35,995 nucleotides of DNA from a virus: positions 1 through 35,995 of IMG/VR virus record IMGVR_UViG_3300000553_004744; one strand, given 5' to 3'. Below are positions 1 to 35,995 of the stretch, piece after piece. The notes under the pieces are model-generated. The model ran no database searches. It saw only the letters and a program-made list of their open reading frames with translations, and was not told where the DNA came from. A program made the translations under genes and the position numbers. How positions within the stretch are numbered: position 1 is the first letter of the stretch; each line of letters opens with the position of its first letter.

Positions 1-678
1 AAAGTTAAATGTCTTTCCGGTTCCGGTTGTGCTTATTGCTGAAGAAGTATTCCCGCCGATACCTATTGTAAAACTTCCGCCGGTTGCTGTGAGCACGTCT
101 ATTGTTGCAATATATTTTCTATTCTTTACAGGAGTTAAGTTGTTATAGGTTGCGGAGCCTGAACTTGATGAAGCATTAAGCACTCCCGCTGAAATTGTAC
201 AACTTGAAAGAGTGTAATTTGTGGAGGCATTCATCGCGCCATCGCCACTCATTAAATCGGTTGTGGTTGCTGTCCAAACAGGCGTTACTGTATTATATTG
301 AGTTGAGCCGTCTAACCCAATTCCATAACCATACATGCAACCAAAAAGAGTAGCCCGCATGGCATTGAGTTCCGTATCAGGAACGCCCGCAACTGCGCGG
401 TATGTTTTGCCGCTTTCATTTAAGTTTACCGGACTTGTTGAACGTGTAACCGTGAATGAATCTCCGCTCTTTGCGGTCACTGTCATTGTTTCCGCTTTGC
501 TAACAAGAAAAGCTGAGGTAGGGTCGCCGTAATCTTGCCGGAAAACTACAATCGGATAAGAACCATAAACAGCCGGGTCGGGCCAATAAGCGCCATACCC
601 GCTTTGTAGGGTCATTGTTGTGTCCCCGCTTGCCATGCCCACATTTAATATACCCTGTGAATAATTTTTGAAAATCAT
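1..678 (-). CDS. Tail appendage/fibre protein, 3' end cut by window edge
   Basis: An open frame runs from an ATG at 678 to position 1 without a stop, so 226 codons are visible and the C-terminus lies outside. The start follows a clear AGGAGA ribosome site at 685-690. The protein begins MIFKNYSQGILNVGMASGDT and is rich in Gly, Ser, Thr and small beta-forming residues, with conserved-looking stretches SYPIVVFRQDYGDP and ESGKTYRAVAGVPD. This composition is typical of phage tail fibre or appendage proteins. It sits at the downstream end of the tail operon, where receptor-binding proteins are usual. The part after about residue 110 reads like a carbohydrate-binding or jelly-roll type beta domain (inference). 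Host-recognition role is likely but unproved. Confidence 0.75.
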   Translation of the reverse strand, partial: MIFKNYSQGILNVGMASGDTTMTLQSGYGAYWPDPAVYGSYPIVVFRQDYGDPTSAFLVSKAETMTVTAKSGDSFTVTRSTSPVNLNESGKTYRAVAGVPDTELNAMRATLFGCMYGYGIGLDGSTQYNTVTPVWTATTTDLMSGDGAMNASTNYTLSSCTISAGVLNASSSSGSATYNNLTPVKNRKYIATIDVLTATGGSFTIGIGGNTSSAISTTGTGKTFNF

Positions 679-690
679 TTTATGTCTCCT

Positions 691-1098
691 TTATAAGCTT
701 ATAATAATATCGCTTGGCTCTAATCTTGGTAAATCAAGAGCAACATATTCACGATTTGTTTGGAGTGCACCCTTTGCCATTATTATATTATTTGTCGGAT
801 CAACGATTGCAGCAGCCACGACAGTACAATCTCCGGCGGTTGCTTCGGGAAATTCAACTCTTATGTTTAAGCTTTTTGTTCTATCCGCTAAAACACCTGC
901 AAGCCAGGTAGTTCCATTATTGGAAAGTGTTACATCGGCATAACCGGTATAATCTGCTTTAACTAAATCTGCAACCGTAGCACCATCTGCTGGCAATGAT
1001 TTTAATAAGCAAAGCACAACTGTGGCGGGGGGCGTGTAAGTAGTTGCACCAAAACAGTGGTCTAAAAGTTTTTTTGCGAATTGATTTGTAAACGTCAT
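691..1098 (-). CDS. Small phage tail fibre protein (Gp80-like)
   Basis: 135 residues. The N-terminus MTFTNQFAKKLLDHCFGATT followed by YTPPATVVLCLLKS matches the recurring start of short phage tail fibre proteins (fields like LxxKLLDHxFGxTxYTPPxTxYxxL). The rest is beta-rich with a central region on 'TLSNNGTTW', where related proteins describe an assembly that may attach an appendage to the tail tip. It lies 12 bases upstream of the next tail gene and belongs to the tail operon. No catalytic motif is seen. The family resemblance is by memory of the N-terminal motif, so the name is moderately secure; the exact structural role is inference. Confidence 0.7.
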   Translation of the reverse strand: MTFTNQFAKKLLDHCFGATTYTPPATVVLCLLKSLPADGATVADLVKADYTGYADVTLSNNGTTWLAGVLADRTKSLNIRVEFPEATAGDCTVVAAAIVDPTNNIIMAKGALQTNREYVALDLPRLEPSDIIISL

Positions 1099-1120
1099 GG
1101 TATTACCTCATATTTTTTAT

Positions 1121-1258
1121 TTATAAAAGATTCATTAGCATTGTTATAAAATCTTCATAGGGAATTATGATCACTTTCTTTTCCCCATTAATTATATTTA
1201 TAAAATAAACCCCTTCTATTTCGGGGCCGTCATATTTTAACACTATCACTTTATCCAT
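1121..1258 (-). CDS. Small conserved-looking phage protein, 45 aa
   Basis: A 45-codon frame, MDKVIVLKYDGPEIEGVYFI and on, starting at ATG 1258. The start overlaps the stop of the upstream gene by 8 bases, and an AGGAG sequence inside that gene's last codons sits correctly in front of it, which is why I call it real. The protein is a short beta-strand-like sequence with no membrane segment or cysteine. Its place between a tail baseplate-like gene and a fibre gene suggests a small virion or assembly factor. I do not recognise a family. Confidence 0.6.
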   Translation of the reverse strand: MDKVIVLKYDGPEIEGVYFINIINGEKKVIIIPYEDFITMLMNLL

Positions 1259-1868
1259 TTAATCTACTCCTTATAGCTTCAACAATTGCGGAAATAGAAA
1301 GACCGCTACATTTCATTTTGCCGTCAATAATTTTTGTCTGTAAAATATCGTTTGGTTCAAACTCATTAATATCAAATGATTGAAAAAAAGCAGTAAGAGG
1401 CAATGCCGCCCCTTTTAGAACCCCGTTGCCATCTCTTCTTGTGCATAATAAATCACCTATTTCCAAGTCTCTGGCATTTAGAATGAAATATTTTATGGTG
1501 TCCATGTTAGGCAATTGGGTATCGTCAAAAACATTTTGCACGCCGGGTTTAATAATAAATGATCCGCTGAACAAAACATCTTCATCTGTAATATTCTTTA
1601 TATCATAATAATAATTGCCGGCCTCTTTTTGATAAGTGTCTGAGTCAAGAAGTGTGATAGTAATTGTTGTTTTATTAGCTGTTAATGAGTAATTAACAGC
1701 TATTTCATTGCGCAAAGAATTTTTGTCAATAAGCCTTTTTGAAACATCGGTGGAAGTCGAGATATTTCTATCTGCCTTTACAACAAATGAAATTTCCTTT
1801 GCCGTTAAATTGCCGGCTGCAAAGAAAGTAAAATTTCCATTGGTGCCCTGGTATATTTTTATGTCCAT
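1251..1868 (-). CDS. Putative baseplate/tail appendage protein
   Basis: 205 residues starting MDIKIYQGTNGNFTFFAAGN. The first 110 residues look like an Ig-like beta domain (alternating hydrophobic strands, 'TTITITLLDSDT', 'GSFIIKPGV') as found at the N-terminus of baseplate upper proteins of Gram-positive siphophages; this is a resemblance, not a firm family call. The C-terminal half carries 'DTIKYFILNARDLEIGDLL', possibly a region joining to a partner. It is followed by two small tail genes and its stop overlaps the next start, so it is co-translated with the tail tip genes. No enzyme motif is visible. Confidence 0.6.
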   Translation of the reverse strand: MDIKIYQGTNGNFTFFAAGNLTAKEISFVVKADRNISTSTDVSKRLIDKNSLRNEIAVNYSLTANKTTITITLLDSDTYQKEAGNYYYDIKNITDEDVLFSGSFIIKPGVQNVFDDTQLPNMDTIKYFILNARDLEIGDLLCTRRDGNGVLKGAALPLTAFFQSFDINEFEPNDILQTKIIDGKMKCSGLSISAIVEAIRSRLNG

Positions 1869-1877
1869 TTTATCCTC

Positions 1878-2357
1878 TTAAAAAGAAGTACCGGTATCAT
1901 CCGGAAACGCTTCTGTTAGTGATCTGAATGTTAATAACAATACATCTCTATAGTCCAAAGTATTTAGATTTCCCGGTTCAACCGTTAATCTGAAAAGAGC
2001 GGGGTTGCCATCCAGGTCTTTATATGGGTTACCGTCTATATGATTATAGAATACAACATCTTTATTATCATAGAGCATTACTTCATCATATTTTGTTTTT
2101 ACAGCGCCAATTCCACTTGATAAAAGTTTATAAATGAACAGAGAACCCTCTATTACCCTATATCCTCCGCGGTTGTAGATGCTTCTCTTCGCAAGCAATT
2201 CACTTTCGGTAATCAATTCTTTACTGTCTCTTTTATTAGAGTTTTCACGCCAATTAGGCAGCAATACAATTGCCTGATCTTCCAATCCATAGTGGTAAAC
2301 AAATTGTGGGTAACTATCGCCGAAAATGCTAACTGTGAAAATCGGTTCTGTACTCAT
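1878..2357 (-). CDS. Hypothetical tail-operon protein
   Basis: 159 residues, not recognised. It starts at ATG 2357 and overlaps the preceding large tail gene by 4 bases (ATGA), so it is translationally coupled to it. The sequence is soluble, with no signal peptide, transmembrane segment or cysteine cluster. A central 'NRGGYRVIEGSLFIYKLLSS' and a C-terminal 'DYRDVLLLTFRSLTEAFPDD' are the most ordered-looking parts. Its position between the distal tail protein and the appendage genes suggests a tail tip or baseplate component, by location only. Confidence 0.6.
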   Translation of the reverse strand: MSTEPIFTVSIFGDSYPQFVYHYGLEDQAIVLLPNWRENSNKRDSKELITESELLAKRSIYNRGGYRVIEGSLFIYKLLSSGIGAVKTKYDEVMLYDNKDVVFYNHIDGNPYKDLDGNPALFRLTVEPGNLNTLDYRDVLLLTFRSLTEAFPDDTGTSF

Positions 2358-4102
2358 TCTTCACCTATATATATAGCGCCAACCTGGCTGTAATTTTTGC
2401 TTAGGAATATCTCTGTATCAATTGGCTGAAACTGGCTTCCCGCATAAGAAAAATCCATCAGGTAATCAAAATTTATTCCCTTAATTTTGAATTCATCTAC
2501 ACGGCATTTATTTATGAATCCGCGGTTGTTATACCAAAACTGGCAAACGAGTTCTCCATTATCATAGAATAAACCGCTTTGAATATTCGGATCTGAACAT
2601 TGAATAATAGAGTAATTCCCATTTACACTTCCCGAGGCATAAAAACCAATATCCGTTGCACCGGTTCCTGTTATGCGGATCAGATCGCCATTGGTAAGTG
2701 GGTTATTACTGCCACTAATTTTCTTTGCAGTTGTATAAACATTTATATGCTCGCCATCTGTTTGGCTGTATATTATTTGATAAACAGATCCATTATGAGA
2801 ATATGTATCGCCTGGGGAAGGTAAAGATTCAAAATTGTCTGAAGTAAAAACATAATCATTGGCGCGCATAATGCCATTGGCGTAAACATTGGTTTGTCCT
2901 TCTAAGGTCTGCGGCATAATACTCCTGGAAATTGCACGGTCTTCAATGCCTGTATCGGTACCGGCCTCGTAAGTTGCGCCCGCTCCTACCTCGGTAGTTA
3001 TTTTAACGTAATCTACTAATCCATATTTATATGTTTTTTTTCTTGAAAGAACTTCATCAATCGTTTGTACGTTTGAAGGGTCATAGACAAATAATTTTTT
3101 GAAGAAAGCTTTTTCCGAGTGGATCATTCCGGTAAAGGCACACCAGTCAATTGCTATTTTTTTTAGAATATCCCCGCAGGTGCTTAAACCCTTATCCTGA
3201 TTGAAATATAAATCATGGCTGTCCATTGCACTTTCGTAAAGCTTTATATCCGAGATAATAGCATCAATATCATTTTTCTTGCCCCTTAACAGCCAGTCAT
3301 GTTCTATGCTAAGAGTTCCCCCGGCAAACGAAATATTGGAAGATACAAGTTTGTAAATATCTTCAAGAATTTTTGTAAAATTGTAAACCGTATTGTCCGA
3401 ATAAGAAAACGGATTGTAAACCTGCAAATGTTTTGCGGTTCCGGAAATACCAATATAAGTTTGAGTTGTAACCAAAGCAATTTCAAATAAATAATCGCTG
3501 TCAATTTTACTCACATGCCAATATCCATTTGCATCTGTCATGCCAAGAACATCATAAATCTGAATTGAATCATTAACCATAAGGTTATGTGCTAACTGAG
3601 TTTGGATAGTTATATGGTCGCTATAATTAGTAATAGTTTGTATGGCCCTGTCAAAATCCTCTTTTTCGTTATATAATTTTCTTTTAACAATTAAATCAGT
3701 ATCCGCGCCGAATGTCAAACTCATGGATAAATCGCTTTCATCTTCCTCAATTTCGTCTTCACGCGCATAACCCACATATCGTCTCACACCATTTACTTTT
3801 AATTCACATTTTATTTTTTTATCCACATTTGGAAAATCCCCAGCCATGCCGAAGAAAAGATCATCCAGATAACCGGCATTATCATATAACTCCATTTTAT
3901 AAGTACCCGGAACAAGAAGAGCATCTTCCAGGGAATAGGCCCATTTTAACGAGCCCCAGTCCTTTATATAAATATCTTTCTGGTCGAATGTATAACTCTC
4001 ATTACTCCCCGCGCTGGAGGAAGTAGCTGTTAGAATAACCTGTAGGGTATCCACTTCGTTAGGTATTTCAAGCCCAGATGTTATTGTTATCGTGTGGCTC
4101 AT
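2354..4102 (-). CDS. Distal tail / tail tip (baseplate hub-like) protein
   Basis: 582 residues directly downstream of the tape measure gene, with a 4-base ATGA overlap at each end. In siphophages this slot holds the distal tail and tail-associated hub proteins. The N-terminal ~130 residues ('DWGSLKWAYSLEDALLVPGTY', 'KCELKVNGVRRYVGYARE') read as a beta sandwich with a ring-forming style typical of distal tail proteins. The remainder is long, Tyr/Asp/Gly-rich and repeat-poor, with no lysozyme or peptidase motif. The call rests on gene order plus fold-like appearance; I do not assign a named family. Confidence 0.65.
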   Translation of the reverse strand: MSHTITITSGLEIPNEVDTLQVILTATSSSAGSNESYTFDQKDIYIKDWGSLKWAYSLEDALLVPGTYKMELYDNAGYLDDLFFGMAGDFPNVDKKIKCELKVNGVRRYVGYAREDEIEEDESDLSMSLTFGADTDLIVKRKLYNEKEDFDRAIQTITNYSDHITIQTQLAHNLMVNDSIQIYDVLGMTDANGYWHVSKIDSDYLFEIALVTTQTYIGISGTAKHLQVYNPFSYSDNTVYNFTKILEDIYKLVSSNISFAGGTLSIEHDWLLRGKKNDIDAIISDIKLYESAMDSHDLYFNQDKGLSTCGDILKKIAIDWCAFTGMIHSEKAFFKKLFVYDPSNVQTIDEVLSRKKTYKYGLVDYVKITTEVGAGATYEAGTDTGIEDRAISRSIMPQTLEGQTNVYANGIMRANDYVFTSDNFESLPSPGDTYSHNGSVYQIIYSQTDGEHINVYTTAKKISGSNNPLTNGDLIRITGTGATDIGFYASGSVNGNYSIIQCSDPNIQSGLFYDNGELVCQFWYNNRGFINKCRVDEFKIKGINFDYLMDFSYAGSQFQPIDTEIFLSKNYSQVGAIYIGEE

Positions 4103-6897
4103 TGCCCGCCCGCAGTTCTTCTGTTTATTTTTGCTACTTTATTCACAGCCATTGCCAGGTGATCGCCCTTTATTGACGATTCAAGATTAAGATTAATATT
4201 TGTATTCTGATTTTTCGCTGCCATGCGTAGAACATTAAAATTCAAAACCTGCAATTGATTAGACAGAACTTTCACATCATTATTATTTCCCGCGGAGGAA
4301 GAAATGTTCCGGCTAATCTGCATTAAGGGAATTGTCCCATTATAGCCCGAAGGCATAGAAAAAGCTCCGGAGTTTGCTATTGAAGGTATGGGAGGTGCAC
4401 CCGCGCCAATACCCGTTCCACCGCCTCCTGCTTCTCCGGGGTTCCCACCAAGGGATTTAACTAAAAAGTTTAAGAACCCGCCGCCGGGTAATAATGATAA
4501 GGCCTGCAATAACATCCATTTAATCCCTATCTGTGTAAGTTCCGCTATTATGCCCGCTCCCATTTTCCGCCAACCGTTTGTCATAGCAGTTGTAAAGTTC
4601 TCCCCCTTAGCAAGCATTTCATCAATTGCTTCTCCCCAGCTGGAGGCTATGACATTCACAGAGCCTTCCGATGCATGGGCAAGCAATTCATTTTCCTTGC
4701 GCCATTTTTCAATGCCCTTATCCTTTCCGGCCGTTTTGTAATTATCCACCTCGGTATTAACATCGAGCATTCCCTCACTGCGGTAAGAGCTAAGATCATG
4801 AAGCGGGGTTTTATTCTCCGGATGTTCCTTATTCATTTCCTCTATTTTTTTATTGCGAAGCTCCAATTGTGCTATTTCATCATCTAATTGCTTTACCAGA
4901 TAAGCTTTATACTCCTCTGCCGTTAGTTTGAAATTCCTGATCTTAACATCCATCATCTGTTTTTCGATATTTTTAGATTCTGTGGCAAACTGCAGTTCGG
5001 CTGCTAATTTATCATTCTCCGAACGGAATATCTCATCATTTGCCTGTTTTTCGCCAGATAAATATTCCTTCGTAGCTTCTGCTTTCCTATTTGCTATCAT
5101 TGAATCAAGATTATATATTTTCTTCTCATTCGCATCATAGGTATTCCATTCTTTTCTTGCCTCTTCTTCAACACTATCCAGAACAACTGCCAGGGTATTA
5201 CTCCGGGTTTTAATCATATCTGCATTATATTTTTTAAGAACTTCCAAATCTTTTTTAGCTCTCGCTTCAATAGCTTCGTCGGTTAATCCACTGCCACTTT
5301 TATCTTTTGTAGTAAATGGTGCAAGGACATCCGTTGCCATTTTTTTATAATCATTTACAATTTTTTGCTGCTTTTCTTTCAACTCTGTTAATTTATCAAC
5401 TCGATTTTGTAATGTTATATCTATGGTCTGCTCATTCACTTGTTCTTTCTGCCATTGTTCCTCACTCATATCTTTCGGTTTCACTTTAACTTTCATTCCA
5501 AGTACCTGGCCGGTCATGTATTTGTTTGGTAAGTCAGTCAATGCTTTCTGTGCATCATAAAGTTGCTCAGTGGTTTTAACCAATTCATCCATGTGTTTTG
5601 CTGCTATTGCGTTCAAAACTTGAGCTTCTGTATATTCTTCAAGATGTTTCTTTGCTTTTATTAAAGCTGAATCTATTTTCTCATAACCATCTTTTTCAAA
5701 ATTGATATTGCCTAAATAATTAGGATATAATTTTTGCAAATCTGTAATTGTATCTTTTAATAGTTTTTTCTCAGTCGATGTTTTATTTGTTTTTTGTGAA
5801 AGAGTTTCATAACGAGATGACAACGTATCAAAAGTAGTCATTTGCTCTATTGCTGCTTGTTTAACATTCCTGATATTTTTATCTAATGCATTCTCTTCTG
5901 GATTTAGAAAATCAATTATCTTAGATGCAAAATTACTTAACCCGGCTGTTATAGTTGTGAAAAAAGAACCAATTTTTAATTTTAGGTTTTCCCATTTTAC
6001 CGCTGAGGCTTCAATTTCATCTGCTTCGGATTTAATTCCGCGCGTAGCTTCTGCAAGCGTAAGATTAGAGGCCTTTATTAAAGCATTTGTCTTAATTTCT
6101 TTTTGTGTTTCTGCATCCATTTCGGTAATTAACCCGCCATGTGCTTTTGCCATATCTTTAACAAGTTGCAAATAAACTGCTTTCTGAATACCGAGCACGC
6201 GTAACGCTCTTGTATTTCCCTCTGTAGCCATCGTTACCTTTTCAAAACCGCCCGTTACATCGGTACCATATTCCTCTGCGGCGCGTTTAGAAAGTGCGAA
6301 CAAAATAGGCTGCTCTTTTAACCTCACTCCTAAATCGCTCGATTGATTTGAAAGTTTTACCAGCGAGAAATCATCTACCGTGCCCTTTGTAGCTTTGCGG
6401 AAATTCTCCATATCGGCAGCAGTACCCTGAAAATATTTCATTGCCTCTGCAAACTTCGCGGCCCCCATAATTGCGGTTTCAAAATAATTTTTAATTTTTT
6501 CAATAGCGAAATATGCGGCTATATAACCGCCAATCTTTTTAAAAAATGAACCAAGAATATTCTCGCTTTTTCCTGCGGCAGCCCCCATACCGGAAAGTTG
6601 TAAAGTTACTGCATCGAGCTCCGCTTTTGTTTTCTGTATTGGACCAACATCCATATTCATCTTTATTTGCTTCTCGTATTTAGCGCGCAAGTTCTCCTGC
6701 CATTTAAGCGCCTCGTCAAATTTCATTTTAAGCGCTTTGGTTTCAACAGCCATATTTATTTTTTGAAATTTTTTATTCATGGCCGCTACATCGGCATCGG
6801 TTCTTGCCTTTGCAATATCCAAATCCTTTTTAAGTGCATCAACATCGGCTTTTATCTGCACATAATACGCCATTCCCAAATTTTCAGGAGTGCTCAT
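4099..6897 (-). CDS. Tail tape measure protein
   Basis: 932 residues, the largest gene in the window and placed between the tail chaperones and the distal tail protein, the invariable tape-measure position. It is mainly helical with long coiled coil (residues about 10-100, 350-480, 540-720). Hydrophobic segments lie near 115-140 (GYIAAYFAIEKI), 305-330 and 800-830 (IKWMLLQALSLLPGGGFLNF), followed by a Gly-rich tract. The stretch 'SSWGEAIDEMLAKGENFTTA' with 'NGWRKMGAGII' is the usual C-terminal tape-measure element. At about 1.5 angstrom per residue the length predicts a tail of roughly 140 nm. Start ATG at 6897; both ends overlap neighbours by 4 bases. Confidence 0.93.
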   Translation of the reverse strand: MSTPENLGMAYYVQIKADVDALKKDLDIAKARTDADVAAMNKKFQKINMAVETKALKMKFDEALKWQENLRAKYEKQIKMNMDVGPIQKTKAELDAVTLQLSGMGAAAGKSENILGSFFKKIGGYIAAYFAIEKIKNYFETAIMGAAKFAEAMKYFQGTAADMENFRKATKGTVDDFSLVKLSNQSSDLGVRLKEQPILFALSKRAAEEYGTDVTGGFEKVTMATEGNTRALRVLGIQKAVYLQLVKDMAKAHGGLITEMDAETQKEIKTNALIKASNLTLAEATRGIKSEADEIEASAVKWENLKLKIGSFFTTITAGLSNFASKIIDFLNPEENALDKNIRNVKQAAIEQMTTFDTLSSRYETLSQKTNKTSTEKKLLKDTITDLQKLYPNYLGNINFEKDGYEKIDSALIKAKKHLEEYTEAQVLNAIAAKHMDELVKTTEQLYDAQKALTDLPNKYMTGQVLGMKVKVKPKDMSEEQWQKEQVNEQTIDITLQNRVDKLTELKEKQQKIVNDYKKMATDVLAPFTTKDKSGSGLTDEAIEARAKKDLEVLKKYNADMIKTRSNTLAVVLDSVEEEARKEWNTYDANEKKIYNLDSMIANRKAEATKEYLSGEKQANDEIFRSENDKLAAELQFATESKNIEKQMMDVKIRNFKLTAEEYKAYLVKQLDDEIAQLELRNKKIEEMNKEHPENKTPLHDLSSYRSEGMLDVNTEVDNYKTAGKDKGIEKWRKENELLAHASEGSVNVIASSWGEAIDEMLAKGENFTTAMTNGWRKMGAGIIAELTQIGIKWMLLQALSLLPGGGFLNFLVKSLGGNPGEAGGGGTGIGAGAPPIPSIANSGAFSMPSGYNGTIPLMQISRNISSSAGNNNDVKVLSNQLQVLNFNVLRMAAKNQNTNINLNLESSIKGDHLAMAVNKVAKINRRTAGGQ

Positions 6898-7115
6898 AAT
6901 TTTCCCTTCTTTTTAAAATGAGCAATTTGCTCTATTAATTCGCTTTGTTTCTCCCTTGAATCCATTAGCTCGAACTTCCCGCCCCGGTAAAGATTGCCTA
7001 TATTTAATGCCTGTTCAAATTTCATGTAATAATCCGTTATATATAAATCTTCTACTTTATCCGCCGCAATGTGAAAAAAATGTGAAATAAGATGAATAAT
7101 AACCATCTTACTCAC
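6894..7115 (-). CDS. Tail assembly chaperone, downstream (T-like) part
   Basis: 73 codons between the first chaperone gene and the tape measure gene, overlapping the latter by 4 bases. It could start independently at GTG 7115, with AGGAGG at 7129-7134 but a long 13-base gap. It is also in the -1 frame relative to the upstream gene, and no stop separates the A-run at 7143-7152 from this frame. In lambda-like phages this arrangement gives a G protein and a rarer G-T fusion needed to assemble the tail around the tape measure. The fusion would be 195 residues. The sequence includes FEQALNIGNLYRGGKFELMD, helical and charged, as in T domains. Confidence 0.75.
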   Translation of the reverse strand: MSKMVIIHLISHFFHIAADKVEDLYITDYYMKFEQALNIGNLYRGGKFELMDSREKQSELIEQIAHFKKKGKL

Positions 7116-7123
7116 TTTTGGAG

Positions 7124-7480
7124 TTATTCCTCCTGAATCATCTTTTTTTTTTCATCATCTTCGTTATAGCCCTCTAAAATTGCAATTCGCTTGGCTGTAT
7201 CAAAAATCATTGATGCGGGAAAAGAAGCAATGATATTCAACTTATTAAATTTCTTTTTATAACTTCTCTTCTTAAGAAATTTATACCAAGGGAGATTAAT
7301 CCAATTTATTTTCAAGGCATCTTCAATTGCAATTGCACTCTCTAATAATAAATCGGGATAACTCTTTCCTATTTTATCCGCGGAAAAGAGAGTGAGTTTA
7401 TTTGAATCGCGTGCAGTCCTCTCGGAGAGAAGTAATTTCTCTCCGAAAAGCTCTATTTCCTCTGTTTTAATTTGCCACAC
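7124..7480 (-). CDS. Tail assembly chaperone (G-like)
   Basis: 118 residues between the major tail protein and the tape measure gene, the slot of lambda gpG and its analogues. The N-terminus (EIELFGEKLLLSERTARD) resembles tail chaperones of many siphophages. It overlaps the tail tube gene by 14 bases. The last codons, GAA AAA AAA AAG, hold the heptamer A-AAA-AAG in the zero frame, the same slippery sequence used by E. coli dnaX. A -1 shift there avoids the nearby stop and enters the 6894-7115 frame. The protein is not in the virion in the known systems. Confidence 0.8.
   Translation of the reverse strand: MWQIKTEEIELFGEKLLLSERTARDSNKLTLFSADKIGKSYPDLLLESAIAIEDALKINWINLPWYKFLKKRSYKKKFNKLNIIASFPASMIFDTAKRIAILEGYNEDDEKKKMIQEE
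7143..7152 (-). promoter_or_regulatory. Programmed -1 frameshift site (A10, A-AAA-AAG)
   Basis: Ten consecutive A on the minus strand, in zero-frame codons GAA AAA AAA AAG. The last seven bases form A-AAA-AAG. After a -1 slip the reading continues GAT GAT TCA GGA through an open frame into the 6894-7115 ORF. A short GGAG/CTCC stem can form just downstream, but I see no strong stimulatory structure. A run this long could also cause transcriptional slippage. Position and direction agree with the G/G-T mechanism of tail chaperones. Confidence 0.7.
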
Positions 7481-8381
7481 TTTCTGTCAGCGCTCCATTT
7501 ATTGTAAAGGTATAGGTTACAGTTACATTTCCGTTAAAAGCGCCTTTTACCGCAATGCTTGTGCAAATAGCGGTACCACTTTGTTCTTTATGTGTTGTAG
7601 TGCCTCGTTTTTGAATTATCTGGAATGTGTGGCTATCGCCAACAGCGCAAAAACCGATATTTGTAAGAACAGGAATGCCCAGCCATTTGCCTTCATAATC
7701 CACTTTTACGGATGCGTTGTATTTACTGTCAATTGTTTTTTTAACAAGAGCCAGAGAACCATCTACAGTGCATCCCGCGCCAAAGGTTAATGTGCTTTCT
7801 TCATAGGTTGGCACCCCTGAGGTTATGGCATCAGCAACAGTTTCTTTTAAAATGCCCGTTATTTTGCTGTCGCATTCGCTCAAGCCGGTATCTACTTCTT
7901 TAATGCCTGTGGCTGTTGAATTATCGGTGGAATCAATCTCATCAGCCTTTACGGTGAAATCCACATCAGTAAGGGGAATTGGGATGTCATTAAAGACCAG
8001 ACTCATTCCATCGCCGGGTACTTTTGCTCCAAGGGGTTTAACCTTATTCTCTGCGCTAGCTGTGCCCGTACCGTCCGATTTGAATATTCTTCCCACGGTA
8101 AATGCACCCTGGGTTTCGGTTATTGTGCCTAGTGTTACGCGGTAAATGGTATTAACCACCAAACTGCCTGTTGCAACCTCGCCGCCGTCAGGTTCATAGA
8201 GATTAGCCTCTACGGTAAAAGAGCGGCTTGCTCTATGAATTGCATTCGTCTTACCCTTGCGGTCGGCGGTATCGCTGTTATCGCTGGTATCGAATGCGGG
8301 TGAAACTGCATTAACTGAATTTACGGGATATTCCTTTAGGTTATACCAGAATTCTAAATTTTTTCCTTTTGCTGCTGACAT
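7467..8381 (-). CDS. Major tail (tube) protein
   Basis: 304 residues, start ATG 8381. It is beta-rich, Gly/Thr/Ser-rich and lies immediately before the frameshifting chaperone pair and tape measure gene, which identifies the tail tube subunit. The N-terminal half carries an inserted-looking segment (about residues 60-115, 'EPDGGEVATGSLVVNTIYRV') before the core strands 'MSLVFNDIPIPLTDVDFTVK'; the C-terminal part 'NGNVTVTYTFTINGALTESV' is a typical closing beta region of tube proteins. Insertions of this sort often project as surface domains on the tail (inference). The 14-base overlap with the chaperone gene indicates coupling. Confidence 0.85.
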   Translation of the reverse strand: MSAAKGKNLEFWYNLKEYPVNSVNAVSPAFDTSDNSDTADRKGKTNAIHRASRSFTVEANLYEPDGGEVATGSLVVNTIYRVTLGTITETQGAFTVGRIFKSDGTGTASAENKVKPLGAKVPGDGMSLVFNDIPIPLTDVDFTVKADEIDSTDNSTATGIKEVDTGLSECDSKITGILKETVADAITSGVPTYEESTLTFGAGCTVDGSLALVKKTIDSKYNASVKVDYEGKWLGIPVLTNIGFCAVGDSHTFQIIQKRGTTTHKEQSGTAICTSIAVKGAFNGNVTVTYTFTINGALTESVAN

Positions 8382-8396
8382 TTTATTGCCTCTTAT

Positions 8397-8774
8397 TTAT
8401 TTTTTTTGTAATTCTATTTTATATTGAATGCTTATCTGAAAAACTTTATCTACTTTCATTGCATGTGCAAACTGTCTTGAAAAATCAATTACATACCATG
8501 AAGCAAGTGTCATACTGCTTTCACAATCATCGAATGAGGTGGTTATTGCTTCTTTAACGGTTTCAATATTTTTGCCGTTGGTATCATAGATATTTATCTG
8601 CAAATAATAGGTCTCGAACTTTACTGCACTATCACGGTCGTTAGTATTGGTAACAAAGGACATCACTGCATAGGGATAAACAGCTTTATCCGCTTCAAGA
8701 TACCAGAACCCTCCGGTTAATGCCGTAACCGCAGCGCCCTTGGTGTATAATGCTTCTCTAAGTTCTTTATTCAT
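8397..8774 (-). CDS. Tail terminator/completion protein (DUF3168-like)
   Basis: 125 residues, start ATG 8774 overlapping the upstream gene by 4 bases. The pattern 'LREALYTKGAAVTALTGGFW', then 'YPYAVMSFVTN', 'KFETYYLQINIYD' and 'VKEAITTSFDD' follows the DUF3168/lambda gpU-like tail terminator fold: a helix, then strands and a helix. Such proteins form the ring that caps the tail tube and docks it to the head. The position just before the tail tube gene is exactly that of tail terminators in HK97-like phages. Confidence 0.8.
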   Translation of the reverse strand: MNKELREALYTKGAAVTALTGGFWYLEADKAVYPYAVMSFVTNTNDRDSAVKFETYYLQINIYDTNGKNIETVKEAITTSFDDCESSMTLASWYVIDFSRQFAHAMKVDKVFQISIQYKIELQKK

Positions 8775-9073
8775 TGTTTTAGTATCTTCATTATTTCTTG
8801 TTTATTATCTAAAACAGCGGGACGTAAATATGGTTGCGCCTCCATTTTATAAGTACCTAATTCAACAAAAGGCGCATATTCCACAGGAGAACCTATTATA
8901 ACGCTCTGATCCTCTGCAATAACTTTGTGAGTTAAAGAGCGTTCTAAATTATGAGTATCGGCTGGGCAGAGCAATCTGGCGGCGCCCTCAACAAAGCCAC
9001 CTATTACCTCTAATTTATCAACGAGGTTTTGTTTTACCTGGTTTATAATAGTTTCCTGATCCCAATTCGGCAT
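8771..9073 (-). CDS. HK97 gp10-like tail completion protein
   Basis: 100 residues. The C-terminal motif 'SPVEYAPFVELGTYKMEAQP' followed by 'YLRPAV' is the signature of the HK97 gp10 family (minor head-tail joining/neck proteins). The N-terminal half is a helix with 'GGFVEGAARLLCPADTHNLE', matching the family's 'AKxxCPVDTGxLRxS' region, though here it reads DTHNLERS. It overlaps the tail terminator gene by 4 bases. In standard gene order it would directly follow the head-closure gene; here four lysis genes intervene. Confidence 0.88.
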   Translation of the reverse strand: MPNWDQETIINQVKQNLVDKLEVIGGFVEGAARLLCPADTHNLERSLTHKVIAEDQSVIIGSPVEYAPFVELGTYKMEAQPYLRPAVLDNKQEIMKILKQ

Positions 9074-9087
9074 TGTTATTTTTCCTT

Positions 9088-9666
9088 CTAAGCCGCGAAA
9101 AGTATTTTCATTTCATTTTGAATTTGGGGTACTGACATCTGATCCAGTTTAGCTGTTAAAGATGTCCAGTCCTTTCCTTCCCATAATAGGCGCTCATAAA
9201 TTCGCCTCTTAAGTAATCCACGCTCAATAATACCACCCGCATCCCGGCAATACTCTAATATCTTTTTCTTATAGATTTCTTCACTCTCGTTTAAGTGCAA
9301 AATTAAATGCTGGTAACTTTGAAGATTAAACGCTTGCGAAACGAGCACAACCTGTTTGTTAATCGGGAAATTTACATCAATTGTTTTATTAACCTTGTTA
9401 ATTGCCTCTAATAAAGCAGCTCTGAATCTTGCTTCAATCTGTGCATCGGTAATAACCATTTCGGGAGTAACATTTTCCGTACAGCCAATACCAATAGTTA
9501 ATTTCCCATGGCCGTCCGGGTAAGCTTTATGCCTTATTCCCTCAATTGCCGGGTGGCTTAAAAATTTATAACATGCGCTGTAAAGATCATCACAGTAAGT
9601 AATCACTTTATCAATCCCGATATTGTTAAAATAAAATAGACTTAAGATTATTATTAACTTTTTCAA
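9088..9666 (-). CDS. Endolysin, T4-type lysozyme (GH24)
   Basis: 192 residues. The triad spacing Glu-8-Asp-5-Thr of T4 lysozyme is present: E42, D51 and T57 in 'IEGIRHKAYPDGHGKLTIGI'. The C-terminal 'GLLKRRIYERLLWEG' is also typical. It cleaves the MurNAc-GlcNAc bond of peptidoglycan. The first 15 residues (MKKLIIILSLFYF) are hydrophobic, so it may be exported by a signal peptide or held as a signal-anchor until the holin acts. The start is TTG at 9666, chosen because a strong AAAGGAGG lies six bases upstream and the signal-like N-terminus depends on it. Confidence 0.9.
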   Translation of the reverse strand: MKKLIIILSLFYFNNIGIDKVITYCDDLYSACYKFLSHPAIEGIRHKAYPDGHGKLTIGIGCTENVTPEMVITDAQIEARFRAALLEAINKVNKTIDVNFPINKQVVLVSQAFNLQSYQHLILHLNESEEIYKKKILEYCRDAGGIIERGLLKRRIYERLLWEGKDWTSLTAKLDQMSVPQIQNEMKILFAA

Positions 9667-9689
9667 GTTGCCTCCTTTCTTTTGGAATA

Positions 9690-9718
9690 AAAGCGGACGT
9701 GTGGAGTGGGCCCGCTTT
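9690..9718 (-). terminator. Hairpin between spanin and endolysin genes
   Basis: Inverted repeat AAAGCGG/CCGCTTT (7 bp, 15-base loop). Read on the minus strand it is followed by TATTCC, a poor U tract. It lies in the 75-base gap between the spanin and endolysin genes and might slow transcription or shape mRNA ends. A full terminator is doubtful because the endolysin and tail genes lie downstream. Confidence 0.35.
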
Positions 9719-9741
9719 AGGAGAAAGTATGAAACAAAGAA

Positions 9742-10290
9742 CTATTTTTTGAAAAATGAAATTATCTGCTGTTTAAGAATGAATATTAATACACCTATGA
9801 TTATTGCTGCAACTATCAGCCACTTTACAAGCGAAGTCGATTCTGCAACAATGCTTTTTGTTTCGCTCTTTGAATCAGTGGTCTCTTTTTTGTTTGTTAC
9901 CTCTGCAGGTGTTCTTAATGAATCCTGATTAACGCCAACTATTGCATCAATATATTTATGCCCTTTTGAATCTTTCTTAACTTTTAGGTTAAGAGTTACG
10001 GTGTCTTTCACAACCTGCCCTTTATCGGTTTTTACGTCAACTATTTTTTTAGCCGTATATTGCTCGTTAGTTGAAGTATCTTTTTTATCAGTTTGAGGAG
10101 TAGGGGGAATTTGCTCTGCCCTCATTTCTGTTTTTATCTCAGGCGGTTTTACCGCAATGGGCTTTACTGTTGTGGTCTCAATGGTCTGCTTTGTTATCTC
10201 CGATGTCGTTGAGCAGCCAAACAGAATAAACGCAAGAAATAAAGCTGTAAAAACTTCAAACAATTTATTTGGTTTCAACTGGTGCCTCAT
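9742..10290 (-). CDS. Unimolecular spanin (u-spanin)
   Basis: 182 residues from ATG 10290; a TTG at 10305 would add five residues. The N-terminus is a lipoprotein signal: hydrophobic TALFLAFILFGC with lipidated Cys at residue 26 (lipobox L-F-G-C, with an unusual Phe at -2). The C-terminus is a transmembrane helix, WLIVAAIIIGVLIFIL at about 157-172, followed by a short basic tail. Between them is a Pro/Thr/Lys-rich periplasmic stretch. An outer-membrane lipid anchor plus an inner-membrane anchor in a single chain is the T1 gp11 type of u-spanin, which fuses the two membranes in the last step of lysis. It overlaps the holin gene and precedes the endolysin gene. Confidence 0.8.
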   Translation of the reverse strand: MRHQLKPNKLFEVFTALFLAFILFGCSTTSEITKQTIETTTVKPIAVKPPEIKTEMRAEQIPPTPQTDKKDTSTNEQYTAKKIVDVKTDKGQVVKDTVTLNLKVKKDSKGHKYIDAIVGVNQDSLRTPAEVTNKKETTDSKSETKSIVAESTSLVKWLIVAAIIIGVLIFILKQQIISFFKK

Positions 10291-10582
10291 CTTTTGCAGG
10301 TTCAATGCCTGTCCATTTGTTTATAACGGAATCAATCATGTAACCAAAACCAAATACCAATTCAAGGTTTGGTTTATCGCCATCGCCGAGTGTTGACTGA
10401 TAAGCAATAGTTGCCAGTACAGTTACAATAAATGTAAAAAACGTGTACCAAGGATGATCCTTGAAGTAGTTAATCACCTCAGTTGCAGTTTCCTTTTTGG
10501 CTTTCTTCTTTGCGAAGTGGGCAATCATGCCAATGAGAGCAATTACTATCAAGCCCCAAATGCTGAATATAAAATCTAACAT
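10265..10582 (-). CDS. Putative holin
   Basis: 105 residues with AGGAG in front of ATG 10582. Two clear transmembrane helices: about 4-23 (FIFSIWGLIVIALIGMIAHF), then a very basic loop (KKKAKKE), and about 46-63 (YTFFTFIVTVLATIAYQ). A third, weaker amphipathic segment follows near 74-90, and the tail is charged. Size, topology and position beside a spanin and an endolysin indicate a holin that forms the membrane lesion for endolysin release. No named holin family is recognised. Overlaps the spanin start. Confidence 0.72.
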   Translation of the reverse strand: MLDFIFSIWGLIVIALIGMIAHFAKKKAKKETATEVINYFKDHPWYTFFTFIVTVLATIAYQSTLGDGDKPNLELVFGFGYMIDSVINKWTGIEPAKDEAPVETK

Positions 10583-10594
10583 ATTACTTTCTCC

Positions 10595-10819
10595 TTATTG
10601 ATTACAACTATTTCTTCTACACTTTTCTATTTCGGTTTCGATCTTTGTGGAAATACTATCCTTTACCTCATCTATCTTGTTATAAAAATCCTGTTTGTTC
10701 AGCGTATTCGATTCAAGTATTCCCACCCGTTTGTCAATTTTATTTATATAGACAACACCCCCAACAATAAAAGCTATTAAGGACAAACCTGCTGTTACGA
10801 ATTCTCCGATATTATTCAT
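10595..10819 (-). CDS. Small membrane protein of the lysis cassette
   Basis: 74 residues from ATG 10819, which has GAGGGG directly upstream; an earlier in-frame ATG at 10879 lies deep in the preceding gene and is less likely. One transmembrane helix at about 5-25 (GEFVTAGLSLIAFIVGGVVY), then a charged helix that may coil (KIDKRVGILE, and EVKDSISTKIETEIEKC). It precedes the holin gene by 12 bases. It could be a second holin, an antiholin or another lysis regulator; sequence alone does not decide. Confidence 0.62.
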   Translation of the reverse strand: MNNIGEFVTAGLSLIAFIVGGVVYINKIDKRVGILESNTLNKQDFYNKIDEVKDSISTKIETEIEKCRRNSCNQ

Positions 10820-10826
10820 TTTCCCC

Positions 10827-11159
10827 TCATAATGTTTGTATATCCTGCCTGTATTCGCAATCCACCTGGAGAAATTCATTAGCCTCCATTGGATTTTTGA
10901 TATATTTCACGGCATAATATTTACCGCCGAAAAGAATATAATCCTCAACTTGTATGTCAATAATGCCGCAATAAAAACGGTGAGTACTGCGCAAGTTGCG
11001 TTTTTCATTCTGATAAATTTCATTTCCAGTTAACGGTCGTAGCCTTCCGGAAGTTGTTATCACGGTGTTATAAGTCGTTTGCATTATACCATTTGAATTA
11101 ACGGTTGTTGGCCGCTTTATAACAAAACCATATATAAAATCATTCTCTATCATTACCAT
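10827..11159 (-). CDS. Head closure / head-tail adaptor protein
   Basis: 110 residues, overlapping the connector gene by 7 bases. Conserved features of the phage head-tail adaptor family (HK97 gp7/SPP1 gp16-like, PF05521) are present: 'TTSGRLRPLTGNEIYQNEKR', 'THRFYCGIIDIQVEDYILFG', then 'GKYYAVKYIKNPMEANEFLQ'. Such proteins form a ring under the connector that closes the head channel after packaging. ATG 11159 is used; an internal ATG two codons on is equally possible. Confidence 0.82.
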   Translation of the reverse strand: MVMIENDFIYGFVIKRPTTVNSNGIMQTTYNTVITTSGRLRPLTGNEIYQNEKRNLRSTHRFYCGIIDIQVEDYILFGGKYYAVKYIKNPMEANEFLQVDCEYRQDIQTL

Positions 11160-11725
11160 GCCAACTTTTGATATGGACGAAGTAAACGCAATAAAGATTG
11201 AGGATAATCCGGGCTGATGGTAATAACCAAATCGCCAAGTTGATGCTGGGTTTCCCCTGCTTGCTGATATTTATTCATTTCATAGGCAATGAACTTCGCG
11301 GCTATAAGTTTTAGCGCCTGTGGAAAAGAGACTGCATGGAGTTCAATGTAATAATTATCCGCGGGGGTTTCTGTCTGGAATGTTTCTTCCACTATAATTT
11401 CTGATGTAATAACGGAAATTATTTTATAGATACCGTCATTAAGAGCACTCCCGGTTATTTTGAGATGCATATTGTCCGCAAACCCATAGACGGTGAAATC
11501 ATCATTTGTGAGTTTTACAGATTGCGCTGAGAAAGAAATTGTAGAACTGTTAAGCCTGAAAGGCAGAGCGCTCTCGGATCTGCTTTGAATTGTAAAATAA
11601 TTATTGCAATAGGTGCAAATAAAATCCTGAATTACCGGTATGAGAAGATCAATCAATTCATCTTTGGTATTATCATTTGCAGGAATTTGCAATATACTTT
11701 TTATTTCTTCTTTCGAGGCGAGCAT
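11153..11725 (-). CDS. Head-tail connector protein
   Basis: 190 residues. The N-terminal helices (LASKEEIKSILQIP, DELIDLLIPVIQDFICTYCN) and the C-terminal 'ALKLIAAKFIAYEMNK...SPDYPQSLLRLLRPY' match the general plan of connector proteins (HK97 gp6/SPP1 gp15-like), in which helices pack under the portal. It carries a ~90-residue beta insertion in the middle ('SAQSVKLTNDDFTVYGFADN'), longer than the usual ~100-residue family member. Located between the capsid genes and the head-closure gene, as expected. The start abuts the previous stop by one base. Confidence 0.78.
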   Translation of the reverse strand: MLASKEEIKSILQIPANDNTKDELIDLLIPVIQDFICTYCNNYFTIQSRSESALPFRLNSSTISFSAQSVKLTNDDFTVYGFADNMHLKITGSALNDGIYKIISVITSEIIVEETFQTETPADNYYIELHAVSFPQALKLIAAKFIAYEMNKYQQAGETQHQLGDLVITISPDYPQSLLRLLRPYQKLAW

Positions 11726-12216
11726 TATTCATTGCCTTTTAAAATAAAATCTATAAGTTCAACTTTGCTTGGTGCAGATGAAATGGTTTTGTTCCATTCT
11801 TTAGCTTTTGCCGAAGCAAGAACTTTCAGCGCGTTATATTTCATACCCTGCAATTCATCTTCGGTGTAAATCTCATTTTGAACTATCTCCGGCAATGGGG
11901 CCGTAGAGGTTTCTGCAATTTCCTCCTCTATTTCCTCTGTTTTTGCCTCGTTTTCCTCATTTGTGGGAGGTTCTGATTCAATAACGGGTGAGACCCCTGC
12001 CTGTGGGCTTTCGGGCTCTATTGCTTCCGTGCTTTGCAAAACCGGAATTGCATCTTCGTTTTCAAGGCCTACTTTTTCTGCAATTTCCTCCGGCTCTTCA
12101 GTCTTAACAAAATTATTTTTCTTCAACCGCCTGCGGTAAATGCGGCAAGTTTTATAATGCCGGGCCATTGCGCCCTTTGCAACGCGTTCCCTGCAATATG
12201 AACATATCTCTCTCAT
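11725..12216 (-). CDS. Zinc-finger plus HeH/SAP-like head-region protein
   Basis: 163 residues from ATG 12216 (an in-frame TTG at 12222 is six bases earlier; AGAGG fits the ATG). Three parts are visible. Residues 1-30 have Cys-x2-Cys and His-x3-Cys (CSYCRERVAKGAMARHYKTC), a small zinc finger. Residues ~40-110 are very acidic and Pro-rich, a likely disordered linker. The C-terminus (DELQGMKYNALKVLASAKAK ... ELIDFIL) looks like a HeH/Rho-N/SAP-type helix-extended loop-helix. HeH-like segments occur in phage proteins near connectors. The gene lies between the decoration candidate and the connector. A role in the virion or in holding DNA or a partner is inference. Confidence 0.65.
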   Translation of the reverse strand: MREICSYCRERVAKGAMARHYKTCRIYRRRLKKNNFVKTEEPEEIAEKVGLENEDAIPVLQSTEAIEPESPQAGVSPVIESEPPTNEENEAKTEEIEEEIAETSTAPLPEIVQNEIYTEDELQGMKYNALKVLASAKAKEWNKTISSAPSKVELIDFILKGNE

Positions 12217-12247
12217 AACCAATGCCTCTTTTATAAATTAAATAAGA

Positions 12248-12262
12248 GCGGCCTATAGCCGC
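12248..12262 (-). terminator. GC-rich hairpin upstream of the zinc-finger gene
   Basis: GCGGC-CTATA-GCCGC stem-loop in the 66-base gap after the decoration gene. On the minus strand it is followed by TCTTATTTAATTTAT, a loose U-rich tract. It may be a weak terminator or an mRNA-processing/stability element lowering expression of the genes after the abundant head proteins. Confidence 0.4.
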
Positions 12263-12282
12263 CCATAATAAAAAGGATTTGG

Positions 12283-12636
12283 TTACGGTAAAGCCAGCAC
12301 TTTTACAAATCCGGTCATTCCGCTTTCAAACGAGATGTTGAGGTTTCCGTCAGAATCCTTAAACCTGTCTGAAGAGAGAACAAAAGCCTTAACTTCATTT
12401 TGTGCAAGTGATTCTTCAAGATCACCTTTGCCTGCAGCAATGTAGTCCCCGGCTTCAAAAGTTACTTTCTTTGCTCCGGCATATGTATTATTCACGAGCA
12501 CAATTAATTTATCTTCAATAGGATATGCAACTGCCATAGTATTGGCGGAATTTATAGCGGTTCCCCCTGCAATGGGAATGCTTACAGATGCAGTATCCTT
12601 CGAAATCTGAACTGCTGTTAAAGTTGTTACCGACAT
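12283..12636 (-). CDS. Putative capsid decoration protein
   Basis: 117 residues, strongly beta-rich with Ala/Val/Gly and no cysteine or membrane segment: MSVTTLTAVQISKDTASVSI, AGDYIAAGKGDLEESLAQNE, GMTGFVKVLALP. It lies just after the coat and beta-helix genes, where small decoration or head-stabilising proteins are encoded. Length and composition fit a compact Ig-like/jelly decoration protein. I do not recognise the family, so function is from position. Confidence 0.55.
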   Translation of the reverse strand: MSVTTLTAVQISKDTASVSIPIAGGTAINSANTMAVAYPIEDKLIVLVNNTYAGAKKVTFEAGDYIAAGKGDLEESLAQNEVKAFVLSSDRFKDSDGNLNISFESGMTGFVKVLALP

Positions 12637-12670
12637 TTTCTACTCCAAAAAATTTATTTCAAAAAATTAT

Positions 12671-13561
12671 TTAGCTTGCTGTTACTGCAACATATCCATT
12701 GGCGGAGAAATTGCCATGCACACGTGCGGCACCGTTATTAACGCAGCATATAAGAGCACTGCCCATAACGGAATTACCTATATAATTAATCATGCCGGCA
12801 GTGGCATTGTCATCAATAGCAGTTGCACATCCGCGGCCAAGATCACCAATTACATTTTTACGGATAATTGTATTGTCAGAAATTGTGCAGGTAGCATCTA
12901 CCAATATGCCTGCTGTTGTACCGTGAATAACATTATCTTCAATTCTATTTGAATCGAAATTAGCTCCCTGAATTTGGATGCCAACCTTAGCAATAACATT
13001 ACCGTTACCGGTCCAGTGATTGCCAATTATCTGATTGCCCCCAGAAGATCCGCTAAAACGAATCCCTCCGTCTGTAGCGGTAGTTGAAGATTGGAAGCAG
13101 CAATTCTTAATAATAGATCTGAAAAGGCTTACAAAATCGCAGCACCAGAAAGCACCGCCCGAAACTATTTGAAGATTATAAAGCCCAAGCCCGCGCGCTG
13201 TGCCCGCTATACCATCGGCACCAACCGCGCCAATAATGGGAATACCTGTTCCATTGCCGTTAGGAGCTGCACCAATACCGATTATATCGCAATAATTAGG
13301 AAGCGCGGCAATTGCATCATAAGCAGTAGAAGTACCCTGAACATAAATTTTATTCCGGATATAGGTATTGCCCGATTCACGTGCGAGGCGGTTAGCCTCT
13401 GATAAAGTTATTGTCTGATTTACCTGAGCAACCGCTGTGTCTGGAGTGAGGCCGTCATTGTCATCATCTCCGGTTATGTTGTTAACATAGTAAATCTGTC
13501 CTTGTTCTTTAGGATGCAGAAATTTATCTATGTTAAAAAGATTTCTAAGAAACATTGTCAT
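12671..13561 (-). CDS. Parallel beta-helix protein in the head module
   Basis: 296 residues. After a short N-terminal helix (FLRNLFNIDKFLHPKEQGQI) comes 'YYVNNITGDDDNDGLTPDTA', the usual opening of right-handed parallel beta-helix (pectate-lyase-like) proteins, then many rungs of the pattern NxIxxNxxxG ('NQIIGNHWTGNG', 'NRIEDNVIHGTTAGI', 'NTIIRKNVIGDLG'). Such folds are used for binding or cutting sugars, mostly in tailspikes. Here it lies 12 bases after the coat gene. It could be a head fibre/decoration protein or a misplaced receptor-binding spike. No obvious catalytic acid cluster is assigned. Start ATG 13561; another ATG two codons later is possible. Confidence 0.75.
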   Translation of the reverse strand: MTMFLRNLFNIDKFLHPKEQGQIYYVNNITGDDDNDGLTPDTAVAQVNQTITLSEANRLARESGNTYIRNKIYVQGTSTAYDAIAALPNYCDIIGIGAAPNGNGTGIPIIGAVGADGIAGTARGLGLYNLQIVSGGAFWCCDFVSLFRSIIKNCCFQSSTTATDGGIRFSGSSGGNQIIGNHWTGNGNVIAKVGIQIQGANFDSNRIEDNVIHGTTAGILVDATCTISDNTIIRKNVIGDLGRGCATAIDDNATAGMINYIGNSVMGSALICCVNNGAARVHGNFSANGYVAVTAS

Positions 13562-13573
13562 TTAGCACCTTCC

Positions 13574-14425
13574 TTAACTTGGTTCAGCGGTTTTGTCTGC
13601 ATAAATAACAAGGGTTTTATCCGGACGCATGATCTTCCCGCCGAATACATATTTCCCTTTAACCGCGTCTTCAAAACGCTTTTCAGGCCTGAATGCTTCA
13701 ACGTCAAGAATAACATCTGCATAGGAAAAGCTTTCACCGCGTATTCCACAGATTAATCTTGATTTATCCCAAGCAGAGGAATTTTTAGAAATATTGTTAC
13801 TGCAAATGATGTCAAAATTATGGCGTCTGGTAACTACAGAATTATCATACAATTGATCGTTCTGTGTTTTTACCGCCAAGCCTGCAAGAATTAATTTTGT
13901 ATAGAACCATTCAGGTATAATCGCAAATCTGTTAGCTTTAGGAATTTTTGCTTCCGACATTTTTTCCGATGCTTCCAAAAGGACGTCGTCAACATTCAGC
14001 GAGGTAACATCCACCGGGGAATCATTGGTATAAAGTGAAAGTCCGCACTGTGCATATAATCCGGCTAAAAATTGATCGGCTGCTTCTGCAAAACCAAAGC
14101 CCGCATTGTTGGTGGCCTGACGCAATAATTCTGCCTTCGCTTGAACTGCATCTACATCGTTCATTGAGATGTTAAAATAATAAGCTTTATTCGCAATCAA
14201 TGTAGATACTGCATCATCCAATTTTTCAGGTGCTGCAATATCGGTATCGCGCGTATATTCATTTATAGTGGGGTTCCCAATTGTTAAAATTCTAACGGAA
14301 TCCCCGAGGTTCTTTAATTGCCCCTCGTAATTATTATTAGCAACCGATTTAAAAACAAGCACGTTTTGCAATGCCTGCATTATATTGGCCGCCCAAACTG
14401 TTCGAATAAAATTTAAAAACGACAT
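13574..14425 (-). CDS. Major capsid protein, P22 coat-like
   Basis: 283 residues from ATG 14425, chosen over GTG 14431 because GGAG sits five bases upstream. The N-terminus (SFLNFIRTVWAANIMQALQN), the 'GDSVRILTIGNPTINEYTRD' segment, 'NKAYYFNISMNDVDAVQAKA' and 'IPKANRFAIIPEWFYTKLIL' match the HK97-fold coat proteins of the P22 gp5-like group. It builds the icosahedral head on the scaffold encoded just upstream. It is on the short side compared with P22 coat (430 aa), lacking a large insertion domain. Twelve bases separate it from the scaffold gene. Confidence 0.88.
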   Translation of the reverse strand: MSFLNFIRTVWAANIMQALQNVLVFKSVANNNYEGQLKNLGDSVRILTIGNPTINEYTRDTDIAAPEKLDDAVSTLIANKAYYFNISMNDVDAVQAKAELLRQATNNAGFGFAEAADQFLAGLYAQCGLSLYTNDSPVDVTSLNVDDVLLEASEKMSEAKIPKANRFAIIPEWFYTKLILAGLAVKTQNDQLYDNSVVTRRHNFDIICSNNISKNSSAWDKSRLICGIRGESFSYADVILDVEAFRPEKRFEDAVKGKYVFGGKIMRPDKTLVIYADKTAEPS

Positions 14426-14437
14426 GTTCACTCCATG

Positions 14438-15133
14438 TTATGTATTATTAGCTAAACTTTTATTTACCTTGTCAAGATTAGCCGAAACTTCTGCCTGGCT
14501 CATCGCTGCTATCTGCTCATGTGTATAATAATCACCAGATGCATTTCCAGCGCCCCTATTAGGAGGATTGCCCTGCACTTTAATTTCGCCAAACATGACT
14601 TTGTAGTTTTCCTGAAATGGTTTTAAAATACTATCAGCATCTTTTATTTTGCCGTCAACAATTTCTAATTTCTCCAGAGGATGTTTTGCTTCAAACTCCC
14701 TGACGAGGGTAGGGATGTAAGCTTCATTGGCTTTTAAACCGCGAAGTATATTTTCCACAACAGAACGTTTTGAAGAAAGAACCAATTGTGCTTCTTTCTC
14801 CGCGTTTGTTTTCTCTACATTCGCTAACTTGTCAGTAATTTCCTTTAGTTTGTCCTCAACAGTCTTAACCCCGTTTTCTTTCTCTTTAACTGCAGATGCT
14901 AAATCTGCCTTAACTTTAGTAAGGTTCTCTTTTGAAGCGGCAAGTTCTTTTTCAAGGTCGGATTTTTTATTGTTAACTTCATCAAACCGGCTTTTGGGAA
15001 TCAGTTTTCCGTCATCTTCAATAAATTTCTTGCCTTCAAATTTTGCGGTAATTTGTTTTTTAACATCATCATCGGCTTTAGAAAAAAGCAAATTGAAAAG
15101 ATTTTCTCCTAATAATAGTTTTAACCAATCCAT
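14438..15133 (-). CDS. Capsid scaffolding protein
   Basis: 231 residues from ATG 15133; GGAG lies just upstream inside the first codons of a longer frame starting at 15145. The 'DGKLIPKSRFDEVNNKKSDL' element followed by a long coiled coil (to about residue 120) is characteristic of GP20-type scaffold proteins, and the C-terminus ends with a Gly/Asn linker and 'YYTHEQIAAMSQAEV', a helix often used to bind the coat. It directs coat assembly and is removed before DNA entry. First gene after the hairpin-promoter element at 15244-15291. Confidence 0.86.
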   Translation of the reverse strand: MDWLKLLLGENLFNLLFSKADDDVKKQITAKFEGKKFIEDDGKLIPKSRFDEVNNKKSDLEKELAASKENLTKVKADLASAVKEKENGVKTVEDKLKEITDKLANVEKTNAEKEAQLVLSSKRSVVENILRGLKANEAYIPTLVREFEAKHPLEKLEIVDGKIKDADSILKPFQENYKVMFGEIKVQGNPPNRGAGNASGDYYTHEQIAAMSQAEVSANLDKVNKSLANNT

Positions 15134-15243
15134 TTTGAACTCCATTTATTTTTTTTCTGATTACACTTTTTACCCGGTTGTGTCCGGTTATCGTCTTTCG
15201 CATATCGCCGCGAAATACCAAAGTTGCTGTTATTTGCTGTGAT

Positions 15244-15291
15244 TAAGGTAGAAATTTAAAAAGCCGTTGTCATCCTAATTTTCTTTAGGAT
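15244..15291 (-). promoter_or_regulatory. Hairpin plus promoter-like element, copy 1
   Basis: A 48-base element, 38/48 identical without gaps to 21406-21453. Reading the minus strand: a stem ATCCTAA/TTAGGAT (15272-15291, six-base loop) directly after the MuF gene, then TGACAA (15267-15272), 16 bases, and TACCTT (15245-15250), resembling -35 and -10 boxes. The scaffold start is about 110 bases downstream. It probably drives or re-initiates structural gene transcription. About 100 bases of untranslated leader follow, in which I see no gene. Confidence 0.6.
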
Positions 15292-15292
15292 T

Positions 15293-16237
15293 TTAATTCA
15301 GGCGGGCAGTTTTCCATTTTTCATAGGTATCCATAGAGACAATTGTCCGATCTATCTGATTACGCCTATAGCGGTACTCCAAGCCCTTAAATTGCTGTAT
15401 CATCGTGCAATGGCAATGAATATCCTCTTCGGCAATACCACTTAAACCCGGCCCGGGGGTCTTTACCCCGGAAGGAAGGGTAAAAACATTATTAACCGCC
15501 GCCTTCATATCCATTCGTATATGCCCCGGGCGCGGCACCTTTGCTCTGTTAGAGTGTATCCATAGGAGTTGCACCTCTATTCCAAGATTTGCAGCTGCAT
15601 TTTCTACCCTGCTAAAAGATGAGAGAGCACCTGCATTCTGCACCCGGTGTGCTTCTGTCTGCACTATAAGAGAGGCTTTTGAAGCGGCAATATTCGTTTT
15701 ATCCGTTATTGCCTTAGCAATTTTTACATAACCTTTTCCCTGAATAAGGCCCTGTGTTATTTCCGTTCTTATCTGCTGGTTAAGCTGTTGTATATGCCCG
15801 CTGAATCTTTCGGGCCATGTAATGCGGTCAAGTGAATTAAGAACCGATGCTTCAATTGTTTTTTCATTAAGCAACCCGAAACCTAATTTTGCGCCAATAG
15901 AGGTTTCAAGAACAAAACCTGTGTAATAATAATTTTCTGAATAAATTTCTTTAATAGCTTCTTTTATGGTTTTAATTCCCTGCACATTCAGTTTTTTAAG
16001 TATTTGAGCTATTTGATATTCCAGATTAGTCAAACGGTTATATGCAACCATATCGGGAAATTTAATATCCGTTCCATATTTTTCATACATCTTTGCAATC
16101 TGCAGGCGTATTTCATCAAGAGCTTTTTTATAATTTTCAATAAGCGTTTTCCTGAAACCGGCCAATAATTTATCGGTATTAGTTCCAGCTTTAGAAAGAA
16201 GTTGAGCTATATATTTGTTCCATTCATCATCGTTCAT
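15293..16237 (-). CDS. MuF-like minor head protein
   Basis: 314 residues, start ATG 16237 overlapping the portal gene by 4 bases. The C-terminal region has the Mu F/SPP1 gp7 signature: 'ASLIVQTEAHRVQNAGALSS', 'LLWIHSNRAKVPRPGHIRMD' and the 'DIHCHC' metal-like motif. These proteins sit inside the head attached to the portal and may be ejected with the DNA. No toxin domain is fused to the C-terminus. Its stop codon borders the hairpin of the repeated regulatory element. Confidence 0.87.
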   Translation of the reverse strand: MNDDEWNKYIAQLLSKAGTNTDKLLAGFRKTLIENYKKALDEIRLQIAKMYEKYGTDIKFPDMVAYNRLTNLEYQIAQILKKLNVQGIKTIKEAIKEIYSENYYYTGFVLETSIGAKLGFGLLNEKTIEASVLNSLDRITWPERFSGHIQQLNQQIRTEITQGLIQGKGYVKIAKAITDKTNIAASKASLIVQTEAHRVQNAGALSSFSRVENAAANLGIEVQLLWIHSNRAKVPRPGHIRMDMKAAVNNVFTLPSGVKTPGPGLSGIAEEDIHCHCTMIQQFKGLEYRYRRNQIDRTIVSMDTYEKWKTARLN

Positions 16238-17676
16238 TGAGCATTCCCCGCATCAAGGTTTATATTCCTATTTGCCCGCTCTGTTTCTAAATCTTTAACA
16301 GCATCATCAACATTTTTTATCCAAGGATGGTTTGCTAAAATTATTTTCTCAGGAATTATACCAAGTGAATTCTGGCAATTGGTTATTTGCTCGGTCTCAT
16401 TGATGAGCATATTCTTACTGAACGTTATTTCCAAATCCGCTTCATTAAAAACAAAACTAGGTTCTTCAAAAAATAATTTCCATTTTATGAGTTCGCTTAT
16501 TACATCCTCAAGGCGGTTGATTAAAGCATTTGCTTTAATGTCCAGTCGCATATATTGCGACTTGATTACAACTGTAACGATATTTCCCCCTTTCTGGTCT
16601 TTATCGAAATTCAATCCATGGCCGAACTTGTAAATATTTTCCTCAATTATTTCGAGTAGTTTAACTTTTGCCTCTACCGGAATTTCCAGAGTATGCGGCG
16701 TTACGTGTCCCTCTTCCGAAACCTTAATAGCTTTGAACTTCCGGAGGTTCGTCATAAATTCTGCAAGTTTTTCTCCCGCATAGCCGCCGAGCTCCCAAAT
16801 TGCATCCTGTATATCTTCAATGTTGTTTGCGAAACCGGAAAAAATAAGATCATAGAGGTCTATAAGGCCTTTAATAGGTTTTAGATCAGTAAATCCGTTA
16901 TTGTTATTCGAAAGTTTTATAAATGGAGGCACACCCCAGCTTTTACCTTCTGATGAAAGCACTTCCTCTCCCATTTTTTGTGATACCACCCAATGAGGGC
17001 GGGGGTTGGGGTTTTCAGATGCATCGGGAATAAATTCTCCTTTATCATTTTCGATGTAAAAGTAAACCAAATCCTTTGTCCAAATTTCTACTTTCAACTT
17101 CTGAGTAAGTTTTCCCACATCATCAATGCTGTCGACTTTGTAATATCGCAAGATGCTTATTAAATTGTTTTTATATGTATCATCATAATCGGGAATTATT
17201 TCCTCTGCAGGGATGATAATATAATCGAACTCCCCTTTATCATTGATGAAGAAATGAAGCCATTCTTCCCCTTTGTTTGAGGCATTAGTAGCAAGGTCTG
17301 TAAGGGTGCGCCTGAAATATTTATCTTGCAACTCTTTAATTTTTGCTCCTAGGGTTGTATTTTTAGAAGCAATGCTAATCTGATTGGTAAGAATGTACTC
17401 TATTTTTTGATCTACCAATTCAGCGTGAAACGAATTAGGCACTTTATTATTCGAAGCATTCGGATCCAATTCTTCTTTTCCGTCAACGATGTATTTACGG
17501 AAATCCCGTTTCATAATATCATGCTTGCTTTTATAATAATTAATGCCGTCCAGCATGTCATTTTTTTTCTCTGACCTAATATCCCGGTCTATAATGCCGC
17601 GAATAAGTTTGGAGTCGGAAATTATTTTTTCAACTGCTATTTTTAATAATATCTGTTCTGTTTGCCCGAAATACAT
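16234..17676 (-). CDS. Portal protein (SPP1 gp6-like)
   Basis: 480 residues, typical for SPP1/HK97-type portals. Recognisable parts are 'NKVPNSFHAELVDQKIEYIL' (N-terminal wing), 'EWLHFFINDKGEFDYIIIPA', the 'FANNIEDIQDAIWELGGYAG' region and 'LEDVISELIKWKLF' near the clip/stem. It forms the dodecameric ring at one head vertex through which the terminase pumps DNA. It lies 10 bases after TerL and overlaps the MuF gene by 4 bases, standard packaging order. Confidence 0.88.
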   Translation of the reverse strand: MYFGQTEQILLKIAVEKIISDSKLIRGIIDRDIRSEKKNDMLDGINYYKSKHDIMKRDFRKYIVDGKEELDPNASNNKVPNSFHAELVDQKIEYILTNQISIASKNTTLGAKIKELQDKYFRRTLTDLATNASNKGEEWLHFFINDKGEFDYIIIPAEEIIPDYDDTYKNNLISILRYYKVDSIDDVGKLTQKLKVEIWTKDLVYFYIENDKGEFIPDASENPNPRPHWVVSQKMGEEVLSSEGKSWGVPPFIKLSNNNNGFTDLKPIKGLIDLYDLIFSGFANNIEDIQDAIWELGGYAGEKLAEFMTNLRKFKAIKVSEEGHVTPHTLEIPVEAKVKLLEIIEENIYKFGHGLNFDKDQKGGNIVTVVIKSQYMRLDIKANALINRLEDVISELIKWKLFFEEPSFVFNEADLEITFSKNMLINETEQITNCQNSLGIIPEKIILANHPWIKNVDDAVKDLETERANRNINLDAGNAQ

Positions 17677-17686
17677 TTTTATACCT

Positions 17687-19120
17687 TTAAGTTAATATTT
17701 CAATTGAATTCTTTTTATTTATAGTTTCCGCTACGCCTGTAGTTGCATCAGGCGCATCGTCGTGTTTATTCTTTCCTTCTTTCTGATAGGTGGACATGGC
17801 TTTATAATATCCCGGCCATTTATCTTTCCAATTGACCGGGAAATAAATATGATTTTGTACAAATGATGAGTTGGTTAAAATGCGGGAAATCTTGTTATCG
17901 GATTGATGGAACCATTTTACCATTGTTCTTCTTGTTTTATGGATTTCCCAAAGCAGCCTTTCAACATTACGCGCAAAGCCCCGCCCTCCATTATTACTCT
18001 CAATAATTGCGCTAGTTACACTATCTTCATTCAGCATTTTAGCTGTCTCAGGTTCAGTAAATTCCATTGGCTCTTTGGTATAGAGGATATTTAAAATATA
18101 TGCCTCTCCTTGATAGACGCCATAATTTATTGAACAAAGATAATCAGCACCTTCGTCGGCTGTATCTGTATAATTTTTTATTGATTCAAATAAAATTTTT
18201 CCTTTTTCATCGCGCGGGTAATCTGTATAGGTTTTGAAGGATTGGTATAAACGGCCCTTGAGATCAATTGGTTCATTCTGATAATTCGCAAGAAAGATTT
18301 CCATCATCATCATGCTCTTGAGGGTTTCATAGCGCGATTTGTTTAATAACTCCGGGCAAAGCATTGAATTGGTTTTTTCATCATAAGCCTTCATAGATAG
18401 GACATACCAATCATTTGCTTTTTCCCCGGCGAGAATCCTGCCACATAGATCGTTCTTTGACCAACGTGTCATTACAGTAATTTCAAGTGGTTCACCCCCT
18501 TTGGCACTTACACGTGAAAGGAAAGTACTTGTATACCATTTCCAAATATTATCAAGGGCATTTTCATTCATGGCTACTTCTGCTGATTTTATGGGATCGT
18601 CTATAATTAATATTGTGCCCCCTTTACCAGTTATACTTCCACCAATTCCGGCACCAAGATAATTGAAATGCTGATCTTCCAATGCCCATTCGTCATAGGC
18701 GGCATTGCCTTGTTTTATTTTTGTTTCAGGGAATATATCGGAAAAAACTATTTCGTCTTCAAGTTTCTTTTCCTGAATACCATCGCGGGTATAGCGTGAA
18801 AAATCATGGGCGGCATTATCGTTATAAGAACATGATATTATTCTTTCTTCATTGTTTTTACCTAAAACCCATTGGCAGAATTTTATTAAAGTTCTTGATT
18901 TTCCATGCTGAGGAGGCATATTAATCATAATTTTTTTATAAGGAGTTCCGTCAGGTTTTAATAATTGGCCTGTATACAAACAATGTAATATATTACATAA
19001 CTCTTGCAGATGAGTCCTTTCCTGCAAATAAAATTCCGGAGAAGTTAACGAGCAATAGTCATAGAACAGGCGGCGTGCCAATTCAAGATAGGCCTCGTTA
19101 CTGAGGTGTTTTATTTCCAT
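17687..19120 (-). CDS. Terminase large subunit
   Basis: 477 residues from ATG 19120 (a TTG at 19138 would add six). ATPase motifs are clear: Walker A 'MPPQHGKS' at 68-75, Walker B 'TILIIDDP' at 169-176, and the coupling motif 'TVMTRWS' near 215-221. The C-terminal half carries the RNase H-like nuclease with acidic residues in 'DTADEGADYLCSINYGVYQG', 'SAIIESNNGG' and 'HDDAPDA'. The enzyme cuts concatemeric DNA and powers its packaging through the portal. Head-full type P22/SPP1-like relatives are likely. Overlaps the small subunit gene by 23 bases. Confidence 0.93.
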   Translation of the reverse strand: MEIKHLSNEAYLELARRLFYDYCSLTSPEFYLQERTHLQELCNILHCLYTGQLLKPDGTPYKKIMINMPPQHGKSRTLIKFCQWVLGKNNEERIISCSYNDNAAHDFSRYTRDGIQEKKLEDEIVFSDIFPETKIKQGNAAYDEWALEDQHFNYLGAGIGGSITGKGGTILIIDDPIKSAEVAMNENALDNIWKWYTSTFLSRVSAKGGEPLEITVMTRWSKNDLCGRILAGEKANDWYVLSMKAYDEKTNSMLCPELLNKSRYETLKSMMMMEIFLANYQNEPIDLKGRLYQSFKTYTDYPRDEKGKILFESIKNYTDTADEGADYLCSINYGVYQGEAYILNILYTKEPMEFTEPETAKMLNEDSVTSAIIESNNGGRGFARNVERLLWEIHKTRRTMVKWFHQSDNKISRILTNSSFVQNHIYFPVNWKDKWPGYYKAMSTYQKEGKNKHDDAPDATTGVAETINKKNSIEILT

Positions 19121-19610
19121 CTCTGATAAATTGTGCAAGGGCTCTTAATTCCTCTATTGTTAATTTTGATAAATCAGGTTTTGTATTAACATTTGCATTT
19201 ATATTCAATTCGTCAATGTATAAGCCATTAAGTTTATCTCTGTCTTTTGCAACTTCAAGCGCCAATTTTAAATCAGCAACTAAAATTAAATTTCCTTTAT
19301 CGTCTCTTAGGTCTTTATTAAAAATAAATGACGGACTAATTGCTTTCATATATAAAAATTCTCTATCTCTGATAGCTTTAGTAAAAGCAATATTTTTATC
19401 CTTCTGTCCTAATTTTCGTATTTCTTTTTTTGCTTCTCCAATATACCGCTGTGCCGTCCTTATTGATATTGAGAATTGGGTCATTACAATATTGCATAAT
19501 TCTTTATTCCTTTTGGATTGCAAATACCTATCGTTCTCAAGAATGAGTTTAATAATCCCATCAACCCGGACCCAAACAATATCAGTATGTTCCGTATCGG
19601 CCTTTGGCAT
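19098..19610 (-). CDS. Terminase small subunit
   Basis: 170 residues immediately before TerL. An N-terminal HTH-like region is seen in 'MTQFSISIRTAQRYIGEAKK', followed by a long helical centre ('ADLKLALEVAKDRDKLNGLY') and the C-terminal 'LSKLTIEELRALAQFI' that often ends small terminases. It should recognise the pac/cos region and recruit TerL. Its start overlaps the glycosyltransferase stop by one base, linking packaging to the upstream DNA-modification-type genes. Confidence 0.82.
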   Translation of the reverse strand: MPKADTEHTDIVWVRVDGIIKLILENDRYLQSKRNKELCNIVMTQFSISIRTAQRYIGEAKKEIRKLGQKDKNIAFTKAIRDREFLYMKAISPSFIFNKDLRDDKGNLILVADLKLALEVAKDRDKLNGLYIDELNINANVNTKPDLSKLTIEELRALAQFIRDGNKTPQ

Positions 19611-20512
19611 TATTGCATTTCCTGCTTATTATGATATTCTTCATAAAGTTTATTTAATACCTGGCTTTTTACATCCTTAACTTTTACCAGTGTCATTCCA
19701 TATTCATTTGGTTCTAATTTATCCCAATCAATGTCCGGACGCCTATTTAACGGAGTCTTAAAATCTCTCCATTGATTTTTTATTACATGCTGGGGCCGCC
19801 CAAAGCGCCATTTGGTCTCAACAATTCCAGGCCGCATTTCTTCCAGTGAACGTGCCATTTTCAATCTTCCATCGCCTTTATACAAAGCATCTGAATTACC
19901 TCCTTTCATAGTCATGGTGCGAATTTTCTTTATCATGAAGGCATTGATAAGTACTGTACACCAATTATTCGTAAGCACTTGTAGGCATAAGTCTGTATCT
20001 TCGTTATATCTTAAGCGCCAGCGATACGGCAAATCATTTAATATTAAGAGTGATGAATAAACATGGCAATTCAAAGTAAAAGGCGTTCTATTTTGTGTGC
20101 ATGGTAAAAACATTTCATAATTAAATCCGGATATTGCAATGTTTGTATATCGGTCGGTAAAATCTTCCACTACTTTCATGGCAATATTTGCATTACAGCG
20201 GATCTTCATATTTTTATATCGGCGTGCAATCCATGAAATATTGTCGTCGAAAATCCAATGGCGTTTATGACCTGTAGATTTTGCATGTTCCCACACCCAG
20301 TTACGTGCAGGCATTCCACCAAGTCCCAGATTTGAAAAAGGTAAAATCAAAACTCGGTCGCCGAATTCTTTCCGGTATAATTCCTCTTCTTGCGGTTCAA
20401 CTACTAATTTGAAATCAACATTATCGGAAATAAAAAACTTAGCAGTCAAGCAACAATCATGACGGCCTTTCGAAATGATATAAACGGGATATTTTGGCTT
20501 AACTGTTTTCAT
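19610..20512 (-). CDS. TET-associated-type glycosyltransferase (TAGT-like)
   Basis: 300 residues from ATG 20512 (an earlier TTG at 20524 is possible). Motifs fit the TAGT family of phage glycosyltransferases linked to modified DNA bases: 'YPVYIISKGRHD' at 9-19, 'FKLVVEPQEE' at 34-43, 'ARNWVWEHA' at 69-77, the acidic nucleotide-sugar site 'WIFDDN' at 86-91, 'RYNEDTDLCLQ' at 168-178 and 'KWRFGRPQHV' at 234-243. It would transfer a sugar from a nucleotide sugar, presumably to a hydroxylated base. No TET/JBP enzyme or hydroxymethylase is encoded here, so the acceptor is unknown. It lies between a ParB-like gene and TerS, with overlaps to both, so it is made with the packaging proteins. Confidence 0.75.
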   Translation of the reverse strand: MKTVKPKYPVYIISKGRHDCCLTAKFFISDNVDFKLVVEPQEEELYRKEFGDRVLILPFSNLGLGGMPARNWVWEHAKSTGHKRHWIFDDNISWIARRYKNMKIRCNANIAMKVVEDFTDRYTNIAISGFNYEMFLPCTQNRTPFTLNCHVYSSLLILNDLPYRWRLRYNEDTDLCLQVLTNNWCTVLINAFMIKKIRTMTMKGGNSDALYKGDGRLKMARSLEEMRPGIVETKWRFGRPQHVIKNQWRDFKTPLNRRPDIDWDKLEPNEYGMTLVKVKDVKSQVLNKLYEEYHNKQEMQ

Positions 20513-21164
20513 GATCCGATTCAAATTTTAATGAGGCTAAATCGTTTTGAATTCTTACTGGCCAGCGTATAGATAAAACTTTACCCTTTTTTATGAAACC
20601 GGTTTCAACGTTGATCATTTCTAAAAAAGCTTTACGATTCTCTTCATCTTCGAAAAGCACAACTAACCGGATGGGTTCTAAACCGTCTTCATAAAGAGGC
20701 AAGCCTTGCCATTCATCTTGGTGGTTTATAAAATTAACTTTATCGCTATTAAGTGAAGTTGGAATGCTTATTTCATTTATACGAAGAGTAGCTGCGAGAT
20801 CGGGAGTTTTTAAGTTTATTTCATTTATTAAGAGTTTTAACTCAGAAGTAAATTCGCCTTGTAATTTTGGATTATTCGCGGCAATATTAGCTGCCTTTTC
20901 CTTCTGTTCGTCCCAGTTAACTATGCGAATTGAAAATTCACCAATTGGAGTTATGATCTTTTCATTTACGATTTGGCACTCACCGAATTTAGCAGTCAAG
21001 GCTTTCACACGTTGGTGACCGGCTACTAAATTACCTGTGCGTTGATTAAAAACAATTCCCGAAATATCTCCAAACTCTTCAAGGCTGAATTTTAACCCTT
21101 CAAAAGCCGAACCCGTAATTAATCTTGGATTGTATGGTGCGGGATTTAAATCTGTAAGTTTCAT
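20499..21164 (-). CDS. ParB-like protein
   Basis: 221 residues. The N-terminal ~100 residues are a ParB/sulfiredoxin-fold domain: 'LNPAPYNPRLITGSAFEGLK', then 'VAGHQRVKAL' with GHQR at 49-52 (ParB box II). No HTH or ParB dimer domain follows; the C-terminus ('LRLVVLFEDEENRKAFLEMI') is of another type. Single-domain ParB proteins of phages occur next to DNA methylases and base-modifying enzymes and some have CTPase, nuclease or ATPase activity. Here it overlaps the glycosyltransferase gene, suggesting a shared pathway acting on phage DNA before packaging (inference). It overlaps the small HTH gene upstream by 4 bases. Confidence 0.82.
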   Translation of the reverse strand: MKLTDLNPAPYNPRLITGSAFEGLKFSLEEFGDISGIVFNQRTGNLVAGHQRVKALTAKFGECQIVNEKIITPIGEFSIRIVNWDEQKEKAANIAANNPKLQGEFTSELKLLINEINLKTPDLAATLRINEISIPTSLNSDKVNFINHQDEWQGLPLYEDGLEPIRLVVLFEDEENRKAFLEMINVETGFIKKGKVLSIRWPVRIQNDLASLKFESDHENS

Positions 21165-21391
21165 TTCTTTTTCCCATATAAAATAAATTCAATATTTTTA
21201 ATTGACATGTTATATTCCTCTGCCAATTGCTCACGGGCTTTTTTACCCGGAATTTGCTGTTTTCTTTTTTCTTCATATTCAAATTTTATCCTGAAATTAC
21301 GGCAAGCATTTACAGGCGCAAAACCATGCTTACTAAATACGGTTAACAAATCTGCCATCATTTCTTTTGTTATAGAATCAGTATCATTCAT
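21161..21391 (-). CDS. Small HTH-like protein heading the packaging operon
   Basis: 76 residues with GGAG before ATG 21391. The C-terminal half, 'GKKAREQLAEEYNMSIKNIE' then 'FILYGKKK', reads as a helix-turn-helix similar to Mor/C-type activators, though too short for a full Mor protein. It is the first gene downstream of the hairpin-promoter element at 21406-21453 and overlaps the ParB-like gene by 4 bases. It may regulate late transcription or help the terminase, neither shown. Confidence 0.6.
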   Translation of the reverse strand: MNDTDSITKEMMADLLTVFSKHGFAPVNACRNFRIKFEYEEKRKQQIPGKKAREQLAEEYNMSIKNIEFILYGKKK

Positions 21392-21405
21392 AATTCATCT
21401 CCGTA

Positions 21406-21453
21406 TAAGGTAAAAAATCAAAAATGCCTTGTCATCCTAAATAAGTTTAGGAT
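21406..21453 (-). promoter_or_regulatory. Hairpin plus promoter-like element, copy 2
   Basis: The second copy of the 48-base element. On the minus strand the perfect 8-bp stem ATCCTAAA/TTTAGGAT (loop of four; 21434-21453) contains the TAG stop of the nuclease gene, followed by TGACAA (21429-21434), 16 bases, and TACCTT (21407-21412). The first packaging gene starts at 21391, leaving a very short leader of about ten bases if the promoter is used. On the plus strand the hairpin is followed by TTTTT and could stop antisense transcripts. Confidence 0.6.
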
Positions 21454-21868
21454 TTTTTATCAAATCCTGTATTTCCTGCGCAACGCGGAATTCCCAATTA
21501 ACTTTGGTCGTATCGGCTGTGGTATAGCGTAGGAGCCGCCACCCGTGCATTACAGCTAAGTTGTACTTCTTAACATCGTTAATATAGCCAGTACTGCGTG
21601 TGTGCCTGCCTTTGGAATAAACGCCTCCTTCAAACTCAATTGCTATTTTGTGCTGAGGCAGAGCAATATCAAATCTAAATCGGCGGTCATGCAGAAACTT
21701 GTACTCCCGTTTATGCTGAATACCTAGTATGTCTAGGGCCGCGCAAATTTGCTCTACATACTTAGAGCCACCATTTATAGAGCCTTTTGGTTTCTTATTG
21801 GTGGTATCAGGTATATAACCGTTTACTTTTGCCACTGCTGCGGCAGTCCAACCTGAGAAGCGACTCAT
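21437..21868 (-). CDS. PD-(D/E)XK family endonuclease
   Basis: 143 residues, overlapping the upstream gene by 4 bases. The core 'EYKFLHDRRFRFDIALPQHK' then 'IAIEFEGGVYSKGRHTRSTG' gives the nuclease acids D67 and E78-x-E80, with E40 as the likely first acid, and 'KYNLAVMHGWRLLRYT' is the usual closing strand. This resembles Vsr/DUF559-type and phage resolvase-like nucleases. A Holliday junction or branched DNA resolvase before packaging is the best guess, replacing RusA. The stop codon lies inside the regulatory hairpin. Confidence 0.75.
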   Translation of the reverse strand: MSRFSGWTAAAVAKVNGYIPDTTNKKPKGSINGGSKYVEQICAALDILGIQHKREYKFLHDRRFRFDIALPQHKIAIEFEGGVYSKGRHTRSTGYINDVKKYNLAVMHGWRLLRYTTADTTKVNWEFRVAQEIQDLIKNPKLI

Positions 21869-22308
21869 GCGAAAAGCTCCAGTTGAATTTCAAGCAATGA
21901 ATTGATATGCTGCATAAGTTCATTTACACAGCCATGGACTAATCCTCTATGTCTTAAAGAGTATTCTGATTTTTTTACTAAGGCTTTAAGCAACTCATAG
22001 GAATAATATAAGTCTGCATCCCGCTTTCTGTTAAACTCACCCCACTTGCGTCCGGGAGCAAAGCAATGACCTCCATCTCCTACATTTGAACAACCTATTT
22101 GATATTCATAAGAGCCCACAGGTATATTGTCTTGAATTCCAACCGTAACTATTGCAAAACATTTATATTCCTTTTTATAGATGAACGAGGGCTTAATAAA
22201 ATTCTGTAATGTAGGATAATGCATTCCTGTTTCTAAGTCACCACTTGAAAAAGGTTTAACAAGTTCTTCAATCCATTTATTATTCTCGATAAAGCTTTCT
22301 GTTTTCAT
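21865..22308 (-). CDS. Hypothetical phage protein
   Basis: 147 residues, GGAG before ATG 22308, not recognised. It is soluble, with an aromatic N-terminal half ('KWIEELVKPFSSGD') and a central 'YEYQIGCSNVGDGGHCFAPG' with two Cys and a His. The C-terminus is helical. It sits in a tight chain of overlapping small genes (4-base overlaps each side) between the replication and nuclease genes, so it is an early/middle gene of unknown function. Confidence 0.55.
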   Translation of the reverse strand: MKTESFIENNKWIEELVKPFSSGDLETGMHYPTLQNFIKPSFIYKKEYKCFAIVTVGIQDNIPVGSYEYQIGCSNVGDGGHCFAPGRKWGEFNRKRDADLYYSYELLKALVKKSEYSLRHRGLVHGCVNELMQHINSLLEIQLELFA

Positions 22309-22532
22309 ATTCTCCCCAAAGCATAGACAGGGTACTCGACCATAGTAAAGCCCTGTGTTCCGTTATTGCTTTTAATACCGTAATGCGTTTTCCGGCAGCA
22401 GTAACCAATGTATTGTCCAGTCTCCATGTCCTTGAACCCATTCCACAAAAGAGGATTGTTTTGTTTCGGCCCCGGGTTCTTTCCACATAGGTAACATGTC
22501 TTATCGCTGAATAGATCGAGCTGCACTGTCAT
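22305..22532 (-). CDS. Small Cys-containing protein
   Basis: 75 residues; the ATGA at 22529-22532 overlaps the upstream stop. It contains C-x2-C at 13-16 (TCYLCGKNPGP) and C-C near 45-46 (QYIGYCC), possibly one zinc site, with 'NPLLWNGFKDMETGQYIG' between. The rest is unremarkable. Function unknown; small metal-binding proteins of this kind often act on host enzymes during early infection, but nothing here proves it. Confidence 0.55.
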   Translation of the reverse strand: MTVQLDLFSDKTCYLCGKNPGPKQNNPLLWNGFKDMETGQYIGYCCRKTHYGIKSNNGTQGFTMVEYPVYALGRI

Positions 22533-22714
22533 TTATTTACCGTTCGTTTCGTTTCAAATTTTATTTTAGGATTATACCGGAATATTATCCGTATGGCATA
22601 AACCAACCGCCAGTATAAACGAAGCTCGGAAAGCTTAACGGATAAGTCCTCAAAATCATTTTTCACCAACCGGCGCATTACCTGCCTGATTTTTTTTTGT
22701 TTCTTTCCGCTCAT
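22529..22714 (-). CDS. Small basic protein
   Basis: 61 residues, very basic at both ends (KKQKKIRQVMRRLVK and FETKRTVNK) with a central amphipathic helix 'LSELRLYWRLVYAIRIIF'. Start ATG overlaps the previous stop in TAATG. Nucleic-acid or membrane-surface binding is conceivable. No family recognised. Confidence 0.5.
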   Translation of the reverse strand: MSGKKQKKIRQVMRRLVKNDFEDLSVKLSELRLYWRLVYAIRIIFRYNPKIKFETKRTVNK

Positions 22715-22899
22715 TATTCCTCCAGTTTAATAACTTCAAATTGTCTGTTGTCTTCAATCAGCAACGCTTTCTTTGTCTGCAATTCTGCTGAATTAAAGCG
22801 CCGTGCGTGCTGCTCTTTTGTGGTAAGACCCAAGCGGGCAACGAAATAAACTCCACACTTGATTATGTATTTTTGCTCTTTAACGCCATTATTCGTCAT
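22714..22899 (-). CDS. Small hypothetical protein
   Basis: 61 residues, start ATG 22899 lying 11 bases inside the end of the replication protein gene. Sequence 'EQKYIIKCGVYFVARLGLTT' then 'HARRFNSAELQTKKALLIED' suggests a small alpha/beta fold; similar short phage proteins of unknown function with an 'A.RF' centre exist, but I cannot name one. Confidence 0.5.
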   Translation of the reverse strand: MTNNGVKEQKYIIKCGVYFVARLGLTTKEQHARRFNSAELQTKKALLIEDNRQFEVIKLEE

Positions 22900-23965
22900 A
22901 ATTTTTTATTTCCTCCTTAGATTCCTCCATTTTAGGCTCAATAATAAGCCCGCAAAGTTGAACACTCTTTTTCTTATAGGCCTGCGAGAACTCCACTTTC
23001 TCCTTAGCAGAGAACATATCTGAGTTATTGTCAAAAAACACATAATATTCCTCAAGTTTTTGCGCATTGTAGGTTTTAATATGTTCAGCCTCACTTTCAG
23101 TCTCTGTTTTCCGATCCTGCGCAGCCTGTTTAATTTCTCTATTCTTTTTGTTTTTCAGCGCCTCTTCATAAACTGATTTTTTCTTGTTTACAATGATGCC
23201 CAGTAAGTAGCCTGTATCGTCCCGGGGACTTTGAGCAAGGGCAATGAAACTTTCTTCAATCAAGTGGTAACATATTTCAGGTGTAAGCCCTTCTCCGGCA
23301 TCTTTAAGGTGTCCGATAATTGGATCAATATCGGCCTTAAGATTTGGAGATTCATTCTTAGCGTGAATGGCAAAGAGATCGGCAACCCAGGCTTTTATTT
23401 TTTCAGGGTCGCCTTTGATAAGGGAAAAATTATCATCATCACGGCTTTCCCTTTTTTCTTTATTATTATTTTCCTTAGTTTTATTTTCTTTTATTTCTTT
23501 TATTTTTATTTGTTGTTCAGTCCCCTGGGGAATTTCCTCTTTTCCCTCGGTAAAATCATTTTTTCCCTCGGTAAAGTTTGTTTTTCCCTTGTTTGCCTTT
23601 TTCGCACGCTCTTTTTCCCGCGAGGTTTTTACTTCCTCGTATGTCTCCTGCACCTTTTGAGTAGTAAAAATGTCCGGCTCAATTTCATAAATAAGTTCAA
23701 TTTCTGGTGAACTCAGGAGCTCAATAAACTCCTGGAGCTCGAGGAGGGAAAGGTTAAGTTCATTAGCTATGACTGCTTTATTCCTCTTTAGGCTTAAGTC
23801 TAAACGACAATCATGTGCCTCCGCTATAAAATCATTAAGCGCCCAAAAACGAGCCTCCATAGCCCATCCTTGTTCGTTGTTTTTGAACGAAGTGCGTAAA
23901 GCTAGGAACTTCGGATGTCGATGCGAATCTGTCCTTCTTGAATAATATGCTAAATTAGTTTTCAT
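22889..23965 (-). CDS. Replication initiation protein, Lin1244/Lin1753-type (DUF4373)
   Basis: 358 residues. The N-terminus 'YYSRRTDSHRHPKFLALRTS' and 'GWAMEARFWALNDFIAEAHD' match the Lin1244/Lin1753 N-terminal winged-helix domain of phage replication proteins. A charged linker with a repeated 'FTEGK' motif spans about 125-180. The C-terminal part (about 185-270, 'KIKAWVADLFAIHA', 'GYLLGIIVNKKK') looks like a DnaD/helicase-loading type helical region. It should bind the phage origin and recruit the host replisome. No phage helicase or primase is visible, so host DnaB/DnaG are presumably used. Confidence 0.78.
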   Translation of the reverse strand: MKTNLAYYSRRTDSHRHPKFLALRTSFKNNEQGWAMEARFWALNDFIAEAHDCRLDLSLKRNKAVIANELNLSLLELQEFIELLSSPEIELIYEIEPDIFTTQKVQETYEEVKTSREKERAKKANKGKTNFTEGKNDFTEGKEEIPQGTEQQIKIKEIKENKTKENNNKEKRESRDDDNFSLIKGDPEKIKAWVADLFAIHAKNESPNLKADIDPIIGHLKDAGEGLTPEICYHLIEESFIALAQSPRDDTGYLLGIIVNKKKSVYEEALKNKKNREIKQAAQDRKTETESEAEHIKTYNAQKLEEYYVFFDNNSDMFSAKEKVEFSQAYKKKSVQLCGLIIEPKMEESKEEIKNYDE

Positions 23966-23976
23966 AAATAGTTTCC

Positions 23977-24732
23977 TTAAAAGAGGACGAGTTGTTCTTC
24001 TTCTGAATAAATTTTTATTTCGGGAATTGTTACTTCCGGTGGTTCTTCTGTTTTTACTTCAGTAAGTACTTCTTTCAGATCCAGAAACATTAAACGAAAT
24101 TGGAAATTATTGAGGAAGTAAACCGGGGTAAATAAATTTTTATATTGTGTCATTCGTAAAGTATCACCATGAATAACTTTTGCCGCAATTCCATAGAGGC
24201 TTATTTGGATATAGGCCATATAAAAGCAGAGTTCATCAATATCAGTCAATTCAACATACATTTGAGTTGAAGGATTAAGCTTCTTTTCGAGAAATACCTC
24301 CCGGCAGGCAATGATCATTCCACCGGATCCGCAAGCTGGTTCACCGATTGTTATAAGAGGCTTCTCCTGGAGTTCCCTATCAATATCGTGAAGTGTCATT
24401 TTTGCAGACATTAACGAAACGTTGTAGGGTGTAAAGAATTGGCCAGCCCGGTCATTGGTTAAATTATTTTCTCCGAAAAATTCACCTAAGAAATCCGTAT
24501 GTGATGTTTCGAGAGCATCAGTTAAGATTTCAAAACAGTTGTCGAATGCCTTCAATTTCTTTTTATCTTCACCGAAGTTGAATTCCTTCAATTTTTGTGC
24601 AGCTAATTCCGGATAAAAAGGCAGAGCAAGTGCGTATGTTGCTGATTGACAAAAGTCGCGGAATTTGGTATATAAATTTTCGCCGTAATTATAATTTTCT
24701 AATTCCTTGAGGAAATCCTTTTTATGGTTCAT
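23977..24732 (-). CDS. HsdM-like N6-adenine methyltransferase domain lacking motif IV
   Basis: 251 residues. It has the type I M-subunit features 'NDRAGQFFTPYNVSLMSA' at 93-110, the SAM-binding motif I 'EPACGSGGM' at 131-139, 'ELTDIDELCFYMAYIQISLY' at 161-180 and 'VIHGDTL' at 186-192. The catalytic [ND]PP[YF] that should follow HGDTL is absent: the chain reads MTQYKNLFTPVYFLNN and ends about 60 residues later. Related phage/plasmid proteins share this truncation. It may bind SAM or target DNA or antagonise a host enzyme rather than methylate. It overlaps the SymE-like gene by 4 bases. Confidence 0.75.
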   Translation of the reverse strand: MNHKKDFLKELENYNYGENLYTKFRDFCQSATYALALPFYPELAAQKLKEFNFGEDKKKLKAFDNCFEILTDALETSHTDFLGEFFGENNLTNDRAGQFFTPYNVSLMSAKMTLHDIDRELQEKPLITIGEPACGSGGMIIACREVFLEKKLNPSTQMYVELTDIDELCFYMAYIQISLYGIAAKVIHGDTLRMTQYKNLFTPVYFLNNFQFRLMFLDLKEVLTEVKTEEPPEVTIPEIKIYSEEEQLVLF

Positions 24733-24921
24733 AAGGTTTCCTCCTGGATTTTTAGAATAATAGTCTTTTCATTTACTTCAGCAATGAAACGAGAACCAAT
24801 TGAGAAACCGGCCTCATTTAGCCAAGTACCCTGTAGGCGTATGTATGGAATAGACTTGAAATTAGAATTGGCCATATAACTTACAACTCGAATCGTTTTT
24901 TTTTAGTGTCTGGTCTGACAT
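24729..24921 (-). pseudogene. SymE-like toxin gene split by a one-base shift in an A-run
   Basis: From ATG 24921 (AGGAG upstream) the frame MSDQTLKK runs into nine A (24896-24904) and then stops soon. With eight A the frame would continue as KTIRVVSYMANSNFKSIPYI then RLQGTWLNEAGFSIGSRF, ending at 24729 in a 63-residue protein. 'PYIRLQGTWLNEAGFSIG' is the core of the SymE toxin family, whose members have a start like the upstream part. As read, only a 48-residue frame from an internal ATG at about 24875 is intact. The stop overlaps the methyltransferase start (ATGA). It is a real mutation, a slippage-controlled gene or a homopolymer sequencing error. Confidence 0.65.
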
Positions 24922-24976
24922 ATAAATCTCCTATTTGCTTTTATTCTTAAAATTTCTTATACTTTAATTATGTTAA

Positions 24977-25089
24977 AACCAACTGACATATTATCTATCA
25001 TAAGTTTCGCTTCTGCCTCATTATATCTTTTCGAATTTTTCTCAAAGAATTTTCCTTTTAAAAAAAATACTTTTTGTAATCAGTTGGTT
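24977..25089. repeat. Separated inverted repeat AACCAACTGA/TCAGTTGGTT
   Basis: A perfect 10-base inverted repeat, arms at 24977-24986 and 25080-25089, 93 bases apart. It spans the small broken ORF upstream of the SymE-like gene. It could form a long-range RNA stem or mark binding of a dimeric protein; chance is possible. Confidence 0.45.
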
Positions 25090-25090
25090 A

Positions 25091-25109
25091 GATTTGATTG
25101 AATCGAATC
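25091..25109. promoter_or_regulatory. Operator-like imperfect palindrome
   Basis: GATTTGATT-G-AATCGAATC, a 19-base palindrome with one mismatched pair, next to the right arm of the separated inverted repeat. Symmetry and length fit a dimer-binding operator upstream of the SymE-like/methyltransferase pair. No LexA-type CTG-N10-CAG site is seen. Confidence 0.35.
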
Positions 25110-25150
25110 CCACACCGCCCATGATTTTAGCCTCTTAACGCATTTTTGAA

Positions 25151-25507
25151 TTATTTTTTAACGTAAATCTTTTTGATAATCATGGTTGCTGAATTGTGTG
25201 ATTTAGAACGTGTAAATTCTTTAAGCTCTCCAACACCGATAATAGTAGTTCCATAATTAATTCTATCAAGCATTTCGGCAGCAACTGTTAGATTTACTGA
25301 AATCTCCGCCCCCTTATCGTATTCAAACCAAAACTGTCCAAGAGCATTTGTCCTTAATGAGTTTCTTTCGTTTACTACTTCACCAATTTCTTTACGTAAT
25401 TGAATATTTTGTCCTTCTAATCTGGTTATTTCATACTTCAATCGGCTAATATATGAATCGGGATTAGTATATTTTGATTGAACTGTTTTTAATTTGTTAG
25501 GCATCAT
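25151..25507 (-). CDS. Hypothetical coiled-coil protein
   Basis: 118 residues with GAGG before ATG 25507. The first third after a basic start is a coiled coil (YISRLKYEITRLEGQNIQLR). The rest, 'LGQFWFEYDKGAEISVNLTV' to 'ATMIIKKIYVKK', is a small alpha/beta region. No family recognised; it belongs to the early operon. Confidence 0.5.
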   Translation of the reverse strand: MMPNKLKTVQSKYTNPDSYISRLKYEITRLEGQNIQLRKEIGEVVNERNSLRTNALGQFWFEYDKGAEISVNLTVAAEMLDRINYGTTIIGVGELKEFTRSKSHNSATMIIKKIYVKK

Positions 25508-25538
25508 AAACCTCTTATTTTAATTGCAAAATTTTTTA

Positions 25539-25844
25539 TTATTTCGATTTCCCATATCTCAAATTCGTTTTATTATTTGGTTTGTAGGTTGCGGAAAATG
25601 ATTCAAGTCCCAATCCCTTCATTGTCTTTTCATAAATCACATCAATAAACGATAATTGCTTGGGAGTCAAATCCTCTATAATAAATGATAAGTTTCTTGC
25701 AGCTTTATAAAAGTCTTCGCCCCCTTTTACTTTTAGAAGTGCGGCTTTATTTGCAAGAATGAATTTAAGATATTCCCTTGCACCCCTTTGCGCGCAAGGG
25801 TTATCATTGTGGAAAACAGTTTTATTTATTTTGTCTAAAGGCAT
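25539..25844 (-). CDS. Hypothetical phage protein
   Basis: 101 residues. The start overlaps the upstream stop (TAATG). Mainly helical, with 'AREYLKFILANKAALLKVKG' and 'NLSFIIEDLTPKQLSFIDVI'; the latter resembles short helical segments in small DNA-metabolism proteins ('LTPKQ...ID.IYEK'), as in some phage single-strand-binding or recombination accessory proteins, but I cannot assign it. Confidence 0.5.
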   Translation of the reverse strand: MPLDKINKTVFHNDNPCAQRGAREYLKFILANKAALLKVKGGEDFYKAARNLSFIIEDLTPKQLSFIDVIYEKTMKGLGLESFSATYKPNNKTNLRYGKSK

Positions 25845-26353
25845 TAGAATATTTCCTCACCTGATTTTTGTTCTTGTAAGGTTTCTTCCACCATCGAATC
25901 GTCAAAGTCTTTAGGCACAGAAAATTTTTCTTCCATGAATGAACAATGTTTGCAGCTTGCATTTACTATTTTTCCAAATTCCGGTAGTGTATCAAGGAAA
26001 GGGCATGAAGGTTCGTTCGGATCAATTAACCCATGATAATATTCTGAATTTTCACATCCGCAAATAAATTCGCTTTCCGTTTTTTCCCCTTCTGTAAGTT
26101 GCTTTTTATCTTCAACAATTTCGGCATCGGGAATAGCGGCATTAAACAAGGTTGGTTCCTTATCAACGCCCTCATATTGTTTTGCTAGCTGTGAGATCGT
26201 TAAATCTTTAGCTTTGATGCGTGCATTATAACCACTAACAGCATCGCTTTTTTCCTGCTCTATTCTATCCCTTTCAAGCACTTCCATCGCTAAGCGGTCA
26301 GCGAGTGCTTCTTTTTCTAAAAATTTTAGAGTTGATTTTTCGTCAATTTCCAT
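25844..26353 (-). CDS. Hypothetical Cys-rich protein
   Basis: 169 residues from ATG 26353, preferred because AGGAGA lies nine bases upstream; an earlier ATG at 26404 overlaps the wHTH gene. The N-terminal half is helical (KFLEKEALADRLAMEVLERD). The C-terminal half carries Cys pairs: 'FICGCENSEYYHG', 'PSCPFLD' and 'NASCKHCSF', enough for one or two zinc sites. Function unknown; part of the early operon. Confidence 0.55.
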   Translation of the reverse strand: MEIDEKSTLKFLEKEALADRLAMEVLERDRIEQEKSDAVSGYNARIKAKDLTISQLAKQYEGVDKEPTLFNAAIPDAEIVEDKKQLTEGEKTESEFICGCENSEYYHGLIDPNEPSCPFLDTLPEFGKIVNASCKHCSFMEEKFSVPKDFDDSMVEETLQEQKSGEEIF

Positions 26354-26382
26354 CGAGTTTTCTCCTGTTTTAATTAAAATAT

Positions 26383-26802
26383 TTAGAACTTTTTCACTCT
26401 CCACAAAGAGTTTTGTTTATGCGTGACTTCATCTTTCTTAGTCACTGGCCGATTGTAGGCATCTAAAAGAGGTTCTACAAGATTATGATGTATCAGGTCA
26501 TTGCATCGTGCACTGACTGTGTGGACGGGTATTCCAGTAAGCCTGTGAATTTCATTGTGCGTAATCGGCCCCATATCTCTGATAACTTGATAAACCTCTT
26601 TATTCTGATTCATAATAGCGGATGTTTCCATTATGTTGCGGTGTACCTCTTCACTCACTGTTTTAGCATTGAATAAAGGAGCCTGCTGCTCGTCCAAGGC
26701 AGCAGGTTCCACCACATCACTTATGGAGTCAGATTTTTTTTCACAAGGCCGTTCGCCATATTTTAGCTGGTACGATAAATCAAAAGATATTTTCTTACTC
26801 AA
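26383..26802 (-). CDS. Winged-helix DNA-binding regulator
   Basis: 139 residues starting at TTG 26802, which overlaps the upstream stop (TTGA) and has GGGGG in place. The C-terminal half is a winged helix: 'KEVYQVIRDMGPITHNEIHR', 'LTGIPVHTVSARCNDLIHHN' then a wing ending in 'LWRVKKF'. The first 55 residues are polar and probably flexible. A transcription regulator of early or middle genes or a replication accessory protein. Confidence 0.6.
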   Translation of the reverse strand: MSKKISFDLSYQLKYGERPCEKKSDSISDVVEPAALDEQQAPLFNAKTVSEEVHRNIMETSAIMNQNKEVYQVIRDMGPITHNEIHRLTGIPVHTVSARCNDLIHHNLVEPLLDAYNRPVTKKDEVTHKQNSLWRVKKF

Positions 26803-26978
26803 AATATCCCCCTTGCAGCTAATTCTTTTATACGGTAAGCTTTTTTTAACATCTTATAACAGTTGAAAGTATATTTTGCTTCCGGGTTGCGGTCTATGAC
26901 ATTTTGTTTTATGTATTTCCCGCATCCACATGCACATTTTCTTTTCGATAATATTTTGAAATCATGAGAGCGTTTCAT
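26799..26978 (-). CDS. Small zinc-ribbon-like protein, 59 aa
   Basis: From ATG 26978: MKRSHDFKILSKRKCACGCG and 'KYIKQNVIDRNPEAKYTFNC'. C-A-C-x-C plus a later Cys give a plausible metal site; the remainder is basic. Its stop overlaps the TTG start of the winged-helix gene, supporting expression. Resembles small phage proteins with a CxCG knuckle; function unknown. Confidence 0.6.
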   Translation of the reverse strand: MKRSHDFKILSKRKCACGCGKYIKQNVIDRNPEAKYTFNCYKMLKKAYRIKELAARGIF

Positions 26979-26988
26979 ATAAATACCT

Positions 26989-27690
26989 CTAATATACTAG
27001 TACCGGAATACCGGTTAGTTTTTCAATTTCAATTTTGAATAGTTCTGCGTTACTATTGCGGTTGCTCAGGTGGATTAAAAAGATTTTTCTAACATCAGAA
27101 AGGTTATTCGTTTTCATGAACCCCTTAACATTTTCAAGGCTAAAATGAGATTTAAGCAATCGCTTAACCTGCATTTTGTCCACAACTCCTTTTTGCAAAT
27201 TATCATTAACAATCTCACGGCAATAATTACATTCTATCATTATGTAATTAAGCCCGCTGAATTTGTAGTGGATATAATAAGTGTCAGTTGCAAAAAGCAG
27301 TTTCCCGAATTCCTCATGATGAATTAAAAAGCCTAACGGCTCTTTAGCATCATGCTGAGTAGAAAATGGAAGGATTGTAAATCCTCCCGTACTAAATTGT
27401 TTGCCGGATTCAATTACTTTTATTCTGTGGTGTTCAACTGCAAGACTTTCAATTGTACCTTTACTTGTGAATACATTTATTCCTGCTTTCAAAACATTCC
27501 TAATAGAGGAACTGTGGTCGTTATGCTCATGTGAAACTAAACATCCGGCCACATCTTTTATTCTGAAATTTAACCCGGCAATTATTTTCGCGTAAGAAAC
27601 CCCGCACTCAATAATCAGAGTTTCCTTTGCGGTTTTCAAAAGATAAGAATTACCTGAGCTGCCGCTCGCTATGGATTTAATCTCAAACAT
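26989..27690 (-). CDS. MBL-fold metallo-hydrolase of the recombination block
   Basis: 233 residues. Metallo-beta-lactamase motifs: 'SHEHNDHS' with H54, H56, D58 and H59, then H113 (STQHDAK), D136 (LFATDT), H182 and 'IHLSNRN' at 206-212. The layout and 'ASGSSGNSYLL' start resemble YycJ/WalJ-type nucleases. It follows RecT with a one-base TAATG overlap. With the zinc-hook ATPase and RecT upstream it may be the nuclease of a phage recombination system, taking the place of RecE/exonuclease (inference). Confidence 0.8.
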   Translation of the reverse strand: MFEIKSIASGSSGNSYLLKTAKETLIIECGVSYAKIIAGLNFRIKDVAGCLVSHEHNDHSSSIRNVLKAGINVFTSKGTIESLAVEHHRIKVIESGKQFSTGGFTILPFSTQHDAKEPLGFLIHHEEFGKLLFATDTYYIHYKFSGLNYIMIECNYCREIVNDNLQKGVVDKMQVKRLLKSHFSLENVKGFMKTNNLSDVRKIFLIHLSNRNSNAELFKIEIEKLTGIPVLVY

Positions 27691-28772
27691 TAAAAAGGCG
27701 CCTTCTTATTTGTACCTTTAGTGTCCGATTGTAATGTTGAAGTATTTCCTCTTAACTCTTTTAATTTTATTGAGATCGCATCTTCTATGTGAACAGCAGT
27801 TCTTCCGCCGAATGAATCAAGCCTATTTTTATTATTATTTATAAAATTGTTGAAAGCTGCCAAATCAGAAAATGATTCAATTTTTGCAACTATAGTAATT
27901 GGGTTTTCCCAATCAATTGCACTTAAATCGGTTGATTCGTTCTGAGGAGGAAGGTTAATATCAATTTCTTGTTTATTAGCCTGATCTTCTATTTCAGAAG
28001 CAATAGAACTTTCTTCAATAATTGGAGTATCGTCCATATCTTCCATATCAGTAGTTCTATTAATTGTGTCAATCAGCAAATCACTATCGTCGGATGTATT
28101 CCAGAATGTTTTGCAAGCTCTGTTGATCACAGATTTTTTAGCCATTTCATCAGTAAATTTTAGATGAGCCTTGGATTCGCCTTTCGCTGCTCCCTGTTCC
28201 CATGCCGCACGAATTTGTTTTATATTCATTATCTCAACAAACGGAGGCATCCCTTCGCGGATAATTATTGCATAAGCACCGAGTATTTTTGCCGTATCGA
28301 TGTTCGTAAATTTCTGATTATGCTTAATTATTTTCTTCAATCCGGTTTCAAGATCAAAGGTGTATTCAAACTCATCACCTTCATAAATACAGTTGGCAAA
28401 TATGTCTTTAACGGTTTTGATTCTTTTTGTAACGGCTATAGTGCCCATGTAAGAACGTGTTAATTGCAATTGGTTTCCATAAGCAATGAAATAGCATTGT
28501 TTTTTGGCCGGGGATAAACCCTGAATGATCATATCCAATAATGTGTTAGCAACGGATTCTTTTGTACAAACCTGAAGAACAGCTCTTTTCTCTTTATCGA
28601 AGGTATTCTGTAAGATCAGCCAGGCTGATTTCAGAGCATTTGCCGCACTGTAATTTTTCGGTATTTGCAGGCCGCCGCTTTTTTCCAAATCGCCAACGCG
28701 CATTAAAACATTGTCTGCAATGTTTTTTTCTGATAAAATTACTTTATTCTGAGTATTATTATTATTTTCCAT
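27690..28772 (-). CDS. recT: RecT single-strand annealing protein
   Basis: 360 residues. The RecT core is visible: 'NALKSAWLILQNTFDKEKRA', 'SVANTLLDMIIQGLSPAKKQ', 'CYFIAYGNQLQLTRSYMGTI' and 'EMAKKSVINRACKTFWNTSD'. The C-terminal ~100 residues are acidic and flexible, with a likely partner-binding end 'DTKGTNKKAPF'. It anneals single strands during phage replication and recombination. It directly abuts the ATPase gene and overlaps the MBL gene. Confidence 0.9.
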   Translation of the reverse strand: MENNNNTQNKVILSEKNIADNVLMRVGDLEKSGGLQIPKNYSAANALKSAWLILQNTFDKEKRAVLQVCTKESVANTLLDMIIQGLSPAKKQCYFIAYGNQLQLTRSYMGTIAVTKRIKTVKDIFANCIYEGDEFEYTFDLETGLKKIIKHNQKFTNIDTAKILGAYAIIIREGMPPFVEIMNIKQIRAAWEQGAAKGESKAHLKFTDEMAKKSVINRACKTFWNTSDDSDLLIDTINRTTDMEDMDDTPIIEESSIASEIEDQANKQEIDINLPPQNESTDLSAIDWENPITIVAKIESFSDLAAFNNFINNNKNRLDSFGGRTAVHIEDAISIKLKELRGNTSTLQSDTKGTNKKAPF

Positions 28773-30710
28773 TTATGCCACCTTTAATTTTTTGTCTTTT
28801 GAAACTATTAAGTTAATTACCTGTGCTTGTGTTTCTATTATGTCATTTATCGATTCCCTGTTATCAATAAATAACGGTGCTGTTATTTGGAAGTGCTCAG
28901 AGAGCGTGTTAATGATGTCTATTCCGGCATTTATTTTTGCTGCATTGTTTGCATCAGCAAAAGGGACACCATTGATCAGAGGCTCACATATTTCTTGAAT
29001 GCCGCCGTTTATTAAATTTTCAAACAGCTTGAATTTCACATACTTGAATTTTGCGTTAATCATTTCTTCAAGCATTCCTACCTTTGTTTTGATGAATTTA
29101 TCGCTTAGGTATTCCTGGCCTTCAAGCTCAGCAATTTGCCCTGCTAAATTTCTTTCCTGTTCTTCTAACTCCTTTATACGGGCGCGTGATAAATCGTTTG
29201 TATCTTTTTGCCTTAATTCTAATTTCAAAGAATCAATTTCGGCTTGCAATCCTTTCTTTTCAGCGTTTAATATTTCTACAATATTTTCGGAATTTTTTAC
29301 CATGGTATTTTCAAAGAGTTCTTTTTCCAATGTTGCTGATTCAGCAATTAATTCTGAGTATAGGTCACCGTATTGTGGTTTTGATGTTATAATCTGTTCA
29401 TTAAGTGAAGTTATTTCCAGTTGCAAAGCTTCAATATTCTTTGAAGATGTATTAATTCCATTGGAATGCGAGGTGATCTGATTTCCTATTTGTTCTTTTC
29501 GTGTTTTATAGCCATTACCCCGGACAGATATTTTATCCAACTCTTTGGCTTTCTGCAGATTGAAATTTTCCTGCATCTCTGTTTTTTTCTTTTCAATATC
29601 AATGGCATCTAATAGACGGTTGCATGTAGGACAAATGAATTGATCAGTAATGATGAATTCCTTTCCTTGAGTATCAATCCATTCGTTTCTGCATTTCTCA
29701 ATATCCGCCTCAAGGCTGATAGATTCGGTTTCTAAATTCGCTATTTGATCCTGGTGTGAACTGAGTTTTGCCCGTTCAGTTCTAATCTCCCCTTCTTTTA
29801 TATTTATTTTGGAATTAAGATCAGCGATTTGCTTATTAAAAAGGGAGTCGGCTTTAAGTTTAATATTAGCAATTTCATTATTCAACGTTTTATATTGCCT
29901 TTCTTTTTCAGCCCGTTCCGGATCTATTTTTAGATGAGATGTTATTAGTTGCTCAATTTCATTTACCCGGTTAACTTTTATCTTCAATTGCGATGTCATA
30001 GAATTGAAATCAAGCTCTTTAATTGATTTGTAGCATTCATCAATACGAACCGGAATTCCTTTAAGGTCATCATTAAGCTTTTTCTTCTTGTTGGCCAGCA
30101 TCTTACGCACTTTATCAATGTCATTCTCTACATTTAGGAGCTCAATTAAAGGGGCTAATTCCCTGTGCGTATTGATTATATCTGCACTCGAAATGCTTCC
30201 TTTCATAGCAAAAAGAATATTTCTCCGGTCTTGCCATTTGAGCTTTTGTGAAAAATAAAGAGGGTCGGTTATAAGCTTAAAGATATTCTCATCGGCAAAC
30301 TCGTTTATTTGTTTTTTATAATCGGTCTGAGAGTATGGAATGTCATTTATGTAAAATAGAGTTTCATTGCCGGTAAAGATTTCTTTTGCCTCGCCGCGTT
30401 TCTTAGTCCATTTTTCTTTAAATATTTTCTGAAGGGTTTTCTTTGTTCCGTCAACAAACAAAGTACCAGTCACTGTGTGCTCAATGCCATGGATAGGCAG
30501 ATTATCAATGCTAAGTGTTTTTATCTCAAAATCTTTTCTATCTGATGAATCTTTATCAAATAGCAGCCAATAAAAACCATCGGCAATTGTAGTTTTACCT
30601 GTTGCATTTTCGCCATATACATTTGTTATTTTATTAAAATCAATTTGCAAGCTCCTAATGCCTTTGAAATTCTCAAATGACAATGAGGAAAGTTCAATTC
30701 TTTTCATCAT
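28773..30710 (-). CDS. Zinc-hook SMC/Rad50-like ATPase
   Basis: 645 residues with AGGAGG before ATG 30710. Walker A 'GENATGKTT' at 33-41 follows 'LSFENFKGIRSLQIDFNKIT'. Coiled coil runs either side of a zinc hook 'CPTC' at 360-363. The C-terminus contains 'APLFIDNRESIND', a Walker B-like strand with Asp and Glu. It is shorter than SbcC (~1000 aa), with no SbcD partner; the neighbouring MBL protein may be its nuclease. ATP-driven DNA end processing feeding RecT is the likely role. Confidence 0.83.
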   Translation of the reverse strand: MMKRIELSSLSFENFKGIRSLQIDFNKITNVYGENATGKTTIADGFYWLLFDKDSSDRKDFEIKTLSIDNLPIHGIEHTVTGTLFVDGTKKTLQKIFKEKWTKKRGEAKEIFTGNETLFYINDIPYSQTDYKKQINEFADENIFKLITDPLYFSQKLKWQDRRNILFAMKGSISSADIINTHRELAPLIELLNVENDIDKVRKMLANKKKKLNDDLKGIPVRIDECYKSIKELDFNSMTSQLKIKVNRVNEIEQLITSHLKIDPERAEKERQYKTLNNEIANIKLKADSLFNKQIADLNSKINIKEGEIRTERAKLSSHQDQIANLETESISLEADIEKCRNEWIDTQGKEFIITDQFICPTCNRLLDAIDIEKKKTEMQENFNLQKAKELDKISVRGNGYKTRKEQIGNQITSHSNGINTSSKNIEALQLEITSLNEQIITSKPQYGDLYSELIAESATLEKELFENTMVKNSENIVEILNAEKKGLQAEIDSLKLELRQKDTNDLSRARIKELEEQERNLAGQIAELEGQEYLSDKFIKTKVGMLEEMINAKFKYVKFKLFENLINGGIQEICEPLINGVPFADANNAAKINAGIDIINTLSEHFQITAPLFIDNRESINDIIETQAQVINLIVSKDKKLKVA

Positions 30711-30886
30711 TTACCTCCTGTAAATAGCATTGGAAAACTCTTCTCAAATTCTTTTTGCAAGCGGTCCGGCAGTGAAAGATTAAATTCCTCTTTCTTAACC
30801 TGCTTAACAGGAACCGGTGCGCCAAGATCGAGCGTGAAAAAGGGTTGTTTTTTCTCCCCGCTTTTGTTATCTTTGATGTGTTTCAT
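30707..30886 (-). CDS. Small protein before the ATPase, 59 aa
   Basis: From ATG 30886 (AAGGTAG upstream): MKHIKDNKSGEKKQPFFTLD, then 'EFNLSLPDRLQKEFEKSFPM'. Its stop overlaps the ATPase start (ATGATGA). The N-terminus is basic and the C-terminal half a probable helix. It could be an adaptor for the ATPase/RecT block; no family is recognised. Confidence 0.55.
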   Translation of the reverse strand: MKHIKDNKSGEKKQPFFTLDLGAPVPVKQVKKEEFNLSLPDRLQKEFEKSFPMLFTGGK

Positions 30887-30918
30887 AGATACTACCTTTT
30901 TTATATTTGTGAAATTTT

Positions 30919-30941
30919 AATCCGGCCCGCATAGCCGGATT
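30919..30941 (+). terminator. Strong hairpin with T-run on the plus strand
   Basis: AATCCGGC-N7-GCCGGATT (8 bp) followed by TTTTATT when read on the plus strand. It lies just after the amber-interrupted minus-strand gene. As an intrinsic terminator it would act on plus-strand (antisense) transcripts; on the minus strand there is no U-run, so it may serve as an RNA stability or processing stem. Confidence 0.5.
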
Positions 30942-30943
30942 TT

Positions 30944-31066
30944 TTATTGCTTTATTTCAAACTTTTTTAATAACCTTTTTACATTGTTTCTTTCTTGCTC
31001 ATCAACAGAATCGAACCAAGCCTAAAGCAAGAACGCCGCAACAAAAAAACTGATTATGTAACTCAT
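30944..31066 (-). pseudogene. Small membrane protein gene with in-frame amber codon
   Basis: ATG 31066 overlaps the upstream stop (ATGA) and has AGGAG in place. It reads MSYIISFFVAAFLL, then TAG at 31022-31024, then AWFDSVDEQERNNVKRLLKK and FEIKQ before TAA. The parts together look like one 40-codon protein: a membrane helix and a charged tail. Either a nonsense mutation, read-through, or a 14-codon peptide with a chance downstream frame. Confidence 0.45.
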
Positions 31067-31401
31067 CCCTTATTCTCCTGTAAGCTCTCAACTTGATCTT
31101 GCAATGCACATTCATTATCCATATGGAAATCAAGATTTGTTTTCAGTTCTTTGATTTGGTTATCTTTAACGGAAATTAGCTCTTTAAGAATGCGGATGGT
31201 ATTGTTTTTTGTAGAAACTTCGGCGCTTAAATTTTTGTAATCGAATTCAAGCTGAGTAATGTTTTTGCAAAGTTTTACATTGTTCTCAATTTCTAATTCA
31301 ATCTCTGCTGCTAACCTTGCCCTTGCAAAAATTTGTTTTATGACTACAAGCCAGCCTAATATTCCAATTGCCGAAATAAATAAATATGTGAATGGTGACA
31401 T
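31063..31401 (-). CDS. Membrane-anchored coiled-coil protein
   Basis: 112 residues with AGGAGG before ATG 31401. One N-terminal transmembrane helix (PFTYLFISAIGILGWLVVIK), then a long coiled coil to the end ('NITQLEFDYKNLSAEVSTKN'). The coil would lie in the cytoplasm given the basic residues after the helix. Early gene; a role at the membrane in exclusion or replication is speculative. Confidence 0.55.
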   Translation of the reverse strand: MSPFTYLFISAIGILGWLVVIKQIFARARLAAEIELEIENNVKLCKNITQLEFDYKNLSAEVSTKNNTIRILKELISVKDNQIKELKTNLDFHMDNECALQDQVESLQENKG

Positions 31402-31413
31402 TATCTGCCTCCT

Positions 31414-31746
31414 TTAATGTTTAAAAATTTGTTTTGCTAATTCTTCTGCGGTCATTATCTCATAATCATCAATTATAGCTGTGTCTTTTTCCTGAAAATC
31501 GAATATGTCTGCAAGCCTAAAGCGGTACCTTGCTTCACCCGCTTTATTCTTGTAAGTTTTTGCCTTAAGTTCACCGTTCTTTACAAATTCAATAATTGTA
31601 TCCGGCCCGCGGTGAAGCATTTTGCATACTTTATTCAGGGATACATCTTCAATGGAATTGCGGATAGCTTTTTCCTTAATAGAGTGTAATTCTTTACGCA
31701 CTTCCATTAATTCATTAAAAATCATATCTAAGGTTATAACTGGCAT
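31414..31746 (-). CDS. Excisionase-like / HTH_17 DNA-binding protein
   Basis: 110 residues. The middle, 'SLNKVCKMLHRGPDTIIEFV' then 'KNGELKAKTYKNKAGEARYR' and 'FRLADIFDFQ', has the MerR-like helix-turn-helix plus wing of the excisionase family. An N-terminal helix precedes it. It lies two bases from the next upstream gene. It may direct excision with the integrase or act as an early regulator. Confidence 0.65.
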   Translation of the reverse strand: MPVITLDMIFNELMEVRKELHSIKEKAIRNSIEDVSLNKVCKMLHRGPDTIIEFVKNGELKAKTYKNKAGEARYRFRLADIFDFQEKDTAIIDDYEIMTAEELAKQIFKH

Positions 31747-31747
31747 A

Positions 31748-32170
31748 TCATTCTTTGAATTTTATATTTATAATCAGTTCGTCTATTTTTTCATTTTCCA
31801 TATTGCGGGCATGTTCAAGCTCGCGGCATAAATCTTCTTTCTCTTTTTCCGTTAATCTCATATCAGAAACTTTATGTATGAATGACCGGGTTAAAATTGA
31901 TAGCATTCCTTCGGTTGATGCTGTGAATGCAAGAAAATCTTTTTGTAAATTTTCTATAATATCTTTGTTTGATGAAACCAAACCTTCCTTTTGAAAAATC
32001 TTAATGCATGCTTTATATACGTCATCTAAAAAACGAGGGCTCTTTAATTGCCTGCAAAGAGTATCATAATCCATTTTTAATTTAGCGGCCAGCCATGTGC
32101 GCGTTAAATTGTTCTCTTTAAGAATGTTTAGTATTTCCTGAGCGCCGTTATTTTGCGTATTCATTTGCAT
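31748..32170 (-). CDS. HTH regulator with helical C-terminal region
   Basis: 140 residues (a second ATG two codons on is possible). The first 45 residues, 'EILNILKENNLTRTWLAAKL' and 'KMDYDTLCRQLKSPRF', resemble a Cro/XRE-type helix-turn-helix; the rest is a long charged helix ('MRLTEKEKEDLCRELEHARN') likely for oligomerisation. Candidate Cro-like or early repressor. Confidence 0.55.
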   Translation of the reverse strand: MQMNTQNNGAQEILNILKENNLTRTWLAAKLKMDYDTLCRQLKSPRFLDDVYKACIKIFQKEGLVSSNKDIIENLQKDFLAFTASTEGMLSILTRSFIHKVSDMRLTEKEKEDLCRELEHARNMENEKIDELIINIKFKE

Positions 32171-32260
32171 ATTCCGTAAATAATTATGGCTTTCGTAAAA
32201 TCTAATTGCGGATTGTGAGTTTTATAGAAATTATTTTTAGAGGTAGAAAGAGAGGTAATA

Positions 32261-32374
32261 ATGGCACAAATTTTAGTTATCGTCTTTGATGAATTTGATA
32301 TACCCGGCTTAAGCGGCTGGCACCTAACTAAAATAATTGAAGATAAATTTGGTAATAGGTTTTTCATGAATTAA
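32261..32374 (+). CDS. Small plus-strand ORF, 37 aa
   Basis: AGAGAGG precedes ATG 32261. MAQILVIVFDEFDIPGLSGW, then 'HLTKIIEDKFGNRFF', looks coding: a strand, loop and helix. Its stop overlaps the end of the convergent minus gene by four bases. The opposing minus frame is less protein-like. Function unknown. Confidence 0.4.
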   Translation: MAQILVIVFDEFDIPGLSGWHLTKIIEDKFGNRFFMN

Positions 32375-32589
32375 GCCACCTTCTTTAAGCGGATGATATA
32401 TTTAGAACAGTTTCCGTATTGTTCTTCAAGGCGCTTTACAAAACTTGGTTTAACACGGCCATTGCGTATCATGTTCATAAGGGAACATGCAGGAACTTTT
32501 AATCTCTTGCATAAATCACCAGGTGCAAGCCTGTTATTGAAAAGAAAGTTCTCAAAATCGAAATTATACATGTATAACCCAGTTCCCAT
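32371..32589 (-). CDS. Small HTH protein
   Basis: 72 residues; a start at the internal Met 7 is also possible. 'LAPGDLCKRLKVPACSLMNM' then 'IRNGRVKPSFVKRLEEQYG' reads as an XRE-type helix-turn-helix. The C-terminus is basic. Convergent with the small ORF at 32261. Likely a regulator in the lysogeny/early region. Confidence 0.55.
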   Translation of the reverse strand: MGTGLYMYNFDFENFLFNNRLAPGDLCKRLKVPACSLMNMIRNGRVKPSFVKRLEEQYGNCSKYIIRLKKVA

Positions 32590-32599
32590 TTCTTGCCTT

Positions 32600-32827
32600 T
32601 TAGTTAGTTCTGTTCTTTAACATTTTATCATTATAGGCGCGTATCCGGTGGAAGAGCGCAATGTTCAGCCCTTTAAAAGCACGGTTAATGCTCACGGGGT
32701 TGCATTTGAAGACCTTGGAAACTTTTCTTTGCGTCGTAAACTGATAAAGCCTTGCTTTTTCGGCTTCCATTTCTTCCGTTGTAGGATGTTGCTTTTTACG
32801 GTAGTCTTTTTTAATTTGATTTCGCAT
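32600..32827 (-). CDS. Small HTH-like basic protein
   Basis: 75 residues. A basic N-terminus (RNQIKKDYRKKQHP) leads to 'YQFTTQRKVSKVFKCNPVSI' and 'NRAFKGLNIALFHRIRAYND', which suggests a helix-turn-helix with a recognition helix at 'NPVSINRAFKG'. Regulator of early or lysogeny genes is likely. Confidence 0.55.
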   Translation of the reverse strand: MRNQIKKDYRKKQHPTTEEMEAEKARLYQFTTQRKVSKVFKCNPVSINRAFKGLNIALFHRIRAYNDKMLKNRTN

Positions 32828-32874
32828 AATATTTTTTCTTGTTTATTGTTGTTTGTTTAATTAAACGGGCAGGC

Positions 32875-33135
32875 ATGAGCAATAAAATTGATGAATTACT
32901 TAAATTAATTTCAGGAGCCAAAATAAAAGTTGACATTAGCGACCTCCCAGAAATTTTAGAACAAGTAGCAGAAATAATAACCACATTAAGAGCGCAGCAA
33001 TTATTTCTAATAAAGTATCTGGCAGTAGTAACCGGGAAGCCCATTGAAATTTTGACGGCGGAGTATTTTGATGATTTTCTTGAAAAAGAATTGGCGGATG
33101 CTCTTTCAAAATTTCTTTCAGAGCGAGGGGAGTAA
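32875..33135 (+). CDS. Small acidic helical protein
   Basis: 86 residues from ATG 32875 (a longer frame starts at 32839). 'SNKIDELLKLISGAKIKVDI' and 'YFDDFLEKELADALSKFLSE' are amphipathic and acidic, coding-like. It overlaps the end of the minus-strand Cys-rich ORF by 200 bases, so one may be false. Function unknown. Confidence 0.45.
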   Translation: MSNKIDELLKLISGAKIKVDISDLPEILEQVAEIITTLRAQQLFLIKYLAVVTGKPIEILTAEYFDDFLEKELADALSKFLSERGE

Positions 33136-33307
33136 ACTTTAAGTCAGTAATGTTTTTTGAATATGATTCTTCTACCCAGGGATGCTTAAAGGGAGATTTG
33201 TTGCCGGGTATATGTTGAATAAAAGCGTATGCCAGATATTCGCATTTGCAGCAGCATTCTTGCTTTGTACAGGCCATTGGGCTGTTGCATTTGAATATTT
33301 CGTTCAT
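32936..33307 (-). CDS. Cys-rich early protein (uncertain)
   Basis: 123 codons. The first 50 residues carry six Cys ('EIFKCNSPMACTKQECCCKC') and 'HPWVEES', similar in style to small metal-binding proteins of Bacteroidota-group phages. The C-terminal third (LLEIIAALLMWLLFLLLVLK) is a membrane-like helix encoded opposite the plus ORF and may be spurious. A TTGACA-N17-TACTTT promoter-like sequence lies about 40 bases upstream. Confidence 0.42.
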   Translation of the reverse strand: MNEIFKCNSPMACTKQECCCKCEYLAYAFIQHIPGNKSPFKHPWVEESYSKNITDLKFTPLALKEILKEHPPILFQENHQNTPPSKFQWASRLLLPDTLLEIIAALLMWLLFLLLVLKFLGGR

Positions 33308-33349
33308 CTTTCGTTACTTCTGTTATTTATTGTTAATATTTACATAGGG

Positions 33350-33378
33350 AAAGTAAAACAAGGTAGCCTAAATGTCAA
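33350..33378 (-). promoter_or_regulatory. Early (lytic) promoter candidate
   Basis: On the minus strand TTGACA (33373-33378), 17 bases, TACTTT (33350-33355). The -35 box is perfect, the -10 weak. It faces the long early operon and lies back to back with the plus-strand promoter, the -35 boxes about 18 bases apart. Confidence 0.45.
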
Positions 33379-33388
33379 GTATTATTTT

Positions 33389-33407
33389 ACATTAAATTTA
33401 CTAATGT
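33389..33407. promoter_or_regulatory. Operator-like palindrome
   Basis: ACATTA-N7-TAATGT, a symmetrical site between the two divergent -35 boxes and covering the plus-strand -35. This is the position expected for binding by the prophage repressor to shut the early promoter and control its own. Confidence 0.45.
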
Positions 33408-33425
33408 TTTTTAATAGTCTATAAG
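33397..33425 (+). promoter_or_regulatory. Repressor (lysogeny) promoter candidate
   Basis: TTTACT (33397-33402), 17 bases, TATAAG (33420-33425), followed by the 33459 gene. Spacing is ideal and the -10 close to consensus. Confidence 0.45.
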
Positions 33426-33458
33426 TTGCTTATTTGTAAAGGTTTAAGATAAAAAATA

Positions 33459-33800
33459 ATGGAAAAAAATTTAATTCAAATTGAAAGTATTAAGGCGGCC
33501 ATAAAATTTAGATATGGTTCTTTGGTTGGCTATGCTGAAAAAATTGGCGTTTCTAAGCAAACCTTAGAGCATAAAATAAAAACGCAATCCAGCAAATTTA
33601 TGTTTCAGTTGAGACAAGACGGCATTCTTGTTGATGACCCTAATGCTAAAATGGAACTACGAGAATTAACTCCTGAATATTCTGCCGGGGAACTGGAAGA
33701 AATAAAGAAAGAAAACCTTGATCTTAAAAATTTGATTATAAAACTCAATTATGAAATTATTGAACTGCGGAGGCAATTAATAGAATTACAACAAAAATAA
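33459..33800 (+). CDS. Candidate prophage repressor (HTH plus coiled coil)
   Basis: 113 residues. N-terminal HTH-like region 'KFRYGSLVGYAEKIGVSKQT' with 'LEHKIKTQSSKFMF'; C-terminal leucine-zipper-like coil (residues ~75-113, 'EIKKENLDLKNLIIKLNYEI'). It lacks a LexA-type peptidase domain, so induction by self-cleavage is unlikely. Divergent from the early operon and followed after 12 bases by a secreted protein gene, it is the first gene of the lysogenic transcript and the best repressor candidate. Confidence 0.65.
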   Translation: MEKNLIQIESIKAAIKFRYGSLVGYAEKIGVSKQTLEHKIKTQSSKFMFQLRQDGILVDDPNAKMELRELTPEYSAGELEEIKKENLDLKNLIIKLNYEIIELRRQLIELQQK

Positions 33801-33812
33801 AGGGATGTTAAG

Positions 33813-34706
33813 GTGAAACCAATATTTCTTTTTATATTATTTTCATATTCTATATTCGCACAGAATAATGATGTGATGCATTATTATAAACTTAATATTA
33901 TTGATATAGATGGGAATCCATTACAAGATGTTACTGTAAAATTTAAATTATATAATTTATATGAATTTGTTAAAGATACAATCATTCTTGCTAATAAGAA
34001 GGGTGAGGTATTAGTTTCAGTAAAAGCTACACCAAATCCAAAATATAAAGAATCTTTTAATGCATATAGTACCAGTATTTTCTATGATGTAATCAAGCCT
34101 AATTTTTATACAAAAAGCAGCGTCCAAAGTTCCGATTTTGGTGGTAGAGTTTCTAGATATAAATCAGATACAAAAGAAGATTTTGTAATTCTATTAAAAT
34201 TCTCCGATTATATTGAAAAATCCTTTTATCTTTCAAAAGAATATAATATTCTAAAAAATATAACATTCGAATTCATAGATTACATAATATCGGAAGCTTT
34301 TTTATCAGATTCAGATTTAGTAACTCAATCTATTATTTTAACCAAATATAAAAACAATAAATATTTTGCGTTATCTCTAAATAATAATATCGTTTATAAC
34401 TCATTGAAATTGAACAAATATGGTATTGGTGAGAAAATATTCGATGAAATAATAAGAAAAATCCTTGAACCTTTGAATAATAATTTGGGAAACATAAAAG
34501 ATATTTATGGTTATGATGTAACAATTTTTGGTTATATAAGAAATTTTTCTGAAGAGAATAAGGATAATACAAAAATAATTTATAGATTTTTAATTCCGAA
34601 GGAAATTGTAAAAAAGTATAAAAAGCAAGATATAACTGGCCAGCAAGTTATAGATGCCTCCACCATTCTGATGGATAATGAAAGAATTGATCTAAGATTA
34701 AAATAA
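33813..34706 (+). CDS. Secreted accessory (moron-like) protein
   Basis: 297 residues, GTG start at 33813. A signal peptide (KPIFLFILFSYSIFAQ, cleavage after about residue 16) leads to 'YYKLNIIDIDGNPLQDVTVK', a carboxypeptidase-regulatory-like beta sandwich, then a Tyr/Asn/Lys-rich domain with no known motif. It would be exported to the periplasm or beyond. The gene is more AT-rich than its neighbours and sits between repressor and integrase, the classical site for lysogenic conversion or superinfection-exclusion genes. Likely expressed with the repressor. Function unknown. Confidence 0.72.
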   Translation: MKPIFLFILFSYSIFAQNNDVMHYYKLNIIDIDGNPLQDVTVKFKLYNLYEFVKDTIILANKKGEVLVSVKATPNPKYKESFNAYSTSIFYDVIKPNFYTKSSVQSSDFGGRVSRYKSDTKEDFVILLKFSDYIEKSFYLSKEYNILKNITFEFIDYIISEAFLSDSDLVTQSIILTKYKNNKYFALSLNNNIVYNSLKLNKYGIGEKIFDEIIRKILEPLNNNLGNIKDIYGYDVTIFGYIRNFSEENKDNTKIIYRFLIPKEIVKKYKKQDITGQQVIDASTILMDNERIDLRLK

Positions 34707-34756
34707 TTTATGCCAACTCTCTACTCTTAAAAACAAGGATAGGAAATTTATATTAA

Positions 34757-35995
34757 ATGCCTTCAATATATCCACAGAAGAAAAGTCCCTTTTATTGGAT
34801 CAGATATTATGATAAAAACGAATCTGACCCTAATAAGCGCCGCAAGGCATTTAACACAAAAATAAATATCACGCCTGGGGATCTCCGGAGAATTACAGAC
34901 AGGAAAAAGGGAGAACCCCTTAAATTACAGGGTACATCCGAACTGAAGAAAATGTTATCTGAATTTAAAAGCGGCCTTGCGCAGCTCCAGCTTGAGAACA
35001 AAACAGGTATCAAGTTAAAAAAGAGCCCATTACTTTCGGAAGGATTAAAAGAATATTTATTTTACAAACCTAATTTAAAACATAAAACTATTACTGCTTA
35101 TAATTATGCTGTTGATTTAATGATTATTGCATGTACAGATAAACTTATTGCCAAATATAAATACAAAGACTATATTCTACTCATAAGATATTGCAAAGAA
35201 TTAGTTCTAAATACTAAGAAAAAAGACAAAAAAGAAGATATTCAGCAGGATAAACAACCACATCCTCGTTATAACGAGACTTCAATTGCAATAATTACCC
35301 GGCATTTACATCCACTATGGAATTACTTTGTTAAACAGAAATATACCAATGATAATATTATTCAAAAAATAAAAACACCGAAGGGTATTCCCCATCCAAT
35401 TCCCGAAAAAGAACTCAGGCAAATCTTATTATATTATAAAGACAAAGGAATTAAAACTCAAAATAATGCAGTAAGATTTTTATTGCTTACAGGTTTACGT
35501 CCCTCCAGCGCAATTGCACAACAATGGGAATGGATTGATCTTGAGCAAGATATGATGACAGTCCTGAATGTTAAAGCAAACAGATTTTTTATTTTCCCAA
35601 TTCATTCAGAGTTAAAAAAGTTATTATTAGAAATTGGACCGAAGCCCAAAGGTACTTTGCTCGGATATAAGACAAAAGATTCATTAGACTTCTTTAATAG
35701 AGATATGTTCAAACTTCTCCGTTTCAATTTAATCACTTATAAATATTCATTATATAATTTACGAGATACTTTTGCAAGCTATTTAGCGAATAATAACCTT
35801 GATATGAGTAATGTTCAGGATTTACTTGATCATTCGGATGCAAAAATAACCCGGTATTATGCCGAAGTTAAAACAGGTTATTTGAAAAAAAAGATAGACA
35901 GCGCAAATTTCAAGGAATTGATTAGGCAGAGGCCGATGCAAGAAGAGATTCAGGATGATATAGAAGATATGCTAAAGAAAGAAAAAGGTGCCTAA
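34757..35995 (+). CDS. Tyrosine-family integrase
   Basis: 412 residues ending exactly at the window edge. Arm-binding start 'SPFYWIRYYD', SAM-like core-binding domain (about 90-200), then the catalytic domain: R248 in 'TGLRPSS', Lys near 273, 'YNLRDTFASYL' with R336, H359 in 'LLDHSD' and nucleophile Tyr 368 in 'ITRYYAEV'. The usual box II His (HxLR) is Tyr 333. It integrates and, with an excisionase, excises the prophage. The attachment site is expected just beyond this end. Confidence 0.9.
   Translation: MPSIYPQKKSPFYWIRYYDKNESDPNKRRKAFNTKINITPGDLRRITDRKKGEPLKLQGTSELKKMLSEFKSGLAQLQLENKTGIKLKKSPLLSEGLKEYLFYKPNLKHKTITAYNYAVDLMIIACTDKLIAKYKYKDYILLIRYCKELVLNTKKKDKKEDIQQDKQPHPRYNETSIAIITRHLHPLWNYFVKQKYTNDNIIQKIKTPKGIPHPIPEKELRQILLYYKDKGIKTQNNAVRFLLLTGLRPSSAIAQQWEWIDLEQDMMTVLNVKANRFFIFPIHSELKKLLLEIGPKPKGTLLGYKTKDSLDFFNRDMFKLLRFNLITYKYSLYNLRDTFASYLANNNLDMSNVQDLLDHSDAKITRYYAEVKTGYLKKKIDSANFKELIRQRPMQEEIQDDIEDMLKKEKGA

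Follow-up and report, generated by a model that had tools for sequence, protein, structure and literature searches.

Why does a phage carry the same short element twice, once at the head of its packaging genes and once ahead of its scaffold and capsid genes? We analysed an IMG/VR virus record, a DNA of 35,995 nt hereafter called the window, in which positions 15244-15291 and 21406-21453, 6162 bp apart, are identical at 38 of 48 bases without gaps. A first-pass annotation had pointed out this duplication, and it proved to be the top-scoring 48-mer pair of the 36-kb window; the runner-up scored 32, and five dinucleotide shuffles gave maxima of 32-34. The pattern ATCCTAA-N-TTAGGATGACAA occurs twice in the window, both times on the minus strand, with 0 occurrences expected. 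TGACAA-N16-TACCTT, also read by that annotation in each copy, was found in both. A non-exhaustive literature search found nothing on this element.

Both copies, the packaging genes and the head genes lie on the minus strand. Each copy contains a putative 20-bp operator (ATCCTAA-N6-TTAGGAT, exact match), with a putative -10 box, TACCTT, 21 nt past it. The operator of copy 1 (15272..15291) begins 1 nt past the MuF stop codon, its -10 box is at 15245..15250, and transcription is predicted to start near 15238. This copy is positioned between the MuF gene and the scaffold gene (14438-15145), whose start is probably 15133 by homology (compared with the related phages L005 and L009); together with the major capsid gene (13574-14431), the scaffold gene spans 13574..15145. 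The operator of copy 2 (21434..21453) overlaps the stop codon of a 143-aa gene, its -10 box is at 21407..21412, and the predicted start is near 21400. Copy 2 had been described as preceding the packaging genes. It does head the packaging operon, but its immediate neighbour is a 76-aa gene, which we call p76 (21161..21391). The rest of the operon (15293..21164) encodes a ParB-like protein, a TAGT glycosyltransferase, a 170-aa presumed small terminase, TerL, an SPP1-like portal and MuF. The presumed small terminase had no family match and was named by gene position. The TAGT (TET-associated glycosyltransferase) family gene at 19610-20524 on the minus strand hints at modified phage DNA.

Scanning viral contigs with a first pattern produced 13 loci; six were kept (L003, L005, L007, L009, L010 and L014) and seven dropped. 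The six kept loci have GACAA-N16-TANNTT in common, and L007, which repeats L003, was omitted from later tables. Loci L025, L026, L027 and L023 were set aside as chance, although L023 does precede a scaffold-like gene. Since the first scan required GACAA, relatives were then sought via the MuF protein, which yielded 48 loci, some on records already in the set. In L031, L033, L039/L040 and L041, the element again lies between MuF and scaffold, with arms that are partly changed and still match each other; a separate terminator-like hairpin with a T run is found upstream of it in L031 and L033. Extra genes lie between MuF and the element in L009 (9467-11484), and the element stays with the scaffold. 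Because this insertion separates it from MuF, the element belongs to the scaffold. A copy upstream of p76 was identified in L003, L005, L009, L031, L040, L010, L032 and L041. By eye, we also noticed a small nuclease-like gene just upstream of the p76 promoter at L031:51-323, L085:1152-1424 (minus strand) and L003:1581-1895, in the place taken by the 143-aa endonuclease-like gene of the window.

Across 46 records, TCCTAN{4,10}TAGGA-N22-TANNNT matched 17 times, always on the strand of the genes and in 10 of the records; its reversed control gave one match, in the window. Two matches each were found in the window, L003, L005, L009, L010, L031 and L041; L032 had the p76 copy only, and the short fragments L014 and L033 had the scaffold copy only. 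Some phages carry another operator: L040 has two TTCCAA/TTGGAA sites, the fragment L039 has one, and L042 has one identical, non-palindromic 20-mer at both places. An operator is present at p76 in 10 of the 12 phages with p76, and all nine of those with the scaffold on the contig have a scaffold partner. No partner site was found in L036 and L049, which have p76 homologs. The remaining 31 records had neither p76, as judged by the profile, nor the TCCTA/TAGGA element, and the TTCCAA form was sought in six records. The first-pass annotation had named absence of conservation in relatives as one half of a refuting outcome; the same pair is present at both places. Its proposal of late promoters is likewise consistent with conserved promoter-like elements ahead of the packaging and the scaffold/capsid genes.

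The distance between operator and -10 box was rigid. TANNNT starts exactly 21 nt past the operator in all 23 tabulated copies, a count that is not wholly independent because part of these copies were found with patterns including a -10; some other element counts also rest on patterns containing parts of the element. When TCCTA/TAGGA dyads were sought without requiring a -10, 19 were obtained in 17 records, and 17 of the 19 have TANNNT at the fixed distance. The other two dyads (G002:33063 and L003:2706) lack a correctly spaced -10 and were attributed to chance. With the -10 assumed at -12 to -7, CCTAA-N6-TTAGG in the window operator forms a 5-6-5 dyad whose centre falls at -43.5, 31 nt from the -10; relatives with a 5-nt operator spacer have the centre at -43. 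For p76, a predicted 5' leader of 0-14 nt was obtained in eight of the nine copies with a script-located start codon, and one of 31 nt in L010; the script did not locate the start codon in L005 and L009. The predicted scaffold leader is 60-115 nt in 7 of 12 copies with a located start. The rule "operator, 21 nt, TANNNT" can help to find late promoters in related phages.

Two parts of the first reading were not supported. TGACAA had been regarded as a constrained -35 box; it is missing at 10 of 11 p76 copies, the single exception being the window's own. The hairpin had been proposed to act as RNA linked to initiation; folding of the sense-strand RNA was unremarkable (z -0.98 and -1.48, near the shuffle level), and because the shared operator of L042 is not palindromic, a hairpin cannot be the common feature. 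As far as sequence comparison can tell, the conserved core is neither of these; it consists of a 20-bp DNA operator and a TANNNT -10 at a fixed distance of 21 nt.

For a blind test, we took the p76-upstream region of 12 phages and, for each, looked along the rest of that strand for the best-matching 20-mer with identical spacing to any TANNNT. The best partner lay upstream of the scaffold in 9 of the 12. L042 was missed, probably owing to a longer N-terminus, and no partner was found in L036 and L049. Of the 158 control ORFs, 3 reached a partner score of at least 16/20. When 294 genomes from the class of a Chlorobiota genome were searched with the profile, a prophage in G198 emerged that has AACCTAA-N5-TTAGGTT as its p76 copy. 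A second such copy ahead of the scaffold was predicted before this region was examined, and it was then found 118 nt before the scaffold start and more than 3 kb after MuF; the 13 kb read contain no CCTAA/TTAGG dyad besides these two. We rejected a host repeat or host promoter, since the exact-arm element occurs in 1 of 391 genomes of the class of G010 (reversed control, 1).

Other sites were seen in genome contigs. The G264 contig has an operator-like site with correct spacing (L127:1031-1048, minus strand, approximate) about 200 nt after a p76 homolog and before genes for a 144-aa protein and a possible holin-like protein. The extreme end of one contig from a Chlorobiota genome (L024:1-46, and L136) carries a strong element together with a partial leader resembling that of L003; at L024 it adjoins a convergent non-phage gene, and no phage genes were seen there.

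These comparisons define, at the sequence level, a pair of sites with conserved places, conserved spacing and within-phage co-variation. In L040, L042 and G198 the variant operator is found at p76 and at the scaffold alike. Within a phage the two operators are similar, and from one phage to the next they vary in concert, an indication of a trans-acting factor; the two sites very probably form one regulon.

The candidate for this factor is p76, the gene directly after one of the sites. Homologs were found by tblastn at six loci and by profile in 11 of 45 phage records (the window not among them); a single-protein scan of viral contigs confirmed no p76 relative, and tblastn in the phage collection gave none. 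L098 was rejected as a p76 locus, being outside a phage operon. The p76 profile also matched 142 of the 294 class genomes, and most of the 30 loci read encode another conserved protein of about 82 aa; this chromosomal cousin, present in many genomes of the class of G010 (L099-L125), has no operator upstream. The p76 proteins are about 75 aa long. An AlphaFold2 model of p76 has four helices (pLDDT 88.6), and structural comparison gave weak matches, many of which are DNA-binding helical domains; the best Foldseek E value in PDB was 2.9, and the best structural Z was 5.0, to the DNA-binding part of Mu transposase. The last helix contains (S/G)xKx(I/V)(E/Q) in phages with CCTAA-core operators and lacks it in L040 and L042, whose operators differ, in what is a small sample. 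L036 and L049 also have this motif, with no known site.

We consider it probable that p76 is both the binder and the activator of the two promoters, a late-gene activator working like Mor of phage Mu. In this model, p76, probably as a dimer, would bind the 20-bp operator centred at -43.5, take the place of the -35 box and help host RNA polymerase to start at the TANNNT -10. Since the copy 2 site lies directly before p76, the protein would activate its own packaging operon in a positive feedback, and through the copy 1 site it would switch on the scaffold/capsid operon. We infer activation rather than repression from the position of the operator and from the lack of TGACAA at 10 of 11 p76 copies.

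The same location and co-variation would suit any trans-acting regulator, and the operator abuts the -35 region, so that p76 could instead be a repressor, damping its own operon and restraining the capsid operon. Repression is unlikely, because an activator site is known from the literature with its centre at -43.5 (PMC4390567), and p76 promoters without TGACAA would be weak without help. It is distinctly improbable that p76 is a bystander and that the operators are bound by the small terminase, the ParB-like protein or a host factor. A presumed small terminase does lie in the same operon, accompanies the sites and is widespread among relatives, but L038, for one, has such a gene and lacks the sites. 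In the window and in several relatives the gene after p76 encodes ParB, yet L031 and L040 have the pair of sites and no ParB next to p76, which weakens the case for ParB as the binder. Changes that are specific to a phage and affect both its sites are hard to attribute to a host factor. It is very improbable that these are ordinary promoters with a TGACAA -35, each behind an RNA hairpin terminating or protecting the message upstream: ATGACA-N17-TACCTT in the window is a fair sigma-70-like arrangement, and 7 of 12 scaffold copies have GACAA after the operator (5 of the 7 found by a pattern requiring GACAA), but GACAA is present at 1 of 11 p76 copies, L031 and L033 have their own terminator-like hairpins before the element, and both the near-shuffle folding and the non-palindromic L042 operator speak against a role as RNA.

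Past copy 1 lies a predicted 5' leader (15134..15238, minus strand) for the scaffold mRNA, with hairpin A (15196-15215) and hairpin B (15174-15187), both predicted to keep their pairing in L005, L009, L031, L033 and L039. The window, L005 and L039 differ in the inner pairs of hairpin A yet preserve its pairing; when the aligned leaders were given to RNAalifold, hairpin A alone was recovered, with a slightly unfavourable covariation term. In a hand alignment of six leaders, hairpin B takes five different stem sequences, each fully complementary and one of them common to L005 and L009, and TAAAAA follows it after one or two bases in five of the six, with a variant in L031. A possible loop pairing of ACAC with GUGU is consistent with the window, L005 and L009; in L031 it is weak, and inspection of L039 by eye did not show it. 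L003, L014 and L024 have a different leader. A comparison with Rfam gave no match at gathering scores, nor at E values up to 1 over 15100-15320. One might guess that this leader controls scaffold translation.

Bacteroidota-type promoters have a -7 element, TAnnTTTG. The boxes TACCTT and TACATT resemble TAnnTT, but no conserved TTTG at -33 was seen, and three p76 copies have TATAAT. The closer parallel is the Mor-dependent promoter Pm of phage Mu. Its 16-bp site consists of two inverted repeats of 5 bp, separated by 6 bp and centred at -43.5 (PMC4390567), and PMC4287176 gives the same centre; Pm has a -10 box, the -35 is replaced or dispensable, and Mor is a small phage-encoded activator of later genes (PMC4390567, PMC4287176). 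The window operator shares this Mor-type geometry in its 5-6-5 dyad, its centre and its -10 box. The regulators differ in size (76 aa for p76, 129 for Mor), and p76 lies directly behind its own promoter; its predicted targets are the packaging and capsid operons, in phages with relatives in Chlorobiota genomes. The Mor/C family of Pfam (PF08765) matched 0 of 9 records above the curated cut-off, and 1 of 11 p76 members at E 0.051, below the cut-off. The family phrog_836, "late transcriptional activator", matched 3 of 11 members (best E 0.14). With hhalign, p76 against Mu C/Mor had a probability of 9.4, and one comparison reached E 0.0034 over 36 C-terminal columns, with four sequences only on the Mu side. 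Mor was not among the p76 structure matches. Because Pfam membership is lacking and the profile comparison is weak, we say that p76 works like Mor, not that it is a Mor.

The likeness to Mu activator C lies in the weak pairing of the C-terminal parts of C/Mor and p76 and in an activator site near the -35 of late promoters; PMC4461284 places the C site upstream of or overlapping the -35 region in Mu late promoters. There is no significant sequence match, and C drives the lysis, tail and mom promoters, in contrast to the packaging and scaffold operons here. A match to Mor geometry below recognisable sequence similarity raises the question of remote homology or convergence. Tentatively, and at somewhat less than an even chance, p76 may found an undescribed family of minimal (about 75 aa) phage late activators that reached the -43.5 geometry with little or no shared Mor ancestry and diversified in regulator/operator specificity, within a positive-feedback switch in which p76 mRNA is leaderless or nearly so and scaffold mRNA has a structured regulatory leader. 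The diverged operator/regulator pairs (ATCC/GGAT, AACC/GGTT, TTCCAA/TTGGAA and that of L042) are ready material for specificity studies. A two-copy repeat of an uncultivated phage has thus become a testable circuit, consisting of a small protein without family match, a likely operator and two target promoters; its new part is the regulator candidate together with the Mor-like geometry.

Follow-up and report, generated by a model that had tools for sequence, protein, structure and literature searches.

A glycosyltransferase gene that overlaps the gene for a ParB-like protein, immediately ahead of the terminase genes of an uncultivated phage, raises the question of what the enzyme glycosylates and what a ParB-like protein contributes to the reaction. 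The window considered here is the whole linear IMG/VR record IMGVR_UViG_3300000553_004744 (35,995 nucleotides; such records are often fragments).

Glycosyltransferase and partner protein in the packaging operon

A minus-strand operon in the window runs from a 76-amino-acid (aa) ORF through the ParB-like gene, the gene for a glycosyltransferase of the "TET-associated" family (TAGT), a TerS candidate, TerL, and an SPP1-type portal to a Mu-F-like head protein, and comprises the following features:

21161..21391, minus strand: 76-aa ORF, which overlaps the start of the partner gene by 4 nt
20499..21164, minus strand: partner protein of 221 aa, with a ParB/Srx-like N-terminus and a C-terminal TAGT-partner module (PHROGs 9353, 498, and 620; family profile; family alignment)
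20805..21164, minus strand: ParB-like N-terminal domain of the partner, approximately residues 1–120, with GHQR (PHROG matches, family alignment, identity comparison)
20514..20720, minus strand: C-terminal TAGT-partner module, approximately residues 149–217, here DEWQGLP...SIRWP (homologous to the TAGT N-terminus of Aeh1, POP12, PTm1, and phage 65)
19610..20512, minus strand: TAGT glycosyltransferase of 300 aa, predicted GT-A fold (PF20691, PHROG_842, AlphaFold2 and Foldseek, invariant motifs)
19098..19610, minus strand: TerS candidate of 170 aa (position and size; no family match)
17687..19138, minus strand: TerL (PHROG_30251, E = 1.5e-152)
16234..17676, minus strand: SPP1-type portal (PF05133, E = 9e-75)

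Reading the sequence confirmed the single overlapping operon that a preliminary description had proposed for the ParB-like gene, TAGT, and TerS. The ParB-like stop codon (20499–20501) lies inside the TAGT gene, whose ATG is at 20512 (an overlap of 14 nt), and within TAATG at 19610 one base is common to the TAGT stop and the TerS start; counted from its first gene, the operon thus begins with overlaps of 4, 14, and 1 nt. Elsewhere in the same phage, an early DNA-metabolism cluster includes an N6-type DNA methyltransferase, an MBL-fold hydrolase (PHROG_392), RecT, and SbcC-like genes (23977–24732, 26989–27690, and 27690–30710, all on the minus strand). A phage integrase ORF (34757–35995, plus strand) stops exactly on the last base of the record, which suggests a trimmed provirus and hence a phage that is probably temperate.

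The identification of the enzyme as a TAGT-type glycosyltransferase was upheld by a profile search of 19610–20512, which matched PF20691 over its full length (1–205/205, E = 1e-45) with a score of 156.7 bits, where the cut-off is 27.5, and by a match to PHROG_842 (E = 1.5e-37). The motifs pointed out previously, WIFDDN and EDTD (here within NEDTD), map to alignment columns that do not vary across the relatives (D89, D90, N91, D172, and D174). Membership in PF20691 is genuine, and in itself ordinary. An AlphaFold2 model (pLDDT 87.7) adopts a GT-A fold, and its top Foldseek matches are GT-A enzymes, including the peptide S-glycosyltransferase SunS and the wall-teichoic-acid enzyme TarP. The model thus predicts a GT-A enzyme in which a DxD-like metal/donor motif and a catalytic acidic motif are conserved.

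The partner protein proved more complex than the ParB-like protein with GHQR that had been described: the N-terminal half is ParB-like and GHQR is present, but a second, C-terminal domain (approximately 20514–20720) had been missed. Profile searches of 20499–21164 gave matches to PHROGs 9353 (4e-27), 498 (1e-19; the ParB-type N-terminus of a DNA methyltransferase), and 620 (1.5e-19; ParB-like), and a profile of the partner family matched the structures of Spo0J, ParB, and Noc (6sdk, E = 1.9e-9). The window protein itself, however, had no Pfam match at E ≤ 0.1, including to PF02195, which its relatives do match. On these profile matches, the N-terminal half is predicted to belong to the ParB/Srx superfamily. 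Canonical ParB motifs are poorly kept: the arginine of GHxR is found in 27 of 92 ParB-type partners and an ENxQR-like motif in none of the 92. A canonical CTPase clamp (GERRxRA and ENxQR motifs) was rejected on this basis, and the loss of the nucleotide motifs favors use as a binding or adaptor domain over a partition-type CTPase. No ParA ATPase was found among the annotated neighbors. The AlphaFold2 model of this protein was weak (pLDDT 60), and structural claims from it were dropped. The window ParB part shares only approximately 20% identity with the commoner ParB version of relatives, compared with approximately 60% for TAGT, suggesting exchange of the N-terminal domain; a search with the window's own partner protein recovered a single relative because its ParB version is unusual.

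Family alignment splits these proteins into the ParB-like N-terminus and a C-terminal module of approximately 65 aa (EWxGMPEF...F...D...F...SIWFP), whose invariant tryptophan is W152 in the window protein. The module proteins tested belong to no Pfam family, and modeling gave no confident structure for the module. Our literature search returned no description of the module or of a ParB-TAGT-terminase cassette, part of which the original TET/TAGT comparative-genomics work may mention. When the module alone was compared with cultured phages by tblastn, it matched only the N-termini of TAGTs (Aeh1, Ah1, phiAS5, POP12, PTm1, and relatives), and the module HMM scored 49.7 bits on the TAGT N-terminus of Aeh1, 48 on that of POP12, 34 on that of phage 65, and 30 on that of PTm1. 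Separate and fused versions find each other by HMM (hhalign probability 99.1%), and fusions to TAGT also occur in uncultivated phages (L024, L037, and L100). The module occurs in three arrangements: it can end a ParB-like protein, stand by itself, or be joined to TAGT. It appears to be an undescribed and constant partner of TAGT, with the ParB domain as an optional N-terminal addition.

Module-TAGT pairing and its genomic contexts

A first scan recovered 25 loci with TAGT identities of 48%–65%, and a profile scan recovered at least 584 viral relatives, of which 80 were kept; 12 relatives were found in metagenome-assembled bacterial or archaeal genomes. Matches among cultured phages were few (24 of 50,697 records) and all below 40% identity, so that, within these collections, all members of the close clade come from uncultivated viruses and MAGs. 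Six-frame HMM searches placed a ParB/module gene upstream of TAGT, on the same strand and within 1.5 kb, at 102 of 106 loci, and when loci were instead selected by the module alone, TAGT lay within 2.5 kb in 79 of 80; both sets consist of best-scoring relatives rather than random draws, so these rates are strong but not unbiased. The exceptions in the first set comprise two loci cut by a contig edge (L022 and L026), one with the module just downstream (L043), and L010, in which the scoring fell on a second TAGT copy and the main copy does have a ParB/module partner; in the remaining module-selected locus, the contig ends 23 nt after the module. The two genes usually overlap among relatives. 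Across 50 non-redundant pairs, median identity was 57% for TAGT, 49% for the ParB part (with a low tail), and 35% for the module. The module-TAGT pairing is close to certain, and the earlier view of the ParB-like gene as a conserved neighbor of TAGT was well founded.

Some TAGT genes depart from the usual arrangement. That of L019 (9178–10065; G018:C1:53654–54256) contains an in-frame TGA, possibly reflecting stop-codon reassignment, readthrough, or decay. Second or tandem copies occur in L008 (2924–4657, fused in one 577-aa ORF), L010, L100, and G027 (L049), and by analogy with the T-even TAGT could build a disaccharide.

Cassettes were divided into class A (ParB plus module, scored by at least 125 residues before the module, a criterion that also admits a few proteins with an N-terminus of doubtful ParB identity, e.g., L035) and class B (stand-alone module, mostly of approximately 75–120 aa). 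None of the module-only cassettes has the ParB domain. Where a locus extends 3 kb or more downstream, TerL falls within 5 kb in 67 of 81 class A cases (median gap 482 nt), compared with 3 of 28 for class B, a contrast with a Fisher P of 1e-11 between classes that are not phylogenetically independent. Class B neighbors include SF2 and UvrD helicases, VRR-NUC, an MT-A70 methyltransferase, NinB, a PolA-UDG fusion, and a clamp loader. The TAGT tree contains approximately seven changes of ParB state, with terminase association in at least two separated clades; a ParB-terminase association was not significant after correction for ancestry, which left only two well-supported independent pairs. The coupling of TAGT to packaging suggested for the window thus extends to the ParB versions but is not general, as the module-only versions are mostly in replication or recombination clusters.

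Comparison of neighborhoods found the terminase context repeatedly, in phages whose downstream TerL genes fall into at least four classes (Terminase_6, HK97-type, Terminase_3, and GpA), such that distinct packaging lineages carry the cassette at one position, immediately ahead of TerS. The window TerL is 49%–55% identical to those of Geobacillus phage GBK2 and Clostridioides and Streptococcus phages. These cultured phages are not among the 24 cultured records with TAGT, which suggests that the cassette was acquired in the window's lineage.

Neighboring genes hint at the sugar. Of 92 class A cassettes, 21 (about a fifth) have a gene for a short-chain dehydrogenase/reductase (SDR) nearby, whereas no such gene accompanies any of the 43 class B cassettes. 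The one member searched against the PDB (L016) is a UDP-glucuronate decarboxylase, an enzyme of UDP-xylose-synthase type (match to the human enzyme, E = 7e-121; next best family, 1e-42), and by eye most, though not all, of the SDR cluster resembles it. A class-I methyltransferase is near seven class A cassettes and one class B cassette, and a sulfotransferase is near two cassettes; none of these three gene types was seen in the window itself. These neighbors are consistent with the making and tailoring of a sugar. A radical-SAM gene (PF04055; L039 1541–2584) and two genes that are radical-SAM-like by eye (L036 8834–9814 and L002 1121–1930) are located between or beside the module and TAGT and could act on the sugar or on a base. 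In L072 (3–773), the gene directly upstream of TAGT also resembles a glycosyltransferase, of GT32 type as judged by eye.

The acceptor and competing explanations

Enzymes that might prepare DNA for glycosylation were sought in 52 uncultivated records (the window and 51 others, among them a 96-kb and a 334-kb contig; most are fragments). TET/JBP (PF12851) was not detected at the family cut-off in any of the 52, while the control, P12024L, was positive, and the thymidylate-synthase/dCMP-hydroxymethylase family PF00303 was likewise absent from all 52. The preliminary observation that the window carries neither a TET/JBP nor a thymidylate-synthase-fold gene therefore holds, and the classic hydroxymethylcytosine (hmC) or TET route finds no support in these 52 records. 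A partial, sub-threshold TET/JBP match in G034 (the L087 record; C1:2635–2817, 15 bits, E = 2e-4) was disregarded. C5-methylcytosine was rejected as a common precursor since a C5-methyltransferase (PF00145) was present in only 3 of 27 records tested. With no acceptor-making enzyme known in the family, the usual hydroxymethyl acceptor of TAGT is left unexplained. The name "TET-associated" is also misleading here, given the absence of TET/JBP from these records and the great distance that separates the window's clade from the TAGTs of T6 and of TET neighborhoods.

Characterized and cultured relatives place these results in context. The T-even (T2/T6) beta-glucosyl-HMC alpha-glucosyltransferase is likewise a phage enzyme of PF20691, and its GT-A prediction (PMC13216743) agrees with the window model, whereas the T6 TAGT is remote (38 bits to PF20691, on a very long branch) and has no module or ParB partner. 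Similarly, gp27 of Nonlabens phage P12024L is a PF20691 phage gene, but it lies beside a TET/JBP gene, is 24% identical to the window TAGT, and lacks the module. The closest cultured relatives (approximately 36%–39% identity) are the solitary TAGTs of Aeh1, phage 65, PTm1, POP12, Kuja, and Vibrio 1.076.O/1.124.O, which have the module in common with the window, but fused to the TAGT N-terminus; in the records inspected, no fused ParB was found and the genes are not directly beside the terminase, with that of Vibrio 1.076.O approximately 5 kb from TerL and beside the portal. Aeh1 (NC_005260 63453–64652) and similar records are annotated as beta-glucosyl-HMC-alpha-glucosyltransferase, yet Petrov et al. 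list gene 42, for dCMP-hydroxymethylase, as missing in Aeh1 and phage 65, and suggest that phages without the T4 modification genes probably have no major dCMP modification (PMC2993671). This label on module-bearing TAGTs is likely an error of annotation transfer, and a sparse or unusual DNA modification in Aeh1 and phage 65 may still be compatible with that report.

We consider DNA the probable acceptor of the sugar, in preference to protein, because both cassette classes lie among DNA-handling genes, because DNA-modifying enzymes are often accompanied by ParB domains (PMC12783734), and because the characterized T-even TAGT acts on DNA, where it puts glucose onto glucosylated hmC (PMC13216743, PMC13390438). 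For example, ParB-domain proteins linked or fused to phage DNA methyltransferases (PHROG_498; ParBc near CmoX, PMC12783734) pair a ParB/Srx-type domain with a DNA-modifying enzyme, as is probably the case in the window. The window ParB differs from those of ParB-methyltransferase systems in that it carries the TAGT-partner module and its partner enzyme is a glycosyltransferase.

The mechanism we propose is a two-component DNA glycosyltransferase that is guided by ParB in the packaging operon; taken as a whole, with its late timing, it has about an even chance of being correct. Points that weigh against it are the missing acceptor-making enzyme, the lack of gene 42 in Aeh1 and phage 65 although their TAGTs bear the module, the poorly kept ParB motifs and weak ParB model, the few independent changes behind the ParB-terminase link, and the fragmentary state of most records. 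TAGT would be the catalytic subunit, a GT-A enzyme probably using a UDP-sugar, and would form the working core together with its obligate partner, the approximately 65-aa module, which may hold TAGT or present the acceptor. The exchangeable ParB-like domain, probably a binder and not a canonical CTPase, would bring the enzyme to DNA. Phage DNA would then be glycosylated at the late stage of infection at which the terminase operon is active, and the genomic context is in line with the earlier suggestion of modification just before encapsidation. The mark on packaged DNA may block host nucleases. In relatives with their own UDP-xylose synthase, the sugar could be xylose or another pentose, possibly O-methylated or sulfated afterwards. 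A more specific form, which we regard as rather unlikely, is that the ParB-guided enzyme and its obligate module, at packaging, link a sugar directly to unmodified DNA, or to a base modification of a new kind, without prior hydroxymethylation or oxidation, using a pentose in some lineages.

The main rival, a serious one even if the odds are against it, is protein glycosylation by the pair, with a component of the virion or of the packaging machinery (such as capsid, portal, or terminase) as the likeliest substrate, the location of the pair reflecting co-expression with that substrate and ParB acting as a scaffold. SunS and TarP among the structural matches, a cassette within a late structural operon, and a family without an acceptor-base enzyme would all suit a protein acceptor, and capsid glycosylation has been suggested for a mycobacteriophage with two glycosyltransferases (PMC11256854). 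However, most module-only cassettes are in replication clusters, away from the structural operon, and the usual partner in the packaging context is a DNA-binding-like domain. Moreover, Che8, a relative of the capsid-glycosylation suspect, has no PF20691 match and Myrna has only a sub-threshold one (16 bits), so the virion-glycosylating enzymes of mycobacteriophages were rejected as members of the same family. The classic acceptor route, in which 5-hydroxymethylated bases come from the host or from a phage gene too distant to be on the recovered fragments, seems improbable. It has precedents in the T6 TAGT, which acts on glucosyl-hmC and adjoins a thymidylate-synthase-fold gene (PMC13216743), and in the TET neighbor of the P12024L gene, and the fragmentary state of many records is in its favor; on the other hand, both precedents are remote TAGTs without the module, PF12851 and PF00303 are missing even from the two long contigs, and Aeh1 and phage 65 have no gene 42.

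Two further explanations were weighed. TAGT might mark phage DNA while a ParB-like nuclease attacks unmarked host or rival DNA, similar to restriction-modification, given that ParB/Srx-fold domains can be nucleases (Osa, ParB-methylase, and GmrS; PMC5512222) and that the cassette lies among DNA-handling genes. We hold this to be highly improbable, as the active-site arginine is kept in fewer than a third of ParB-type partners, class B cassettes have no ParB domain at all, and fusion of ParB to the TAGT-partner module suits targeting better than an independent nuclease. Modification of the host surface is a role of many phage glycosyltransferases. Here, alteration of lipopolysaccharide or teichoic acid against superinfection, with the ParB gene as a mere operon neighbor, would accord with TarP among the structural neighbors and with the integrase of a probably temperate phage. 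The near-invariant coupling to a ParB-linked module, the terminase or replication context, and cassettes in which we noticed no gene for a membrane or lipid-carrier partner leave it only a very slight chance.

Significance for the TAGT family

The TAGT family was already known, and a 2026 study found TAGT without known partner glucosyltransferases in 288 of 753 phage genomes, which it called potential novel transferases (PMC13216743). What is new here is the near-obligate partner module, the ParB/terminase version of the cassette, and the lack of a known acceptor route. Part of the family can now be given a specific partner, a context (packaging with ParB, replication without it), and a candidate donor pathway. 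Should the acceptor prove to be DNA, the cassette would represent a route to sugar-coated DNA that does not pass through hydroxymethylcytosine. Whichever acceptor holds, cultured phages now allow the question to be tested directly.
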